Positions 1-64,000 of a stretch of DNA of 64,000 nucleotides are shown here, in pieces. Numbering within the stretch: the stretch's first letter is position 1; every line of letters begins with the position of its first letter. The notes under the pieces were generated by a model. It was not told the origin of the DNA. It did no database searches and worked only from the letters and a program-made list of their open reading frames with translations. Origin of the DNA: Luteitalea sp. (GTDB lineage: Bacteria; Acidobacteriota; Vicinamibacteria; Vicinamibacterales; Vicinamibacteraceae); assembly GCA_009377605.1 (NCBI GenBank), contig WHTT01000002.1:1-64000 (forward strand), written 5' to 3'. The position numbers and the translations under genes were made by a program.

Positions 1-255
1 ATGCTCCTGCTGATTCTGTTGTCCAATCTTTCGCACCAGCGCCTCCGGCTGAGCCCGCTTACGGCAAGCGGCGTCAACTTCTGGAACGCGATGTACATCC
101 CGATCGTCGTCGCAATGGCGGCCCGGCAGGACGTCGCCGCCGCGGTCTCGAGCGGCTGGATGGCGGTTACGGCCGGCGTTGCCGCGGTCGCGGCGAGTTT
201 CGCGATGATCCCGGTGCTGGCGCGCTTCGGTACAGGCAGCCGCGATGCTGGTTGA
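1..255 (+). CDS. madL: Malonate transporter subunit MadL (C-terminal part, cut by window edge)
   Basis: The frame is open from base 1 and encodes 84 residues, so the N-terminus lies outside the window; full-length MadL is about 130 residues. What is visible is hydrophobic, with two predicted membrane segments (about residues 28-42 and 50-72). The identity rests on the family-like stretch around NFWNAMYIPIVVAMAA and on the 11 bp overlap with a clear madM. MadL and MadM together form the sodium-dependent malonate:cation symporter of the inner membrane. The TGA stop is at 253-255. The first in-frame ATG at base 1 is not the real start. Confidence 0.8.
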   Translation: MLLLILLSNLSHQRLRLSPLTASGVNFWNAMYIPIVVAMAARQDVAAAVSSGWMAVTAGVAAVAASFAMIPVLARFGTGSRDAG

Positions 256-1009
256 TGCGCTGGCGCAGGTCCTCGCGAAGAGCGCGCTGATCACGGCGTT
301 CGTCTTCGTCGGCATCCTCGTCTGGTTCTCGTACTGGCTGTCGTCGAAGCTGACGCGCGGAAGGGTGCACGGCTCGGCGATCGCCATCACGATCGGCCTG
401 CTGCTGGCGTACATCGGCGGCGCGGTGACCGGCGGCAGGCAGGGCCTCGCGGATTTCACGGTACTGGCCGGCCTCGGCCTGATGGGCGGCGCGATGTTTC
501 GGGATTTCGCGATCGTCGCGACCGCGTTCGGCGCCGATCTCGACGAATTGCGCAAAGCGGGCGCGGTTGGCGCGGCCTCGATCGTCATCGGCGTCGTGCT
601 GTCGTTCGTCGTCGGCGCGATCGTGGCGTTGGCATTCGGGTACACGGACGCGGTGTCGGTCAGCACGATCGGCGCGGGTGCGGCCACATACATCGTCGGC
701 CCGGTGACCGGGACGGCGCTGGACGCCGAGTCCGGCGTGATCGCCCTGAGCGTGGCGGCGGGGCTCACGAAGTCGGTGCTGGTAATGGTCGGCACGCCGC
801 TGGTCGCCGGCCGGATCGGCCTCGACAACCCGCACGCCGCCATGATCTACGGCGGCCTGATGGGCACGACCAGCGGCGTCGCCGGCGGACTCGCCGCCAC
901 CGATCCGAAGCTCGTGCCCTACGGCGCGATGACGGCGACGTTCTACACCGGCGTCGGCTGCCTGCTCGCGCCGTCGGTGCTGTTTCTCGCCGTGCGCGGT
1001 ATTCTCTGA
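245..1009 (+). CDS. madM: Malonate transporter subunit MadM
   Basis: A 254-residue, very hydrophobic protein of the length usual for MadM. It has about seven membrane segments, starting near residues 14-32, 44-60 and 65-90, and glycine-rich loops such as GAGAATYIVGPVTG and MGTTSGVAGG that are typical of the family. It is the second subunit of the MadLM malonate uptake system and overlaps madL by 11 bp, which suggests translational coupling. No malonate decarboxylase genes follow here, so any such genes must lie to the left of the window. The next 880 bases hold no convincing gene. Confidence 0.85.
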   Translation: MLVDALAQVLAKSALITAFVFVGILVWFSYWLSSKLTRGRVHGSAIAITIGLLLAYIGGAVTGGRQGLADFTVLAGLGLMGGAMFRDFAIVATAFGADLDELRKAGAVGAASIVIGVVLSFVVGAIVALAFGYTDAVSVSTIGAGAATYIVGPVTGTALDAESGVIALSVAAGLTKSVLVMVGTPLVAGRIGLDNPHAAMIYGGLMGTTSGVAGGLAATDPKLVPYGAMTATFYTGVGCLLAPSVLFLAVRGIL

Positions 1010-1893
1010 GCGCGTCGACGCACATCAAGCCCACCGCGCTGCATGTTAGCCGAGGTCGGCTTCCCACGCGCTTAACGTCCAACCTTAACGGCTAATCAAC
1101 CCGATCCGAAATCCTGACCCAGGTACTGGGCATCGCCTACCGCACGATTGCGGGTCACTTGATCGAGAAAGCCGGCTGCAACGGTTCTTGGAAGGAGGGT
1201 CGAGTGAGGCGGGCTTGATCCAGCCGATGGACTGGCGCCGGTTAGCGTTGGTGTCTTCGTGTCTGCCGCCGCCGTTGCGCTCGTGGACGATAGGACGGAT
1301 GAAGGGCCTATCGGAAGGTTAACGGGCTCGAGACGAAGCACACTGAAAAGCCTGCGGATCGAGGACCTCGACGAGCATCGGGCAGATCAGGTCCGTTTTC
1401 ACCGCGACGACTATGACCAGCGCTATCGCATGTGGCGTCAGGTCAACCCCGCCCACCGCGAAAGTCCCCTGGCCGACCTCGATGATCTCCCCGCGGCACA
1501 GCAGATCGCACCGCCAACTACCCCCGCGCGTGTTCAGCCGACGGTGCGAACTCGTTGATCTGGAGTGGGTTGACCGCTGCGCGGTGATCATGCTCACACG
1601 GTTGGCCGCGAGCGCGGCGGCCAACGCGGTGTTCGCAGCCAACCACGTTCATGATCGCTGTGATGGCATTCGTGTTAACATCCACGCGCACAAGCACATG
1701 CGGTCGGAGTACGTCGGGTAGACCGTCGCGTTCGTCGGCGACCTTCGACTTGGGCACCGGCAGGTGCTCGAAGTCATCGACCATGCCGCGTAAGAATGTG
1801 TGAACGGCCTAACATGCGATGGAGCTGTCGGCTCGGCTGACGAGCCCTGCGCCGCGGCTCATCGCGATTGCGTTGGACGGATATTGAGCAGCA
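1010..1893 (+). other. Gene-poor stretch with only degenerate reading frames
   Basis: No reading frame here could be assigned. Short frames exist on both strands (for example 1259-1558 plus and 1518-1784 minus), but none has a recognisable family signature, a good ribosome binding site or consistent codon use. The minus-strand frame 1518-1784 reads like a decayed real protein (stretch LPDVLRPHVLVRVDVNTNAI), and a plus-strand stretch near 1120-1165 resembles a helix-turn-helix. I read the segment as remnants of accessory DNA. No transposase motif or terminal repeats were found. Confidence 0.5.
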
Positions 1894-2841
1894 GTGCGCT
1901 ACGCATTCCGAATCCGCTTTCATCGATCGCCCACCGACAGCATCAACATCGAGGCGCCGACTGTGGACCTCCCGTCCCTAGCGCCAGGTGATCGTGTTCA
2001 GTTGCGGGCGTGGGACAAGGACAAGGCCGTTAAGGACAGCGAGCGCCTCGTCCTCATTGGTGAGGGATTCGCTTCCGAGGAAACGGCAACACGTGCGGGT
2101 GACCTGTATTGGCGCGTGCTTCTGCGGACGATGGCTCACGTCCGCGTCGGTGCTGACTTTGGAGACAGGGCACCCAAGGGAGCATTCACGACGTACGGCT
2201 TGCAGTGGCTGGAGGCTCAACGTGGCGAGAGGGTCCTCAACGACGTCCATGGAATGATGGTCTTCGCTGCCGATCCATGGCCACGATTCGCATCGACATC
2301 AGCGACTGCTCTTCGCGGCGTTCCTCCGGACCGCTTCGAGCGCACGTTCCGCCGGGCACTCGAGACGACGTGGAGCTGACGCCGAAGGAGCGGATAGCGT
2401 TCGAAGTATTTAATGCCTCCTTCTTTCAGCCGTCGGCTGATGCGCGATTCCTACTGCGCGTCATGGCAATCGAGGCACTGCTCGAGCCGCGTCCGCGCGA
2501 CGCCGCGGCGCGCCAGCACGTCGAGTCGCTAATTGCTGCAACACAGGCTGAACCGTCGCTGACCCCCGGCCGAGCGGCATTCTATCCTGGGTTCGCTGCG
2601 CTGGCTGAAGCAGGAGTCCATAAGTCGCGCAGGAAAGCGTCTTGCTGAGAGCAGACTCGGCGCCCGGAAGTACCAGAACAAGTCACCCGGTCAGTTCTTT
2701 TCGAACTGCTATACGGTCCGGAGCAACCTGGTCCATGGCGTGCTGCCGTTTCCGAGTCGTGACGAGGTAGACGCTCTTTCCGCCGGACTAGAGTTGTTCG
2801 TCTCAGACCTTCTTTGTGGCCCTTTGATCGATATTGAATGA
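1894..2841 (+). pseudogene. Apea-like HEPN domain protein, disrupted by two frameshifts
   Basis: The sense frame starts at GTG 1894 in frame 1 and runs to a TGA at 2377-2379. The homologous sequence then continues in frame 3 from about 2340-2380 (LTPKERIAFEVFNASFF, ARFLLRVMAIEALLE) to about 2570, and returns to frame 1 from about 2578 (SILGSLRWLKQESISRAG) to the TGA at 2839-2841. The C-terminal part carries RSNLVHG, the R-x4-6-H signature of HEPN ribonucleases, followed by a helical end. Joined, the product would be about 315 residues, a normal length for Apea-like HEPN proteins, which occur in defence and toxin systems. Net frame change is zero: one base lost, then one gained. It is either a pseudogene or the product of two sequencing errors. 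No partner gene is adjacent. Confidence 0.7.
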
Positions 2842-2847
2842 GGATGT

Positions 2848-3205
2848 CGTCCAATAGTGAGGTGCAGCGGCAGCGCGGCGGCCAGCGCCGACAGAGTGAT
2901 GAAGGTATGAGCGATCGCGACGAGCGCGACGACCACACTGAGCGCCGTGAAGCCGACGCGCAGCGCGATGCTGTCGAACGCGGTCCATCCGGAAGGGAGA
3001 GTCGCGCGCATGTCGCCGCGAGCATGGACCCGGCCCACGCGACGCCGATGAGCTTCTCGGCGCGCGACACCGCCGCCCAGCGACCGGCGTCCGGCGCGGC
3101 CGGCCGACGACGGCGGCATCTGCCCACACGACGATGACGACCGTGGGCACGATGAGCGCGACGGGCGCCCAGGATGAGACGCTGCTGGTAGCGCTGCACC
3201 GGCAT
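2848..3205 (-). pseudogene. Possible decayed membrane-protein gene
   Basis: Three minus-strand frames each carry a part of what looks like one membrane protein: VPTVVIVVWADAAVVG near 3110-3155, then SRAEKLIGVAWAGSM near 3020-3070, then a 45-residue hydrophobic stretch beginning LPSGWTAFDSIALRVGFTAL near 2870-2995. The hydrophobic segments lie in the right order but in different frames, as in a frameshifted gene. I cannot name a family. The rest of 2842-3363 holds nothing I can support. Low confidence; the alternative is chance hydrophobic shadow reading in high-GC DNA. Confidence 0.25.
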
Positions 3206-3363
3206 GAACTAGATGTTCGACAACATCCCGCTGGATCTGCTCACAAGCCGCAGTGAACGTCGGCGGCGCCAGCTACTGGACGAGATGTCCACAGCAGGCG
3301 AGGAGGCCGGGCTGTACGAAGCCACCATGAGGCCGCGACGCACGAGATGACGCGGCGCGGCGT

Positions 3364-3739
3364 TCACGCTTGACGGTCAGACCGGGCTGCTCGTGCACGC
3401 CGTTTCGGCAGCGCCCTGGAAGACACGCGGCTCGCCGGCATTGCCACACTGGAGGCAGGCCTACGGTGACGCGTCGGCCGACCTCGAGGACGACGAGCCG
3501 GGATTCCGTGAAGCATTCCCTCGGCACTCACGTCCTCATCAATGTCCGGCCAGTGAACGCCGTGGCCGTCGCCGATCAACGTCCAGTTCGCCCGCTGCTT
3601 GGGCGTTGCGTCGGACAACCGCCACGACCACGCCAATGGGACACTGATCACGCGTCCGTCGACCAGGCGTGCCGTGATGACGTCGTCGGTCGCCTCGATG
3701 TCGTCGATTCGCGTTTCAACACCTGACCACAGTGCTCAT
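3364..3739 (-). pseudogene. DUF2442 domain protein, start region disrupted
   Basis: The minus frame open from 3735 down to 3364 gives a clear DUF2442 core: ETRIDDIEATDDVITARLVD, then DGRVISVPLAWSWRL, then HWPDIDEDVSAEGMLHG. DUF2442 proteins are small DNA-binding-like partners often encoded just after a DUF4160 gene, in pairs resembling toxin-antitoxin modules. No usable in-frame start lies upstream of the core. An ATG at 3737-3739 (reading M-S-T) is one frame off, as if about seven bases had been inserted after it, and the only in-frame GTG (3649-3651) would delete a third of the domain. The 45 residues after the core are arginine-rich and family-unlike. I call it broken or mis-sequenced. Confidence 0.6.
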
Positions 3740-3824
3740 ACCAAGACTCGATCATGGCGTTGTCATTCCGAACGATGAGACCGCGGATCTCGTTTAGCTG
3801 TCGAAGCTCCTCAGCAGGCCGTGG
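3648..3824 (-). pseudogene. DUF4160-like C-terminal fragment
   Basis: Directly after the antitoxin stop codon, the same frame stays open for 58 codons. Its first half, ELRQLNEIRGLIVRNDNA followed by MIESWYEHCG, resembles the end of DUF4160 proteins, which typically finish with a helix and a W-x-E-H motif. It overlaps the ATG of the DUF2442 remnant exactly where the two genes overlap in intact DUF4160-DUF2442 pairs. There is no start codon and no N-terminal half, so it can only be a truncated relic that now abuts higA. The assignment is an inference from a short match plus position. Confidence 0.35.
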
Positions 3825-4163
3825 CTACACGCTTACCAGCTCGCGCACTGGAGTGTCCTCAGAACGGCTCTCGAAGCCGAGCACCAAGCGCACACCGAGC
3901 GCCTCGGCCACCCGCTGGAGCGTCTCAACGCTGGTCTTGTGGCGGCCGCTCTCGAGCCTGGAGATTGCCGAATGACTGGTCCCGACGCGGCGCGCGAGCT
4001 CCTGCTGGGAGATGCCCAAGGCCGCGCGTCGCCTGATCACGAGTCGGGCTACTTCCTCGAATGGGGCGAGGCGACGCTGCTCGGCACGGTAGGCGGCACT
4101 TGCGCGCGCCCGCCGACGTTGTGCCTGCTGGGTGGTGCTTCCTACGGGGCGGCTGATATTCAC
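3825..4163 (-). CDS. HigA/XRE-family antitoxin
   Basis: 112 residues with a Cro/C1-type helix-turn-helix at about residues 45-100: a recognition helix in GTSHSAISRLESG and the typical tail TLQRVAEALGVRL. Such proteins are the antitoxins of RelE/HigB-like toxins; they bind the toxin and repress the operon. The start is a GTG with a strong GGAGG 7-8 bases upstream (4171-4175). The 45 residues before the HTH are basic and probably disordered. It lies 51 bp after the toxin gene on the same strand, the toxin-first order typical of higBA. A 20-base palindrome in the gap (4190-4209) may be its operator. Confidence 0.8.
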   Translation of the reverse strand: MNISRPVGSTTQQAQRRRARASAAYRAEQRRLAPFEEVARLVIRRRAALGISQQELARRVGTSHSAISRLESGRHKTSVETLQRVAEALGVRLVLGFESRSEDTPVRELVSV

Positions 4164-4189
4164 TGACGCACCTCCAGAGTCGCCACACA

Positions 4190-4209
4190 GCTTATCACTT
4201 TTGGTAAGC
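4190..4209 (-). promoter_or_regulatory. Palindrome between toxin and antitoxin genes (possible HigA operator)
   Basis: On the minus strand the sequence reads GCTTACCAAAAGTGATAAGC: outer arms GCTTA/TAAGC around an A-rich centre. It sits 27-46 bases before the antitoxin GTG. Palindromes of this size are usual operators of XRE antitoxins. That this one binds HigA, or marks an internal antitoxin promoter, is an inference. Confidence 0.35.
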
Positions 4210-4214
4210 CGCGA

Positions 4215-4655
4215 TCAAGGCGCATCATGCCCCGCCGCCCGCGGGGGCCGGCGGGTCGGTGCATCCATCCGCGCCCGAAAATCTCTCCAACGTTGCTTGG
4301 CGGTCGCGATTTCCGACTCGGGCACCTGGCCGCCGTCCTTGCGGAAGATATGCAGGAGGACGATCAGGTTGCGAGATCTCTGATACAAGATGCGGTAGAG
4401 TTCCCGGCCGCAGTGGCATCTCAATTCGCGCAGTTCGCCCTCGATCTGCGAGCTGTGGGGAAACGGAAGGGGTGGGTTGGACCTCGTGAGCATGTTCAGG
4501 CGGTCAATTTGATTGTCCAAGACCACCTGACGCTTGACCGGTAGCCGGTCGATGAAGTCGTTGACTGGCTCGGAGCCATCTGGCGCCCGATAGTAGACCG
4601 CCTGAAGCTTGGCCACGCGCTGAAGGATACTCGACGCAACCCTGTCCGCTCGCAT
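4215..4655 (-). CDS. HigB/RelE-type toxin (phage-derived Gp49-like family)
   Basis: The product resembles RelE-superfamily toxins of the HigB/Gp49 type, mRNA interferases that act at the ribosome. Visible family features are the start LQAVYYRAPDGSEPVNDFID, the central GELRELRCHCGRELYRILYQ and the C-terminal motif LIVLLHIFRKDGGQVP followed by EIATAKQRW. The true start is uncertain. The ATG at 4655 is used here; a GTG at 4700 gives 161 residues and a GTG at 4616 fits the family N-terminus best. None has a good ribosome binding site. The last 20 residues are proline/arginine-rich and extend past the usual end. It is followed by the higA-like antitoxin gene. Confidence 0.75.
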   Translation of the reverse strand: MRADRVASSILQRVAKLQAVYYRAPDGSEPVNDFIDRLPVKRQVVLDNQIDRLNMLTRSNPPLPFPHSSQIEGELRELRCHCGRELYRILYQRSRNLIVLLHIFRKDGGQVPESEIATAKQRWRDFRARMDAPTRRPPRAAGHDAP

Positions 4656-4944
4656 GCACGTCACATCTGTGCGGGTCAGCGGGCGTTTCGTCGTCTGCAC
4701 CTATGCCGACTCGTCGAACACCCCAACCACAGGGAGCAGCACGACGGGTGCGCCTGCTACGGTATTGTGACCCTTGTGCTGTCCCTGTTTTGTACCTGCA
4801 CTCATCGATGCCTCGCACCGTCAGGCCGTCGAGGCGGTCGAAGAGCGGTCGTTTGGCGAGATGGACGGTTTTGGACTGAGCTCGCCGGCAATCGCGGATC
4901 AGTCGTCTCCCGCAAGTGCCAACGTCCACTAGGCTTGTGATTGG

Positions 4945-5015
<71 letters not shown>

Positions 5016-5070
5016 GAGAACTAGGTGGGAGGCCCGCTGTGCGCGGCTCCTTGAATCAGGAAGAGGATGG

Positions 5071-5142
5071 AGCGGGAAACGGGATTCGAACCCGCGACTT
5101 CGACCTTGGCAAGGTCGCACTCTACCACTGAGTTATTCCCGC
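5071..5142 (-). tRNA. tRNA-Gly (GCC anticodon)
   Basis: On the minus strand the acceptor GCGGGAA (5136-5142) pairs with TTCCCGC (5072-5078). The anticodon arm CCTTGCCAAGG gives GCC, and the T-arm GGTTCGAATCC is canonical. CCA is encoded at 5068-5070. It is transcribed ahead of tRNA-Cys. Confidence 0.95.
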
Positions 5143-5336
5143 TCGTTCCGCCAAGCGACAATTTTACAACGTACCACAGCACGTCCGCGCCGCGCAAGCA
5201 GCCCCAGACGCTGAAGCAGGTTTCAGCCAGCTGCCTGGGGCGTGAGTGACGAGCCTGCCTCTGTCGATCCCTCGGCGTACGCGTCCGCTTACCTCCCGGT
5301 GACGACGGCCCGAAAGTTGCTGTTGCGATCCGCCGT

Positions 5337-5714
5337 ATGGCCGCCGACCCGCGCGGAACCCTCGGGGAATCGGGCGAAATCCTCGCCTGCCGTGAGCTCG
5401 TACGCCACGGGTACGCAATTCTTGAACGGCGGTACCGCACCCGCGGTGGCGAAATTGACATCGTCGCCGAGCATCGGCGCACAATCGTCTTCGTCGAGGT
5501 CAAAACGCGACGCACCGTGAGCTTTGGCCAACCGGCCGAGGCGGTCACCTGGATCAAGCGCCGGCGTCTCCGAGCCATGGCACGCGACTACCTGTCCCAT
5601 CGGCGCCTCGGCGATCGGGCTTGCCGTTTCGACGTCGTGACGGTTCTCTGGCCGGTGGGTCAGCGCCCGACCATCGAGATCATCGAAAATGCCTTCGAGG
5701 CCGACGCGTGGTAG
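5337..5714 (+). CDS. yraN: YraN/UPF0102 family endonuclease-like protein
   Basis: 125 residues, the usual length for this family, which has a PD-(D/E)XK/Holliday-junction-resolvase-like fold. The signature is present: G-E near residue 13-14, GGEIDIVAE (37-45) and VFVEVKTR (51-58), which supply the predicted metal-binding acids and lysine. The physiological role is not established. It stands alone on the plus strand after the divergent tRNA genes. Its TAG stop lies in a GTAG (5711-5714) at the edge of a REP-like repeat region. Confidence 0.9.
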   Translation: MAADPRGTLGESGEILACRELVRHGYAILERRYRTRGGEIDIVAEHRRTIVFVEVKTRRTVSFGQPAEAVTWIKRRRLRAMARDYLSHRRLGDRACRFDVVTVLWPVGQRPTIEIIENAFEADAW

Positions 5715-5785
5715 CCGGCGACGCCGACGGCGCGTTCGGCGAACGCGCCCTACCATCGTGGCTGGGAGGACTCTCCGAGGCGTCC
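5711..5785. repeat. REP/BIME-like element A
   Basis: A palindrome GGCGCGTTCG/CGAACGCGCC at 5729-5749, followed by CTAC (GTAG on the other strand), then after 11 bases a degenerate second hairpin ending in GAGGCGTCC (to 5784). The layout matches the better preserved copy at 19506-19565. It fills the convergent gap between yraN and the aminotransferase gene. Confidence 0.7.
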
Positions 5786-5824
5786 GTTTGTGGTTCTCGA
5801 GAGCTCTGGGAACGGCCTGATGCC

Positions 5825-7192
5825 TCAGCGTCGCACCGTGGCGCCCTGGCCGCGCACACGCCCCACGACGCCGAGCGCTTCGTCGAGCGCCGCGAGAGCC
5901 ATATCCGCCTGATCGGTCGTCAGCAGCAGAGGCGGCGAGAACCGAATGACGTTGCGCCCCGCGCCCAGGAGGAGCACGCCGCGTTTGAACACCTCTTCGA
6001 CGACCTGATCGCGCTCTTCAACGGCCCGCTCCTTGGTCTGGCGATCGCGAACGAGCTCGACACCAATCATCAGGCCCCGCCCACGTACATCGCCAATCAG
6101 GGAGTGCTTCTCCTGCAGCGCGCGTAGTCCATCGAGGAGATACGCTCCTACACGTGTGGCATTCTCGATGAGGCTACCCTCGAGCAAACGAATAGTCGCC
6201 AGCGCGGCCGCGCAGGACACCGGATTGCCCCCGAACGTGCTCGCATGCGCGCCAGGCGCCCAGTCCCAGAGCGCGGCGCGACCCGTGGCAACGCCAAGCG
6301 GCATCCCCGATGCAATACCCTTCGCCATCGTGACCATGTCAGGCTGGAGACCAAAGTGCTGGCAGGCAAACATGCGCCCCGTGCGTCCCATACCAGACTG
6401 CACCTCGTCCGCGACGATGAGGATGCCATGCTTACTGGCCAGCGCCTGCAAGCGTTGAAAGAACGATGTGGGCGGTATGATGTATCCACCCTCACCCTGA
6501 ATGGGCTCGACAACAATGGCCGCAACTTCGTCGGGTGGCACCAACTGGGCGAAGAGGCGATCCTCGAGATACTCGAAACACTCGTCGACGGCCGCCTCGG
6601 GACCACGTGGGTGCCGATACGGATCCGGATACGGCGCGTGAAAGACGCCGGGCGTGGTCGTCGGACCAAAGCCTGCCCGCTGCACCGCCTTGCTTGCAGT
6701 GAGACCAAGGGCACCCATCGTGCGGCCGTGGAACGCACCGAAGAACGCAACGACGAAGCTCCGCTTGGAGTGATAGCGCGCGAGCTTGAGCGCCGCTTCG
6801 TTCGCCTCGGCGCCAGAATTACCAAAGAACGACTTGGTCGGCCCCGCGATGGGCACGATCCGGTCGAGCGTTTCTGCCAGCGTGACCTGCGGGTCGTAGT
6901 AGAAGTCAGTGCCGGACATGTGCAGGTAGCGATGCGCCTGTTCCGTTATCGCACTGACGACGTCCGGATGTGAGTGGCCGGTGGAGTTGGTGGCGATGCC
7001 TGCCGCACAGTCCAGGAAGCAGTTGCCGTCGACATCCTCGACCATCGCCCCCTCGCCTCGCGCGATGACGAGCGGATATCCGCGTGTGTAGGATGGCGAG
7101 ACGAATCTGGCGTCGCGCTCGATGATGGCCCTGGCGTTCGGACCCGGCAACCGAGTCTTGATCTGGGGCTTCGATATCACGGTCAGTCTCAC
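5825..7192 (-). CDS. Class III aminotransferase (acetylornithine/4-aminobutyrate aminotransferase family)
   Basis: A 455-residue PLP enzyme of fold type I. The landmarks are GNSGAEANEAALKLAR (124-139, phosphate binding), FHGRTMGALG (154-163), VVEPIQGEGG (227-236), DEVQSGMGRTG (262-272) and Lys291 in MAKGIASGMPLG, the Schiff-base lysine. The family transfers an omega- or alpha-amino group to 2-oxoglutarate; annotated relatives are called acetylornithine or GABA aminotransferases. Neighbours do not settle the substrate, so no symbol is given. It follows cysS on the minus strand, with the REP pair 7214-7284 between them. Confidence 0.85.
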   Translation of the reverse strand: MRLTVISKPQIKTRLPGPNARAIIERDARFVSPSYTRGYPLVIARGEGAMVEDVDGNCFLDCAAGIATNSTGHSHPDVVSAITEQAHRYLHMSGTDFYYDPQVTLAETLDRIVPIAGPTKSFFGNSGAEANEAALKLARYHSKRSFVVAFFGAFHGRTMGALGLTASKAVQRAGFGPTTTPGVFHAPYPDPYRHPRGPEAAVDECFEYLEDRLFAQLVPPDEVAAIVVEPIQGEGGYIIPPTSFFQRLQALASKHGILIVADEVQSGMGRTGRMFACQHFGLQPDMVTMAKGIASGMPLGVATGRAALWDWAPGAHASTFGGNPVSCAAALATIRLLEGSLIENATRVGAYLLDGLRALQEKHSLIGDVRGRGLMIGVELVRDRQTKERAVEERDQVVEEVFKRGVLLLGAGRNVIRFSPPLLLTTDQADMALAALDEALGVVGRVRGQGATVRR

Positions 7193-7213
7193 AGCACTGA
7201 GTTTTGAATCCTC

Positions 7214-7284
7214 GTAGCGCAGGCCTTTAGGCCTGCCAATCGTGGCGCGAAATCCCAGTCGGCAGGCCTAAAGGCCTGCGCTAC
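7214..7284. repeat. REP/BIME-like inverted pair B
   Basis: Two 24-base arms, 7214-7237 and 7261-7284, are exact reverse complements. The left one begins GTAGCGCAGGCC and each arm is itself near-palindromic (GCAGGCC-TTTA-GGCCTGC). The 23-base centre is unrelated. The right GTAG head, read on the minus strand, contains the TAG stop codon of cysS (7281-7283). Confidence 0.85.
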
Positions 7285-8693
7285 TTCCGCTTCCACTTCG
7301 GCCCGGCTGGCGTGTCCTCGACGACAATGCCGCGGGCGTCGAGCTCGCCGCGGACTCGGTCGGCCGTCGCGAAGTCGCGCCGTCGGCGGGCGCTCTGGCG
7401 CTCGGCCACGAGCCGCTCGATTTCGTCGACGGCCATCGGCAATGCCGCCTCCTCGCGCCGCCGCAGCGCCATCACACCCAGCACGTCGTCGAACTCGTCG
7501 AACGTGCGACGGACGAGATCGGCGTCCGGGCGTCCGAGCTCGCCGGCATCTACGGCGGCATTGACCGCCCGCACCAGGTCGAAGACCGCACCAAGCGCCC
7601 CTGGCACATTGAGGTCGTCGAGCAGCCAGCGGCGGAAGCGGTCTCGCTTCTCTGCCAGCTCTTCTGCGAATCTCGGGCTGGCGGCCTCGCGCGTGACGAG
7701 GTCGAGCCGCGCCAGACAGGCCATCAGCCGCCGCAACGATTCCTCCGCTTGTTGCAGCACCGTCCACGAAAAGCGGAGCTGCTTGCGGTAGTGGACGGCA
7801 AGCAGCGCGTACCGCAGGGCCGACGGGCGGTAGCCTTCCCGGAGCACGTCGGGAATCGTATACACGTTGCCGGCCGACTTCGACATCTTCTCTCGTTCCA
7901 GCAGCAGGTGCTCGACGTGAAACCAGTAGCGCGCAAACGGCTGCCCGGTCGCCGCCTCGGCCTGCGCGATCTCATTCTCGTGATGAGGAAAGATGAGATC
8001 CACACCGCCACAATGAATATCGATGGGCGGCCCGTCGAGCCAGTGCAGGGCCATCGCCGAGCACTCGATGTGCCAACCGGGCCGCCCTGGCCCGAGACCG
8101 GGGTCCCATGTCGGCTCTCCGGGCCGCGCAGCCTTCCACAAGACGAAGTCGCGCGCGTTCTCTTTGTCGTACTTGTCGGCGTCGATGCGGGCGCCAGGCT
8201 TGATGCCGGCATGGTCGAGCTGCGCGAGCTTTCCGTAGTCGGGAAGCGACGCGATCTTGAAGTAGATGGATCCGTCCCCTCGGTACGCGTGACCGCGCTG
8301 CTCGAGCGCCGTGATCATCTCGGCCATCGCCTGGAGATTGGCATCCTCCGTGGCACGCGGCGACTCGTCAGGTGGTGCGATCCCCAGAGTATCGGCATCC
8401 TCGCGGAACGTCGCGATGTACCGGTCGGTATAGTCGTGCAGGGACATGCCGGCATTGCGCGACTCGATAATCGTCCGATCGTCAACGTCTGTGAAGTTGC
8501 TCACATAGCGCACCTGATAGCGGGCGACGTGCCGCAGCATGCGACGCAACAAGTCCACCGCAACGAACGTGCGGAAGTTGCCAATGTGGCCGCGCGCGTA
8601 GACCGTCAAGCCGCAGGCGTACATGCGCACGACATTCCCGCGTGCGGGCGCAAACTCCTCCTCCTGGCGCGTGAGTGTATTGTAGAGACGCAT
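7281..8693 (-). CDS. cysS: Cysteinyl-tRNA synthetase
   Basis: 470 residues, normal for bacterial CysRS, a class I enzyme that charges tRNA-Cys. It has the HIGH-type motif HIGN (36-39) and KMSKS (269-273). The zinc site is present: Cys27 in YACG, Cys211 in WHIECS and the HHEN box at 237-240. The ATG at 8691-8693 starts the conserved MRLYNTLTRQEEEF; the frame stays open 57 codons further upstream, but that stretch is family-unlike. The stop TAG lies in the GTAG head of a REP element. It follows ribF and a small GHKL-like gene on the same strand; the tRNA-Cys gene is 2.3 kb away. Confidence 0.96.
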   Translation of the reverse strand: MRLYNTLTRQEEEFAPARGNVVRMYACGLTVYARGHIGNFRTFVAVDLLRRMLRHVARYQVRYVSNFTDVDDRTIIESRNAGMSLHDYTDRYIATFREDADTLGIAPPDESPRATEDANLQAMAEMITALEQRGHAYRGDGSIYFKIASLPDYGKLAQLDHAGIKPGARIDADKYDKENARDFVLWKAARPGEPTWDPGLGPGRPGWHIECSAMALHWLDGPPIDIHCGGVDLIFPHHENEIAQAEAATGQPFARYWFHVEHLLLEREKMSKSAGNVYTIPDVLREGYRPSALRYALLAVHYRKQLRFSWTVLQQAEESLRRLMACLARLDLVTREAASPRFAEELAEKRDRFRRWLLDDLNVPGALGAVFDLVRAVNAAVDAGELGRPDADLVRRTFDEFDDVLGVMALRRREEAALPMAVDEIERLVAERQSARRRRDFATADRVRGELDARGIVVEDTPAGPKWKRK

Positions 8694-8775
8694 GTCGGAA
8701 TGTTGTCGGCCGGAGATCCCTGCTGCGCTGGCAGCATTGCACGCTGTGCCGCTCAGCGGAACCCAGTACGGGAGC

Positions 8776-9219
8776 TCACCGCTTGTGCGAGGGCAGCTGA
8801 CAGGTGAACCGGCAGAACGCGGTGCGCCCGTCGCGTCCCACGTCGACGCGATCGACGAGGTCACCGAGCATCGCCATGCGGCTCTGGGTGAGAGCCGACT
8901 CGATGGGATCCTGCACCACGGATGTCTGGCGGCAATTGACGCGCGCCGTCATCGCCTCACGCGTGCTGGCATACTGAACCTCGATGGCCGTGCCCGCCGG
9001 CTCTTCCTCGAGATACGGCAACAGCCAGCCGACGGCGTGATCCAGGGCATCACCCAGCCGTGCGGCGTCCGGCTCCTCCGCACCAGCGTAGGCGGCCAGC
9101 CGTTTCGTCATGTCACGCAGGAGCCCGAGGTGCCGCTGGTCCGCGGAAACGCTCAACGTAACTGACACGCCACGCCTGGACAGCGCAGCTGTCGTGGGCT
9201 CCGCCATGACTGGAAGCAT
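8776..9219 (-). CDS. Degenerate GHKL/anti-sigma-factor-like protein
   Basis: 147 residues, or 143 if the ATG at 9207 is used. The layout resembles RsbW/SpoIIAB-type anti-sigma kinases: a beta strand GVSVTLSVSADQRHLGLLRD, a long helix region about 45-62, a strand around GTAIEVQYAST, and a C-terminal strand pair ending GRTAFCRFTCQLP. The ATP-binding residues are missing: the N-box position reads DALDHAVGWLL without the Asn, and no D-x-G-x-G box follows. It would therefore not bind ATP in the normal way. It starts one base after the ribF stop, so it is translationally coupled to ribF. The assignment is from pattern only. Confidence 0.45.
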   Translation of the reverse strand: MLPVMAEPTTAALSRRGVSVTLSVSADQRHLGLLRDMTKRLAAYAGAEEPDAARLGDALDHAVGWLLPYLEEEPAGTAIEVQYASTREAMTARVNCRQTSVVQDPIESALTQSRMAMLGDLVDRVDVGRDGRTAFCRFTCQLPSHKR

Positions 9220-9220
9220 T

Positions 9221-10192
9221 CTATAGCGAAATCCGGCCGAAGAGGGCGCGCGCCTCTGCGCAGTCCGCCGTCACCTGCGCTCGCAGCGCCTCCACGTTCG
9301 CGAACGCCTTCTCTGGCCGCATCCGCTGCACGAACGCGAGGCGAACACGCGCGCCGGCGAGATCTCGATCGAAGTCGAGGAGATGCGTCTCCACAATGGG
9401 CGTCGTGAGATCGCCGAACGTGGGGCGCAGGCCCACATTGGTCACGGCCGCGTGAATCGCCGAGTCGATGGTGACTGTCGTCGCATACACGCCGTGTGGA
9501 GGCAATAGCTCATTCTCCGTCTGCAGGTTCGCCGTCGGGAACCCGAGTCCTCGGCCGCGGCCCGCGCCAGGCACCACGAGGCCGTCGACGTAGTAATGAT
9601 GGCCCAACAGCGCGCCCGCTTCGTCTACCCGCCCCTCCGCAACGAGACGCCGGATGCGCGTGCTGCTGACGATGAAGTCCTTGTAGCGGACCGGATCGAT
9701 CTTCTCGACCTTGAAGCCATGGTCTTGACCGAGCGCACGCAGCAGCGAGAAGTTGCCGGATCGGTCGCGTCCAAAGAGAAAGTTCCCACCCACCCACACT
9801 TCCGCCACGCGCAGCCAGTCGATCAACACCTCGCGCACGAAGTGCTCCGGCTCCCAACGCGAGAGCTCGGGTGTGAACCGCACGATGACCACGCCCTCGA
9901 TGCCGGCGCGGGCAATCGCCTCCAGCCGCTGCGCACGCGTCATCAGCAATGGCGGTGCCTTGTCCGGCCGAACGACCCGCGGCGGGTGCGGCTCGAACGC
10001 CATGACCAGCGCCGTGCCGCCGTGCTCGCGCGCCTGCCGACCGACGCGATCGATGATCTTCTGGTGCCCGCGATGGAGGCCGTCGAAGTTGCCCAACGCG
10101 ACCACGGGGTACGGCCAATTGGCGGGCGAGGGATCATCCGGAAAGTAACGGATGTCCAAGCTGACCCGACCCGTTGTCGGTTGCGTCGTCAT
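9221..10192 (-). CDS. ribF: Bifunctional riboflavin kinase/FAD synthetase
   Basis: 323 residues, typical RibF. The N-terminal FMN adenylyltransferase domain has GNFDGLHRGH (34-43) and SSTRIRRLV (176-184). The C-terminal riboflavin kinase domain begins near residue 195 and has GRGRGLGFPTAN (211-222). The enzyme converts riboflavin to FMN and then FAD, which would supply the EtfAB flavoproteins encoded at 51-53 kb. Its ATG overlaps the stop of the preceding MBL gene (ATGA, 4 bp), and the GHKL-like gene follows one base after its own stop, so these genes are probably one operon. Confidence 0.96.
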   Translation of the reverse strand: MTTQPTTGRVSLDIRYFPDDPSPANWPYPVVALGNFDGLHRGHQKIIDRVGRQAREHGGTALVMAFEPHPPRVVRPDKAPPLLMTRAQRLEAIARAGIEGVVIVRFTPELSRWEPEHFVREVLIDWLRVAEVWVGGNFLFGRDRSGNFSLLRALGQDHGFKVEKIDPVRYKDFIVSSTRIRRLVAEGRVDEAGALLGHHYYVDGLVVPGAGRGRGLGFPTANLQTENELLPPHGVYATTVTIDSAIHAAVTNVGLRPTFGDLTTPIVETHLLDFDRDLAGARVRLAFVQRMRPEKAFANVEALRAQVTADCAEARALFGRISL

Positions 10193-10977
10193 GCCGATTG
10201 TTGGGTGGCTGGCGGCACGTCAATGACCAGTCCATCATATGCTAGCTCGATCCCGGCCGGCAGACGCGCGCAGGTCGCCGCATGGCCGATCTCGTGCGCC
10301 ATGTGGACTAGAAGTGTGCTGGAGGCGCCGACACGCTGCGCCGCCTCGATGGCCTCACCAAGCGAGAAGTGCGTGGGGTGCGGGCGATCGCGAAGTGCAT
10401 CGAGCACGAGCATGTCGACACCCTCGAGCAGCGGCCAGGACTGGTCGGGGATGGCGCTGCAATCCGTGAGGTACGCAAACGGTCCGACCCGAAATCCAAG
10501 AATGAGGCGCCGGCCGTGGAAAATGGGAATCGGTGTCCAGCGAGTCGACCCAACCATGAATGGCCCGTCAATCGTCTGCGGCGCAAGCGATGGGACGCCT
10601 CCCGCCAACTCTGGCGGCGCCTCGAACGCGTAGTCGAAGATCCGCCGCAGGTCCCGCATCGTCAATTCATCCGCGTACAGGGGAAGCGCTTCGCCGCTGA
10701 GGACGTTGAATCGCCGGCACTCGTCCAAGCCGAACACATGATCGGCATGGCTGTGCGTGTAGACGATGGTGTCGACCCGCGTGATACCAAAGTGCAGCGC
10801 TTGGGCACGCAGGTCGATCGAGGTGTCCACCAACACCTGTAGACCATCGTCCTGGGTCACGAGAATGGACGTCCGCCAGCGCTTGTCGCGCGGGTCGTCG
10901 GATCGACAGACGTCGCAGCGACAACCAATCACCGGGACCCCATGTGAGGTGCCCGTGCCGAGGAAGAGAACACGCAT
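10189..10977 (-). CDS. MBL-fold metallohydrolase, PhnP-like
   Basis: 262 residues starting MRVLFLGTGTSHGVP. The metal-binding motif is HSHADH (75-80), with a later Asp in YLTDCS and a C-terminal His in LLVHMAHEIGH. Three cysteines at 19-24 (CRCDVC) are typical of the PhnP/RNase-Z-like subgroup, which often hydrolyses phosphodiesters such as cyclic phosphates; the substrate here is unknown. The open frame extends far upstream, but the family start is the ATG at 10977. Bases just before it are the C-rich repeat array and contain no ribosome binding site, so translation may depend on coupling. Confidence 0.85.
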   Translation of the reverse strand: MRVLFLGTGTSHGVPVIGCRCDVCRSDDPRDKRWRTSILVTQDDGLQVLVDTSIDLRAQALHFGITRVDTIVYTHSHADHVFGLDECRRFNVLSGEALPLYADELTMRDLRRIFDYAFEAPPELAGGVPSLAPQTIDGPFMVGSTRWTPIPIFHGRRLILGFRVGPFAYLTDCSAIPDQSWPLLEGVDMLVLDALRDRPHPTHFSLGEAIEAAQRVGASSTLLVHMAHEIGHAATCARLPAGIELAYDGLVIDVPPATQQSA

Positions 10978-10978
10978 A

Positions 10979-11192
10979 GGAGGTTCGAGGTCAGAGGTTC
11001 GAGGTTCAAGGTTCAAGGTTCGAGGTTCGAGGTTCAAGGTCGGGGATGGAAGGTCGGAGGTCAGCACTGCCTGCTCACGAAGGTGATGGCGGACGAGGTG
11101 GAAGGATCCACGTTCAACGGCGCGTGGGCTTTCACCAACCAACGTCGATACGCCCCCACCTTGAACCTCGAACCTTGAACCTCGAACCTCTA
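10979..11192. repeat. Inverted array of 7-nt repeats (GGTTCRA)
   Basis: 10979-11042 carries about eight units of GGTTCGA or GGTTCAA. After a spacer of about 115 bases, 11158-11189 carries the reverse complement (AACCTCG, AACCTTG units). On the minus strand the right arm starts at the TAG stop of the DUF1844 gene (11190-11192), and the left arm ends right before the ATG of the MBL gene. The spacer could therefore fold into a long hairpin between two cistrons. The spacer itself holds no gene. Confidence 0.8.
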
Positions 11193-11453
11193 ACGCTGCG
11201 TCATCTCGACGTACTTCATCCGCAGCTCGTATAGCAGCTGTTCGATGAGCTGGCGCTCCTGGATAATCAAGTTCCCACGAATCTTCTCGTCGATCATGGC
11301 TAGTGTGTCGATCATCTGACGTGCCGCATCGAGATCGGTGGTCTTTTGACCGGTGGAGGAATCCGGCCGGTCCCCAAAATGCACGGCGGCCGCCTGCGCC
11401 AGCGACAGCACGAACGCCGTGAAAGAGACGGTCGAGGGCGGCGCTTCCGCCAT
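11190..11453 (-). CDS. DUF1844 domain protein
   Basis: 87 residues with the DUF1844 pattern: FTAFVLSLAQAAAVHFGD near the N-terminus, AARQMIDTLAMIDEKIRGN in the middle and QLLYELRMKYVEMT at the end. The family is small, cytosolic, of unknown function and frequent in Acidobacteriota and Deltaproteobacteria. The gene is divergent from mazG (35 bp apart) and followed by the repeat array 10979-11192, which starts at its stop codon. Confidence 0.85.
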   Translation of the reverse strand: MAEAPPSTVSFTAFVLSLAQAAAVHFGDRPDSSTGQKTTDLDAARQMIDTLAMIDEKIRGNLIIQERQLIEQLLYELRMKYVEMTQR

Positions 11454-11487
11454 TCGAGAATGCTAGCATAGGGCCGAGCGCCCGTTC

Positions 11488-12345
11488 ATGCCCATGTCCG
11501 AGCCCACGCGCGAGACTCGTCCTGCCGATCACCAGCGCGCCGGTGCTGCGCTTCAGCGGTTGGCGGGCATCATGGCCCGCTTGCGGTCGCCCACCGGCTG
11601 CCCGTGGGATCGCGAACAGACCCTCAAGACCCTCGCGCCATATGTCATCGAGGAGGCGTACGAGGTCGTCGAGGCGATCGAGCGCAACGATATGGGTGAG
11701 CTGCGCGGCGAGATCGGCGACCTCGTCTTCGAAGGCGTCTTTCTCGCCCAGCTCTGCGCCGAAAGCCGCTTCTTCACGTTGGCTGATGCGCTCGAGGATG
11801 TTGGCGACAAGCTGATACGCCGGCATCCGCATGTCTTCGCACGGGAGACGGACGACACGGCGGTGCGCATCACCACGCCAGATGACGTCAAGGTGCGCTG
11901 GGAGGAGATCAAGGCCCGCGAGCGCGACCGAAAGGGACAAACGCGACGCAGCGTGATAGACGGTGTCCCTCGCGCGCTGCCCGCCCTGCTTCGCGCGTAT
12001 CGCTTGAGCGCCCGGGCGGCGACGGTGGGCTTCGACTGGCCGGATCCGGCGGCGGTCGTTGCGAAGGTGCGTGAAGAGATGTCGGAGGTCGAGGAAGCCG
12101 CCGCGCGCGGCGACGAGCCGCAGACCACCGAAGAGCTCGGCGACCTGCTGTTCGCCGTGGTGAACCTCGCGCGCAAGCTCGGCGTCGAGCCGGAAGCGGC
12201 GCTGCGCGCCGCCAATGACAAATTCACGCAACGCTTCGAGGCAATGCAGCAGGCGTTGGCCGAGGGCGGCAAGGCGATGGATGAGGTCACGCTCGACGAG
12301 ATGGACGCCGCCTGGAACGCTGCCAAGCGCCTTACCGCACCATAA
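11488..12345 (+). CDS. mazG: Nucleoside triphosphate pyrophosphohydrolase MazG
   Basis: 285 residues with two MazG domains in tandem, as in the E. coli-type enzyme that hydrolyses NTPs to NMP and pyrophosphate and removes non-canonical nucleotides. Domain 1 has GCPWDREQT (37-45), the helical metal site EEAYEVVEAI (55-64) and GEIGDLVFE (74-82). Domain 2 has EEMSEVEEA near 192-200 and EELGDLLFAVVNLAR near 210-225. The ATG at 11488 is used; a second ATG two codons on is equally possible. The 3' end overlaps the comEC end by 14 bp (convergent). Confidence 0.93.
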   Translation: MPMSEPTRETRPADHQRAGAALQRLAGIMARLRSPTGCPWDREQTLKTLAPYVIEEAYEVVEAIERNDMGELRGEIGDLVFEGVFLAQLCAESRFFTLADALEDVGDKLIRRHPHVFARETDDTAVRITTPDDVKVRWEEIKARERDRKGQTRRSVIDGVPRALPALLRAYRLSARAATVGFDWPDPAAVVAKVREEMSEVEEAAARGDEPQTTEELGDLLFAVVNLARKLGVEPEAALRAANDKFTQRFEAMQQALAEGGKAMDEVTLDEMDAAWNAAKRLTAP

Positions 12346-14866
12346 ACGTCTTACCAGACATCGTTCGGCCGACGATCACGCGGCCGTTGGTCGCAAGCTG
12401 AATAGCGCCCTCCCGATCCGTTCGCAAAATGGAGGCGCCGGTGCGCTGGACACGCGTGACTACATCCGCTGCTGGGTGACCGTACCGATTCTCTCGCCCG
12501 CAACTGAACACGACGACCCGCGGGGCTACGGCGTGGAGAAAGCGCGTGGTGGTCGACGTACGGCTACCGTGGTGCGCCGCCTTGAGCACACGCAGCCGTG
12601 AGGGTGCGACATGCGCGGAGACCTCCTCTTCTGCCGCGCGCTCGATATCGCCCGGCAAGAGGAACGACACATCGCCATAGCGCACATCGAGCACGAGCGA
12701 ATCGTTGTTTCGTGCGCGCCGTCGCTCCCACTCCGGCTCTCCCGGATGCAGGACGGTGAAAGAGACCATGCCGCGCGTGATGACCTCGCCGCGTCGGAGC
12801 TGCCGCCAGACCGCGCCGCGGTCGCGCGCCAGGCGCTTCAACATCTCCAGCGTTCGATGTCCGACGACGGGTACGCCTTCCCAGAACAGACGTGGATTGA
12901 ATCGCCGCGCCACGATCGGCGCGCCTGCTACGTGATCGGCATCGCCATGCGTAATGCCCATCCGATCGAGCCGTCGCAGGCCCAGGGCCCACAGGGCGCG
13001 TGAGACCACACGGTCTCCCACATCGAACGCCGCGTCGAACTGCGTGCCGCCTGCGTCTGCGAGTAGCGTTGTGCCGTCGGGCAGCTGGAGGAGCGTTGCG
13101 TCCCCCTGTCCGACATCGAGAAACGTCGCCGTGAGCCAGGAGTGCGCCTCACCGGCGAGGTGCGATCCCGCACCAGCGTGCCATGTCCAGGGCTTGGGCC
13201 GTGGCGCATGGACGCCCCCCGTCACGATCCAGACCGCGGACGCCGCCCACAACGCGAGCGCTGGTCGACGCCAACGGTGCCTCGGTGGCTGAACGGCACC
13301 CAGCAGACCGCCGTAGTAGACCGCCAGCGCGCCCCACGAAGGAGGCGGGACATCCCGCACGAGCCAGGGCACCACGTCGACGAGCCGGCTGCTCTCGACA
13401 ATCGCCAGCGCCGCGATGTGGGCAACAAGGCCGGTGAGGGTTCCGAGCCCGACGCTCAAGGTGCCGAGCACGACGGTCACGAGCCCCACGATCTGTACGA
13501 CCCCCATGAGCGGGATCGCAACGAAGTTGAGCAGCAGTCCGGCGAGGGTTGCCCGCGCGAACACGAGCGCGCTGACGGGCATGAGCACGATCTCCGCGGC
13601 AATGGTCGACGCGAGCAACCAGAACGCTGCGCGCCAGAGCCACCCCGCCCGCGTGGAGCGCTCCCTCATCCGCGGCCATCCCGCCCGCACCAGCGACGCC
13701 ATGTGCAGAATCCCGACCGTGGCGCCAAACGACAGCGCGAAGCCGGCGTCGAACAGCGCCAGCGGCGTCAACGCGGCCTGCAGCGCGGCCGCGACCGCCA
13801 GCGCGTTCATCGGACTGGTGCGATGGTCCCACAAGCGTGCGCTCAAGTACACAATGGCGACGATCGTAGCGCGCGGCACCGAAGCCCCGCCCTCGACCGT
13901 CTCGGCATATCCAGCGAGCAGGACGATGACGGCCAGGGCCGTGGCACGCTCGGGCACACCGAGTCGCCTTGGCAGCCAGAAGAGCAGCGCGGCCAGTAGC
14001 GCGATGTTCCCGCCGGAAATAGCGAGCACGTGATACGTGCCAGCGCGCTGTAAGCGATCCTCGATCTCCTGGCCGAGACCGGCTCGGTCTCCCATCAGCA
14101 CCGCCACGACAATGGCGCCGCTCGTCGGGTCGTGACGACCTACCGTCGCTGCGACGACGCGGCGAACGTGCGCACGGAGGCTGGCCGCGATCTCGGCCGC
14201 CAGATGTCCACGCCGAACGATCTCCACTCGCAGCGCGCTCTTGACCGACGCCAGAAGCCTCACCTGGCGCCGCGCCAGTGCCAGCTCTTGATCAGTGGTG
14301 CCGAAGTTGCGATACGGCAGCGGGCGACGGAGCGTCGCCGGTAGCCGAACGAGCCGCCCGGCCCGCCAGTCGCGGTAGCGTGTCTCGACGAATCGGCCCC
14401 CCACGTGCACGCGAACGCCACCCTGGGCTGCGGCCCGCCGACGGCCAACGTCGACGGCACGCAAATCCAGCACGAACGACGCCCCATACGGCGTCTGTTC
14501 CGCATCGGCACGTATCCAGCCTTCGAGAACAATCGGCGGTGGAACCGAGCTCTCGGCGCCCTCGGCCGAAGCGGCCTCCGCATCCGCGTGCCATGGCTCA
14601 AGTCCCGGCGGTGCCCAGGCCCGACGCGCCGCTCCCCCGCCAAGCGAGAGACCGGCCACTGCGAAGCCAGCCGCAAGGAGCACACCGCACCCGGTCACGC
14701 CACCGCGTACAAAGCGCCACGCGGCCACGAGCCAGGCCACCAACCCGCCGACCAGACCGATCGGCGCCAGCTGTGGCACGGCCCACGTCGCTCCGACAGC
14801 AGCACCGGCCAGCAGCGCCAGTGCGGGTAGCACGGCCACGGCTCCCATGTGAAAGAAGCCGTGCAA
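12332..14866 (-). CDS. comEC: DNA internalization competence protein ComEC/Rec2
   Basis: 844 residues with the three parts of ComEC: an N-terminal DUF4131 region with membrane helices (about 10-75), the multi-helix Competence domain (about 245-520) containing GDRAGLGQEIEDRLQRAG and HVLAISGGNIAL, and a C-terminal metallo-beta-lactamase domain (about 580-840) with FLDVGQGDATLLQ and THGDADHVAGA. The protein forms the inner-membrane channel for single-stranded DNA during natural transformation; the MBL domain probably degrades the non-transported strand. It is downstream of carB on the same strand after a 188-base gap. No other com genes are present in the window. Confidence 0.93.
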   Translation of the reverse strand: MHGFFHMGAVAVLPALALLAGAAVGATWAVPQLAPIGLVGGLVAWLVAAWRFVRGGVTGCGVLLAAGFAVAGLSLGGGAARRAWAPPGLEPWHADAEAASAEGAESSVPPPIVLEGWIRADAEQTPYGASFVLDLRAVDVGRRRAAAQGGVRVHVGGRFVETRYRDWRAGRLVRLPATLRRPLPYRNFGTTDQELALARRQVRLLASVKSALRVEIVRRGHLAAEIAASLRAHVRRVVAATVGRHDPTSGAIVVAVLMGDRAGLGQEIEDRLQRAGTYHVLAISGGNIALLAALLFWLPRRLGVPERATALAVIVLLAGYAETVEGGASVPRATIVAIVYLSARLWDHRTSPMNALAVAAALQAALTPLALFDAGFALSFGATVGILHMASLVRAGWPRMRERSTRAGWLWRAAFWLLASTIAAEIVLMPVSALVFARATLAGLLLNFVAIPLMGVVQIVGLVTVVLGTLSVGLGTLTGLVAHIAALAIVESSRLVDVVPWLVRDVPPPSWGALAVYYGGLLGAVQPPRHRWRRPALALWAASAVWIVTGGVHAPRPKPWTWHAGAGSHLAGEAHSWLTATFLDVGQGDATLLQLPDGTTLLADAGGTQFDAAFDVGDRVVSRALWALGLRRLDRMGITHGDADHVAGAPIVARRFNPRLFWEGVPVVGHRTLEMLKRLARDRGAVWRQLRRGEVITRGMVSFTVLHPGEPEWERRRARNNDSLVLDVRYGDVSFLLPGDIERAAEEEVSAHVAPSRLRVLKAAHHGSRTSTTTRFLHAVAPRVVVFSCGRENRYGHPAADVVTRVQRTGASILRTDREGAIQLATNGRVIVGRTMSGKTFMVR

Positions 14867-15054
14867 GATCAGTTACAGGTCGGCGTGAACGAAAGGGGAG
14901 CGGAAATCGCTGCAATTTCGCGGGTTGCGAAGCGAGCCGGATGAGCGCCTGCGGGCGCTGTTGCAGTTCCGGCGATCAGCATCGCCGTACAGAGTGGATT
15001 TTCTGCGATCCCGAGCCGTGTCTGCACGGCTTCATATGTCTTCTGGCCCGGCTC

Positions 15055-18000
15055 CTAAGAACCAAGAACCTTGACCGCTTCGTGGTACTCCTGCAGGCTC
15101 CGAACGTCGAGGCCATGGTCGCGAAGGGCGCGGATCGCGGCAATCGTCGCCGCGCCACCGGTGAGTGTCGTGATGCAGGGGACACCGTGCAGCATCGCGA
15201 TGCGCCGCACAGTGCGATCATCGAAGAACGACTCGCGGCCGAGAGGCGTGTTGATGACCAGGTGAATCTCCTTGTTCAAGATGCGGTCACCGACGTGCGG
15301 ACGCCCCTCGTTGATCTTGTACACGACGTCGGCTGGCAGACCGTGCGCCCGCAGGTGAGCCGCGGTACCGCGCGTCGCCGTAATCTTGAAGCCGATCTCG
15401 TGGAGCTCACGGGCCAGCGGCAGCACGTTTCGCTTGTCGTTGTCATTGACGCTCATGAACGCGGTGCCAGAGAGCGGAAGCTTGTGGCCGGCCCCGATCT
15501 GCGCCTTCGCATAGGCGACGCCAAACGACGTCCCGCCCCCCATCACTTCGCCCGTCGACTTCATCTCCGGCCCGAGTAACGTATCAACACCCGGGAAGCG
15601 CACGAATGGGAAGACGGGCGACTTGACGAACACGCCCGTGCCTTCCAGATCGCCAACCAGGCCGAGCTCCGGCAGGGTGCGGCCAGCCATCACACGGGCC
15701 GCCACCTTTGCGAGGGGCACCCCGGTGGCCTTCGACAGATAGGGCACCGTTCGGGACGCGCGCGGATTGACCTCGAGCACGAACACCGTGTCATCTCTGA
15801 GCGCGAACTGCGCGTTCATCAGGCCCACAACACCCAGTGCTCGTGCGATGCGGCGAATATAGTCGCGGATCGTCGCAAGGTGGCGCTCGGGCACCAGGTA
15901 GGGCGGCACCACGCACGAGCTGTCACCCGAGTGGATGCCAGCCTCCTCGATGTGCTCCATGATGCCGCCGATGACGAGGTTCCCCGCCGCATCGGCCACG
16001 GCGTCCACGTCCAGCTCGAACGCATCCTCGAGAAACTTGTCGATGAGAATCGGGTGTTCGGGCGAGACGTCCACGGCGCTCGCCATGTACTGGTCGAGGC
16101 TGCCCGGATCGTAGACGATCGCCATCGCCCGGCCGCCGAGCACGTAGGAGGGCCGCACCACCAACGGGAACCCAATACGCCGAGCCACGTCGCGCGCCTC
16201 GTCGCGCGAGGCCGCCATGCCGTTGGCGGGCTGCGGAATCGCGAGATCCCAGAGCAGCTTCGCGAAGCGCTCGCGATCCTCGGCCAGGTCGATGGAGTCC
16301 GGCGAGGTGCCGATGATCTTCACGCCTGCCGCCTGCAGCGCCAGTGCGAGCTTCAACGGTGTCTGGCCGCCAAACTGCACGGCGCACGACACATCGCCGC
16401 CCGCGCTCTCCTCGCGCTTGATGATGGCGAGCACGTCCTCGAAGGTGAGCGGCTCGAAGTAGAGGCGGTCGACCGTGTCGTAGTCGGTCGAGACGGTCTC
16501 GGGATTGCAGTTGATCATCACCGTCTCGTACCCCTCGTCACGCAGGGCAAAGGCGGCGTGGCAACAGCAGTAGTCGAACTCGATCCCCTGGCCGATCCGG
16601 TTCGGCCCACTCCCGAGAATCACCACCTTGGGTCGGCTCGTCGGATCCGCCTCGCATTCTTCCTCATAGCTGCCGTACATGTATGGCGTGAAAGACTCGA
16701 ACTCCGCGGCGCAGGTGTCAATCCGTTTGTAGCTGGTCGTCAGCGCGAGCTCTTCGCGCCGGGCGCGCACGGCCTCCTCCCGCGTCTCACAGATGATGGC
16801 AAGGTCTTGATCGGAGAACCCGGAGCGCTTCAGCGTGCGCAGCAAATCGGGCGACATCTCGCGCAAGCCGAGATCGCCCGCCATGCGTGCCAGCTCGGCG
16901 ATCGACGCGAATTGGCTCAAGAACCACTGATCGATGTGCGTGAGCTGATGAAGCTGGTCGACCGACCACCCGGCCTCGAGCGCCCGAAAGATGGCCCACA
17001 TGCGTTGGTCGCTCGGAACGACGAGCTGCCGATGCAGCGCGCCCATGCCCGCTTCGTCCGCCTCGAATTGCTGGCCGAAGAGAGAGGCACCGCTCCGGCC
17101 CAATTCGAGCGATCGGACACCCTTCAGGAACGCCTCCTTGAAGGTGCGGCCAATCGCCATCACCTCCCCCACCGACTTCATCTGGGTCGTCAGGGTCGTA
17201 TCCGCTTCCGGAAACTTCTCGAAGGCCCAACGTGGAATCTTCACGACGATGTAGTCGATGGTGGGTTCGAAGGAGGCAGGCGTCACTCGGGTGATGTCGT
17301 TGGGAATCTCGTCCAGTCGATATCCGAGGGCAAGCTTGGCCGCGATCTTCGCGATGGGAAACCCTGTGGCCTTCGACGCCAGCGCCGATGATCGCGACAC
17401 ACGCGGGTTCATCTCAATCACCACTATCCGACCGTCGTCCGGGTTGATGGCGAATTGAATATTGGAGCCGCCCGTTTCGACGCCGACCCTGCGGATGACA
17501 CGCCGTGCCGCGTCACGCATCCGCTGGTACTCCTTGTCCGTGAGGGTCAGCGCTGGTGCCACGGTGATGCTATCGCCGGTGTGAACGCCCATGGGATCGA
17601 CGTTCTCGATGGAGCAGATCACCACGAAGTTATCGGCGCTGTCGCGCATCACCTCGAGCTCGAACTCCTTCCAGCCGATCACCGACTCTTCGACGAGGAT
17701 GTCGTGGACCGGGCTGAGACTGATGCCGCGCTCGGCGATCTCGCGGAACTCTTCGAGGTTGTACGCAATGCCGCCGCCGATCCCCCCCAGCGTGAACGAG
17801 GGACGGAGGATCGCTGGAAATCCGATCTCTTGGACGGCCGCCAGCGCCGCCTCGAGGGAGCTCACGACCGCAGACCGTGGGACGTCGATGCCGATCTCCC
17901 GCATCGCGTCGCGAAAGCGCAGGCGATCCTCGGCCACCTGAATCGCGTCGACCGACGCGCCAATGAGCGTGACCCCATACTGCGCAAGCGTGCCCTGCTC

Positions 18001-18306
18001 GGCGAGCGCCACCGCGAGGTTGAGCGCTGTTTGGCCACCGACCGTCGGGAGCAGTGCGTCCGGCCGCTCGCGTTCGATGATCGTCGAGAGGATCTCCGGT
18101 GTCAGCGGCTCGACGTACGTCCGATCCGCCAGCTCTGGGTCGGTCATGACGGTGGCTGGGTTGCTGTTGACGAGGACGATCTCGAGCCCCTCCGCCCTGA
18201 GCGCTTTACAAGCCTGCGTTCCCGAGTAGTCGAACTCACACGCCTGGCCAATGACGATTGGCCCTGAGCCGATCACGAGGACGCGGTGGATGTCGGTTCG
18301 TTTCAT
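15055..18306 (-). CDS. carB: Carbamoyl-phosphate synthase large subunit
   Basis: 1083 residues, full length. It has two homologous ATP-grasp halves: the first starts [21 protein letters not shown] and the second [19 protein letters not shown] (about residue 560), and each has the EVNPR/EMNPR metal-binding box. A C-terminal MGS-like allosteric domain (about 945-1083) follows. With CarA it makes carbamoyl phosphate for pyrimidines and arginine. The ATG at 18306 starts the conserved [10 protein letters not shown], two bases after the carA stop; the open frame upstream is not family-like. The last codons and stop lie in a short heptamer duplication (GGTTCTT twice). Confidence 0.97.
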
Positions 18307-18308
18307 CG

Positions 18309-19451
18309 TTACCGCTGCTCCTCCATCGCGTCGAGGAACTGGCGGAACAGGTAGTCTGCGTCGTGCGGACCGGGCGACGCTTCGGGATGGTACTGAACAC
18401 AAAAGGTCGGCTTGGTGCGGTGCCGGAGCCCCTCGATGGTGCCGTCGTACAGATTCACGTGTGTGACCTCGATCGCCTCGGGCATGCCCTCTGGATCGAC
18501 CGCAAAACCGTGATTCTGCGAGGTGATCTCCACCTGCTCGGTTGCCAGATGCTTCACGGGATGGTTCGCGCCGCGATGGCCGAACTTCAGCTTGAAGGTC
18601 TTCGCACCGAGGGCAAGCGCCAGCACTTGGTGCCCGAGACAAATGCCGAAGATCGGCACCTCCTCGCGCGTGAGCTCCCGGGCGCTTGCGACAGCGTAGT
18701 CCACCGCCGCCGGATCGCCGGGGCCGTTGCTCAGGAAGATGCCGTCCGGCTTCATGGCCAGCAGCTCAGCGGCCGGCGCGGTGGCTGGAAACACGCGGAC
18801 GTCGCAGCCGTGGAGATCGAAGCGGCGCAGGATGTTGTACTTCATGCCGTAGTCGTATGCGGCCACGCGCATGCGGCGCGCAGCACGGCGCGACGGCATG
18901 TGAATGAGCTCCCGGGCGTCGGTGAGCGTCTCATCTCCAGCCGGCTCGTAGTCGAAGGGCACGGCACAGGTGACGCGACGGACCAGGTCTTGCCCCTCCA
19001 TACGCGGAATCGCGCGCGCCTTGTCCACCAGGTCGTCCGGCGAAAGCTCCTGCCCTGTCGCAAGCACGCCGCGCATGGCGCCTGCGCTGCGCAGGGCTCG
19101 CGTGAGCGCCCGCGTGTCGACATCGCCAATCGCAATCAGGTTGTTGGCAATGAGGTACTCGCGCAGCGTACTGTCGGCACGCCAGTTACTGGCGATCGCT
19201 GAAGCCTCACGCACGACGAAGCCCGCCACTTGCGGATGGCCCGACTCGACATCTTCACTCGTGACGCCGTAGTTGCCGATGAGCGGCGCGGTCATCGTGA
19301 CGATCTGGCCCGCGTACGACGGATCCGTGAGCACTTCTTGGTAACCGGTGAGGCTCGTGTTGAAGACGACCTCGCCGCTGGTCTCGCCCGATGCACCGAT
19401 CGAGACCCCTTCGAACACTCGGCCGCTTTCAAGGGCGAGAATCGCCTTCAT
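18309..19451 (-). CDS. carA: Carbamoyl-phosphate synthase small subunit
   Basis: 380 residues, usual for CarA. The N-terminal domain contains [20 protein letters not shown] (26-45). The class I glutamine amidotransferase domain has the nucleophile Cys271 in FGICLGHQ and His355/Glu357 in YHPEASPG. It hydrolyses glutamine and channels ammonia to CarB, encoded two bases downstream. The ATG at 19451 matches the family start MKAILALE; the 18 codons upstream are not conserved. REP element C separates it from the PEGA pseudokinase gene. Confidence 0.97.
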
Positions 19452-19505
19452 GGGGTATGAATGTCCTACGATTGCGTCCCGTATCGCGGGTGCAACATCC
19501 AGCAC

Positions 19506-19565
19506 GGCGCGTTCGGCGAACGCGCCCTACCATGGTGGCGGTAGGGACGCCTCGCCGAGGCGTCC
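19506..19565. repeat. REP/BIME-like inverted pair C
   Basis: Left hairpin GGCGCGTTCG/CGAACGCGCC then CTAC (19506-19530); right element GTAG followed by GACGCCTCG/CGAGGCGTC (19541-19565). The two GTAG heads face each other across ten bases. It is the best preserved copy of the family also seen at 5729, 30010 and 43159. Confidence 0.85.
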
Positions 19566-19580
19566 GTCGATCTGTCTCGT

Positions 19581-22373
19581 CTAGCGATCTCTATCCAGCG
19601 AGGCGGCAATGCGCACCTGCTGCCCGGCCTCGACCGTGACGCGCGTCTCCCACGCACGGTAACCAGGCAGCTCGAAGCGTACCGTGTGCGAGCCGCTCGG
19701 CACGTTGGGAATTGTCGCCGGCGTCCGCCCCACGGACCGTCCATCGACCAAGATCTGCGCGCCGGTCGGACGCGTGAGCGTGACGATCCCACCGGTGGCG
19801 CCGCTCGTCGTTTCTGTCGGCTCGGTTGGCGCGGCAGCGGGCTCGGCTGGCGCTGTTGCCGTCGAGCCCTGGGAGCCTGTCGCCGCACCTGCCGTGTCCT
19901 CGCGGAGATCAATCGTCACCGCCGCGGCTGGAGAATCGGGCGCAATCATCACCCGGCGGGTGACGTCTTCGTAACCTGGTCGACTGGCAACGACGGTGTG
20001 CGCCCCCCAGTCGAGTGCATACACGGCCACCGGCGAGCTACCGCGCGGGACCCCGTCGACCGTGACCGTTGCTGAAGGAGACGTGCGCACGAGCAGCCGG
20101 CCGCGATCGGGACGCTCATCAGCCCCCGTCGTGCCCCGGCCAGACGCGGCGCTCGACGTCCTCGTCCCTCGACTCCGCTCCGGGGCAGCTTGCGGCTGCG
20201 TCGAAGGGGTCGGGGCCTCCGGAGCCTGTCGAGGATCAACTGGCCGCTCCTGGCGAGCCGATTGTCCTCGGGGGGTTTCGGGTACCGGGGCAACCGCGGC
20301 GCCCTCGGCCGACTCTGTGGGTGCGCTGCTGCCGGCCGCCGTCGCGTCTGACGTCTCATCAGCAGATGGCGGAGCGCTCACCGCATCGGCATCCGTCGTT
20401 CGCTCGGTCGGGAGGATTGCATTCTGTGGCAGCGTCCACGCCCCGTAGAACCAGGCGCCAGCCGCCACCGCAAGCAGCAGAAGTAACAGCGGAAGCAGGA
20501 AGCGACGCCTGCGCCGGCGGTCCGCCTCGTCATCCCACTCGTCCGCATCATCGGCAAACAACGTGGCAGCGCCGACGGGCGCCGTGCCCGCCGCTGACGC
20601 GCGATCGTCCAGCGGCCAGTCGACGTCGCGGCCATTCGGCTCCACTTCGAGCGAGCGTGTCAGCTCCCCAGCGGCATCCGTCATGCCCTCGGCGATCTCG
20701 GGACTGCGCCCGGCTACACGCCCACCCAGCTCGCTCGGTCCCTCGTGCTGGCCACCATGGCCCGTCGGATCGTCGACGTCCAAGAAACGGCCGTCCGGCG
20801 CCGGGCTGTCGGCGCCCTGGTCCGCCGCGAAGTCTGCCATGGGCGACGCGTATTCCACCTCCTCCTGCGCGTCGACCAGCGGCACCGCCATCGTCGATGC
20901 CAGCCAGCCTTCGGACTCCCCTCGCGCATCGGCAGATGTGGGGGGCTCGGCGGCGGCGCTGTCCGCGCTCGTGGCACCCTCGTACTCCTCGCCCTGAGCA
21001 GGGTCGAAGAGCTCGGCCTCAGGCTGGAGCTCGTGATCTGCAGGCCTCGCCGAGACTGATTCGAGCCCACCGGGCGCGAACATCATCTCAGTCCTGGACT
21101 CGCCTTCCGCGTCCAGAGGGTGCGCATCAGACGTGGTCTCCGTCTCCTCGCCGCTGGCCGCTCGGTCAAGATCCACCGCTGTGGGCAGAGGAGCCGCGGC
21201 ATCGGCAGCGCCTCCCGTCTCGCCGATGGTCGGGGAGGGTGAGCCGTTCGCGCTCCGTGTTCGCTTCCCCGTGACTCCCCGACTTCCTGCGTCGTCTGCA
21301 GGGCGCATCTCCGCCGGCTCGTCCGACTCGGGCTGGAAGAGTGTCAACGGATCAGATGCGTCGCTGGGCTCCGCCGCTCGGCTCTCGGCGCCCGGGACCG
21401 ACGTTCGGCGCCGCGCTCGGGGTGGCCGCGCCGCTTCTGGCAGCACGCCGTCGCGTGTAAACCGCGCCAACTCCCCATCCTCGGTGGCCCCTTCACCGGC
21501 GCCGGTTCGCGCCGCGGCGCGCTTGACGGCCGGCCGCTGTCCGACACCAGCACGGTGGTGCACCGCACCGCGCTTGGCATCGCCACCGTAGACATACGCG
21601 GCCCCCGCGTCGAGCAGGCCCTGGACGAACGCGCGCGCGCTAGCGGGCCGCCGCTCCGCATCCGCGCTCAACGCCCGCGCGAAGACGTCAACGAGCGCCC
21701 GGTCGTATTCCGGACTCACCGTCGGCGGAAGCCGCCTCGCCGCCACGCGTCCCGTCCCGGCCGGCCGTGCGCCAGCCAGACACTCGAACGCAATCACGGC
21801 GAGTGAGAAGACATCCGCCGCGGGCCCCCACGAGGGTCCTGCTGCACGTTCGGGCGCCGTGTAAGGCAAGCGCACCGGAGCGCGGAGGCCGACCTCCTCG
21901 ACGCTGCGCGCGACACCACACCCGCTGATCCGAGGGCCATCGAGCGTCAACACGACGTCCCGCGGATGCAACGAGCCATGATCCACACCGTCGGCGTGAA
22001 TGGCGTCGATGGCTTCCGCCATCGCTTCGAGCCAGCCGAGTGACTCGCTCGGCAGCGCCGCGTCGCGCTCGCGGAGACGCGCATCGAGCGCCATCCCTTC
22101 GGCGTGCTCCGTGGCCAAGTAAGCCAAGTGATTCGCCACGCCCGCTTCGAACAGCTTGATGATGCCTGGATGTGAGGACAAGCGCGCCGCCGTCGCGTTG
22201 AGACGCTGCACGAGCGCTGCGATCTCGTCGGGCGTCGCGTCGACGTCGAAGACCTTGACGGCGGCCGTTACGTGCAGCACCTCATCCGAGGCGAGAAACA
22301 CCGGCCCCAGCGTGCCGACACCGATTTGATGCTGCACGCGATACGAACCGAGGAATGAGGGCAACTCGGCCAA
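19581..22373 (-). CDS. PEGA-domain transmembrane pseudokinase (Ser/Thr kinase-like)
   Basis: 930 residues. The N-terminal 1-270 have the protein-kinase fold: glycine loop GVGTLG (18-23), Lys40 in AAVKVFD and a TAPE (172-175) near the activation segment. Catalytic residues are lost: the HRD position reads HGS (132-134) and DFG reads GCG (151-153), so phosphotransfer is unlikely. A long acidic, low-complexity linker (about 275-620) follows, then a basic stop-transfer RRRRR and a membrane helix (about 627-648). The outer part has two PEGA repeats (about 756-812 and 859-927; VDGVPRGSSP and VDGRSVGRTP). It probably senses envelope or wall state and acts by binding partners. A -10 TATAAT lies about 70 bases upstream. 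Confidence 0.85.
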   Translation of the reverse strand: MAELPSFLGSYRVQHQIGVGTLGPVFLASDEVLHVTAAVKVFDVDATPDEIAALVQRLNATAARLSSHPGIIKLFEAGVANHLAYLATEHAEGMALDARLRERDAALPSESLGWLEAMAEAIDAIHADGVDHGSLHPRDVVLTLDGPRISGCGVARSVEEVGLRAPVRLPYTAPERAAGPSWGPAADVFSLAVIAFECLAGARPAGTGRVAARRLPPTVSPEYDRALVDVFARALSADAERRPASARAFVQGLLDAGAAYVYGGDAKRGAVHHRAGVGQRPAVKRAAARTGAGEGATEDGELARFTRDGVLPEAARPPRARRRTSVPGAESRAAEPSDASDPLTLFQPESDEPAEMRPADDAGSRGVTGKRTRSANGSPSPTIGETGGAADAAAPLPTAVDLDRAASGEETETTSDAHPLDAEGESRTEMMFAPGGLESVSARPADHELQPEAELFDPAQGEEYEGATSADSAAAEPPTSADARGESEGWLASTMAVPLVDAQEEVEYASPMADFAADQGADSPAPDGRFLDVDDPTGHGGQHEGPSELGGRVAGRSPEIAEGMTDAAGELTRSLEVEPNGRDVDWPLDDRASAAGTAPVGAATLFADDADEWDDEADRRRRRRFLLPLLLLLLAVAAGAWFYGAWTLPQNAILPTERTTDADAVSAPPSADETSDATAAGSSAPTESAEGAAVAPVPETPRGQSARQERPVDPRQAPEAPTPSTQPQAAPERSRGTRTSSAASGRGTTGADERPDRGRLLVRTSPSATVTVDGVPRGSSPVAVYALDWGAHTVVASRPGYEDVTRRVMIAPDSPAAAVTIDLREDTAGAATGSQGSTATAPAEPAAAPTEPTETTSGATGGIVTLTRPTGAQILVDGRSVGRTPATIPNVPSGSHTVRFELPGYRAWETRVTVEAGQQVRIAASLDRDR

Positions 22374-22440
22374 TGACGCTCATCTACTAGTACGCGTGAG
22401 AGGAATCGTTTCCAACGATGGTCACACGCACATCGATTGC

Positions 22441-22446
22441 ATTATA
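22441..22446 (-). promoter_or_regulatory. Extended -10 box for the pseudokinase gene
   Basis: On the minus strand the sequence reads TGC-TATAAT, a perfect -10 with a TGn extension, 68 bases before the ATG. A weak -35 (TTGTGA) is 15 bases further up. It lies within 10 bases of the plus-strand promoter of bshC, so the two divergent promoters probably interfere. Confidence 0.5.
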
Positions 22447-22451
22447 GCAGC

Positions 22452-22480
22452 TTGACAGGGTTCACAATGCTCTGAGACAT
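22452..22480 (+). promoter_or_regulatory. Putative sigma-70 promoter of bshC
   Basis: A perfect -35 TTGACA (22452-22457) is followed after 17 bases by AGACAT (22475-22480), a weak -10. Transcription would start only a few bases before the GTG at 22491. The -35 match is strong and the -10 poor. Confidence 0.4.
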
Positions 22481-22490
22481 TAGCCTATCT

Positions 22491-24140
22491 GTGCCTTTGG
22501 ACTCGAGCACTTCTGCTATCGTCCGCCGCGGCATCGACATACGGGAGATGTCCGCGGCACGGCGTCTGAACATCGATTATCTCCACCGCTTCGAGTCGCT
22601 CGCAGCATTCTTCGCCGGCGATCCCGCGTCTCCGAACGCGTGGCGGCAGGCGATCGCGCGTGCGCAGCGATACGTTCGGCCGCGCACCGAGCTCGTCGCG
22701 GTTCTGGCCGCCCAGCAGGCTTCACGCGAGACACCCGCGGCCGCGCGCGACGCGGCAAAGACACTGGTAGACCCTACCAGCATTGCTATCGTCACGGGAC
22801 AGCAAGCGGGTCTCTTTGGAGGCCCGTTGTACACCTTGCTCAAGGCGATTGCAACCATACGCCTCGCCGAGCAGATCTCGCGCGAGCACGGCGTGCCGGC
22901 CGTCCCCTTCTTCTGGATCGATGCCGATGATCACGACTGGGATGAAGTGAGTAGCTGCTCGGTGCTCGATCGGGAGCTCCTCCCCCAGCGAGTCGACGTC
23001 CCGAAGCCCGATGGCGCTGGAACGCTCCCGGTCGCGCGCGTTGATTTGCCACCCGCTGTCCACACCGCAATCGACGCACTGGGTGTGCACCTCGCACCGA
23101 CCGAGTTCACCGACGCCCTCCTCGGCGATCTCCGCAGTATCTATCGCGGTGGCGTTGGCATGGCTGCCGCGTTCGCGCAATGGCTGGAACGTCTGCTCGC
23201 TCCCCACGGCTTGGTGGTCTTCGACGCGGCGGATCCGGCGGCCAAGCCACTTGTCAGGCATGTCTTCGAGCGCGAGCTCGACACGATTGGACACACGGCG
23301 GACCTGGCCGCGCGTGCCGGCGCCGCGCTCGAGGCGCTTGGCTATCATGCGCAGGTCACACCGCAAGCCGGACAACCGGCGCTGTTCCATCACGGCCAGT
23401 CGCGCCTACCGATTCGGCACCGTGACGACGCGTTCACCATAGGTGAGGCGACCCGCTCGAACGCAGATCTCCTTCGCGAGATCCGCAGCGATCCCGCGCG
23501 CTTCAGCCCCAACGTGCTGCTGCGGCCGATCGTGCAGGATACGCTCGTGCCAACCGCTGCGTACATGGCTGGCCCGAGCGAGCTCGTGTATCTCGGTCAA
23601 CTACGCGACATTTACGCACACTTCGACCTGCCGATGCCGCTCATCGTGCCTCGTCCGAGCGCGACGATCCTGGACTCGGCCGGGACACGCTTTCTCGCAC
23701 GCCACACGCTCAAGCTCGACGACCTGCGTGCCCAGGATGAATCGCTGCTCAACCGGCTGCTCGAAGGACAATTGCCCGCCACGGTGGAAGAGGGCTTCGC
23801 GCACGCGTCAGCGACGTTGCAGGAGCGTCTGGGTGAGCTGATTCGTGCCGTCCCCGCTGTCGATCCGACGCTCGAGGGGGCAGCGCGAACGACGCTCACG
23901 AAGATGGATCGTGAGCTGCAGACCCTGCACGCCAAGGTGATTCAAGCAGCCAAGCGCCGCGATGACACGCTCCGCCGCCAGTTCACCCGCACACGCGCTC
24001 AGGCCTTCCCGGGCGGCCAGCCCCAGGAGCGTGCTCTTGGCTTCGTCTACTTCCTGAACCGCTATGGTCCCGCGCTCGTCGACCAGCTGCGGGCCGATCT
24101 GCCGCTCGATGCGCGGCAGCATTGGGTGCTGACACCGTAG
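22491..24140 (+). CDS. bshC: Bacillithiol biosynthesis cysteine-adding enzyme BshC
   Basis: 549 residues, the BshC length. Family landmarks include VTGQQAGLFGGPLYTLLKA (about 101-119), VPFFWIDADDHDWDEV (about 138-153), a C-terminal coiled coil (about 435-505) and the end FLNRYGPALVDQL. BshC joins cysteine to glucosaminyl-malate in the last step of bacillithiol synthesis. BshA and BshB are not encoded in the window. The GTG at 22491 is the likely start; the upstream divergent gene is the pseudokinase. Its TAG stop overlaps the GTG of the PBP gene by one base (TAGTG), so the two are coupled. Confidence 0.93.
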   Translation: MPLDSSTSAIVRRGIDIREMSAARRLNIDYLHRFESLAAFFAGDPASPNAWRQAIARAQRYVRPRTELVAVLAAQQASRETPAAARDAAKTLVDPTSIAIVTGQQAGLFGGPLYTLLKAIATIRLAEQISREHGVPAVPFFWIDADDHDWDEVSSCSVLDRELLPQRVDVPKPDGAGTLPVARVDLPPAVHTAIDALGVHLAPTEFTDALLGDLRSIYRGGVGMAAAFAQWLERLLAPHGLVVFDAADPAAKPLVRHVFERELDTIGHTADLAARAGAALEALGYHAQVTPQAGQPALFHHGQSRLPIRHRDDAFTIGEATRSNADLLREIRSDPARFSPNVLLRPIVQDTLVPTAAYMAGPSELVYLGQLRDIYAHFDLPMPLIVPRPSATILDSAGTRFLARHTLKLDDLRAQDESLLNRLLEGQLPATVEEGFAHASATLQERLGELIRAVPAVDPTLEGAARTTLTKMDRELQTLHAKVIQAAKRRDDTLRRQFTRTRAQAFPGGQPQERALGFVYFLNRYGPALVDQLRADLPLDARQHWVLTP

Positions 24141-26542
24141 TGCCCGGCGCTCCTCGACGCTCGCCCCGGCGATACAACCGGCGCACCAGGGCGGAGCTGC
24201 GCCGAGGCCGCCGGTCTCGGCGCCGATCCCGTCTCAACTGGTGGGTGCTCGGGCTCGTGGGCTTGGTCGGCCCGCTGTTGGTCATGGGGCTCGTGCTCGC
24301 CTATCTGTTCGTGACCGTGTCCCGCGAGGTCGACCGCTTCGTCACCGGCAGTCAGTCACGCGCGCTCCCGCACGTGTACGCACGCGCGTTCACCGTGAAG
24401 CGTGGTCAGTCGTTGACCGATCGCCAGCTCGTGGAGCGGCTCAATGACCTCGGTTACTCGCAACGCGCGCCTGTCGCGAACCCGGGCGAGTTCGCCATTG
24501 GTCGCCAGGCCGTGGCGCTCGTGCCTCGCACGGGTGATCATCGGGGGCGCATCGTCCGCGTGGTCTTCCAACAGGCACCGCAGGGAACGTCCGGGCGCGT
24601 GCAGCGGATCGAGCTCCTTCGTGCCGGCACGATGCCCACCCTCACGCTCGATGCGCCGCTGCTCACGGCGGTGGCGAGCGGCGCCCGCGAGAAACGGCGG
24701 CAGGTAACGCTTGCCCAGATTCCCGAACGCATGCAGCAGGCGGTGCTCGCCATCGAGGATCGCCGGTTCTACTCGCATCCTGGCCTCGATGTGGTGCGCA
24801 CGATCGCCGCGGCGGTCACAAACGTGCGCGGCGATCGTCCATACCTGGTCGGTGCGAGCACGCTCACGCAGCAGCTCGTCAAGAACTCCTTCCTCACGCC
24901 GGAGAAGTCCTATTGGCGGAAGCTCCAGGAAGCCGTGCTGGCGGTTGTTCTCGAGCGACGTTTGGAGAAGCCAGCGATACTCGAGCTCTACCTGAACGAC
25001 GTCTACCTCGGACACTGGGGATCGTTCGCGCTTCGCGGTGTCGCCGAAGGCGCGCGGCTCTTCTTCGAAAAGGACGTGAAGAATCTCACGTTGAGCGAGG
25101 CCGCCACGATCGCCGGCGTCATTCAGAGCCCGAATCACTATTCACCGTTCCGGCACCGGGCCCGCGCGCGTACTCGCCGCAATGTCGTGCTGCGCGCGAT
25201 GGTCGACGCCGGCTTCATCACGCGGGACATCGGCGAGCGCGCGGCGGCCGAGCCGCTCATCGTCCAGGCACGCGCGCTCGATGCCGAGGCGCCGTATTTC
25301 GTCGACTACGTCATGCGACTGGTGGGCCAAAGCCTGACGGCACCCAGCTCGCGCGCGATCACCATCCAGACGACGTTGGATCTGCATCTCCAGCGGCTGG
25401 CGCAAGAGGCCGTTGCCTCCGGCCTCGAGCGTGTCGATCGCGCGTTGGCACGGCGTCGGACCCGGCGTGGCGCTGCGCAAGCGGCCCTGGTGGCGGTCGA
25501 TCCGCGCACCGGCGACGTCCTCGCGCTCGTTGGAGGGCGGTGGTACAACTCGTCGCAGTACAACCGAGCCGTGAGCGCCCGCCGCCAACCGGGATCGATC
25601 TTCAAGCCCTTCGTCTACCTCGCCGCGTTCGAGCGCGCACGGATCGAGCGGCGCACAGACCTGACGCCAGCAACCGTGGTCATCGATGAGCCGACCACCT
25701 TTGTCGATGGCGACAAGACCTGGACGCCGGCCAACTACGAGAACGAGTACGACGGGCCGATTACGTTACGCCGAGCGCTCGCGCGATCACGCAATATTGC
25801 GACAATCAAGGTCGCGGAGATGGCCGGCTACGATCGCGTGGCGGAGGTCTGGCGTCGTGTGGGCAGCCGTGCCTCTCCGCGCCCCTATCCCGCCATCACG
25901 CTCGGCGTGTTCGAGGTCACACCGCTGGAGATCGCCGAAGCCTACACGCTGTTTGCCAACCTCGGCGAGGTGCGGCCACTGCGCGTGATCGATCGGCTCA
26001 TGCTCGACAATCGGGAGATACGCACGCCACGCCAGCCTCGCACTCGCGCCGTCGCCTCGCCGCAAGCGACGTTCCTGGTCACGAGCATGATGCGCAGCGT
26101 GCTCGACGAAGGCACCGGCGCGGCCGCGCGCGCGGCAGGGTTCCAGCCGGATGCGGCCGGCAAGTCGGGCACCACGAACGACCTGCGCGATGCCTGGTTC
26201 GTCGGCTTCACGCCCGAGCTGCTCACCGTTGTCTGGGTCGGGCTCGACGACAACACCCCGGTCGGCCTCAGCGGCTCGAGCGCCGCGCTACCGATCTGGA
26301 CGCGCTTCATGCAGCGCGCGTTGTCCGGGCACGAGCGCGTATCGTTTCCGGTACCGGACGACATTGCGTTCGCGGACATCGATCCGGAAACTGGCGAGCG
26401 GGCAGGCCCACTCTGCCCCACGCGCATCAACGAAGTGTTCCTCGAAGGCACCGAGCCAACCACGATCTGCCAGGTGCATCACCATTGGGTGCCGCAGCCG
26501 TTGCCGGTGGGGTCAGAGCAGGGTGAGGGAGTGATAAGGTGA
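24140..26542 (+). CDS. Class A penicillin-binding protein (PBP1b-like, with UB2H-like domain)
   Basis: About 800 residues from GTG 24140; a TTG at 24122 is an alternative start. A basic cytosolic tail (1-35) and a membrane helix (about 36-60) are followed by a UB2H-like region (about 80-145). The GT51 glycosyltransferase has catalytic Glu206 in IEDRRFYSHPG and GASTLTQQLVKN. The transpeptidase domain has SIFK (Ser486), the SRN box in ARSRNIATIK and KSGT (675-678). It polymerises and cross-links peptidoglycan in the periplasm. The UB2H-like part suggests a PBP1b-type enzyme. It is coupled to bshC. Its TGA stop is the first repeat unit of the octamer array. Confidence 0.92.
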   Translation: MPGAPRRSPRRYNRRTRAELRRGRRSRRRSRLNWWVLGLVGLVGPLLVMGLVLAYLFVTVSREVDRFVTGSQSRALPHVYARAFTVKRGQSLTDRQLVERLNDLGYSQRAPVANPGEFAIGRQAVALVPRTGDHRGRIVRVVFQQAPQGTSGRVQRIELLRAGTMPTLTLDAPLLTAVASGAREKRRQVTLAQIPERMQQAVLAIEDRRFYSHPGLDVVRTIAAAVTNVRGDRPYLVGASTLTQQLVKNSFLTPEKSYWRKLQEAVLAVVLERRLEKPAILELYLNDVYLGHWGSFALRGVAEGARLFFEKDVKNLTLSEAATIAGVIQSPNHYSPFRHRARARTRRNVVLRAMVDAGFITRDIGERAAAEPLIVQARALDAEAPYFVDYVMRLVGQSLTAPSSRAITIQTTLDLHLQRLAQEAVASGLERVDRALARRRTRRGAAQAALVAVDPRTGDVLALVGGRWYNSSQYNRAVSARRQPGSIFKPFVYLAAFERARIERRTDLTPATVVIDEPTTFVDGDKTWTPANYENEYDGPITLRRALARSRNIATIKVAEMAGYDRVAEVWRRVGSRASPRPYPAITLGVFEVTPLEIAEAYTLFANLGEVRPLRVIDRLMLDNREIRTPRQPRTRAVASPQATFLVTSMMRSVLDEGTGAAARAAGFQPDAAGKSGTTNDLRDAWFVGFTPELLTVVWVGLDDNTPVGLSGSSAALPIWTRFMQRALSGHERVSFPVPDDIAFADIDPETGERAGPLCPTRINEVFLEGTEPTTICQVHHHWVPQPLPVGSEQGEGVIR

Positions 26543-26722
26543 CAGGGTGACAGGGTGACAAGGTGACAAGGTGACAGGGTGACAAGGTGAACGGGTGGCT
26601 CGCAGCACATCAGGCCCACATCGAGCGACGGGAAAGCGTAGACCGATGTGAAGCGTCACCCCGCTTCCACCCCAGTGCATCCAAATTACCCTGTCACCTT
26701 GTCACCTTGTCACCTTGTCACC
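26537..26722. repeat. Inverted array of 8-nt repeats (GGTGACAR)
   Basis: 26537-26590 holds seven units of GGTGACAG or GGTGACAA. After about 100 bases, 26689-26722 holds four reverse-complement units (TTGTCACC). The left arm provides the TGA stop of the PBP gene (26540-26542). The right arm, read on the minus strand, encodes the last residues DKVTR and the TGA of the CRTAC1 gene (26702-26704). The hairpin could act as a two-way terminator between convergent genes. Confidence 0.85.
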
Positions 26723-28471
26723 GCCCTTCCCCTTCCCCTTCCCTTCCACGATACGGTTATAGCGATCGACCGGGAGATCCGCGAAACGCTCGACACGATT
26801 GCTTGGCGCGGGCCATTTGATTTCGACCCAGTCCATTTTCACCGCAGCACCCAGCCCGAGAATCTCGCGCGGATCGTGTGAGGAGAGATAGCTGCCGCCG
26901 GCCGTCTTGAGGCGTCTCCGCTCGACGCCGCCGGCCGACCACGTGATCCGTGCACCGACCGCATCACGGTTGCACGTCGTCCCTTCCAGCGACAGGCCGA
27001 CCCAGTGATGGTCATCAACGCTGGTGTTCCGCAACAGCAGCGGAGCCGCGCCGTTGTTGAGCACCAGGACGTCCAGGCGCCCGTCGTTGTCATAGTCGCC
27101 GACGGCCAGACCGCGCGCGGGGTAGCGTTCTGTGAAGGCCGGCCCGGCGCTGGCACTGACATCGTGAAGGCGTGAGCCGTCGTTCCTGAACAGCAGCAGC
27201 GGCTCCTTGTAGGTCACGTGCGTCGAGTAGCGCTCGATCATGTCGTCCGGATGGCCGTTCGCCAGCAAGAGATCCAGGTTGCCGTCGTTGTCGTAGTCGA
27301 AGAACTTGAGCCCCCACCCGGACATGAGGCGCGTGGCCTGGGCCACCCCATTGGCATGCGCGACGTCGGCAAATGACTCGTCACCCCGATTCTTGTAGAG
27401 AGAGAACAGCTCCTGGTCGATGTTCGCGACGAAGAGATCTTCGAGGCCGTCCTGATCGAAGTCCGCGGCGTCGACGCCCATTCCGGAGCGTGGCTGACCG
27501 TTGGCGCTGAAACCGACCTCCGCGGGCAAGGCAATCTCCTCCCAGCGGCTCTGGCCGCGGTTCACGAAGAGGAAGTTCTGCACGGTGTCGTTCGCGACGA
27601 ACAGATCCATGCGGCCATCACCGTTGATGTCGGTGGCGACAACGCCAAACGCCTTGCCGAGCGCACGTGCGATGTCGGTGTCCTTGCTGACCTCCGTGAA
27701 GGTGCCATCGCCATTGTTGTGAAACAGGAGACTCGGTGTCGGGTTGAACACACGAGGGATGCAGTAATAGGTACGCCCGAGCTTGTTGTCGCCGCAGAAG
27801 ACGTTGTTCTCGACGGAGAAGTCGACGAAGCTGCACACGAAGAGATCGAGGCGGCCGTCGTTGTCGTAATCGAACCAGGCCGCGCTCGTCGTCCACCCGG
27901 GCGCGGCGACGCCCGCTTTGTCGGTCACGTCGGTGAAGGTGCCGTCACCGTTGTTGTGATACAGGGTGCAGCGTCCGTACGCCGTGACGAACAGGTCCGG
28001 ATAGCCGTCGTTGTCATAGTCGCCCGCCGCCACGCCCATGCCAAACGTTCCGCCGGGCACACCCGCGCTTGCCGTGACGTCGGTGAAGGTGCCGTCGCGG
28101 TTGTTCCGATAGAGCGCGTTGCTGATTGGTTTGGTCGGGTGAAAGAAGTCGGATGGACCGCTGTTGACCAGGTAGATGTCCATCCAGCCGTCGCCGTCGA
28201 AGTCGACGAATGCACAGCCGGCGCCACAGGTCTCTGGCAAATACCGCGCCTTGGACATGGCGTTGTCGTGGACCCAGCGGACGCCGCTCTCCGAAGGCGG
28301 GACGTCAACGAACAGCGCCTTGTCGAGCCCGCCGCGCGACACCGGAGCGATCTGGCCGAAGCGGCGAGACGGCGAAGGCGAACGTGGCAGCAGCGTCGCC
28401 GGCACGAGGGCGGACACGCCCACTGCGGCGAGACCGCGCAGGACCTTGCGCCGCGTGCTGTCACATGACAT
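26702..28471 (-). CDS. Tat-exported CRTAC1/ASPIC-UnbV repeat protein
   Basis: 589 residues from the ATG at 28471. A twin-arginine signal STRRKVLRG (about 6-14) plus hydrophobic stretch implies export of a folded protein. The body is a beta-propeller of FG-GAP/VCBS repeats with calcium-loop motifs such as [15 protein letters not shown] and [16 protein letters not shown] about every 45-60 residues. The C-terminus (about 500-575) is an ASPIC/UnbV domain with the stretch VEIKWPAP. The function is unknown; such proteins are abundant in Acidobacteriota. The frame is open upstream (GTG 28627, ATG 28513), but the Tat motif fits the 28471 start. The last five codons come from a repeat array. Confidence 0.88.
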
Positions 28472-28681
28472 CGCGCAAGGTGGTCGCGCCCCCGGGTTTC
28501 TGCCACCTGACATCGTCTTTGCGCACCGTAACGGCTGTATCGTAGCATCTGATCTACCCGTGGCGCTTTCCGGTCGATGGCAGAGGTACTTTACGGTTCT
28601 TTGCGGATCAGGCCCGCCGAGGAGCACGGACCGTTGCTACCACCGCCAAGTCGTTGCCTTGGTACCAAATAAACCTCAAGT

Positions 28682-30013
28682 GTGGTAGACTTCATTGGAT
28701 TCATGATCAGTAAACGGCCGGTGCTCGACGAGCGAGAGCGCTCGGCACAGCGCCCGCTTCGGGCCACCCCTCTGTTCGACAGCAACCAACAGGCTGCGAT
28801 ACGAGTTCAGGTGCAGCGTCTGGCGGAGAGCCCAGCTTTTCGCAGCAGCAAGCGTTGCCGCCTCTTTCTCGAGCACGTCATCGAACAGTCGCTTGCCGAG
28901 TCGCCCGGCCCGCTCAAGGAGCGGGTGCTCGGCATGAAGGTCTTTGGTCGCCAGCCGAGCTACGATACGGCAGCCGATCCCGTCGTCCGCGTCACCGCCG
29001 GCGAAATCCGCCGGCGCCTTGGCCAGTACTACGCCGAGCCGGCTCACCAGCGTCAGCTCCGCATAGAGCTCCCAGCCGGAAGCTACACACCGACCTTCAC
29101 CTGGCCGTCTGCGAACGGCGAACAGACCGGCTCCGGTGAGGGACCGGAGACAACGGCGACCATGGCGCGGTCGCGCGTCGGCCTCGGACCATCGTCGCGT
29201 CTCTTCGGGGTGGCCTTGGCCTGCCTGGCTGGTGCGGCACTGATCAGCAGCATACTGGCGTCCGGCTCTGGCGCCAGGTCAACGACCTTCGAGCAGTTCT
29301 GGGCACCGCTGGTTCACTCGAAGGTGCCGGTGCTCGTCTGCACCGGCAGCAACGAAGTTTACGAGTTGTCGGAGCGTTTGCGGCAGGCGGTCGATACCGC
29401 CTCGCTCACGGGCAGCGCGGGCAAGCCGCTCACCGTGCAGCCAGACGAGGTGCAGCGGGTGGGCACTCGTTTCGTCTCGGTGGCGGACGCAGTCGCGATC
29501 GCCCGGCTCACCGCGCTCCTCCACGAACATGGCACGCCGTACCACGTTCGTGAGAATCGGGCGACATCGTTCGGCGATCTGCGGGCGTCGCCGACCATCC
29601 TCGTGGGCATGTTCTCGAACGCGTGGACACTCGAGCTCGGATCCGAGTTCAGATACATCCCGTTCCCAACGCCGGACGGCGAGCGGATCCTCATTCAGGA
29701 CCGGCAGCACCCCGAGCAAGCCAACTGGCAGCTCGAACGCCCCTGGCCTGCGCTGGATGTCGCCCGTGACTACGCGTTGGTGTCGCGCGTTCTCGATCCA
29801 ACGACGGGGAACATGGTGGTGATCGGCGCCGGCATCACACCGTTTGGCACCACGGCCGCCCTCGAGCTGCTCACGAGCCCAGACGCCATGGAGCGGGCCC
29901 TGAGTAAAGCGCCGGGTGACTGGCATCGGGGCAATCTGCAAATCGTGCTCACGACCCGCGTCATGGACGGGGCCGCCGGCCCACCCGACGTCCTCGCCAC
30001 ACATTTCTGGTAG
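28682..30013 (+). CDS. Membrane protein with acidobacterial winged-helix-like N-terminal domain
   Basis: 443 residues from GTG 28682, or 436 from the ATG at 28703. Residues about 39-140 match a domain frequent at the N-terminus of acidobacterial sensor proteins: helices around FRSSKRCRLFLEHVIEQSL, then LKERVLGMKVFGR, DPVVRVTAGEIRRRLGQYY and a strand pair ending LPAGSYTPTF. It is probably DNA-binding, winged-helix-like. A membrane helix (173-193) is followed by a 250-residue outer or second domain of unknown fold. It is divergent from the CRTAC1 gene (210 bp), so control of that gene is plausible but unproven. A -10-like TAGACT (28686-28691) favours the 28703 start. Its TAG stop is part of a REP GTAG. 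Confidence 0.6.
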   Translation: MVDFIGFMISKRPVLDERERSAQRPLRATPLFDSNQQAAIRVQVQRLAESPAFRSSKRCRLFLEHVIEQSLAESPGPLKERVLGMKVFGRQPSYDTAADPVVRVTAGEIRRRLGQYYAEPAHQRQLRIELPAGSYTPTFTWPSANGEQTGSGEGPETTATMARSRVGLGPSSRLFGVALACLAGAALISSILASGSGARSTTFEQFWAPLVHSKVPVLVCTGSNEVYELSERLRQAVDTASLTGSAGKPLTVQPDEVQRVGTRFVSVADAVAIARLTALLHEHGTPYHVRENRATSFGDLRASPTILVGMFSNAWTLELGSEFRYIPFPTPDGERILIQDRQHPEQANWQLERPWPALDVARDYALVSRVLDPTTGNMVVIGAGITPFGTTAALELLTSPDAMERALSKAPGDWHRGNLQIVLTTRVMDGAAGPPDVLATHFW

Positions 30014-30084
30014 GGTCGCCGGACGCCTCGGCGAGGCGCCGGGGTCCCCAACGCGGCAGCCGCGTTGGGGTGGCCCGTCCCTAC
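30010..30084. repeat. REP/BIME-like inverted pair D
   Basis: GTAG at 30010-30013, hairpin GACGCCTC/GAGGCG with CCGG flanks, then a second palindrome CCCCAACGCGG/CCGCGTTGGGG, ending in CTAC at 30081-30084. GTAG heads stand at both ends, facing outwards. The first contains the stop TAG of the preceding gene. Confidence 0.8.
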
Positions 30085-30096
30085 CGACACGATTGC

Positions 30097-30102
30097 TATA
30101 CT
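30097..30102 (+). promoter_or_regulatory. Extended -10 box of the parvulin gene (leaderless?)
   Basis: TGC-TATACT is an extended -10, and the GTG start follows only six bases later (30109). If used, the transcript would begin at or next to the start codon. There is no ribosome binding site upstream of the GTG. No -35 is apparent. Confidence 0.5.
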
Positions 30103-30108
30103 GCCAAT

Positions 30109-31281
30109 GTGCGATTTGCTCACCTCTTCGGAATCATCGTAAGTGTGTCTCTGGCCTGCGGCTGCCAACGAGCACCCGCGGCAGGCACGGCCGGCGCAAC
30201 CCCGAGCTCGGATCCCGCGGTCGTGACCGACGCGCCAGACAACGACAAGAGCGCCCAATCTCGCCCCGACGAGCAAAGCAGCCCAACCGGCCAGAGTGCC
30301 CAGAAGCCTGCCCAGAAGCCTGCCCAGACGCCCGGCACCGAGCAAGCCGCAGGCGATGCGTCGCCGGAGGCGGAGCCCGTCAAGCCGGTTCCCGCAGAAC
30401 TGCCTGCCATCGTGGCACGTGTCAACGGCGAGGCCATCGGCAAGGCCGACCTCGAGCGCGCGATTCATAACATGGAAGCGTCGAGCGGCCAGAAGCTCCC
30501 GGCCGGCGAGCGCGACCGTGTGTATCGCGGTGTCTTGGATCAGCTCATCGCGTTCGAGCTGCTCTCGCAAGAAGCGCAATCGCGCAAGCTCACCGTCACC
30601 GACAAGGAGGTTCAGGCGCGAGTCGAGACACTTCGAAAGCAGTTTCCCGACGAGAGCGCATTCCTGACGGCGCTGAAGCAGCGCCAACTGTCGCCGGCCG
30701 ATCTCGAGGCCGAGACCCGGCGCGAATTGGTGGCCGACAAGGTCTTGCAACAGGCGGTCGATCCCAAGGTCAGCCTCGGGCCACAAGAAGCTGCCACGTT
30801 CTACAAGGAGAACCCAGAGCGCTTCCGCACGCCGGAGCAGCTTCGTGCGAGTCATATCCTCATCAAGGTGGATCCAAAGGCAGACCAGAGCACGAAGCAG
30901 GCCGCCCGCGTTCGTGCAACGGATCTCCGCGAGCAGCTCGAGAAGGGCGCGGATTTTGCGGCTCTGGCACGCAAGCACTCGGAGGATGGCAGCGCCTCGT
31001 CAGGCGGCGATCTCGATTACTTTCCGCGTGGTCAGATGGTCAAGCCGTTCGAGGACGCGGCTTTCGCCCTCGACGTTGGCCAACTCAGCGACGTCGTGGA
31101 AACACCGTTCGGCTATCACATCATCAAGGTGACTGACCACAAGGCCGCTGCGCTCATGCCGCTGGACGACACGTTGCAAGGACGCATCGAAGAGGTCCTG
31201 CAAATGGGACGCCGCCGCGAGCTCGCCGTGCAGCTCGTCCAAGCCCTGCGGGCAAAGGGCAAGGTGGAAGTCTTTATCTAG
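30109..31281 (+). CDS. Parvulin-type peptidyl-prolyl isomerase lipoprotein (SurA/PrsA-like)
   Basis: 390 residues from GTG 30109. A short signal peptide ends in a lipobox-like SLAC (14-17) followed by GC, so it is probably an exported lipoprotein. A 70-residue Pro/Ala/Gln-rich linker contains a duplicated AQKPAQKPAQ. Then comes a SurA-N-like helical region (about 105-235, starting VARVNGEAIGKADLERAI). The PpiC domain (about 243-347) has RASHILIKVD, GGDLDYFPRGQMVKPFEDAA and ETPFGYHIIKV. It should fold secreted or outer-membrane proteins in the periplasm. Eight-base TAGATCCC repeats start at its stop codon. Confidence 0.9.
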   Translation: MRFAHLFGIIVSVSLACGCQRAPAAGTAGATPSSDPAVVTDAPDNDKSAQSRPDEQSSPTGQSAQKPAQKPAQTPGTEQAAGDASPEAEPVKPVPAELPAIVARVNGEAIGKADLERAIHNMEASSGQKLPAGERDRVYRGVLDQLIAFELLSQEAQSRKLTVTDKEVQARVETLRKQFPDESAFLTALKQRQLSPADLEAETRRELVADKVLQQAVDPKVSLGPQEAATFYKENPERFRTPEQLRASHILIKVDPKADQSTKQAARVRATDLREQLEKGADFAALARKHSEDGSASSGGDLDYFPRGQMVKPFEDAAFALDVGQLSDVVETPFGYHIIKVTDHKAAALMPLDDTLQGRIEEVLQMGRRRELAVQLVQALRAKGKVEVFI

Positions 31282-31312
31282 ATCCCTAGATCCCTAGATC
31301 CCTAGATCCCTT
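31279..31312. repeat. Array of 8-nt TAGATCCC repeats
   Basis: Four direct units of TAGATCCC (31281 leftward unit shared with the stop) fill the gap between the parvulin stop and the deaminase ATG. The first TAG is the parvulin stop codon. The C-rich end CCCTTCCCTCCC sits directly before the ATG at 31320 in place of a ribosome binding site. There is no inverted arm here. Confidence 0.8.
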
Positions 31313-31319
31313 CCCTCCC

Positions 31320-32645
31320 ATGCTCCTCATCCGCAACGCGCGGATCCTGACGATGAACGACCGTTGGGACGTCGTCGATGGCGACGTTGCCATCGAGGAC
31401 GGCCGCATCGTCGGAATCGGCCCGCGCGCTGGCCATGGTACGACGCCCGAACGAGTGATCGACGCCCGCGGCGGTCTCCTCCTCCCGGGCTTCGTCCAAA
31501 CGCACGTTCACCTCTGTCAGACGATTTTTCGCGGGCTCGCTGACGACCTGCGGCTGCTCGATTGGCTCCGTCAGCGAGTGTTCCCACTGGAGGCGGCGCA
31601 CACGCCAGCCTCGTTGCAGACGTCGGCCCGCCTCGCCGTCGCCGAGCTGCTCAGGACCGGTACCACCACGATCCTCACGATGGAGACGGTCCACGACACC
31701 GAGGCCGTACTCGAAGCGCTCACCGAGAGTGGTATACGGGCAACGGTCGGCAAGTGCTTGATGGACCGTGACGCCATTGCCCCCGCACGCATGCAGCAGG
31801 CCGTCACACCGGGAATCGAGGAGGCGCTCGCGCTGCATCGGCGCTGGCACGGCGCCGCGCGCGGGCGCATCCGCGTGGCGCTGGCGCCGCGGTTTGCGCT
31901 GTCGTGCTCGCGCGAGATGCTGGAAGCCGTTGCCGACGTGGCCCATGGCTCCGGACTGCTCGTTCACACCCACGCGGCCGAGCAGCGCGACGAGGTCGAT
32001 CTCGTGCGCAAGCTGACCAACGGCCTGGGTAATGTCGAGTACTTCGTCGACGTCGGCCTCGGCAGCGCACGGCTCTGCTTGGCGCACTGCGTCTGGGTGG
32101 ACGAGACCGAGCAAGCACTGCTCGCCCAACACGATGTCAAAGTGCTGCATTGTCCCGGCTCGAACGCGAAGCTCGGATCTGGCATTGCGCCGGTCACCAA
32201 CCTGCGTGCCCGCGGTATCACCGTCTCACTCGGCGCCGATGGCGCCGCGTGCAACAATCGTCTCGACATGTTCGACGAGATGCGTCTGGCCGCGACGCTC
32301 CAGGCCCTCCGGGCAGGGCCGGGACAGTTGGCTGCGCGTGACGTCGTCTGGATGGCAACGCGTGCGGGGGCACGGACGCTCGGTCTCGAGCTGGAGATTG
32401 GATCGATCGAGACCGGCAAGCGTGCCGACCTGATCGTCGTGGAGACCCATCGCGCGCACCTCGCCCCGGGTGACGACCCGTACTCGACGCTGGTCTACGC
32501 ATGCCACGGCACTGACGTCCGCACTGTGCTCGTGGACGGCGAGGTGCTGGTCGACGATTTCACGCTGTCGACGATGGACGAGCATGCGGTCGTCGACGAT
32601 GCGCGGCGGGAAGTGCGGGCACTGGTCGCACGGGCAAGGCTCTGA
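31320..32645 (+). CDS. Amidohydrolase: 5-methylthioadenosine/S-adenosylhomocysteine deaminase-like
   Basis: 441 residues of the MtaD/TrzN-like amidohydrolase group. The N-terminal strand MLLIRNARILTM and PGFVQTHVHLCQ (57-67) supply the HxH metal pair. Later landmarks are VHTHAAEQRDEV (about 215-226), LAHCVWVDETE (about 245-255) and LGADGAACNNRLDMFDEM (about 302-319), with the conserved metal Asp. The family deaminates adenosine-type nucleosides such as MTA, SAH or 5'-deoxyadenosine, or chlorohydrolyses triazines; the purine role is the default inference. It is followed 38 bases later by hrcA on the same strand. Confidence 0.85.
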   Translation: MLLIRNARILTMNDRWDVVDGDVAIEDGRIVGIGPRAGHGTTPERVIDARGGLLLPGFVQTHVHLCQTIFRGLADDLRLLDWLRQRVFPLEAAHTPASLQTSARLAVAELLRTGTTTILTMETVHDTEAVLEALTESGIRATVGKCLMDRDAIAPARMQQAVTPGIEEALALHRRWHGAARGRIRVALAPRFALSCSREMLEAVADVAHGSGLLVHTHAAEQRDEVDLVRKLTNGLGNVEYFVDVGLGSARLCLAHCVWVDETEQALLAQHDVKVLHCPGSNAKLGSGIAPVTNLRARGITVSLGADGAACNNRLDMFDEMRLAATLQALRAGPGQLAARDVVWMATRAGARTLGLELEIGSIETGKRADLIVVETHRAHLAPGDDPYSTLVYACHGTDVRTVLVDGEVLVDDFTLSTMDEHAVVDDARREVRALVARARL

Positions 32646-32646
32646 G

Positions 32647-32652
32647 TATAAT
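32647..32652 (+). promoter_or_regulatory. -10 box of the hrcA operon
   Basis: A perfect TATAAT immediately after the deaminase stop (TGA 32643-32645) and six bases before the CIRCE-like operator. Transcription would start around 32659, inside the operator. The -35 lies in the deaminase coding sequence and is not recognisable. Confidence 0.6.
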
Positions 32653-32657
32653 GGAGG

Positions 32658-32684
32658 CTGGCACTTGCGTGCCTTGATTGCTAA
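32658..32684 (+). promoter_or_regulatory. CIRCE operator (HrcA binding site)
   Basis: Left half CTGGCACTT (6 of 9 matches to TTAGCACTC), exactly nine spacer bases, then right half GATTGCTAA (8 of 9 matches to GAGTGCTAA). It lies between the TATAAT and the hrcA start and its last base is the A of the ATG. HrcA bound here would block transcription of hrcA-grpE-dnaJ-prmA, the known autorepression of class I heat-shock operons. Confidence 0.75.
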
Positions 32685-33784
32685 TGACCTCGTCTGCAGG
32701 AACGCGCGGCGGGTCACCGCCCGCCTTGGATTTTCCCGAACGGCTCCAACGGCTCCTCGCACTGCTCGTGCGCACGTATATCGAGCGCGGCGAGCCGGTG
32801 TCATCGCTGTGGCTGGCACGCGAGAGCCGTCTCGGCCTCTCGTCGGCAACAGTGCGCAACATGCTCGGCCAACTCGAAGGGCTCGGCTACCTGCAGCAAC
32901 CGCACTCGTCGGCTGGTCGGGTTCCGACGGATCAGGGGTACCGGTTCCACGTCGACCTGCTGCTCCATGCACGGCGGCCGCTCCGCGACGTCCCAGAGGC
33001 GGAGGCCCGGCTGCGGCGCGTGGGCTCGGTCGATCACGTGCTCTCGGAAGTCTCACACGAGCTCTCGCGCGTGGCGCATGGCGTCGGCTTCGCGGTATCG
33101 CCCGACAGTGAGACGACCAGGTTGCGGCGCATCGAGTTCGTGGCCTTCGACGCCGCGCGCGTGCTCGTGGTGCTGGTGGCCGCCGACGGACAGGTGACGC
33201 ACACGTTGCTCGAGATCGAGGAGCAGGTGTCGCCCTCCGAGCTCGTCGAAGCCGCCAATTACTTGAATCAGGAGTTTGCGGGGCACACGCTCGTGGAGAT
33301 CCGCCAAGCGGTCCTCGAGCGGCTCGCACGCGAGCGCGTGCTCTACGATCGGCTGCTGGCGCGGGCGTTGCGATTGGCGCAGAGCTCGTTGGCGGAACTG
33401 ACCCTGCCAGGGGCGGTGTTCATTCACGGGGCATCATCGCTCGTCGACGAGTCGCTCTTGCAGAGCTCACGACTGACGCTCGAGGCGTTGCGCGCCCTCA
33501 TCGTGATCATGGAGGAGAAGCACCGGCTCTTGCGGATTCTCGACCAGTACATCGATACCCCTGGGCTGACCGTCGTCATTGGAACAGAGCACACGGACCC
33601 GACGCTGCAGCGCTTCAGCCTCGTCTGCTCCACATTCGTGGGCGGAGACCGGAGCGGCGCGGTGGGGGTCATCGGCCCAACGCGCATGCGCTACTCACGG
33701 GCAATTGCTGCCGTCGATCGAGCGTCGCAGGCCGTCAGCCGACTGCTCGTCACTGGCGCAGGCCCCGCTGAGGGAGCTTCGTAA
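32684..33784 (+). CDS. hrcA: Heat-inducible transcription repressor HrcA
   Basis: 366 residues from ATG 32684. The N-terminal winged helix includes LLVRTYIERGEPVSS and SSATVRNMLGQLEGLGYLQQ followed by PHSSAGRVPTDQGYR, the HrcA signature. The rest is the GAF-like dimerisation domain with LASLL-type helices and the end ANDVTRYSRAI-like GPTRMRYSRAI. HrcA represses heat-shock genes by binding CIRCE; a CIRCE-like site overlaps its start codon. It heads the operon hrcA-grpE-dnaJ-prmA; the gap to grpE is three bases. Confidence 0.95.
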   Translation: MTSSAGTRGGSPPALDFPERLQRLLALLVRTYIERGEPVSSLWLARESRLGLSSATVRNMLGQLEGLGYLQQPHSSAGRVPTDQGYRFHVDLLLHARRPLRDVPEAEARLRRVGSVDHVLSEVSHELSRVAHGVGFAVSPDSETTRLRRIEFVAFDAARVLVVLVAADGQVTHTLLEIEEQVSPSELVEAANYLNQEFAGHTLVEIRQAVLERLARERVLYDRLLARALRLAQSSLAELTLPGAVFIHGASSLVDESLLQSSRLTLEALRALIVIMEEKHRLLRILDQYIDTPGLTVVIGTEHTDPTLQRFSLVCSTFVGGDRSGAVGVIGPTRMRYSRAIAAVDRASQAVSRLLVTGAGPAEGAS

Positions 33785-33787
33785 ATT

Positions 33788-34426
33788 ATGAAACACCCAT
33801 TTGACCGTTCTGTTGAAGCTGTCGATCTGTCCGCGTCCAGTGACGGGGAGCGGATGAGCGTCTCCCAACCGGAGGCACCCGAGACGGCGCGCGCGGCTCG
33901 CGACGCCGAACAGCCTTCAGCGAGCGACGCTGGGCGGGCTGTGGCGAGCAACGTCGAGCCAGCCGACGAAGAGTCACACGTGGCCGCCTTGGCTCGCGAG
34001 CGTGATGAGTACAAGGACCGCCTGCTGCGCACGACCGCCGACTTCGACAACTATCGCAGGCGCGTCACACGCGAGCGCGGTGAGCTCGTCGACCACGTCG
34101 CGAGCGACCTGCTCCGTGAGATCCTTCCAATTGTCGACGACCTCGAGCGAGCACTCTCGGCTGCTGACGACACCGAGAACGTCGGGCGCTATCGCCAGGG
34201 AGTCGAGCTCATCTACCGTCATCTGTTCGACGTGCTGAAGAAGCGTGGCGTCACGCCGATCGAGGCGCTGGGCGCCGATTTCGACCCGCACGTTCATCAT
34301 GCGGTTGCGCACGAGCCAAGCAGCACGCACCGCGACGGTGAAGTGATCACCGAGTTGCGCAAGGGATACAAGATCGCGGATCGCTTGCTCCGCGCCTCTC
34401 TCGTGAAGGTGGCCTCGCGTGAGTAA
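33788..34426 (+). CDS. grpE: Nucleotide exchange factor GrpE
   Basis: 212 residues. A variable acidic N-terminus (1-60) is followed by the long dimerising helix and the core YKDRLLRTTADFDNYRRR (about 77-94), LPIVDDLERAL (about 115-125), KKRGVTPIEALGADFDPHVH and the beta wing end YKIADRLLRASLVKVA. GrpE releases ADP from DnaK. DnaK itself is not encoded in this operon or window. GrpE overlaps dnaJ by 8 bp. Confidence 0.96.
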   Translation: MKHPFDRSVEAVDLSASSDGERMSVSQPEAPETARAARDAEQPSASDAGRAVASNVEPADEESHVAALARERDEYKDRLLRTTADFDNYRRRVTRERGELVDHVASDLLREILPIVDDLERALSAADDTENVGRYRQGVELIYRHLFDVLKKRGVTPIEALGADFDPHVHHAVAHEPSSTHRDGEVITELRKGYKIADRLLRASLVKVASRE

Positions 34427-35570
34427 GCGCGACTACTATGACGTGCTGGGGGTCTCCAGCGCCGCAACGGACCAGGAGATCAAGAGCGCGTATCGCAAGT
34501 TGGCGCTCAAGTATCATCCCGACCGGAATTCCGGCGACACGGCGGCCGAAGAGCGCTTCAAGGAAGCGGCCGAAGCGTACGCCGTGTTGGCGGATCCGCA
34601 GAAGCGCGGCATGTACGATCGCTTCGGTCATGCCGGCGTCGCGTCTGGCGCCGGTGGTGGCCCCTCGATCGATCCGACGATCTTCGCCGACTTCGGCGAC
34701 CTGTTCGCTGGTCTCGGGGACATCTTCGGCATTGGCGATCTCTTTGGCGGCGGCCGCCGGCGCGGCGGCGCGCGGCGCGGTTCGGATCTCCGGTACGATT
34801 TGGAGATCACGTTCGAGGAGGCCGCTCGTGGCGCCGAGACCAGTGTGCAGATTCCACGTGAAGAGCTGTGCGAGGAGTGCCGTGGCTCTGGTGCGGCTCC
34901 CGGAAGCACGCCGGAGATCTGTCCCCAGTGCCGAGGTCAGGGTCAGCTGCGCTACCAGCAAGGCTTCTTCACAGTCGCGCGGACGTGTGGCCGGTGCCAC
35001 GGCGGTGGGCGCATCGTCACGCGGGTGTGCCCGGCGTGTCGCGGCGCGGGCCGCATCGCTCACGACCGCAAGCTCACGGTACGCATCCCGGCGGGCATCG
35101 ACACTGGCCAGCGGCTGCGACTCGTCGGTGAGGGTGAGCATGGCGCCGCCGGCGGTCCGCCCGGCGATCTCTACGTCGTCGTGCACGTGGAGGAACATCC
35201 ATTCTTCAAGCGCGACGGAGAGAGCCTCCAGTGCGAGGTGACCGTGCCATATCCCACCTTGGTGCTGGGCGGGCGCATACCGATCCCGACGCTCGACGAG
35301 CCGGAGGAGCTCGACATCCCAGCCGGTACGCAGGCGAGCACAGTCTTCCGCCTTCGCGGAAAGGGCCTGCCCGCGGTCATGGGCCGAAGCAAGGGCGATC
35401 TCTTCGTCAGCGTTCGCGTGGCGGTGCCCCGCAAGCTGACCCGCGAGCAACGTCGAGCCATCGAGGACCTGGCCAGTGTGTGGCCGAACCCGCCAATCGA
35501 GCCGCGGGCGCGCGCCGAGCAGGATCAGGACAAGCCGTTCTTCGAGCGGGTCAAGGACATCTTCGGTTGA
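34419..35570 (+). CDS. dnaJ: Chaperone protein DnaJ
   Basis: 383 residues starting at a GTG inside the end of grpE. The J domain has HPD (33-35) in KYHPDRN, then a G/F-rich stretch (about 68-115). Four zinc-finger repeats CxxCxGxG follow at about 149-215 (CEECRGSG, CPQCRGQG, CGRCHGGG, CPACRGAG), then the substrate-binding beta domains and a short C-terminus. It is a full-length type I DnaJ that stimulates DnaK ATPase and holds clients. Its TGA overlaps the prmA ATG by one base (TGATG). Confidence 0.96.
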   Translation: MSKRDYYDVLGVSSAATDQEIKSAYRKLALKYHPDRNSGDTAAEERFKEAAEAYAVLADPQKRGMYDRFGHAGVASGAGGGPSIDPTIFADFGDLFAGLGDIFGIGDLFGGGRRRGGARRGSDLRYDLEITFEEAARGAETSVQIPREELCEECRGSGAAPGSTPEICPQCRGQGQLRYQQGFFTVARTCGRCHGGGRIVTRVCPACRGAGRIAHDRKLTVRIPAGIDTGQRLRLVGEGEHGAAGGPPGDLYVVVHVEEHPFFKRDGESLQCEVTVPYPTLVLGGRIPIPTLDEPEELDIPAGTQASTVFRLRGKGLPAVMGRSKGDLFVSVRVAVPRKLTREQRRAIEDLASVWPNPPIEPRARAEQDQDKPFFERVKDIFG

Positions 35571-36475
35571 TGGCGGGGCTCGCCCCATGGCCGGCCCTGC
35601 GGCTGGCGTTCACCGAGCCTGGCAGTCCGCCGTCGACGCTCACCGACCCGTTGCTCTTCCTGCTCGACGACTTCGAAGTCCGCGCAATTGACGAAGACGG
35701 ACCCACTTGGACGGTCTTCTTTTCGACATCTGCCTCCCGCGATGCCGCACGTGCAGCGCTGGAGGACGCATCGTGGCGTCCCACCCTGGATGTCGAGCTG
35801 CTAGACGTTCCAGACGATGATTGGGCCCGCCGAACGCAGCGTGAGCTCACCTCTGTCCGCGTCGATGACATCATTGTCGCCCCGCCGTGGGAGGCGGCGG
35901 GAAAAAGGGGGCTGTCCCCTTTTCGTCGGTGTAAGTCCCCGAAAAGGTGGCTGTCCCCTTTTTCCCAGCCCGTGGTCATCATCATCGAGCCATCGATGGG
36001 GTTTGGCACGGGCCATCACGAGACGACGCGGCTCTGCCTGCGTGCGCTGCAGCGGCTTCCTCTGGCGCAGCGGAGCGTGCTGGATGTCGGGACCGGCTCA
36101 GGCGTCTTGGCTATCGCGGCAGCAATGCTCGGCGCGGCGCGCGTCGTCGCAATCGACCCAGATGAAGATGCCGTGAGAGCCGCACGCGACAATGTGGCAC
36201 GGAACCGGGTCGGCGATCACGTCGTGGCTTGTCAGGCCGCGCTCGGCGATCCTTCTCTCGGGCAGGCCTCGGTCGTGATCGCCAATCTCACCGGTGCGCT
36301 GCTGCGGCGTGAAGCCGCGAAAGCCGAACGGCTGGTCGAAGCGGGCGGCACCCTCATCTTGAGCGGCTTCACCTCTGCCGAGGCGCCACTCGTTGCGGAT
36401 GCCTACTCACACGTCAGGCTCGAGGCCCAACTCGAGGAACACGACTGGGCTGCGCTCATCTTCACGCATCGCTAA
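35570..36475 (+). CDS. prmA: Ribosomal protein L11 methyltransferase PrmA, with in-frame repeat insertion
   Basis: 301 residues from the ATG that overlaps the dnaJ stop. The N-terminal substrate domain (1-110) ends in VRVDDIIVAPPWE. The SAM-binding Rossmann domain begins VVIIIEPSMGFGTGHHETT and has the motif LDVGTGSGVLAIAA. PrmA trimethylates L11. Between the two domains, about residues 111-133 (KRGLSPFRRCKSPKRWLSPF) are encoded by a palindromic repeat (35899-35966) and have no counterpart in the family. They fall in the flexible inter-domain linker, so activity may survive. The heat-shock operon position hrcA-grpE-dnaJ-prmA is common. Confidence 0.92.
   Translation: MAGLAPWPALRLAFTEPGSPPSTLTDPLLFLLDDFEVRAIDEDGPTWTVFFSTSASRDAARAALEDASWRPTLDVELLDVPDDDWARRTQRELTSVRVDDIIVAPPWEAAGKRGLSPFRRCKSPKRWLSPFSQPVVIIIEPSMGFGTGHHETTRLCLRALQRLPLAQRSVLDVGTGSGVLAIAAAMLGAARVVAIDPDEDAVRAARDNVARNRVGDHVVACQAALGDPSLGQASVVIANLTGALLRREAAKAERLVEAGGTLILSGFTSAEAPLVADAYSHVRLEAQLEEHDWAALIFTHR
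35899..35966. repeat. GGGGACAG-type palindromic repeat inserted in prmA
   Basis: Two related half-elements, AAAAAGGGGGCTGTCCCC (from 35902) and AAAAGGTGGCTGTCCCC (from 35942), lie in tandem. The outer ends GGGAAAAAGGGG and CCCCTTTTTCCC (35899-35910, 35955-35966) are exact inverted repeats. The same palindrome type stands alone at 63262-63290. Here it is translated as part of PrmA. Confidence 0.85.
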
Positions 36476-36482
36476 CCCGCTG

Positions 36483-36532
36483 CTGGCGGCCCTAAAGGGC
36501 CCGCCCACGCCCGACCTTTAGGTCGGGCGGCA
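36483..36532. repeat. Palindromic pair E between prmA and rsmE
   Basis: Two adjacent palindromes with TAAA/TTTA centres: GCGGCCC-TAAA-GGGCCCGC and GCCCGACC-TTTA-GGTCGGGC. The design is the same as in element B, but GTAG heads are absent. They lie in the convergent gap and could terminate both transcripts. Confidence 0.75.
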
Positions 36533-37264
36533 TCAGGCGCCGCGCATATTCCACTCGTGCTGCAGGACGCTGAGCGCCACGGCAGCCGCCGACTCGGCGC
36601 GCAGGGTCCAGGGCACGATGGACCAGCGCGTCCACCCGTGCGCGTCGGCGAGCTCGATCTCTTCGGGCGCCCAGCCCCCTTCGGGACCGACGACCAGCGC
36701 GGCAGCTTCCGCACCAGGCTGCGAGGGGCGGGCTGCCGGTGCGTGGAGCCCAGGCTCTGCGAGCAAGAGCCGGAGGCCTGTCGCGGACGTCAAGACGGCG
36801 TCAAGCGACCGTGTGGGTCCGATCAGCGGGACGCAGGCACGCCCGCACTGCTTGGCAGAGGCAACGGCCACACGGTGCCAGCGCTGATGTGCCTTCCCAC
36901 TCGCCACGAGCCGCGTCGATACGTTGGTGCGGCTGGTGATGATTGGCACGATCCGCCTCACGCCGAGCATCGTGGCATCCCGAATCACGCCGTCCATGCC
37001 GTCGCCCTTGAGCAGTGCCTGTGCCAGAGTGACCTGGACGGGCGACTCCGCCAGGGGGCTCACTGCTCGCTCGAGGCGCAGCACCGCGGCCCGAGGGGCA
37101 GCCACCTCGATCGCCGCTTCGTATTCCGTACCGCGACCGTCGAAGACGCGGACGCGGACGCCGACCTCCAGCCGCAGCACACGCGCGAGGTGCTGGCTTT
37201 CGGTGACCGACAAGGTGACCGTCGGACGCTCGGCTTGGATGTCAGGTGCAAAGAACCGAAACAT
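36533..37264 (-). CDS. rsmE: 16S rRNA (uracil1498-N3)-methyltransferase RsmE
   Basis: 243 residues from the ATG at 37264; the frame is open further up but family-unlike. It has a PUA-like N-terminal domain (1-70) and a SPOUT knot with LVVGPEGGWAPEEIELA (about 186-202) and the end LRAESAAAVALSVLQ, both RsmE signatures. RsmE methylates U1498 of 16S rRNA. It is convergent with prmA. Bases before the start are a short TTCTGAG-type repeat array (37262-37300). Confidence 0.94.
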   Translation of the reverse strand: MFRFFAPDIQAERPTVTLSVTESQHLARVLRLEVGVRVRVFDGRGTEYEAAIEVAAPRAAVLRLERAVSPLAESPVQVTLAQALLKGDGMDGVIRDATMLGVRRIVPIITSRTNVSTRLVASGKAHQRWHRVAVASAKQCGRACVPLIGPTRSLDAVLTSATGLRLLLAEPGLHAPAARPSQPGAEAAALVVGPEGGWAPEEIELADAHGWTRWSIVPWTLRAESAAAVALSVLQHEWNMRGA

Positions 37265-37387
37265 GGTTCTGAGTTCTGAGCTCTGAGTTTTGCGCTCTGT
37301 GCCGCCCGTTGGCGCCCGAATCTGCTGATGCTCCCCTCGGGCAGTAGTCGCGCGCACCAAGAACCAGGGGCCAAGCACCAAGCACTC
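37262..37387. repeat. Low-complexity repeat stretches between rsmE and the kinase gene
   Basis: 37264-37296 has about four imperfect units of TTCTGAG; 37358-37386 has CCAAGAA/CCAAGCA-type heptamers. They are different from each other and occupy the divergent promoter region, leaving only the TATACT at 37395 as a visible signal. Confidence 0.55.
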
Positions 37388-37394
37388 TACCGTG

Positions 37395-37400
37395 TATACT
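37395..37400 (+). promoter_or_regulatory. -10 box of the zinc-ribbon kinase gene
   Basis: TATACT ends 11 bases before the ATG at 37412. The transcript would have a leader of a few bases at most. No -35 or ribosome binding site is visible. Confidence 0.4.
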
Positions 37401-37411
37401 CGACGTTCGGC

Positions 37412-38413
37412 ATGCTGTTCAAAGGTCAGGAGCTGGGCAAGTACAAGATCCTGGCGTCGCTCGGCAGCGGCGGCTTTGGCACTGTGTACTTGGCGCGCGA
37501 TACCTGGATCGACAAAGAAGTTGCGATCAAGGTACCGCACCGACAGCACCAGAGCTTTGGCGAGCTGCTGCGCGAGCCGCGGCTACTGGCCAGCCTGAGC
37601 CATCCGAACATCGTCTCCATCACGACCGCGGAAAAGCAAGACGAGGTCTTCTTCATTGTGATGGAGTACGTGAAAGGGGAAACGCTCGAGGGCATTCTCG
37701 TCCGGGACGGCGCGCTCGATCTACGCCGTGCACTCGATTACGCCGTGCAGATTTGCAACGGTGTCGATCACGCACATCGACAAGGCGTTCTGCACCGCGA
37801 CCTGCGCCCAGCCAACGTGCTGGTCTCGGAGAACGGCGTGCTCAAGGTGGCGGACTTCGGCACGTCTCGCTTTCTCGAGATCGCCGCGCATGGCACCACC
37901 GTGATCGGCAGTCCCGCCTACATGGCGCCGGAGCAGTTCCAAGGCAAGGCGGTCTTTGCGTCGGATCTCTACTCCCTTGGCGTCACCATGTATCAGATGC
38001 TGATCGGTGAGCTTCCTTACGATCCGCCGACACCGGCGAGCTGGCACAAGCTGCTCGACGGCAGCCTCCTGCGATCGCCGCGTCTCAAGAACAGCGCCCT
38101 CCCGAAGCCACTCTGCGAGATCGTACTCCGCGCGCTGGCCCCAGATATACCCGAGCGATATCAGCGTGCGAGCGACCTGCTCGATGACTTGCTGTCGACA
38201 CGCCCCCTCGTCTTGGGTCATACGCCGACCCGTGTGGAGGAGGTCGCGACGACACGGCCAACGGCGCGTGAGCAGGCCACACTCGAGCGCGCGGGTGTCC
38301 AGCGGCGATTGCAGAGCCGCGCCGAGACACCGACGTCGCGCACCTGCTGGCACTGTGGCAAGCCGCTCCATGCTCGTGCTGGCCGCTGCCCGTTCTGCGG
38401 CGAAGCACAGTAG
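37412..38413 (+). CDS. Ser/Thr protein kinase with C-terminal zinc ribbon
   Basis: 333 residues from the ATG at 37412. The kinase domain (11-275) is complete: GSGGFG (18-23), Lys40 in VAIK, Glu55, HRDLRPAN (128-135), DFG (148-150) and APE (172-174). HRD is followed by LR rather than the usual LK, a mild substitution. No membrane helix is present, so it is cytosolic. The C-terminus ends in a zinc ribbon with Cys312, 315, 326 and 329 (CWHC...CPFC). Substrates are unknown. Its TAG stop begins a CAGGATT-type repeat array leading to recX. Confidence 0.9.
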   Translation: MLFKGQELGKYKILASLGSGGFGTVYLARDTWIDKEVAIKVPHRQHQSFGELLREPRLLASLSHPNIVSITTAEKQDEVFFIVMEYVKGETLEGILVRDGALDLRRALDYAVQICNGVDHAHRQGVLHRDLRPANVLVSENGVLKVADFGTSRFLEIAAHGTTVIGSPAYMAPEQFQGKAVFASDLYSLGVTMYQMLIGELPYDPPTPASWHKLLDGSLLRSPRLKNSALPKPLCEIVLRALAPDIPERYQRASDLLDDLLSTRPLVLGHTPTRVEEVATTRPTAREQATLERAGVQRRLQSRAETPTSRTCWHCGKPLHARAGRCPFCGEAQ

Positions 38414-38502
38414 GATCAGGATTCAGGAAGCAGGAAACGGGCTTGCCTCCCCGTAGCTCGCCGGAGGCGAGCGAAGGCAGGAACCTCGCACCTCGAACCT
38501 CC
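38413..38502. repeat. Repeat-filled gap with REP-like hairpin (kinase to recX)
   Basis: Right after the kinase stop come CAGGATT/CAGGAAG/CAGGAAA heptamers (38418-38440). A GTAG-headed hairpin CTCGCC-GGA-GGCGAG (38453-38471) follows, then C-rich ACCTCGC/ACCTCGAA units that end next to the recX ATG. Confidence 0.65.
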
Positions 38503-38503
38503 G

Positions 38504-38986
38504 ATGCCCCGTCTTGCTGGCAAGCGAGTCGACCCGTATATATACGCGCTGACGGCGCTGGGCCGCCGCGAGCTGACCAGCGCGCAGCTCGCCGACCGGC
38601 TCACGCGACGTGGGTATGATCCGACGACCATCGAGCAGGTGCTCGTCAGGCTTCGGACCGAGGGAGCCCTCGATGATCGCCGCGCTGCCGCGGCGGCCGT
38701 TCGGACTGCCGTGGAGATCAAGCGACACGGCCGCTGGCGCGTTCGACAAGAGCTGGATCGGCTGGGCGTCGATCGCGAAATCGCCGCGGAGGTCGTCGAA
38801 GAGGTCCTCGGCGCCATCAACGAGACCGAGCTCATTGAACGCGCCTTGTCCGCACGACTGCGTGGACCGATCGCCGACCGCCGACACTTCGACCGCCTCT
38901 ATCGATATCTGATTCGACGAGGATTTGCCTCCGATCAGGCACTTCTCGCCCTCCGCCGGCGCGGGGGCGACCTCATCGACGACTAG
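38504..38986 (+). CDS. recX: Regulatory protein RecX
   Basis: 160 residues, typical RecX with three helical repeats: ALTALGRRELTSAQLADRLT, then VLVRLRTEGALDDRRAA, and the C-terminal LYRYLIRRGFASDQALLALR. RecX binds RecA filaments and limits their extension. RecA is not in the window, although recX is often next to it; here alaS follows 47 bases on, which is another common arrangement. Confidence 0.9.
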   Translation: MPRLAGKRVDPYIYALTALGRRELTSAQLADRLTRRGYDPTTIEQVLVRLRTEGALDDRRAAAAAVRTAVEIKRHGRWRVRQELDRLGVDREIAAEVVEEVLGAINETELIERALSARLRGPIADRRHFDRLYRYLIRRGFASDQALLALRRRGGDLIDD

Positions 38987-39019
38987 TGTCCTGTCCGAGG
39001 TGCCGCGGTCTCGGCAGGG

Positions 39020-39025
39020 TACAAT
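39020..39025 (+). promoter_or_regulatory. -10-like box before alaS
   Basis: TACAAT ends eight bases before the ATG at 39034. An AAAGG sits three bases before the ATG, too close for a normal ribosome binding site. It is consistent with a leaderless alaS transcript. Confidence 0.35.
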
Positions 39026-39033
39026 GAAAGGTT

Positions 39034-41736
39034 ATGACGTCTCGGGAGATTCGGCGCAGTTTCCTCGCCTACTTCGAAAAGCACGGCCACCGCATCGTGC
39101 CCAGCTCGTCGCTCGTGCCAGCGGATGACCCGACGTTGCTCTTCACCAACGCCGGGATGAACCAGTTCAAGGATGTGTTCCTCGGACGGGAGCGTCGCGA
39201 CTACAGACGGGCGACGAGCTCGCAAAAGTGCATGCGCGTGAGCGGCAAGCACAACGACCTCGACAACGTGGGACCGTCGCTGCGACACCACACGTTCTTC
39301 GAAATGCTGGGCAACTTCTCCTTTGGCGACTACTTCAAGGAGGAGGCGATCCAGTTCTCCTGGACGATGCTGACGGAGGTCTGGAACCTGCCACCCGACA
39401 AGCTCAGCGCGACGATCTTCGCCGGTGACGCCAACGTGCCGCGCGACGAGGAGGCGTATCGCGTCTGGCGGCAGTACCTGCCGGCTGAGCGCATTCAGGA
39501 GCTTGGCGGGGACGACAACTTCTGGCAGATGGCCAACACTGGCCCGTGCGGGCGCTGTTCCGAGATTTACGTCGACCGGAGCGACGATCCACGCTGCCCG
39601 GAGAGCGACCGCCTCCTCGAGGTCTGGAACAACGTGTTCATGGAGTTCGATCGGCAGCCTGACGGGACGCTCGTGCCGCTGCCAGCGCCGTCGATCGACA
39701 CCGGCATGAGCCTGGAGCGGATCACCGGTGTCATCCAGGGGACGTTCTCGAATTACGACACCGATCTCTTCACGCCCATCCTCGCGGCGATTGAGGAGCT
39801 CGCGCGCGTGCGCCACGGGGAGGCTCAGGCCACGGACATCTCGATGCACGTCATCGCGGATCATGTCCGCGCGACGACGTTCCTGATCGCGGACGGCGTG
39901 GTGCCATCGAACGAATGGCGCGGCTACGTGCTGCGGAAGATCATGCGGCGCGCGATGCGGCACGGCAAGCGCCTCGGGATCGAGGAGCCGTTCCTGCACC
40001 GGCTCGTCGACGTCGTCGTGGCTCTGATGGGAACTGCCTACCCAGAGCTGCCCGCCAATCGCGACACCGTCGTGCAGATCGTGCGCGGCGAAGAAGATCG
40101 TTTCGATTCCGTCCTTACCGGCGGACTGCCTCGACTCGAGCAGCTACTGGAGCGCGTCGGCGCCTCCGCGTCGCGCACCGTGCCCGGAGACGAGGCGTTC
40201 CGGCTGTACGATTCGCTCGGCATGCCGGTGGACTTCATCGAAGATCTCGCCAGCGAACGGCAGCTCACGTTCGATCGCACCGGCTTCGATCGTGCTATGG
40301 AGGCTCAGCGCGAGCGCGCCCGCGCGAGCAGCGCGTTCGAGCACAAGAAGGGCACCACGTTCACCTTCGAGTCAGACGACCGGCAGCAGGCGATCGAGCA
40401 CGCCGGCGATCGCTTCGAGGGCTACGCCGCGACTGCGCTCGAGGACGTCCCGATCCTCGCCGTGTTCGACGAACAGCGTGGACAGGTCGAGCAGCTCGAC
40501 GAGGGTGCGTTGGGCTTCGTCGTCACCGAGCGCACGCCGTTCTACCACGAGGCCGGCGGACAAGTCTCGGACACGGGCACCATCACAGCATCGGGCGACG
40601 CGCCGGGCCCGGCCGCAGCCGACGTCATCGGCCTCGTGCGGATCGGTCCCGGCGCGCCACGCGCACACCGCGTGCGGGTCCTCACCGGCAGCCTGGCGGA
40701 GGGCGATCGCGTGGCGCTCGTGGTCGACCGAGCGCGTCGCGACGCCATCCGCCGCAATCACACGGCGACGCACCTGCTGCACGCCGCACTACGGCGCGTG
40801 CTCGGCTCGCACGTGAAGCAGGCCGGGTCGCTCGTCGCGCCGGATCGCCTGCGCTTTGACTTCGTCCACCCGGCGGCGATCTCGCGGGCCGACCTGGACG
40901 CCATCGAGCGGCTCGTCAACGAGCAGATCATGCGTAACGTCACCGTCCAGACGACGGTTCAATCGACGGCGGAGGCGATGGCGGCCGGTGCGACGGCACT
41001 GTTCGGTGAGAAGTACGGCGATCGCGTGCGCGTGGTCGGCATCCCGGACTTCAGCCTCGAGCTTTGTGGGGGGACGCACTGCGCCGCCACCGGCGACATT
41101 GGCTACTTTACGCTCGTATCGGAGGGTGCCATCGCCGCGGGTGTGCGCCGTATCGAAGCACTGACCGGCGAAGGAGCACTCGCTCACGTCCAGGCAAGTC
41201 GCGATCGCTTCACGCGCGTGCTCGACGAGCTGAAGGTGGCGCCGGACCAGGCCGCCGAGGCGGTCGCCCGCCTCCAAACCGACGTGAAGCGGTTGTCGCG
41301 CGAGCTGCAGCAGGCACGCCTCAAAGCGGCACTTGGCCAAGCCGCCACGCCTGGAGCCGATGGCGGCCAGCGTGACGCGCACGCGGGCACCGCGGAGGAT
41401 GTCGCGGGTGTGAGGCTGATCGTGCGACGCGTGGACGAGCTCGACCGCAGCGCGCTCCGTCACCTGGCTGACCAGCTCAAAGGAGGTCTCGGCAGCGGCG
41501 TCGTCATCCTGGCAACGGCGCATGAAGGCAAGGTCGCCTTCGTCGTGTCGGTGACACGGGATCTGGCCAGCCGTCTTCGTGCGGGTGCGATCGTCAAGGA
41601 GCTGGCGCCGATTGTCGGCGGCGGCGGGGGCGGGCGCCCTGACTTTGCGGAGGCAGGTGGCAGGGATCCCGGCAAGATCGACGCCTTACTCGAAGAAAGT
41701 CGGCACGTGGTGGAACGGATGGCAGCGCTCAGCTGA
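39034..41736 (+). CDS. alaS: Alanyl-tRNA synthetase
   Basis: 900 residues, a full-length class II synthetase. The catalytic core starts RRSFLAYFEKHGHRIVPSSS with LLFTNAGMNQFKDVFLG (motif 1 region). The editing domain has the zinc/metal motifs HTATH (576-580) and CGGTHC (678-683). A coiled coil (about 725-775) and the C-Ala domain with GGGGGGRPDFAEAGG near the end complete it. It charges tRNA-Ala and clears Ser/Gly mischarging. Its stop is two bases from the convergent terB-like gene. Confidence 0.97.
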   Translation: MTSREIRRSFLAYFEKHGHRIVPSSSLVPADDPTLLFTNAGMNQFKDVFLGRERRDYRRATSSQKCMRVSGKHNDLDNVGPSLRHHTFFEMLGNFSFGDYFKEEAIQFSWTMLTEVWNLPPDKLSATIFAGDANVPRDEEAYRVWRQYLPAERIQELGGDDNFWQMANTGPCGRCSEIYVDRSDDPRCPESDRLLEVWNNVFMEFDRQPDGTLVPLPAPSIDTGMSLERITGVIQGTFSNYDTDLFTPILAAIEELARVRHGEAQATDISMHVIADHVRATTFLIADGVVPSNEWRGYVLRKIMRRAMRHGKRLGIEEPFLHRLVDVVVALMGTAYPELPANRDTVVQIVRGEEDRFDSVLTGGLPRLEQLLERVGASASRTVPGDEAFRLYDSLGMPVDFIEDLASERQLTFDRTGFDRAMEAQRERARASSAFEHKKGTTFTFESDDRQQAIEHAGDRFEGYAATALEDVPILAVFDEQRGQVEQLDEGALGFVVTERTPFYHEAGGQVSDTGTITASGDAPGPAAADVIGLVRIGPGAPRAHRVRVLTGSLAEGDRVALVVDRARRDAIRRNHTATHLLHAALRRVLGSHVKQAGSLVAPDRLRFDFVHPAAISRADLDAIERLVNEQIMRNVTVQTTVQSTAEAMAAGATALFGEKYGDRVRVVGIPDFSLELCGGTHCAATGDIGYFTLVSEGAIAAGVRRIEALTGEGALAHVQASRDRFTRVLDELKVAPDQAAEAVARLQTDVKRLSRELQQARLKAALGQAATPGADGGQRDAHAGTAEDVAGVRLIVRRVDELDRSALRHLADQLKGGLGSGVVILATAHEGKVAFVVSVTRDLASRLRAGAIVKELAPIVGGGGGGRPDFAEAGGRDPGKIDALLEESRHVVERMAALS

Positions 41737-41738
41737 CC

Positions 41739-42263
41739 TCACCCCTTGCGCCGCAGAACGGCGAGATGGCGCCGGTGCGCCGTGCGGAGGCGAATGAGCT
41801 CGGTGTGCTCGATTCGCAGGACGCGCGCAATCTGGCGAATCTCGTTGTCCTCGGCGGTCACGATTTGCTGGTCGGACGCGGAGACCGCGTATAGACAGCT
41901 CACCAACCGTCGCTTCTCCTCCGGTGTCGCGACTTCGTTGAACTCGCGCGCGACGAGATAGTCCTCTGTCCCTCGATGCTGCACGTGCTGTAGCGTTGCA
42001 AGTTGCACGACGAGTGCCGCTTCCTCGTCGGGGAGCCCGCCGACCTCGCGCACGACGGCCTCCATCGCGGTTGTCTCCTCCGGTGTGACCTCATGATCCG
42101 CGTGAGCAACGCGGCTCAGGAGGTAGGCGAACGCCGCCACGATGCGCGCGTGTCGCGGCTCGAGGCGGTCGAGTGCCGCGGAAATGGTATCGAGCACTCC
42201 CGCGGAGGGAGCGCTCTCCTCCTCTTCACCGAGGAACCGGCGGAGTAGCGTGTTAATCATCAC
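41739..42263 (-). CDS. TerB-family (tellurite resistance-like) protein
   Basis: 174 residues, all helical. The TerB domain (about 35-150) has AFAYLLSRVAHADHEVTPEE, with the metal-type acidic D-H-E cluster, and the repeat ASDQQIVTAEDNEIRQIARVL. TerB-like proteins bind calcium or act at membrane-associated stress complexes; this one stands alone, without other ter genes. The exact role is unknown. It is convergent with alaS and divergent from the S4 gene (48 bp). Confidence 0.8.
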   Translation of the reverse strand: MMINTLLRRFLGEEEESAPSAGVLDTISAALDRLEPRHARIVAAFAYLLSRVAHADHEVTPEETTAMEAVVREVGGLPDEEAALVVQLATLQHVQHRGTEDYLVAREFNEVATPEEKRRLVSCLYAVSASDQQIVTAEDNEIRQIARVLRIEHTELIRLRTAHRRHLAVLRRKG

Positions 42264-42311
42264 TGGTCCTCATCCATACACTCTGGCACATCAACGAGAG
42301 TCCGACCATCG

Positions 42312-42722
42312 ATGACCGACAGCAAATCGATGGACGCCCGGTCCGCATCCGTTCGCCTCGATGTCTGGCTGGATGTCACCTGTCTGTGCAAGACCCGGTC
42401 GGAGGCCCAGCGTGCTTGCAAAGGCGGCAAGGTGCACGTGAACGGCGTGCGCGCGAAGCCACACCGGGAGATCCGCGCCGGCGAGCGAATTGCCATCACG
42501 CGAGGCGACGGTCGTCGGCAGCAGGTCGTGGTCCGCGCAACCTCGGACGTCCATCTGCCGAAGGCGGAGGCACGCGAGCTGTACGAGGACGTCACCCCAC
42601 CGCCAACACCCGAGGAGACCGTCGTTCGGGACCTTCTGCGCGCGGCACGCTCGCAGACTCCGGCTGTGGCGCCGGACCGGCGCGAGCGGCGCCGGCTGCG
42701 GAGGGCCAAGGAGCGGGGATGA
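42312..42722 (+). CDS. S4-domain RNA-binding protein (HslR/RqcP-like)
   Basis: 136 residues. The S4 domain (about 13-70) reads VRLDVWLDVTCLCKTRSEAQ, then CKGGKVHVNGVRAKPHREI. A C-terminal basic tail ends RERRRLRRAKERG. HslR/Hsp15-type proteins bind stalled 50S subunits carrying nascent chains. That role is inferred from the fold. It lies upstream of rpsT on the same strand. Confidence 0.8.
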   Translation: MTDSKSMDARSASVRLDVWLDVTCLCKTRSEAQRACKGGKVHVNGVRAKPHREIRAGERIAITRGDGRRQQVVVRATSDVHLPKAEARELYEDVTPPPTPEETVVRDLLRAARSQTPAVAPDRRERRRLRRAKERG

Positions 42723-42809
42723 CGTCGCTCCAGCCCCCTACCGGACAACGCTTCCGGATAACCCTGCCAGACAAGACTGGCCGAAGAAGACTGCCACTGC
42801 CCGTTGTGG

Positions 42810-42815
42810 TAAAAT
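42810..42815 (+). promoter_or_regulatory. -10 box of rpsT
   Basis: TAAAAT, 76 bases before the GTG of rpsT, in otherwise GC-rich DNA. The resulting leader of about 70 bases is long enough for S20-type feedback control, but no specific structure could be assigned. Confidence 0.4.
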
Positions 42816-42891
42816 TTCTCGTTTGCGGGTCGCAGGCTGAGCTAGTCAAGGCACGTCGCGACACCACCCGAACGGAGAAGGACCAGGATCT

Positions 42892-43158
42892 GTGGCAAAT
42901 CACTCATCGGCCCTCAAGGCCCACCGCCAGAATCTGAAGCGACGACAGCGAAACCGCGTCCACCGCTCGCGGCTGCGCACATCGCTCAAAGCCATTCACA
43001 AGGCGCTTGCCGCGGGCAACGCCGAGGAGGTCAAACAGAGCTTGGGCCCGACCACCTCAATCGTCGACAAGATGGCCAGCAAGGGCATCATTCACGCCAA
43101 CGCCGCCGCTCGCTACAAGTCGCGGCTCGTGAAGCGGCTCAGCGCGCTCCAGGCGTAG
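42892..43158 (+). CDS. rpsT: 30S ribosomal protein S20
   Basis: 88 residues, full-length S20: MANHSSALKAHRQNLKRRQRN at the start, then RLRTSLKAIHKALAAGN and the end IHANAAARYKSRLVKRLSAL. It starts at a GTG with GGAGAAGG/AGGA upstream. The protein binds the 5' domain of 16S rRNA. A TAG stop is followed directly by the REP element at 43159, which may act as terminator. Confidence 0.96.
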   Translation: MANHSSALKAHRQNLKRRQRNRVHRSRLRTSLKAIHKALAAGNAEEVKQSLGPTTSIVDKMASKGIIHANAAARYKSRLVKRLSALQA

Positions 43159-43183
43159 GTAGGAACGCCTCGCCGAGGCGTCC
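43159..43183. repeat. REP-like element F
   Basis: GTAG followed by GAACGCCTCG/CGAGGCGTCC, a nearly perfect hairpin. Only one base differs from the right half of element C. It sits directly behind the rpsT stop and three bases before the end of holA on the opposite strand, so it could serve both convergent genes as a terminator. Confidence 0.8.
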
Positions 43184-43185
43184 GT

Positions 43186-44208
43186 TCATCTCGCGCGTTC
43201 CGCTCTACGGCCTGAGCAAAGCTCCACCACCAGGCGCTCGAGGATCGCGTCCGGGCTCGCGGCTGAGCCCTTGAGTGCGCCGTCAGCGCGAAAGACCGCG
43301 TCCACGGCGGCGGGGACTCGACCCGGGCCAGACTCGACGAGACGCGCCCGTACGAACCACGCGAGCTGCCCCAACACCATGTAGGGAACGGCACCGCCGT
43401 CGAGCGCTAGGCGTAGCTGCCGGAGCGCCTGCGCAGCGTCATTCGCCTGAATGGCGTTGGTCACTCCCCAATCATCAATCGAGGTCTCACGGCCCACGAC
43501 AGCCCGCGCATCCTCGAGCGTCGCCGTCGGGCGGTTGGCAACGTACAACAACAGGCGCTCGACGTCACCTCGCAGGCGTCCCATCTCTGTGCCCGCGTGC
43601 TGGACGAGCGCGGCGACCGCGTCGCGCTCGATGCGCTTCCCCGCCGCTTTGAACCGGTCCAGAACGAAGCGGGCCGCATTCTGAAGCGCGCGGTCAGTCC
43701 CTGCGCCCCGTGCATCCTTCTGGCCCTTGAGGCCCCAACACTCCACGAAAGCGGCATGCGTGACGAGCAGCTTACCCAGTCGCGTCGCCCGGTTCACGTC
43801 GGCACCGACCAGCACCAAGCAGGTGCGCGCCTCGGGCGCGGCGACGTATTCCTCCAGTCCTTGGAGGTGGCGACTCGAGGCCTCCGCTTCCTCGGCGTCA
43901 GCGTCCCCTGCGGGGCTCGACGCACGGCCACGAGTCTTGAACAGCTCGTCGATGCGTAGATAAACGACCAGGCGCCGGTCGCCCATGAAAGGAAAGGTCC
44001 GCGCGGTATTCACCACCGCATCGGGCCGAACGTCGGTGGCATAGAAACGTTGAGCGTTGAACGGGCGGAGCCCCTCTTCGACCAACGTGTCGAAGCGCCT
44101 GACGACCTCATCCTTGCCAACCTCGTCGTCCCCAATCACAACGACAATTGGCGGCACGGACGCGAGGCTTATCGCGTTGTCGAGCTGAGGCAAGGTCAGC
44201 GTTGGCAT
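43186..44208 (-). CDS. holA: DNA polymerase III subunit delta
   Basis: 340 residues from the ATG at 44208; the upstream open frame is repeat-derived. It shows the HolA layout: an AAA+-like N-terminal part with PPIVVVIGDDEVGKDEVVRR (about 18-37) and PFMGDRRLVVYLRIDEL, then C-terminal helices with ERDAVAALVQHAGTEMGRL and ALRQLRLALDGGAVPYMVLG. The delta subunit opens the sliding clamp in the clamp loader. It is downstream of lptE and leuS, the usual leuS-lptE-holA order. Confidence 0.93.
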   Translation of the reverse strand: MPTLTLPQLDNAISLASVPPIVVVIGDDEVGKDEVVRRFDTLVEEGLRPFNAQRFYATDVRPDAVVNTARTFPFMGDRRLVVYLRIDELFKTRGRASSPAGDADAEEAEASSRHLQGLEEYVAAPEARTCLVLVGADVNRATRLGKLLVTHAAFVECWGLKGQKDARGAGTDRALQNAARFVLDRFKAAGKRIERDAVAALVQHAGTEMGRLRGDVERLLLYVANRPTATLEDARAVVGRETSIDDWGVTNAIQANDAAQALRQLRLALDGGAVPYMVLGQLAWFVRARLVESGPGRVPAAVDAVFRADGALKGSAASPDAILERLVVELCSGRRAERAR

Positions 44209-44217
44209 GAGAGACAG

Positions 44218-44308
44218 GGCACGGGGTTCAAGGTTCAGGTTCAGGTTCAGGTTCAGGTTCAAGGCTCGGGGTTCGAGGATCAGGCCCCTCGCCCCTCGCC
44301 CCTCGTCC
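44218..44308. repeat. Repeat array between lptE and holA
   Basis: On the minus strand, directly after the lptE TAG come three GGCGAGG-type units (rc of 44284-44303), and then, before the holA ATG, five AACCTG and AACCTTG units (44224-44262; GGTTCA on the plus strand). Again it is G-rich after the stop and C-rich before the next start. Confidence 0.75.
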
Positions 44309-44851
44309 CTAGAAAGCTTCCAGAATTGCGCTGACAGTGCTGCGAGCAAAGTCGTTGGCGATGCGGTCCAGCGCCGTGGCATCGGAGCCCAGCAGTGCGT
44401 CAGGATCTACCGTGCCACGGCTGGACGTCAGGTCGTACTCCTCACTGAACGTCCGGGCAGGATCTTGCCAGACGACCGTGTTCGACTGGACATCTCGCAG
44501 CTCGAGCTTGGTGATCAAGCGGAAGGCATAGCGCGAGACCTGCTGCTCCTGCGTGAAGGCCGTGGCGACCGTCTCGATGCGCAAAATCTCACCGGTCAGC
44601 ACCGCGTCAACGTTGGCGGCGCTCGGAACCACCTTGTATTTGCCGCGGCTGTTGAATTCCTGGCGCACGCGCTCGGTGAGCACCTGGTCGACATTGAACA
44701 CCGACGTACGATTGACGAACGCCGGGATCCCAATGGTGCGGATGTGCGCCGGCAAATAGCTGCCGCGGCCAGCCAACGAGTAGCCGCACCCGGGCACCCA
44801 GATGACCGTCAGTAGCACTATCACGATCGATTTCAGGCGGCGGATACGCAT
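44309..44851 (-). CDS. lptE: LPS assembly lipoprotein LptE
   Basis: 180 residues from the ATG at 44851. A signal peptide with lipobox ends at Cys22 (VPGC), followed by GYSLAGRGSYLPAHIRTIGI and the LptE-like RTSVFNVDQVLTERVRQEF. LptE plugs the LptD barrel that inserts lipopolysaccharide in the outer membrane, so it supports a diderm, LPS-type envelope. It is placed between leuS and holA as in many Gram-negatives. The stop is followed by a repeat array. Confidence 0.88.
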   Translation of the reverse strand: MRIRRLKSIVIVLLTVIWVPGCGYSLAGRGSYLPAHIRTIGIPAFVNRTSVFNVDQVLTERVRQEFNSRGKYKVVPSAANVDAVLTGEILRIETVATAFTQEQQVSRYAFRLITKLELRDVQSNTVVWQDPARTFSEEYDLTSSRGTVDPDALLGSDATALDRIANDFARSTVSAILEAF

Positions 44852-44929
44852 ATTCCTCGCCCCAACACGCCACGTCAAACACTCCCACGTTACACCCACA
44901 CCTTGCACACTACACCATTCACCCTTCCT

Positions 44930-47482
44930 CTATTTGACGACGAGGCTCACCAGCTTGCCTTTGGCGACGATGACTTTTTGGAGGCTCTTGCCGGCGACCC
45001 TGGCTTGCACAGCAGGATCCGCCAGTGCGGCCTCCTCGAGATGCTTCTCGGAGCTATCCGCCGGCACGGTAATGCGACTGCGGACCTTGCCGTTCACCTG
45101 CACCGGCACGACAATCTCCTCGGCCCTGGCGGCATCAGCGTTCAGGACCGGCCAAGCGGCGGCCGCCAAGCCGCCTTCGTGGCCGAGCCGCTCCCACAGC
45201 TCCTCTGCCGTGTGTGGGGCAAAGATGGAGAGCATGCGCACGAGCGCGTCAACCGCCTCTCTGAGCACGATGAGCGTCTCGGGCCGCGCGGGCAGCGTGG
45301 CCACCGCCTCGTCACCGCGCCGGACTGGCGACCACACCGCTGCCTGATCAGAGAAAGTGTAGATCCCGTTCACCAGCTCCCTCAGTGCCGAGATTGCGGT
45401 ATTGAGATGAACACGCGGATACAGATCTTCGGTAACCCGCTGGATGGTGTGGTGTGTCTTGCGCCAAAGCTGGCGCTCGGCAGGCTCGAGCGCTGCAGGC
45501 TCGAGCTCACGGGTGGGTAGGTCGAGAAGCACGCGACTGAGCGGATCGACCAGGCGCCAGACGCGCGCCAGAAAGCGAAAGCTCCCTTCGAGCCCGGCGT
45601 CGGTCCACTCCACCTCCTTCTCCGGCGGCGCGACAAACATCACGTAGAGGCGCAAGGCATCCGCACCATATCGGCCGACCATCTCGTCCGGATCGACGAC
45701 GTTGCCCTTCGACTTGGACATGACGAGGCCATCTTTGAGCACCATGCCCTGTGTCAGCAGGCGTGAAAACGGCTCGTCGTGCTCCAGCATGCCGAGGTCA
45801 CGAAATACCCGGCAGAAGAACCGAGAGTAGATCAGATGGAGGATCGCATGCTCGACGCCACCGCTGTAGAAATCGACTGGTGTCCAATAGCGGGCCTTTG
45901 CGGGGTCGAAGGGTACATTGTCGTTGCGCGGGTCGCAGAACCGGTAGAAGTACCACGATGAGTCCACGAACGTGTCCATCGTGTCCGTCTCGCGTGTCGC
46001 GTCGCCTCCACATGCCGGACACTTCACGTTGAGGAACTCCGGCATCTGCGCGAGCGGCGACTGGCCCCGGCCGGTGAACTCGACCAGCCGAGGCAATACG
46101 ACCGGCAGCTGGTCGTCCGGCACCGGGACGAGCCCGCACCGAGAACAGTGCACGATTGGGATGGGGGTCCCCCAGTACCGCTGGCGTGAGACGCCCCAGT
46201 CCTTGAGCCGGAATTGGACGGCCCGCTGCCCAATGCCACGCGCCTCGGCATGGTCGGCCATCCGCGTCCACGCCTCGTCCGAGTCGAGCCCTGTGAACTC
46301 GCCCGAGTCCACCATCACGCCCGGCGCCGTGTAGGCCTCGGGCATGGTCTCGGCGACGAGCGGGTCGTCGCCCCGTGGCTGTACAACGACCTTGACCGGC
46401 AGGCTGTATTTCCGTGCAAACTCGAGATCGCGCTGATCGTGCGCGGGCACGGCCATGATGGCTCCCGTGCCATAGCCGCCGATCACGAAGTTGGCCACCC
46501 AGATCGGCACCGGCTGTCCCGTGAACGGGTTCGTTGCCGTGCGGCCCGTGTCGAAGCCTTCCTTCTCGATCTCGCCCGAGAGCCGCGCGATGCGATCCTG
46601 CGTGCGAAAGCGCCCCGCCTCGGCCCTGAACGCCGCCGGCTGCGGTGACTCGCTGGCGAACTGCTCCACCAGCTCGTGCTCCGGCGCGAGCACGACGAAG
46701 GTTGCGCCACAAATCGTGTCGATGCGCGTCGTGAACACCTCGATTGAGCGCTCGACCGGACGCCCCTGTGTGTCGCACAGCGGGAACCTCGCCTGAACGC
46801 CTTCCGATCGGCCGATCCAGTTCCGCTGCATCGTGGCGACCCGCTCGGGCCAATCGGTGAGACGCTCGAGACCATCGAGCAGCTCCTGCGCGTACGCCGT
46901 AGTTCGAAGGAACCACTGGTCCAACTCGCGCGTCGTGACGGTGGCCCCACAACGCCAACAGGTGCCGTCAATGACCTGCTCGTTGGCCAACACCGTGGCA
47001 TCGTTCGGACACCAGTTGACGGTCGCGCGCCGGCGATAGGCCAAACCGCGCTCGAACATTCGGGTGAACAGCCACTGGTTCCAGCGGTAATACTCCGGAT
47101 CGCAGGTCGCGATCTCTCGCCCCCACGCGTAGCTGATGCCGAGGCGCTGGAGCTGTCCCTTCATGTGCGCGATGTTCTCGCGTGTCCAGCTCTCCGGGTG
47201 CACGCCGCGTTGAATGGCGGCATTTTCCGCAGGCATACCGAACGCATCCCAGCCGAACGGATGCAAGACGTTCGCCCCCTGCATCCGCTTCAGGCGGGCC
47301 ACCGCGTCGCCAATCATGTAGTTGCGCACGTGCCCGACGTGCGCAGCCCCAGACGGGTATGCGAACATCTCGAGGCAATAGAACTTCGGCTTCGAGGGAT
47401 CCTCGGTCACCTCGAACACGCCAGTCTCTTGCCAGCGCTGTTGCCATTTTCGATCGAGCTCGTGCGGTATGTAGTCAGCCAC
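44930..47482 (-). CDS. leuS: Leucyl-tRNA synthetase
   Basis: 850 residues. The class I motifs are HVGH (48-51) in [20 protein letters not shown] and VMSKSKGN (about 586-593). The editing domain (about 220-420) contains the conserved [19 protein letters not shown] and [12 protein letters not shown]. The protein has normal length and C-terminal domain. It charges tRNA-Leu. It starts the group leuS-lptE-holA on the minus strand, just after the HDAC-like gene. Confidence 0.97.
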
Positions 47483-47495
47483 GATTTTAGAGAAA

Positions 47496-48524
47496 TTATA
47501 ACGTAGGCCAATAGGCCCGAAGGGCCGCGCGAACAGCAGTTACTGCCGCATCGCCGCGCGGCGAGGGCGCTCCATCGTGCGCCCACGGTGCCGCTTCTGC
47601 CGGGTTGCCGACGATTCGCAGCACCATCGAGAGCGACTCCTCGAGCGCTTCCAGGTCGTAGCCACCTTCGGTGATGATGGCCATGCGCCCATGGCACGCT
47701 GCCTGCGCACGGTACCACAGGGCCCGAGCGATGGCCTCGAATCCGGCCGTCGATAGGCGCATGTACGCCAGCGGATCGCGGACGTGGGCATCGAAGCCTG
47801 CCGATACGAGGAGGAGCTCCGGTCGGAACGCCTCCAGCACGGGATCGGCCACATCCGCCCACACGCGTCCGTAATCGGCGTCCGTCGCCCCTGCTTCGAG
47901 GGGCAGGTTCACCGTTGTTCCTGCGCCGGCACCACGGCCGATCTCATCGGCCGCACCCGTCCCGGGATAAAAGGATGACTGGTGCATGGAGAGATACAGC
48001 ACCCGCGCCTCGTCATAGAACATCCACTGCGTGCCATTGCCGTGGTGGACGTCGATGTCGACAATCGCCACGCGCGAGACGCCGCGCGCCATCGCATGGG
48101 CCGCTGCGACGGCCACGTTGTTGAACAGGCAGAAACCCATGGCACGCGTACGCTCGGCGTGGTGGCCCGGCGGGCGCACGAACGCGCAGGCGACCGAGTC
48201 CTGTCCGAGCGCATGCTCCACGGCTTGGCAGGCCGCGCCCGCCGCAAGACGCGCGATCTCGTACGACTGCGGCGACGTGTACGTATCGGCGTCGAGCTTC
48301 ACCGCTTGCCCGCCCGTCTCCGCAAGCGCTGCGATGTAGCCGGCGTCATGGACCCGCTCCAGCTCCGTGTCGGTCGCCGGCCGCGGCGCGACCACACTGT
48401 GTCCCTCTTCGCGCCATCGCGCCGCAACGCGCGACATGACTTCGCCACGCTCCACACACTCGGGGTGCCCCGGCGGCGTGACGTGATCCTGGAATCGTTC
48501 GCTACTAACCAGCAGACATCCCAC
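47496..48524 (-). CDS. Histone deacetylase family protein (acetoin utilization/polyamine deacetylase-like)
   Basis: 342 residues with a complete arginase/deacetylase zinc fold: RPPGHHAE (117-124; the catalytic His pair), [10 protein letters not shown] (157-166; Asp158 and His160 bind zinc) and SAGFDAH near 241-247 (third zinc ligand), then ITEGGYDL. Bacterial members deacetylate acetylpolyamines or acetylated lysines; the substrate here is unknown. The GTG at 48524 is the start that includes [14 protein letters not shown]. It is upstream of leuS. Confidence 0.9.
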
Positions 48525-48605
48525 GACTGTGTAATCTCCTCAGCCCTTCCGTGGGGCCTAAGGCTCGTCTGGAAATAACTAGACGAATCCTAACTTCCTG
48601 CCTGC

Positions 48606-49271
48606 CTATCCGCGGATCATCTCGAGCGCCCGCTCCTCTAGACGGCGGAGCTCCTTCTCGAGCTCCCGCCGCCTCACCTCGAGGGCGTCGTTGTCGGTGT
48701 CGGCGGCGACGTAAAAGGGTGAGCCGATGGCGACCGCCACATCGCTGAATGGCCGCGGCACTTGTGTGCGATCCCAACTGCGCACGGTCCAATATTGCGC
48801 GGCTTCGATATGGAACGGAAGGATGGGATTGCCCGTGGCCTTCGCCAGCCAAAGCGCGCCAGGCTGCGCGACGCGGGCTGGCCCCCGCGGACCGTCCACC
48901 GTGAACGCCGTTGGCTTGCCGGCCGCCATCAAGCGCTTGAGCTGCACCAGCGCACGCACTGCGCCACGCGAGCTGGAGCCACGCGCCGCTCCGTAACCGA
49001 AACGCCGAATGATCCGGGCAATCCATTCACCATCGAAATTCTCACTCGTGATGACGACAATGCCCCGATCACGAAAGAAGAGCGTCGCGGGCAGGATGCG
49101 GCCATGCCAAAACGCCATGATCGGCCGGCGCCCGCCGGCGAGCACCTCGCCGTACGCCTCCGCCCCATCGGCGCGCCACCGGAGTGTCCGTCCCAGCAGG
49201 CCCGCCAGCGGCGCGCCAACACCGGCGATGGCCGCAATCTGTAGACGCTTCCAGGGGGAGACTTGCCACAT
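48606..49271 (-). CDS. DUF374 lysophospholipid acyltransferase family protein
   Basis: 221 residues from the ATG at 49271. It shows the DUF374/LPLAT pattern: a membrane-associated N-terminal helix, PIMAFWHGRIL (50-60) with the catalytic His56, ITSENFDGEWIARIIRRFGY (74-93) and FTVDGPRGPARV (123-134). DUF374 proteins resemble KdtA-associated acyltransferases active in lipid A or phospholipid acylation. It sits behind the Fe-S oxidoreductase gene; the gap is the repeat array 49265-49416. Confidence 0.82.
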   Translation of the reverse strand: MWQVSPWKRLQIAAIAGVGAPLAGLLGRTLRWRADGAEAYGEVLAGGRRPIMAFWHGRILPATLFFRDRGIVVITSENFDGEWIARIIRRFGYGAARGSSSRGAVRALVQLKRLMAAGKPTAFTVDGPRGPARVAQPGALWLAKATGNPILPFHIEAAQYWTVRSWDRTQVPRPFSDVAVAIGSPFYVAADTDNDALEVRRRELEKELRRLEERALEMIRG

Positions 49272-49416
49272 AAACAGGGACAAAGGGGTCAAGGGGTCGA
49301 GGGATCAAGGGCGGGTGACTCTGGCTCAGCGGGGACGAACAAGGCTACGCCTTATCGCCTCGCCACGGCGCTTACCCTCGATCCCTGGGTCCCTTGACCC
49401 CTTGATCCCTGAGTTT
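49272..49416. repeat. Inverted array of 8-nt repeats (GGGGTCAA)
   Basis: 49272-49305 has units GGGGTCAA, GGGGTCGA, GGGATCAA. After about 70 bases, 49374-49416 has the complements (CCTTGACC, CCTTGATC, CCTCGATC). On the minus strand the right arm encodes the last residues (about DQGVKGPRDRG) and stop of the Fe-S oxidoreductase; the left arm ends just before the acyltransferase ATG. Confidence 0.8.
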
Positions 49417-51213
49417 GCCATTCACATAGCTCATGAGATCGACCATCTCGGTCGACGCTTGCGCGCTGGCTCGTGCTCCCTTCAACATGATCGAGCAGAA
49501 CGGGCAGGCCATCACCACGGTTCCCGCCCCTGTCGCCTGCAGCTGCTCGAGCCGCTCCTGGCTGATGCGCTTGCCTGGCTCCTGCTCCTCGAACAGCAGA
49601 CCGCCTCCAGCGCCACAGCAGAACGGGTTGTCGCGGCTGCGGACAGGCTCTCTGACCTTGGCTCCCACACGCTGCAGTAGGGCACGCGGCTCCTCGGTGT
49701 GTCCGCCGTAACGTCCCAAGTAGCACGGATCGTGGAACGTGACCTCATCGTCGGTCGCCAGCTGCACGCCCCGCGTCAGCTCCGCCATGAGCACGGCCGA
49801 GTGCACCACCTCCGCGTTGAAGCCAAACGCACGGTAGTCCTCGCCCAGCGTCTTGAGGCAATGGGGACAGGATGTGACGATCTTCGTGGCGCCGGCGCGT
49901 TGCAGCTCCTCGACGTTCTGGGTCGCGAGCTCCTGGAACATGTACTCGTTGCCGGTACGCTTTGCCGGGTCGCCGTTGCAGCGCTCCTTGGCCAGGACAC
50001 CAAACGTGGCGCCGTGTGCGCGCAACAGCTCGAACAGCGCGCGCAGCGCCTTTTGATAGTCCGCTTCGAATGCGCCGGCGCACCCAAGCCACACCAGATA
50101 CGTGTGACGGGCGGGGTCGAACGTCTCGACGCCCGTCGATGCGAGGAACTTGTCGCGCTGATCATAGGTCAGGCCCCAGATGTTCCCGCGCCGTTCGAGG
50201 CCGTTGAAGACCGGCCCCAGGTAGCCTGGCGCCTCACCATTGGAGACCAGCCCGCGTCGCGCGCCGATAATCAGCGGCAGGTGCTCGATGCCCACCGGGC
50301 ACTGGCTCTCGCACGCACCGCACGTCGTACACTGCCACAGCACGTTCTCGTCGAACAGGTCGACGAGCTTCGCGTCGAGGCGACCCGCGAGCATTGCACG
50401 CTCGGCATCGAGGATCAGCTTCTTGGGATTCAGTAGCTTCCCGGTCGCGAACGCGGGGCAGGCCTCCTGGCAGCGGCCGCACTCGACGCAGGTGAACGCG
50501 TCGAGCCGCTGCTTGGCCGGGAGATCCTTCACCGCCTCGAACCCGACTTCCTCACGTTCGAAATCCAGGTTCGGCACGTCCCCAAGTACGGGCGACTTCA
50601 GGAACACCGTGATCGGCGACAGGATCAGATGCAGGTGCTTCGAGTCTGGAATCAAGACGAGGAACGCGAGAATGACCACCATGTGCGCCCACCAGTTCAC
50701 GCGCGCCTCGACGCCCTCCAGCCGGAGATCGAGCAAGAAGGTCGCCATCAACGCGGCAATGAAGAGGCCGATCAGAACCGACTCTTTCGAGACGGTCCGT
50801 CCCAGCGCAGGCGGACGAACGATGACCCTGCGGCCCAGCAAGAACAGGATGCCGATGAGCACCGCCACGGCAAACGGCGTGAGCACGATGCGGTACGCGT
50901 GGAACCAGCCGGTCTCGCTCAGGTCGATGATGCCGAGACCGCGCAACGACTCGACGAGCGTGAAGCCGGCAAACGCGACAAAGCCCCAGAACACGAACAG
51001 ATGAGCAAAGCCCACCCACGGCTTCGATCGAATCACACGTGCTTGAAGGAGAACGTCGACGACGAACCGACGGACACGCTCTGGGAGCCGATCTGCGCTC
51101 AGGTTTCGCGGCCCATCGGCCACCAGCCGAATCCGCGTGGCCATCTGCACACCGAAGAGCGCGACGGCTGCAATGACGAGGACGCGAAACGTCCAGACTT
51201 CGAGCAGGGACAT
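49372..51213 (-). CDS. Membrane Fe-S/CCG oxidoreductase (ETF:quinone oxidoreductase-like)
   Basis: 613 residues. The N-terminal NarI-like membrane domain has about five helices (8-28, 68-88, 107-127, 145-165, 175-195) with His at 71, 105 and 177 as possible heme ligands. Two [4Fe-4S] motifs follow: CVECGRCQEAC (242-252) and CTTCGACESQC (295-305). Two CCG domains follow (TSCPHCLKTLGEDY and DPCYLGRYGG...CCGAGGG). Next to etfB-etfA this is the module that passes electrons from EtfAB to the quinone pool, as in beta-oxidation. The last 11 residues are translated from the repeat array and probably dispensable. Confidence 0.9.
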   Translation of the reverse strand: MSLLEVWTFRVLVIAAVALFGVQMATRIRLVADGPRNLSADRLPERVRRFVVDVLLQARVIRSKPWVGFAHLFVFWGFVAFAGFTLVESLRGLGIIDLSETGWFHAYRIVLTPFAVAVLIGILFLLGRRVIVRPPALGRTVSKESVLIGLFIAALMATFLLDLRLEGVEARVNWWAHMVVILAFLVLIPDSKHLHLILSPITVFLKSPVLGDVPNLDFEREEVGFEAVKDLPAKQRLDAFTCVECGRCQEACPAFATGKLLNPKKLILDAERAMLAGRLDAKLVDLFDENVLWQCTTCGACESQCPVGIEHLPLIIGARRGLVSNGEAPGYLGPVFNGLERRGNIWGLTYDQRDKFLASTGVETFDPARHTYLVWLGCAGAFEADYQKALRALFELLRAHGATFGVLAKERCNGDPAKRTGNEYMFQELATQNVEELQRAGATKIVTSCPHCLKTLGEDYRAFGFNAEVVHSAVLMAELTRGVQLATDDEVTFHDPCYLGRYGGHTEEPRALLQRVGAKVREPVRSRDNPFCCGAGGGLLFEEQEPGKRISQERLEQLQATGAGTVVMACPFCSIMLKGARASAQASTEMVDLMSYVNGKLRDQGVKGPRDRG

Positions 51214-51219
51214 TCAGTT

Positions 51220-52179
51220 TCAGGCTTTCAGCGCCTCGATGATGGCCGGAACGACGTCGAAGAGATCGGCAGTGATGGCGTAGTCGGCCAGCTCGAAGAT
51301 AGGCGCCTCCGGATCCTTGTTGATCGCCACAATCGTCCGGGCGCCCTTCATGCCGACGACGTGTTGAATGGCGCCGGAGATGCCGAGCGCGAGGTACAGC
51401 TTTGGCGCGACGGTTTGTCCCGAGCTGCCTATCTGCCGGTCCATCGGCAACCATCCCGCGTCGCAGATGGGGCGAGACGCCGCGAGCTCCGCGGAAAGCG
51501 CCTCGGCGAGCTGCTGTGCCAGCGCGAGGTGCTCCGGTCCCTTGATGCCTCGGCCCACCGACACGATCCGGTCCGCCTGGGTGAGATCGACCGCCTGCTT
51601 CGCTTCCTTGAACGGCTCCTCCGACCGTTGCCGGATTTGAGACTCGTCGATCGTCACTGCCGGGCGCCGGACCGGCCCAGGCGAGCTGCCGCGCTGCACC
51701 TGATCGATCCGAAACGACCCGAGTTGCACGCTGACGAAGTGTGGCGCCGGCCCGTCCACGACGACGTCTGCCGCGAGCTTGGCTTGAAACATGGGTCGAA
51801 CGAACAGCCAGTCGTCACCGTGTGGCTTGAAGCCGACGCAGTCTGCAACGAGCGAGCGCTCCATGCGAGCCGCGAGCTTTGGCACGAAGTCTCGAGCCTG
51901 GTACGTGTGTGCCACGGCCACCAACGCCGGCGCCGCCGCTTCCACAATCGGCACGAGCGCCGCCGTGTATCCATCTGCCGTGTACGTGGAGAGCGCCGCG
52001 TGGTCAACGACGATCACCTCGTCGACGGCGGCGGTCGCGAGCTCGCCCGCGACACCGTCGCAGTCGTGACCAGCGACGACCACCTTGACGGGCTGGCCAG
52101 TCTGTTGGGCCGCCGCCACGACTTCCCACGTCGCCCGATTCAGCTGGCCGCTTCGTTGCTCGGCAATGACTAGGATCAT
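51220..52179 (-). CDS. etfA: Electron transfer flavoprotein alpha subunit
   Basis: 319 residues. The N-terminal domain begins MILVIAEQRSGQLNRATWEV. The C-terminal FAD domain has the EtfA signature: RIVSVGRGIKGPEHLALAQ, ASRPICDAGWLPMDRQIGSS and ALGISGAIQHVVGMKGA followed by IVAINKDPEAPIF. With EtfB it binds FAD and accepts electrons from acyl-CoA dehydrogenases. It lies 6 bases before the membrane oxidoreductase and 70 bases after etfB. Confidence 0.96.
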   Translation of the reverse strand: MILVIAEQRSGQLNRATWEVVAAAQQTGQPVKVVVAGHDCDGVAGELATAAVDEVIVVDHAALSTYTADGYTAALVPIVEAAAPALVAVAHTYQARDFVPKLAARMERSLVADCVGFKPHGDDWLFVRPMFQAKLAADVVVDGPAPHFVSVQLGSFRIDQVQRGSSPGPVRRPAVTIDESQIRQRSEEPFKEAKQAVDLTQADRIVSVGRGIKGPEHLALAQQLAEALSAELAASRPICDAGWLPMDRQIGSSGQTVAPKLYLALGISGAIQHVVGMKGARTIVAINKDPEAPIFELADYAITADLFDVVPAIIEALKA

Positions 52180-52249
52180 GAGAATGAGCTGGGCTTAGGC
52201 CTTTCGTACGCCGTACGTACATACTGGCGCGAAGCGAACAGCGCTGCGC

Positions 52250-53005
52250 CTAAATCACCCGCGCGTCGCGCAGTGCACGAACGAGCTCCTTGGCAATCTC
52301 TGCCGGCGAGCCCTCGAGCTGCCGCGTCTGCTTGCTCTTCTCAGGCACGTACAGGCGGGTAATGCGCTGCCGCGATACGCCCGAGTTCGCGTCCACGGTG
52401 CGAATCTCCTTCTTCTTCGCCGCCATGATGCCCTTGAGCGTCGCGTAGCGAAGCTGGTTGATACCGCTCTGAATCGTCAGCAACGTCGGGAGCGGCAACG
52501 TCGCCCACTGGAACCAACCGCCTTCGAGCTCCCGTTTGACCCGCAGCGCACCATCCACGACCGACACGTCCATGATGATGGTGGCATGGGGCATGCCGAG
52601 CCGCTCCGCCATGACGACGCCCACCTGACCGAAGCCGTGATCATCTGACTGGAGACCGGCCAGCACGAGGTCGACCTGTTCTGGGCGAACCGCCTCGGCC
52701 AGCGCACCGGCCACGACCAACGGGTCCGCCTGGACGAGCGCATCGCCGCTCACGTGGATCGCGCGATCAGCACCTCGGGCGAGCGCTTCGCGCAACACCT
52801 GTGTCACGCGCGCGGGCCCCGCGGACACGGCAATGACCTCACCACCCTGCTGTTCTTTGAGCCGGAGCGCTTCCTCGAGGGCGTATTGGTCCGGCTCGTT
52901 CATCTCGAACTGCGCATCCGTATCGCGTATCCAAGTGCCCTGGTCGTTCACCCGGACAGCGGCTTCGCGCGACAGGACCTGCTTGACACAAACGGCGATC
53001 TTCAT
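52250..53005 (-). CDS. etfB: Electron transfer flavoprotein beta subunit
   Basis: 251 residues from the ATG at 53005, which gives the family start MKIAVCVKQVL. Landmarks are NEPDQYALEEALRLKE, VDLVLAGLQSDDHGFGQVG and the EtfB end around LPLPTLLTIQSGINQLRYA. It binds AMP in EtfAB. The open frame upstream of 53005 is not conserved. It is the first gene of etfB-etfA-oxidoreductase; fabF lies 79 bases upstream on the same strand, so read-through from the fatty-acid cluster is possible. Confidence 0.96.
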   Translation of the reverse strand: MKIAVCVKQVLSREAAVRVNDQGTWIRDTDAQFEMNEPDQYALEEALRLKEQQGGEVIAVSAGPARVTQVLREALARGADRAIHVSGDALVQADPLVVAGALAEAVRPEQVDLVLAGLQSDDHGFGQVGVVMAERLGMPHATIIMDVSVVDGALRVKRELEGGWFQWATLPLPTLLTIQSGINQLRYATLKGIMAAKKKEIRTVDANSGVSRQRITRLYVPEKSKQTRQLEGSPAEIAKELVRALRDARVI

Positions 53006-53084
53006 CGTCCCTTCACAGCGCTCTGCCCCCGAGTGCATCCACGTAAGTGGCGGCCGATGCCAAGGGGCAGAGCGCCTTGGCTGG

Positions 53085-54326
53085 TTACTGCTCGAACCTC
53101 CGGAAGAGCAACGCGGCGTTCGTGCCACCGAAGCCGAACGAGTTCGACAGGGCGTAGGTCAGGCTCGCGGAGCGCGCCTTCCAGGGCACGTAGTCCAAGT
53201 CACAGTCGTCGTCCGGGTGATCGAGATTGATCGTCGGCGGTACGTGTTGGTGCTTGAGGGCGAGGGCGGCGATACCCGCCTCGAGACCACCGGCCGCGCC
53301 CAACAGGTGGCCATGCATCGACTTGGTAGATGAAATGATCACACGGTGGGCGTGATCCCCGAAGCAGCGCTTGATGGCAAGCGTCTCCAACCGGTCGTTG
53401 TGCGGCGTCGACGTGCCATGCGCATTGATGTAGTCGACGGCGTCCGGACGGAGCCCGCCTGCCTCGAGCGCTTGCTGCATCACGCGCACCGCCCCCTCGC
53501 CGTCTTGCGAGGGTGATGTGATGTGATAGGCGTCGGCGGACATGCCGTAGCCGACCAGCTCGCAATAGATGGGCGCGCCCCGTCGCTCGGCCACGTCGAG
53601 CGCCTCCAGGATCACGACCCCGGCGCCCTCACCGATGATGAAGCCGTCGCGGTCGCGGTCGAATGGCCGGCTGGCGCGGGCGGGCTCGTCATTGCGCGTC
53701 GACAACGCCCGCATGGCACCAAATCCGCCGATCCCCATGGGCGTAATGGCGGCCTCCGAGCCGCCGGCAATCATCGCGTCGGCCGTGCCACGCTTGATGA
53801 CTTCGAAGGCATCGCCAATGGCGTGCGCCGACGCCGAGCATGCCGTGCAGGTGGCCGAGTTCGGTCCCTTCGCGCCGAAGCGAATGGACACCTGTCCAGC
53901 CGCGAGATTGATAATCGCCGAGGGAATGAAGAAGGGTGAGATCTTGCGCGGACCCGACTCCAAGTATGCGCGGTGCTCACGCTCGATCGTGCCGAATCCA
54001 CCAATACCAGAGGCGATGAATACACCAAGGCGAGGTGCGAAGGCGGGCGAGACGACCAGCTGCGCGTCATCCATCGCGAACTGTGTTGCCGCAATCGCGT
54101 ATTGGATGAAGACGTCCATCTTCTTGACGTCCTTCTTCTCCACGAACTGGAGTGGGTCGAATCCCTGGACCTCACCGGCAATCCGCGTGGCGAACTGTGA
54201 CGCGTCGAAGCGCGTGATGCAGCCGATCCCGCTTCGACCGGCACAGAGGGCATCCCAGTTGGCCTCGGTGCCGATGCCGAGGGATGATACGAGCCCCACG
54301 CCCGTGATGACGACCCGCCTACTCAA
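53085..54326 (-). CDS. fabF: 3-oxoacyl-ACP synthase II
   Basis: 413 residues if started at the TTG at 54326, which has GGAGGAG 4-11 bases upstream; the longer open frame (to 54416) lacks such a site and is not conserved. The start then reads as the family's SRRVVITGVG. The catalytic triad is visible: Cys163 in SATCTACSASAHAIG, His in YINAHGTSTPHND and His in STKSMHGHLLGAAGG. It elongates acyl-ACP by condensation with malonyl-ACP. It is the last gene of the plsX-fabD-fabG-acpP-fabF cluster. Confidence 0.95.
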   Translation of the reverse strand: MSRRVVITGVGLVSSLGIGTEANWDALCAGRSGIGCITRFDASQFATRIAGEVQGFDPLQFVEKKDVKKMDVFIQYAIAATQFAMDDAQLVVSPAFAPRLGVFIASGIGGFGTIEREHRAYLESGPRKISPFFIPSAIINLAAGQVSIRFGAKGPNSATCTACSASAHAIGDAFEVIKRGTADAMIAGGSEAAITPMGIGGFGAMRALSTRNDEPARASRPFDRDRDGFIIGEGAGVVILEALDVAERRGAPIYCELVGYGMSADAYHITSPSQDGEGAVRVMQQALEAGGLRPDAVDYINAHGTSTPHNDRLETLAIKRCFGDHAHRVIISSTKSMHGHLLGAAGGLEAGIAALALKHQHVPPTINLDHPDDDCDLDYVPWKARSASLTYALSNSFGFGGTNAALLFRRFEQ

Positions 54327-54442
54327 CAAGCTCCTCCACGTGCTCGCGACAGAGGGCAGCACGATTGGTTCGGTCACGGTCACGTCGCGAGGGGTCTTTG
54401 GACCCCTCGCTAGCACGACGACCGTCGACGCCGCTATGCCCC

Positions 54443-54498
54443 TTGACCGCGCGGCTCGAAGGCCGCGCGCGACGGGCAGACCTCAAGGCCTGCGCTAC
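54443..54498. repeat. REP-like pair I at the acpP stop
   Basis: Palindrome CGCGCGGC-TCGAA-GGCCGCGCG followed by GGGCAGACCTCAAGGCCTGC and CTAC (GTAG on the minus strand, 54495-54498). The second part has the same GGCCTGCGCTAC end as element B. The GTAG contains the TAG stop of acpP (54495-54497). Confidence 0.75.
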
Positions 54499-54743
54499 TT
54501 GCCCTTCTCCTTGACGTGGTTCTCGATGTACTCGGTCGCCTCCTTGACGCGGGTGATCTTCTCGGCGTCATCGTCGGGGATCTCGATCCCAAACTCCTCT
54601 TCGAACGCCATGACGAGCTCCACCGTGTCAAGCGAGTCGGCGCCGAGGTCATCGACGAACGAGGCATCTGGGGTTACTTCTTCCTCGTCGGCGCCGAGCT
54701 GCTCGACGATGATCGCCTTTACACGTTCTGAGACAGAAGACAT
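54495..54743 (-). CDS. acpP: Acyl carrier protein
   Basis: 82 residues from the ATG at 54743, preceded by GGAGGA. It shows the four-helix ACP pattern with the phosphopantetheine serine Ser37 in [19 protein letters not shown]. It carries acyl chains in fatty-acid synthesis and for PlsX. It sits between fabG and fabF as usual. The stop TAG is supplied by a REP GTAG. Confidence 0.97.
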
Positions 54744-54753
54744 CCGCTTCCTC

Positions 54754-55497
54754 CTACATGTACATGCCACCGTTGACGGCCAGCACCTGTCCCGTGATGT
54801 AGGCGGCGGCATCTGACGCGAGAAAACACACCGCCGCCGCCACGTCTTCCGGCGTGCCGAGCCGGCCGAGCGGGATTTGGGCCGCCCAGTCGGTCTGTGC
54901 GTCCATCCTGATCGACCGGGTCATATCCGTGTCGATCAGACCGGGCGCGACAACGTTCACCGTGATGTTGCGTGACGCCACCTCGCGCGCCAACGCTTTC
55001 GAGAAGCCCATCAGGCCTGCCTTCGTTGCCGCGTAATTCGCTTGTCCCGCGTTGCCACTCTGGCCGACCACCGAGCCGATGGAGACGATCCGTCCCCCGC
55101 GCTGTTTGATCATGGGCTTGAGCGCCGCTTGGCTGCACATATACGCCGCAGTGAGGTTCGTGGCCAGAACCGCATCCCAGTCCTCGCGCTTCATGCGGAG
55201 CAGCAGCTGATCGCGCGCGATCCCGGCGTTGTTGACGAGCACGTCGAGGCGGCCGAAGGCGTCCACGGTCTGATCCATCATCGCCCGCACCGCCGCCTCG
55301 TCGGTCACCTCTGCCGTCACGGCCAGCGCGCGGCCGCCCGTCTCTGCGATTTCGTCGGCCACCGCGGTCGCGTGATCGGCCCGTGCCGCCGCGACGACCG
55401 CGGCGCCCGCACGCGCGAGCGCGAGCGCCGTCGCGCGGCCAATCCCGCGCGAGGCACCTGTCACCAAGGCCACCTTTCCAGAGAAGTCGAGCGTCAC
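54754..55497 (-). CDS. fabG: 3-oxoacyl-ACP reductase
   Basis: 247 residues, a classical short-chain dehydrogenase with the NADP site TGASRGIG (13-20), NNAG (89-92) and catalytic Ser142, Tyr155 and Lys159 (YAATK). It ends LAVNGGMYM as FabG does. It reduces 3-oxoacyl-ACP in each elongation cycle. The GTG at 55497 is used; no strong ribosome binding site is visible, and coupling to fabD 12 bases upstream is likely. Confidence 0.96.
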
Positions 55498-55509
55498 AGT
55501 CGTCGTGGT

Positions 55510-56457
55510 TTAAGACTCGTGGTGCAGGCCTGCAAACAGTGCTTCGATAGCCGGCAAGCCGCTGGGGTCGCCAAAGCTCAGCGTGCGAGCGTCGCGGTCG
55601 ATCTTCTTGACGAGGCCGCACAGAACGCTGCCCGGACCTATCTCAACATACGTGCGGACGCCTTCCGATGCAAGACGCCGCACGACCGCCTCCCAACGCA
55701 CGGTGCAGGAGACCTGCCGTACGAGCGCCTCAATCGCGGCGCTGGCGTCACGCTTGATCTCCGCGTCGACGTTCGCCACAACGGGCACCGCGGGCTCAGA
55801 CGTCCCAAGCGCGCGCAACACCGGCGTGAGCCGCTCTTCCGCCGGCTTCATCAGCGCACAATGAAACGGCGCGCTCACGTTGAGCGGCATGACCCGCTTC
55901 GCACCCAGCGCTCTGGCGCGCTCGCCCGCACGTGCCACCGCGGACGCGTGGCCAGCAATCACCACCTGCGCGGCCGAGTTCACGTTCGCGGGGCTCACGA
56001 CCTCTCCTTCCGTGGCAGCCTCGATGCACGCCTGTGCCACCAGATCCGCATCAAGCCCGAGAATGGCTGCCATCGCGCCGACGCCCACGGGCACCGCCTC
56101 TTGCATGAAGCGGCCGCGCAGCCGCACCGTGCGGACAGCGTCCGCGAAGGATAACGTACCTGCCGCCACGTGCGCCGAGTACTCGCCCAGACTGTGGCCG
56201 GCGACGAAGGCCGGCCTGAAGCCGCGCGATGCCAGCAAGCGGTCCGCGGCCGTGCTCACGGTGAGCAGGGCGGGCTGCGTGTGCTCGGTGAGCCGCAGGT
56301 CCTCTTCCGGGCCGTCGAAGCAGAGCCGCGAGAGCGACATGCCCAGCGCCGCATCTGCCTCGTCGAAGGGCGCGCGACATTCCGGAAACGCCTCCGCGAG
56401 CGCTTTGCCCATGCCGACAACCTGTGAGCCCTGTCCGGGAAACAGAAAGGCGATCAT
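55510..56457 (-). CDS. fabD: Malonyl-CoA:ACP transacylase
   Basis: 315 residues from the ATG at 56457. It has FLFPGQGSQ (4-12), the nucleophile Ser89 in GHSLGEYSA (87-95) and the later His in NVSAPFHCALM. It loads malonate on ACP. The ATG overlaps the plsX stop by four bases (ATGA). The open frame beyond the ATG is a shadow of plsX. Confidence 0.96.
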   Translation of the reverse strand: MIAFLFPGQGSQVVGMGKALAEAFPECRAPFDEADAALGMSLSRLCFDGPEEDLRLTEHTQPALLTVSTAADRLLASRGFRPAFVAGHSLGEYSAHVAAGTLSFADAVRTVRLRGRFMQEAVPVGVGAMAAILGLDADLVAQACIEAATEGEVVSPANVNSAAQVVIAGHASAVARAGERARALGAKRVMPLNVSAPFHCALMKPAEERLTPVLRALGTSEPAVPVVANVDAEIKRDASAAIEALVRQVSCTVRWEAVVRRLASEGVRTYVEIGPGSVLCGLVKKIDRDARTLSFGDPSGLPAIEALFAGLHHES

Positions 56458-57467
56458 GAGATGGTCAGCGGCGGGACCGGCGCGAGCGCGATCTCGCGTT
56501 CGAGCCGGCTCACGAAGCCCGACTCGTGAAGCCGCTCGGCGAGGCGGATCGCGTTCTGCACAGCTCGGGGCGACGAGCGGCCGTGACCAACGAGCAGGAG
56601 ACCCGCAACGCCCACGAGTGGCGCCGCGCCATACGCCGACGGGTCCATGCGCCGCCACAGCCGCTCGAACGCCGGCCGTGACAGCGCGGCCCCGACCCGA
56701 CCCGCCGTGGATTGCGCGAGCTCGCGATCGAGGAGCGTCCGCGCGGCTTCTGCCAAGCCTTCGCTGACCTTCAGCGCAATATTGCCTGTAAAGCCCTCGC
56801 ACACGATGACATCGGCCCGCCCGGTGAAGATGTCATCGGCGTCGACATTGCCGACAAACGGTAGCGTTCCCATCTTGAGTCGCTGGTGCGTCTCGCGCGT
56901 GAGCTCGTTCCCCTTGCCCTCCTCCTCGCCAATCGAGAGAAGGCCGATGCGCGGCTGCTCGATGTCGAGTCCCACGCTGGCATAGACGCTTCCCATCACG
57001 GCGAACTGCAGGAGATGGGTCGGTCGGCAGGAGACGTTGGCACCCGCATCGATGAGCACCGTCATCCCCGTCAGCGTGGGTAACGCCGCGGCAAGCGCTG
57101 GCCGCTCCACGCCGGACAACATGCCGAGCCCGGAGCAGGCGGTCATGACCGCCGCACCCGTGTGGCCGGCGCTCAAGACGGCCGCCACCTCACCGCGCAC
57201 CAGCGCCTCGACCGCCAGCCGAATCGACGTGGGTCGCCGACGGCGCGCAATGGTCGTGCCCTCCTCGTGCATCGCCACGGCATCAGGGGCGTCCAGCAGG
57301 TCGATGTTCAGCCCCGTGGCGTCGAGCGACGCCAGCTCGCGCGCGATCTCCGCACGCGCACCCACGAGCAGCAGGTGGCTTCCCGATTCTCGCGCCGCCG
57401 CTACGGCGCCCTGAACGGGGCTGCGGGGCGCGAAGTCGCCCCCCATTGCGTCGATGGCTATGCGCAT
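56454..57467 (-). CDS. plsX: Phosphate acyltransferase PlsX
   Basis: 337 residues starting MRIAIDAMGGDFAPRSPVQG, the PlsX signature. Other landmarks are SAGHTGAAVMTACSGLG (about 100-116), a Gly-rich LIDAGANVSCRP and DVIVCEGFTGNIALK. PlsX makes acyl-phosphate from acyl-ACP for phospholipid synthesis. It is the third gene of DUF177-rpmF-plsX-fabD-fabG-acpP-fabF. REP-like element J lies in the 38 bases between rpmF and plsX. Confidence 0.96.
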   Translation of the reverse strand: MRIAIDAMGGDFAPRSPVQGAVAAARESGSHLLLVGARAEIARELASLDATGLNIDLLDAPDAVAMHEEGTTIARRRRPTSIRLAVEALVRGEVAAVLSAGHTGAAVMTACSGLGMLSGVERPALAAALPTLTGMTVLIDAGANVSCRPTHLLQFAVMGSVYASVGLDIEQPRIGLLSIGEEEGKGNELTRETHQRLKMGTLPFVGNVDADDIFTGRADVIVCEGFTGNIALKVSEGLAEAARTLLDRELAQSTAGRVGAALSRPAFERLWRRMDPSAYGAAPLVGVAGLLLVGHGRSSPRAVQNAIRLAERLHESGFVSRLEREIALAPVPPLTIS

Positions 57468-57471
57468 AGCG

Positions 57472-57499
57472 TCACGGACGCCTCGGCGAGGCGGCCCGA
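57472..57499. repeat. REP-like hairpin J between rpmF and plsX
   Basis: GGACGCCTCGG/CGAGGCGGCC forms a hairpin related to elements C, D and F, without a GTAG head. It lies inside the operon and may be a processing or attenuation signal. Confidence 0.6.
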
Positions 57500-57505
57500 C
57501 CCCGG

Positions 57506-57688
57506 CTAATCCTCGGGCACCTCACGGACCTGACGATCGCGATAATACCCGCAGGTGGGGCACACCACGTGCGGCAGCTTTGGCTCCTGGCACTGAGGGC
57601 ACACGCCGACACCGACCGGCTTCAACGCATCGTGCGTGCGTCGCTTGGCCGTGCGCGTCTTGGAATGTCTACGTTTTGGATTTGGCAT
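57506..57688 (-). CDS. rpmF: 50S ribosomal protein L32
   Basis: 60 residues, normal for L32: MPNPKRRHSKTRTAKRRTHD, then the zinc site Cys30/Cys33 (CPQC) and Cys43/Cys46 (CPTCGYYRDRQV). It is encoded between DUF177 and plsX, a widely conserved order. It has the zinc-binding form of the protein. Confidence 0.97.
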   Translation of the reverse strand: MPNPKRRHSKTRTAKRRTHDALKPVGVGVCPQCQEPKLPHVVCPTCGYYRDRQVREVPED

Positions 57689-57691
57689 AAA

Positions 57692-58219
57692 TCACTGATC
57701 ACTTCGTAATTGCTTGAGAGGCTCGAGCCGCGGATCGGTCCAAACGGGCTCGCAACTGCACACCGTGACGTTGAGGTTTGTCCCGCACTGCGGACAGAGG
57801 CCGTGACAAGCCTCCTCGCAGAGTGGCTTCATCGGCAGCGCCAGGTAGCTCTGTTCGCGTACCAGTTGACCAAGATCAATCGCGTCGCCTTGGTGGAAGG
57901 CGACGCCCAGCTCCTCCTCGTCAATCTCTCGCTCGCCGTCGCCGCGGTTCCGGTTCTGCGGGAGATACAGCACGTCGAACGGCATCTCCACATGGAAGCG
58001 GAACAGCTCCAGGCAGCGGCTACATGGAACGTCCAGGTTCGTGACCAGGCGCCCCACCAACCGATACTCGTCGGCCGCCTTGTGCACGTCGAAGTCGAGC
58101 TGCACCTCATCGACGAAATGGAACTCCTCCTGCTCGATGCCGGCGAAGGCCTCCGCGCGCCAGGTGCGCGCCTCATGAACCTGGTCCCCCGAAATCGTCT
58201 TCAGCTCGAGCTGCGGCAT
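57692..58219 (-). CDS. DUF177/YceD family protein
   Basis: 175 residues from the ATG at 58219. It has the YceD core LDVPCSRCLELFRFHVEMPF (about 64-83) and a C-terminal cysteine cluster CEEACHGLCPQCGTNLNVTVC. In other bacteria YceD is needed for 23S rRNA precursor accumulation; it nearly always precedes rpmF, as here (3-base gap). The upstream gap to dgt is repeat-rich. Confidence 0.9.
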   Translation of the reverse strand: MPQLELKTISGDQVHEARTWRAEAFAGIEQEEFHFVDEVQLDFDVHKAADEYRLVGRLVTNLDVPCSRCLELFRFHVEMPFDVLYLPQNRNRGDGEREIDEEELGVAFHQGDAIDLGQLVREQSYLALPMKPLCEEACHGLCPQCGTNLNVTVCSCEPVWTDPRLEPLKQLRSDQ

Positions 58220-58261
58220 CGTCTCTCGGCGTCGCTCCGCGCAGACGCCCAAACCTGTAAG

Positions 58262-58436
58262 TATAGCAGGCTCAGGAACCAGGATTCAGGAATCAGGAGT
58301 CGGAAATCTGGGTCCAAGGACCACGAGATAAAGGGTTTACCCTCGCCCCGCGCAGCCCTGAGCCTGTCGTCTCTCGACTTCGCTCGAGACGACCCTGAGC
58401 CCGCCGACGGGTCGAAGGCGCAGCGCTGATTCCTGA
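58262..58436. repeat. Repeat-rich gap between dgt and the DUF177 gene
   Basis: On the minus strand, after the dgt TAA (58437-58439), the sequence starts TCAGGAATCAGC; before the DUF177 leader the complementary CTGATTCCTGAATCCTGG (rc of about 58280-58298) appears, an inverted low-complexity pair. Between them lie GTCGTCTC/GAGACGAC (about 58358-58393), a perfect 8-base stem, and GAGCCTGTCG/GAGCCCGCCG copies. There is no gene in this stretch. Confidence 0.6.
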
Positions 58437-59495
58437 TTAACCTTCGTCCCTCTCCTCCAGCTTGACCCACGGCCGAGGGATGAAGAGCTCTTCGTAGAGC
58501 CGGACCGCGAACCGGTCCGTCATCCCAGCGATGAAGTCACGCGTGGCAGCATCGAGCCCTTCGACCCCCAGCGTGCCCGGGTCGACGAATTGGTACGGCC
58601 GCTCCTGAACCCGCTCCCAGAGGCCGCCCAGAATGCCGGAGGCCTTCGCGATTTCCGCCGTGGCTGCCTCGTTCTCGTAGACGGTCCTGAAGAGAAAGCT
58701 CCTCAACTCGAGCGTCGCCTGGAACAGGGTGTCGCTCATCTGCACCTGCGTCAAGCCTGCCTTCATCGTCTCGAGCACGACGTCGGTGACCATGGAACCG
58801 ATGCGCTCGGACGAGCCCCGCCCCAATACGGCAATGGGCCCCGCTGGGAGATCCGATTCCCTCAGGAGGCCTGCGCGCATGGCGTCATCGATGTCGTGAT
58901 TGACGTATGCAATGATGTCCGCGACGCGGGCGATCTGCCCCTCGAGCGTCGCGGCGCGATCTTCGACCGGTGCCCCAACCGGGAGTCCCGCCTTGCCCTT
59001 CGAGTGCTTGGCAATCCCGTCACGAACCTCCCACGTGAGATTGAGGCCCTGTCGATTCTGCTCCAGCACGTCAACGATCCGCAGGCTCTGCTCGTGGTGG
59101 CGAAAGCCTCCAGGCACGAGCTCGTCGAGCACACGCTCGCCCGCGTGGCCGAAGGGCGTGTGGCCGAGGTCGTGGCCGAGGGCGATGGCTTCGGTCAGAT
59201 CTTCGTTCAGGCGCAGCACCTTGGCAATGGTGCGCGCGATCTGCGAGACCTCCAGCGTATGCGTGAGGCGCGTGCGATAGTGATCGCCGGTCGGCGAGAA
59301 GAAGACTTGCGTCTTGTGCTTCAGGCGTCGGAACGCCTTGCAGTGAACGATGCGGTCTCGGTCGCGCTGGAAGGCGGGCCGGATGGGATCCTCCCGTTCA
59401 GGCCGCGCGCGCCCTTTGGTCTCGGCGCTCTTGGCAGCCGTCGGCGCGAGGAACTCGCGTTCACGCAGCTCGAGATCTTCGCGAATGGAGGACAT
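58437..59495 (-). CDS. dgt: Deoxyguanosinetriphosphate triphosphohydrolase-like protein (HD domain)
   Basis: 352 residues. The HD phosphohydrolase core has RDRIVHCKAFRRLKHKTQVF (47-66), RLTHTLEVSQ (76-85; His79) and the metal motif GHDLGHTPFGHAGE (107-120), with a later ADIIAYVNHDIDD carrying the last Asp. The family removes triphosphate from dGTP or other dNTPs. The C-terminus is standard. It is the first of the minus-strand group leading into DUF177-rpmF. deoB lies 23 bases upstream. Confidence 0.9.
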   Translation of the reverse strand: MSSIREDLELREREFLAPTAAKSAETKGRARPEREDPIRPAFQRDRDRIVHCKAFRRLKHKTQVFFSPTGDHYRTRLTHTLEVSQIARTIAKVLRLNEDLTEAIALGHDLGHTPFGHAGERVLDELVPGGFRHHEQSLRIVDVLEQNRQGLNLTWEVRDGIAKHSKGKAGLPVGAPVEDRAATLEGQIARVADIIAYVNHDIDDAMRAGLLRESDLPAGPIAVLGRGSSERIGSMVTDVVLETMKAGLTQVQMSDTLFQATLELRSFLFRTVYENEAATAEIAKASGILGGLWERVQERPYQFVDPGTLGVEGLDAATRDFIAGMTDRFAVRLYEELFIPRPWVKLEERDEG

Positions 59496-59518
59496 ACACG
59501 GTCATCGTTCGTTCCCGC

Positions 59519-60778
59519 TCAGTGGTCAGTGGACGCCTCACCCACGGCGTCTGGGCCTGGCCCATAAAGAAGACGGAGAAAGCTGACCCCGTGGTCGAGC
59601 GGCGCTACCCCGAAGCCCTCCGCCAGCGTTTGCCCCAGGTCTGCGAAGGTCGTGCGCTCCCCGAGGTCGACGGGCCGCACACCCGCACCCACGAGAAGGA
59701 CCGGGACGTGCTCGCGCGAGTGATCGGTTGACGGCGTCGTCGGGTCGTTGCCGTGATCGGCTGTAATTACGAGCAGATCGTCGGGACGCAAGCGCGAGAC
59801 GAGGTCGGCCAACCGCGCATCGAACCGCTCCAGGTTGCGAGCGTAGCCTTCCACATTATTGCGGTGACCGTAAAGCGTGTCGAAGTCCACGAGATTCGCG
59901 AAGACCAGGCCACGGTCCACTGTTCTGAAGGCATGCTCGATCGCATCCATGCCTTCGTCATCGCTGCCCGTCGGGACGTCGGTCGTGATGCCGCGGCCAC
60001 CGAAGAGATCGCTGATCTTACCGATAGCCACCACGGGCCAGCCGGCCCGCGCCAGGTGATCCAGGAGCGTCTCGCTCGGCGGCGTGCGGGCAAAGTCATG
60101 CCGGCGAGCCGAATCGCGCTGGAACTGACCCGGGCTGCCCAAGAACGGCCGCGCGATGACTCGCCCGACGCCGAGCCCTTTCGCCACCAGGTCGAATGCA
60201 ATCTCGCAGTAGCGATAGAGCTCGTCGACAGGCGTCACCTCCTCATGCGCGGCGATCTGGAAGACGCTGTCGGCCGACGTGTAGACAATGGGTCGGCCGC
60301 TGCGGAGGTGCTCCACGCCATAGCGCTCGATGACCTCCGTACCGGAGGCTGAATGATTGCCCAGTGTCGCGCGGCCGATTCGTCGCTCGAACATCTCGAT
60401 GACATCGCGCGGGAAGCCGTGAGGAAAAACCGGAAACGGCTCGTCCAAAACGACGCCAGCGAGCTCCCAATGGCCCGTCACCGAGTCCTTGCCGGGCGAC
60501 GCCTCGCGCAGGCGTCCGAACGCTCCCGCCGGCTGCGGTGGAGGCTCGATCCCGCGCAAGACGACCAGGTGCCGAAGTCCGAGACTGCAGAGCACTGGGA
60601 TCTGGAGCTGGACGTATGCGGAGATGTTACCGAGCGTGTTACTGCCAGCGTCCCCGTATCGGCTGGCGTCCGGCAACTCACCGATGCCGACCGAATCGAG
60701 CACGATGAGAATCGCACGCCGCCATGGCAAGCGGCGAGCGGCGGCCTCAGGAGCCACGCGTTCGGTTGTGGGGGTCAC
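59519..60778 (-). CDS. deoB: Phosphopentomutase
   Basis: 419 residues from GTG 60778. It belongs to the alkaline-phosphatase superfamily: ILIVLDSVGIGELPDA (24-39; metal Asp27 or so), GKDSVTGHWELAG with a Thr nucleophile region, and VITADHGNDPTTPSTDHSRE near the C-terminus with the Mn ligands. It interconverts ribose-1- and ribose-5-phosphate and the deoxy forms, in nucleoside salvage. The last 20 residues are family-unlike. It lies downstream of hfq with REP-like element K between them. Confidence 0.93.
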   Translation of the reverse strand: MTPTTERVAPEAAARRLPWRRAILIVLDSVGIGELPDASRYGDAGSNTLGNISAYVQLQIPVLCSLGLRHLVVLRGIEPPPQPAGAFGRLREASPGKDSVTGHWELAGVVLDEPFPVFPHGFPRDVIEMFERRIGRATLGNHSASGTEVIERYGVEHLRSGRPIVYTSADSVFQIAAHEEVTPVDELYRYCEIAFDLVAKGLGVGRVIARPFLGSPGQFQRDSARRHDFARTPPSETLLDHLARAGWPVVAIGKISDLFGGRGITTDVPTGSDDEGMDAIEHAFRTVDRGLVFANLVDFDTLYGHRNNVEGYARNLERFDARLADLVSRLRPDDLLVITADHGNDPTTPSTDHSREHVPVLLVGAGVRPVDLGERTTFADLGQTLAEGFGVAPLDHGVSFLRLLYGPGPDAVGEASTDH

Positions 60779-60805
60779 CTGTCACGGGGCAGTCATGAAC
60801 GCCAG

Positions 60806-60834
60806 GTCAGGACGCCTCAGTGAGGCGTCTCTCC
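60806..60834. repeat. REP-like hairpin K between hfq and deoB
   Basis: GACGCCTCA-GTG-AGGCGTC is an 8-base-pair hairpin of the GACGCCTC family, without the GTAG head. It lies in the 98-base gap between the hfq stop and the deoB start on the minus strand. Confidence 0.6.
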
Positions 60835-60876
60835 CGTCACGATGGTCGGGCGCGCTCGGCGCACGCGGACAGGACA

Positions 60877-61137
60877 CTAGGAGTCGTGCGAGCCAAAATA
60901 GTTGGTGAGCGTGCGGCCCGACCTGATGGTCGAGATGGCGTGCTTGAAGATCATGTGGTCAGCACCCTCCAACTCGACAATGATGGCGAACCGATCGAAG
61001 TTCTTGATGCGGCCCTCCAGCGCCTGACCGTCCATGAGTCGGATGGCGACAACCAACCGCTCGCGGCGAGCATGGTTGAGGAATACGTCCTGAATGTTCG
61101 GCGGCGACGACGCCCGAGATTCGCGAGTCTGTGCCAT
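60877..61137 (-). CDS. hfq: RNA-binding protein Hfq
   Basis: 86 residues from the ATG at 61137. The Sm fold is clear: NIQDVFLNHARRERLVVAIR (about 13-32), LMDGQALEGRIKNFDRFAII and the Sm2 motif FKHAISTI (about 64-71; usually YKHA). Hfq forms a hexamer that pairs small RNAs with mRNAs. Its ATG overlaps the last base of the miaA stop, the classic miaA-hfq order. Confidence 0.95.
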   Translation of the reverse strand: MAQTRESRASSPPNIQDVFLNHARRERLVVAIRLMDGQALEGRIKNFDRFAIIVELEGADHMIFKHAISTIRSGRTLTNYFGSHDS

Positions 61138-62084
61138 CAGTGCCTTCTCCAAATGTCCAGCACGGCCTCAGCAGCCTCAAAGGTCGTCGGCCACTCACCC
61201 GCACCGTCCAGCCAGTGTAGATTAGGCTCTTTCCGGAACCAGATCAACTGTCGCCGCGCATACCGCTTGTTCTCCCGAACGATCAGCGCGCGCGTCGCGG
61301 GCTCATCCCGTACGCCGTGAAGCATCTCCAGGATCTGGCGGTAGACGAGGCCACTGAACGGGTGTGCACGCTCCGGCACGCCGGCCGCCAGCAGACGCCG
61401 TACTTCGTCGACCAGGCCGCGTGCGAACTGTTCGTCCACACGTCGCGCGACGCGCTCAGCAATACGCGCCGCCGGCAGCCTCAGGCCAAGCGCCAGCGTG
61501 CGATACCCGGTGAGCGCCGGCCGGGTCGCGGCGAAGTGCGCCGACAGCGGCCGGCCCGTCAAGAAATAGACTTCCAGCGCGCGGACGAGGCGCTTCTCGT
61601 CTCGCAGCATGATACGCATCGCCGACGCTGGATCGAGGCGGGCGACCATCCGATGCAGGAACGGCACGCCGCGCCGTGCCCCAATGGCGTGCAGCCGCGC
61701 GCGCAGGTCCTCGCTACGGCCGGGGCCTTCGAAGAGGCCGCGTGTCAGCGCTCGGTAGTAAAACCCCGTTCCACCAACCAGAATGGGAAGCTTTCCCCGT
61801 GCGGTGATCTCGCGGATCACGCCCGCCGCATCACGGGCGAATTGCGCAGCAGAATAGGTCTCGGTCGGCTCGAGAATGTCGATGAGGTGATGCGGAATGC
61901 CGCGCCGCCCCGACACGGGCACCTTGTCGGTGCCGATGTCGAAATACTTGTAGATCGCAGTCGAATCACAGTTCACAATCTCGCCTTGATGCCGCTCGGC
62001 GAGATCGAGCGCCAGCTTGCTCTTTCCCGTAGCCGTGGTGCCGAGGATCGCGACGAGAAGCGGCACGTGCGCTACCACCACCAC
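61137..62084 (-). CDS. miaA: tRNA dimethylallyltransferase
   Basis: 315 residues. It has the P-loop GTTATGKS (15-22), NCDSTAIYKYFDIGTDKVP (38-56) and GGTGFYYRALTRGLF (about 104-118), the substrate channel motif. It adds a dimethylallyl group to A37 of tRNAs reading UNN codons. It starts at a GTG inside the tail of a 29-residue ORF encoded between tonB and miaA, and is followed by hfq. Confidence 0.95.
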   Translation of the reverse strand: MVVVAHVPLLVAILGTTATGKSKLALDLAERHQGEIVNCDSTAIYKYFDIGTDKVPVSGRRGIPHHLIDILEPTETYSAAQFARDAAGVIREITARGKLPILVGGTGFYYRALTRGLFEGPGRSEDLRARLHAIGARRGVPFLHRMVARLDPASAMRIMLRDEKRLVRALEVYFLTGRPLSAHFAATRPALTGYRTLALGLRLPAARIAERVARRVDEQFARGLVDEVRRLLAAGVPERAHPFSGLVYRQILEMLHGVRDEPATRALIVRENKRYARRQLIWFRKEPNLHWLDGAGEWPTTFEAAEAVLDIWRRH

Positions 62085-62161
62085 CGGACTACTGCCAGCG
62101 CCAGCAATCCGGCGAGCAGGATCAGCAGGCCAAGCTGCTGCGAACGTGTCGGCCCCGACAT
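62072..62161 (-). CDS. 29-residue single-pass membrane peptide (small ORF)
   Basis: An ATG 16 bases after the tonB stop opens a frame of 29 codons ending in TAG at 62072-62074, 13 bases inside miaA. The product starts MSGPTRSQQ, has a 16-residue leucine/alanine-rich helix (about 10-25) and ends RWWW. AAGGTGA lies about 12 bases before the ATG, a fair ribosome binding site. It could be a real small inner-membrane protein or a translational coupler for miaA. I know no family match. Confidence 0.45.
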   Translation of the reverse strand: MSGPTRSQQLGLLILLAGLLALAVVRWWW

Positions 62162-62176
62162 CGTGAGCAGATCACC

Positions 62177-63172
62177 TTACTGCGACGATGGCCACTCGTT
62201 GTAGTAGAAGGTCACGGTGAAGAAGACCCTGTCGTCCGGGTACGCCGGTGGAAGGGGCCTCGTGGGACTGGACCAGCGCAGCGCGTTGACCGCGGCTCGA
62301 TCAAAGGCATCGACACCGGAGGGCTTCACCACACCGATGTCAGTGATACGGCCGTCCTTCCAGACGTTGAGTGTGATGACGACGTGCCCTTTCATCACCG
62401 CCGCGGCCTCGGGCACCAGCCAATTGGAGCGCACTTGCGCGCGGAAGAAACGGATCCACGGGCCGAACTCGACGCCCTTCCGGTCGAAATCGAAGTCCTG
62501 ACCGTAGCGCCCCGCGCCGCCGTCAGGATTCTCGAATGTCTCCTCGGGTACGTATCGCTCGAGGTTCTCCAGCGCGCGCCCAAGCACATCGCCGGGTGAG
62601 TTGCGCGCCTGCGGCTTGACCGCCGGCGCCGTGTCGGAGCGCTGCGGCACTGGCTCGGAACGCTCACGCTCCGGCAACTCCAGTGGCGTGGCGCCGTTGG
62701 TCTCGTTCTCGGCGCGCTGTGGCGGCTCAGCCGGTGACGCGGGCGGCGCCGTGTCCGCCTCTCGGCGAGGCGCCTCCGCAGGTCGTTCATCGACGAAATC
62801 GGGCGAGTTGCCGCGCGAGAACGGCAGCTCGTTGGCAGGACGCTCGGCCCGTTCCGGCGCCCGTGCTTCACCGTCACTATCCGAGAGCATCGAATCAGGC
62901 GGTGGCTTTGGCGGCGTCTCGGGGATGCGCGGCGTGAGAAAGACGAAGCGCGGCGCCTGTGCCAAACGCTTCTCCGCCTCTTCGACGGCCTGTGCACGGG
63001 CCTCGGCCGATTCTTTCAGCAGGGCCTGCACCCACGGCAGTCGCGGGCCCAGCAGGACCGCCACGAGCACCAGGAGGTGGAAAATGATCGAGAGAAGCAC
63101 CCCTTCGCGGCGCGAGATTGCGCTCTCGAGCGATTCCGGCTCCGGACGAAACTCGTCAATGATTAGGTGCAC
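62177..63172 (-). CDS. tonB: TonB-family energy transducer
   Basis: 331 residues from GTG 63172. A short cytosolic tail and one membrane helix (about 25-45) are followed by a long periplasmic spacer rich in Pro, Glu and Arg (about 75-215). The TonB C-terminal domain (about 245-331) has SNWLVPEAA, VITLNVWKDGRITDIGVVKPSG and ALRWSSPTRPLPPAYPDD. It couples the proton-motive force to outer-membrane receptors. No ExbBD genes are in the window. An AGTATA (TATACT on the minus strand) lies 15 bases upstream. Confidence 0.85.
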   Translation of the reverse strand: MHLIIDEFRPEPESLESAISRREGVLLSIIFHLLVLVAVLLGPRLPWVQALLKESAEARAQAVEEAEKRLAQAPRFVFLTPRIPETPPKPPPDSMLSDSDGEARAPERAERPANELPFSRGNSPDFVDERPAEAPRREADTAPPASPAEPPQRAENETNGATPLELPERERSEPVPQRSDTAPAVKPQARNSPGDVLGRALENLERYVPEETFENPDGGAGRYGQDFDFDRKGVEFGPWIRFFRAQVRSNWLVPEAAAVMKGHVVITLNVWKDGRITDIGVVKPSGVDAFDRAAVNALRWSSPTRPLPPAYPDDRVFFTVTFYYNEWPSSQ

Positions 63173-63187
63173 AGAGGTACTTACGCG

Positions 63188-63193
63188 AGTATA
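63188..63193 (-). promoter_or_regulatory. -10 box of tonB
   Basis: TATACT on the minus strand, 15 bases before the GTG at 63172, giving a predicted leader of about eight bases. No clear -35 or ribosome binding site is present. Confidence 0.4.
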
Positions 63194-63261
63194 AATGCAA
63201 AAACGGCGCCGGGAACACGGCGACCCTCCCTCTAGCGCGTTTGTGGCGAAGGACGCGGAAG

Positions 63262-63290
63262 GGCCAAAAGGGGACTGTCCCCTTTTGGCC
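63262..63290. repeat. Palindrome of the AAAAGGGG family
   Basis: Thirteen-base arms GGCCAAAAGGGGA and TCCCCTTTTGGCC around a 3-base loop CTG, a perfect palindrome. It lies 18 bases after the menG end on the minus strand and could terminate it. The core equals the element inserted in prmA. Confidence 0.85.
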
Positions 63291-63307
63291 GCTCGAGCAG
63301 GAAACTA

Positions 63308-64000
63308 TCAGGCAGCGCGTGGTTCGGCGGTTAACTTCGCCGCGGCGTACATATAGACGACGCCAAGACTCAGTTGGACGATACGAACTGCTGACAGGCC
63401 CTGCGACTCGATTGCCGCAGCCACCTCTTCAGGTGGAACAAAGGCGTCGACCGACGCCGGCAGATACGTGTAGGCGTTGCGATGGCGGGACACCAACCGA
63501 CCAATGCGCGGCAAGACGTGCCGAAAGTACCAGAAATACAGCGATCGCACGACCGGCATGCGTGGCGCCCCAAACTCGAGAATGGCGATCCGCCCCCCCG
63601 GACGCAGCACCCGGGCCACCTCCGCCAGAGCGGTCGCCGGCACCTCCACGTTACGCAGACCGAACGCCATCGTCACCGCGTCGACGCTCGCGTCCGCAAG
63701 GGGAATGCGCATGGCATCACCGCGGAGGAGCGGCACGCGGCGCTCCTCCCGCTTCGCGCGTACTTTCCCCAGGCCCACACGTAGCATCTCCGCGGAAAAA
63801 TCCACGCCCACGACACGGCGCGCGCGACCACGGCGGCACAGGCCGAGCGCCAGGTCGCACGTGCCCGTGCAGAGATCGAGCACGACTTCATGACCCGTGA
63901 GCTGCAGGGCGCCGACGGCGCGCGCGCGCCAATAGAGGTCCAGGCCGCCGCTGAGCAGATGATTCAGCAGGTCGTACCGCCCCGCGATCGCATCGAACAT
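63308..64000 (-). CDS. menG: Demethylmenaquinone methyltransferase MenG/UbiE (N-terminus cut by window edge)
   Basis: 230 residues are visible. The frame's first ATG is at the window edge, and the family has about 10-20 residues more, so the true start probably lies to the right. The SAM motif is VLDLCTGTCDLAL (about 40-52). The UbiE signatures YDLLNHLLSGGLDLYWR (9-25) and AFGLRNVE (about 111-118) are clear. It methylates demethylmenaquinone (or the ubiquinone precursor). Menaquinone is the more likely product in Acidobacteriota, matching the Etf:quinone module. Confidence 0.93.
   Translation of the reverse strand: MFDAIAGRYDLLNHLLSGGLDLYWRARAVGALQLTGHEVVLDLCTGTCDLALGLCRRGRARRVVGVDFSAEMLRVGLGKVRAKREERRVPLLRGDAMRIPLADASVDAVTMAFGLRNVEVPATALAEVARVLRPGGRIAILEFGAPRMPVVRSLYFWYFRHVLPRIGRLVSRHRNAYTYLPASVDAFVPPEEVAAAIESQGLSAVRIVQLSLGVVYMYAAAKLTAEPRAA

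Follow-up and report, generated by a model that had tools for sequence, protein, structure and literature searches.

A conserved family of predicted membrane-anchored pseudokinases upstream of carAB in the bacterial order Vicinamibacterales

The Hanks-type kinase PknB combines an N-terminal kinase domain, a linker, a single transmembrane segment, and an outer domain made of PASTA repeats, a layout like that of the protein analyzed here. Bacterial Ser/Thr pseudokinases are defined in a 2025 review (PMC12599244) as proteins without one or more of the β3 Lys, the HRD Asp, and the DFG Asp, and seven families are described there: ActPs1–3, GLW, CP1, DYD, and DLHK. Similar in general character are ActPs3 (MviN/MurJ, Mycobacterium), a membrane-linked bacterial pseudokinase presented as a non-catalytic scaffold under the control of other proteins, and EssB/YukC of the Firmicutes T7SSb, a single-pass membrane pseudokinase acting as a scaffold or dimeriser (PMC12599244). 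The main text of the review mentions neither Acidobacteriota nor PEGA domains, and literature searches returned nothing that pairs a pseudokinase with a PEGA domain, nothing on a bacterial pseudokinase in Acidobacteri-, and nothing on a Vicinamibacter serine threonine kinase.

Here, we analyzed a 64,000-nucleotide stretch of Luteitalea sp. (contig WHTT01000002.1, positions 1 to 64,000; “the window”), in which a transmembrane PEGA protein had been predicted to be a pseudokinase. The kinase fold said to be retained was recovered both by profile search (Pfam Pkinase, aa 11–206, 66.3 bits against a cut-off of 31.7) and by structure prediction, a check suggested at the outset, which yielded an AlphaFold2 model of the domain with a mean pLDDT of 93.7; the β3 lysine is present in the context AAVKVF. 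The best PDB match was PknA (4ow8; Z 26.1, rmsd 2.8, 248 aligned), with PknI also among the best, and MviN and EssB structures were absent among the best 50 PDB fold matches listed, which does not count against a likeness to them. PknA/PknB/PknI-type kinases thus share the fold, whereas here the catalytic residues except Lys are replaced and PEGA stands where PknB has PASTA. The reading of HRD as HGS and of DFG as GCG proved correct (Table 1), while the motif described as “APE-like” is present at aa 173–175 as an intact APE. With a kinase fold by sequence and model and at least one catalytic-triad residue gone, the window protein is a predicted pseudokinase in the sense of the definition given in PMC12599244.

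The gene lies on the minus strand, which the original prediction left unstated, and its predicted TTG start is the earliest in-frame start downstream of a TGA (read by eye). A consensus promoter scan of positions 19300–22700 returned 0 promoter-like sites and 1 terminator-like site against 1.1 expected. By eye, an extended −10-like stretch that the scan missed, TGCTATAAT, can be seen at about 22440–22450 on the minus strand, 5′ of the pseudokinase start. Downstream of the kinase domain, the linker is acidic as proposed, although longer than the ~340 residues first given, and the single membrane helix and two PEGA domains were found again, with PEGA (PF08308) above cut-off at 101.7 bits over two stretches and six Arg ahead of the helix. 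This architecture is family-wide: exactly one transmembrane segment was found in 60/61 full open reading frames, and PEGA was detected at E ≤ 0.001 in all 59 C-terminal tails scanned. The charge bias around the membrane segment is weak across the family, an excess of K/R on the N-terminal side occurring in 39/67. Compared with shuffled linkers, the linkers showed no strongly conserved short motif and were mainly enriched in acid/Pro-rich repeats; accordingly, linker phospho-sites for an FHA protein were considered and rejected.

Table 1 Features of the pseudokinase locus and of linked genes in the window.
Feature	Coordinates	Strand	Remarks
Pseudokinase–TM–PEGA gene	19581..22373	minus	930 aa, 930 codons; TTG start 22373, stop 19581
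Pseudokinase domain, aa 11–256	21606..22343	minus	Pfam and AlphaFold2
K40, β3 lysine	22254..22256	minus	Kept in 69/69 orthologues
HGSLHPRD, aa 132–139, replacing HRDxKPxN	21957..21980	minus	H132, G133, H136, R138, D139 invariant in 69/69
GCG, aa 151–153, replacing DFG	21915..21923	minus	Gly at the Asp position in 68/69
R168, invariant family-specific Arg preceding APE	21870..21872	minus	Orthologue alignment
Acidic low-complexity linker, aa 263–617	20523..21587	minus	355 aa, net charge −43
Single transmembrane helix, aa 625–643	20445..20501	minus	Hydrophobicity
First PEGA domain, ~aa 758–826	19896..20102	minus	Pfam; ends placed by eye
Second PEGA domain, aa 863–928	19590..19787	minus	Pfam
carA, carbamoyl-phosphate synthase small subunit	18309..19451	minus	Start (19451) by homology
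carB, large subunit	15055..18306	minus	Start (18306) by homology
bshC (TIGR03998), divergent neighbor	22491..24140	plus	In 65/69 orthologous loci
Zinc-ribbon Hanks kinase, HRD/DFG intact	37412..38413	plus	Linked; also present without the pseudokinase

A kinase-domain search of 149 Vicinamibacterales genomes identified one orthologue each in 103 (E of 2e-32 or better). Motif counts cover 69 of the 103 orthologues, not counting the window protein, and across this set K40 is invariant, whereas the catalytic Asp occurs in none (Ala in 52, Ser in 10, Gly in 4, Thr in 2, and Val in 1). The catalytic Lys and the Asn of HRDxKPxN are replaced by His and Asp, respectively, in 69/69, and the DFG Asp is replaced by Gly in all but one orthologue (L101, which reads DLG). 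Such a survey had been proposed together with the original prediction, with intact HRD/DFG in orthologues as the result that would speak for a sequence error; instead, the agreement of all 69 orthologues rules out sequencing error behind the lost motifs and upholds the pseudokinase reading. The domain is very probably devoid of kinase activity.

The window’s genome contains 17 Pkinase matches, and among the 16 others the 15 complete ones all keep the HRD Asp and the DxG Asp, the sixteenth being cut by a contig end. The alignment comprises 60 kinase domains out of 70; short rows and rows containing X were dropped, and some others are not part of it. A tree of 32 of these 60 pseudokinase domains and 36 other kinases, with two duplicate rows among them and a bootstrap that had yet to settle fully, placed each group on one side of a 100/100 branch. 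When 297 genomes of the phylum were searched, scores of at least 278 bits came solely from Vicinamibacterales; below this level, a C-lobe-only gene of the same order (G020) reached 170 bits and all others at most 163. A tblastn search of plasmids gave generic kinase matches only, with at most 35.5% identity among the 10 matches listed, and a single-sequence contig scan returned the corresponding locus of Luteitalea sp. WHTZ01 along with one Actinomyces kinase of the ordinary type, its HRD and DFG intact. Another degenerate kinase, not a member of the family, was seen at L133 (G012:C203, open reading frame 7840–9168, minus strand), where HRDxKPxN reads HGDIRPDT and DFG reads NFG.

The kinase domain is under purifying selection: relative to the same-genus orthologue, dN/dS is ~0.15 (dN 0.097, dS 0.66), compared with 0.21 for the PEGA part and 0.29 for the linker. 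Judged from its sequences, this is an ancient, strictly conserved pseudokinase family within one bacterial order, Vicinamibacterales.

Set against the family descriptions in PMC12599244, the combination of a kept β3 Lys with loss of both the HRD Asp and the DFG Asp looks absent from the described families. All three catalytic residues are substituted in ActPs1; ActPs2 shows β3 Lys to Arg, HRD Asp to Asn, and a DFG deletion; DYD couples β3 Lys to Arg with a DYD motif; and GLW has GLW for HRD and Leu or Trp at the β3 Lys, whereas here the Lys is kept and is combined with HG[ASGTV]. ActPs3 has lost its β3 Lys (VALT) and carries an activation-loop deletion, and EssB has LDMR at β3 and a degraded Gly loop; the present family differs from both in its kept Lys, from ActPs3 also in its PEGA ectodomain and bshC/carAB neighbors, and from EssB also in its kept Gly loop. 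EssB/YukC is encoded alongside its T7SSb partners; the neighbors of the present family are bshC, carAB, and PBP1A. CP1 has no transmembrane segment and a linked COG3899 domain, unlike the window protein, in which a transmembrane helix is present and only kinase, PEGA, and CarboxypepD_reg exceed the Pfam cut-offs. Finally, DLHK keeps the HRD Asp, has lost the β3 Lys, and has no transmembrane segment, the reverse of what is found here on all three points. Since none of the seven descriptions in the review fits, the family looks undescribed, being set apart on the basis of those descriptions (PMC12599244).

Natural truncations provide a view of how the parts of the protein may be used. Among the 46 genomes without a full match, a search for bshC in 44 was positive in 34, and the bshC–carA interval was readable at 23 loci. 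Six genomes, all of one genus, encode the C-lobe, linker, transmembrane helix, and PEGA part with the N-lobe gone (G020, G030, G063, G082, G097, and G135; loci L150, L153, L156, L157, L158, and L186), and four encode the transmembrane helix and PEGA part without a kinase domain at the same place ahead of carA (G007, G109, G102, and G121; loci L160, L185, L189, and L194). At ten loci, bshC and carA are present and the gene is absent (G076, G087, G039, G056, G132, G115, G138, G129, G015, and G059), which makes it dispensable in some lineages. N-lobe remnants were found in two genomes (G017 and G074), and a 4.4-kb bshC–carA interval in G148 gave no match to either protein half. Near 5716–5997 of the G017 locus (L166), a short repeat, SCQLSALSCQL, comes after the remnant and may represent a repeat element within the decayed gene. 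Within one taxonomic family, the states form a step-wise loss from the full protein to C-lobe plus helix and PEGA (6), helix and PEGA (4), and none (8), while 2 of the ten gene-less loci fall outside that family.

In the six C-lobe-only proteins, R138 is replaced by Q/S and D139 by N/R/K/H in 6/6, whereas H132, G133, and H136 stay (by eye). Because R138 and D139 are lost together with the N-lobe, they probably work with the N-lobe cleft, and because all six genomes belong to one genus, this co-loss represents one event rather than six; a possible second event is seen in G147, on a truncated contig, with Lys to Arg and HGALTPSH. The C-lobe-only protein is still modeled by AlphaFold2 as a kinase C-lobe (pLDDT 81.0), with Foldseek matches to PknB/PknI, and its retention in six N-lobe-less genomes suggests that the C-lobe has a use without the nucleotide cleft.

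Likewise, the four genes without a kinase domain suggest that the outer part can have its own use. One could therefore propose that the transmembrane and PEGA envelope part does the work in general, with the pseudokinase merely a cytoplasmic anchor or dimeriser, a proposal also in line with the GxxxG present in 43/67 transmembrane segments of the family. We regard this as doubtful, since conservation within the protein is highest in the kinase domain (85% identity for the same-genus pair, versus 72% for PEGA), whose pocket residues are invariant.

These residues were evaluated by comparing 60 pseudokinases with 33 active kinases, 32 from genomes of the window’s family and one from Actinomyces, after omission of one truncated kinase and three duplicates. 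G133, H136, and D139 are each found in 60/60 pseudokinases and 0/33 active kinases, R138 in 60/60 versus 1/33, R168 in 60/60 versus 5/33, P24 of the glycine loop in 59/60 versus 0/33, and G151 in 59/60 versus 2/33. The family-specific near-invariant positions cluster in motifs lining the active site, and K40, H136, R138, D139, and R168 are each kept in 69/69 orthologues. That one alternative residue set is kept across about a hundred species indicates that the pocket was rebuilt and then kept, rather than left to random decay. This invariant signature of a “dead” pocket went beyond the original prediction, as did the conservation of the carAB adjacency, usually with a 4-nt overlap.

Five invariant charged or His residues in one pocket, four of which active kinases seldom or never have, might instead form the new site of an enzyme of another kind (H136, R138, D139, R168, and K40); the kinase fold would then have been adapted to another type of ATP-dependent transfer, for which the review offers SidJ and SelO as precedents (PMC12599244). 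Such an enzyme is unlikely, however, as the position that is Gly here in 68/69 is still a DFG-type Asp in SidJ and SelO (DLG, DYG/DFG; Table 1 of PMC12599244), and the six genomes without the N-lobe still keep the remainder of the protein. A pocket combining K40 and positive residues without a DFG Asp resembles, by analogy, the metal-independent ATP binding of DLHK/ULK4, the DLHK family having lost its DFG Asp (GFG) and having a proposed positively charged pocket (PMC12599244).

The zinc-ribbon kinase had been suggested, as a speculation, to be a partner of the pseudokinase, and we evaluated whether the pseudokinase could be its substrate, decoy, or regulator. An orthologue of this kinase, which has HRD and DFG, was detected in 131/149 genomes; both genes occur in 95 genomes and on one contig in 63, where the kinase is upstream and divergent in 63/63, 6.5–28 kb apart. 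The two genes are thus linked across the order, but 36 genomes in which no pseudokinase was detected also have the kinase (a negative set that includes incomplete MAGs and contig breaks), so that obligate pairing is unsupported, and the kinase lies on the bshC contig as usual in 15/18 genomes without a full pseudokinase. Since the kinase is kept where the pseudokinase is absent, the linkage reflects regional synteny with no sign of dependence, and the lack of a strongly conserved short motif in the acid/Pro-rich linker also argues against a substrate, decoy, or regulator role, to which we assign a low probability. Least plausible of all is a slowly dying relic, i.e., an inactive kinase under deletion, for which the step-wise loss in one family and the N-lobe remnants of G017 and G074 could be cited, but which the low dN/dS, the alternative signature invariant in 60/60, and retention in 103/149 genomes make very improbable, and already unlikely for most of the order.

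The location of carAB downstream in the same orientation, as first reported, was borne out, and the order bshC (divergent), pseudokinase, carA, carB, and often comEC is conserved across the 69 loci. Neighbors detected among these were bshC in 65, carA in 59, and carB in 57, with many of the loci truncated at a contig end; the names bshC, carA, PBP1A, and comEC derive from NCBIfam matches on the window copies. A PBP1A-family protein (window positions 24122–26542) adjoins bshC, and its cluster is found near the pseudokinase in 44/69 loci. Of the 61 loci with a placeable carA start, window included, 38 show a 4-nt overlap between the pseudokinase stop and this start, and 53 have a gap of ≤50 nt (31 and 41 of 49 by pattern, 7 and 12 of 12 by eye). 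In the window’s genus, the two are separated by 129 nt (window) or 118 nt (G006). The short gap or 4-nt overlap suggests that the pseudokinase gene is co-transcribed with carA and, in the majority of species, translationally coupled to it. Because of this overlap, the first candidate partner is CarAB or a factor required in concert with it. Operon genes are often tightly packed, however, so the overlap need not mean interaction, and CarAB as the partner of the pseudokinase is a tentative proposal.

Taken together, the most likely explanation is an order-wide family of single-pass membrane pseudokinases acting as membrane-tethered, non-phosphorylating scaffolds or sensors, and a scaffold or allosteric role for the pseudokinase domain itself appears probable. 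The “one-way scaffold or sensor” of the original prediction thus fits, its direction being conjectural. In this scaffold or sensor model, the PEGA part would lie in the envelope and the cytoplasmic pseudokinase would serve as a binding platform. In most species, the cleft may hold a ligand, possibly a nucleotide without metal, or may lock its shape through K40, R138, D139, and R168, and the liganded or locked cleft would then switch a partner. A more specific version, in which these membrane-anchored proteins would regulate carbamoyl-phosphate synthase under the control of a ligand, is speculative and has only a small chance of being correct: PEGA would read the envelope, the K40/H136/R138/D139/R168 pocket would bind a phosphate metabolite or a nucleotide in a metal-free, non-catalytic manner, and the protein, co-made with CarA via translational coupling, would tune CarAB.

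Bacterial pseudokinases have been little studied, and this family adds to them a strict alternative pocket signature and a fixed place beside carAB. Its truncation series among living relatives, from the full protein to C-lobe only to no kinase domain, lets a non-catalytic role of the kinase fold be tested. If the CarAB-tuning reading were true, it would tie pyrimidine and arginine supply to wall growth.
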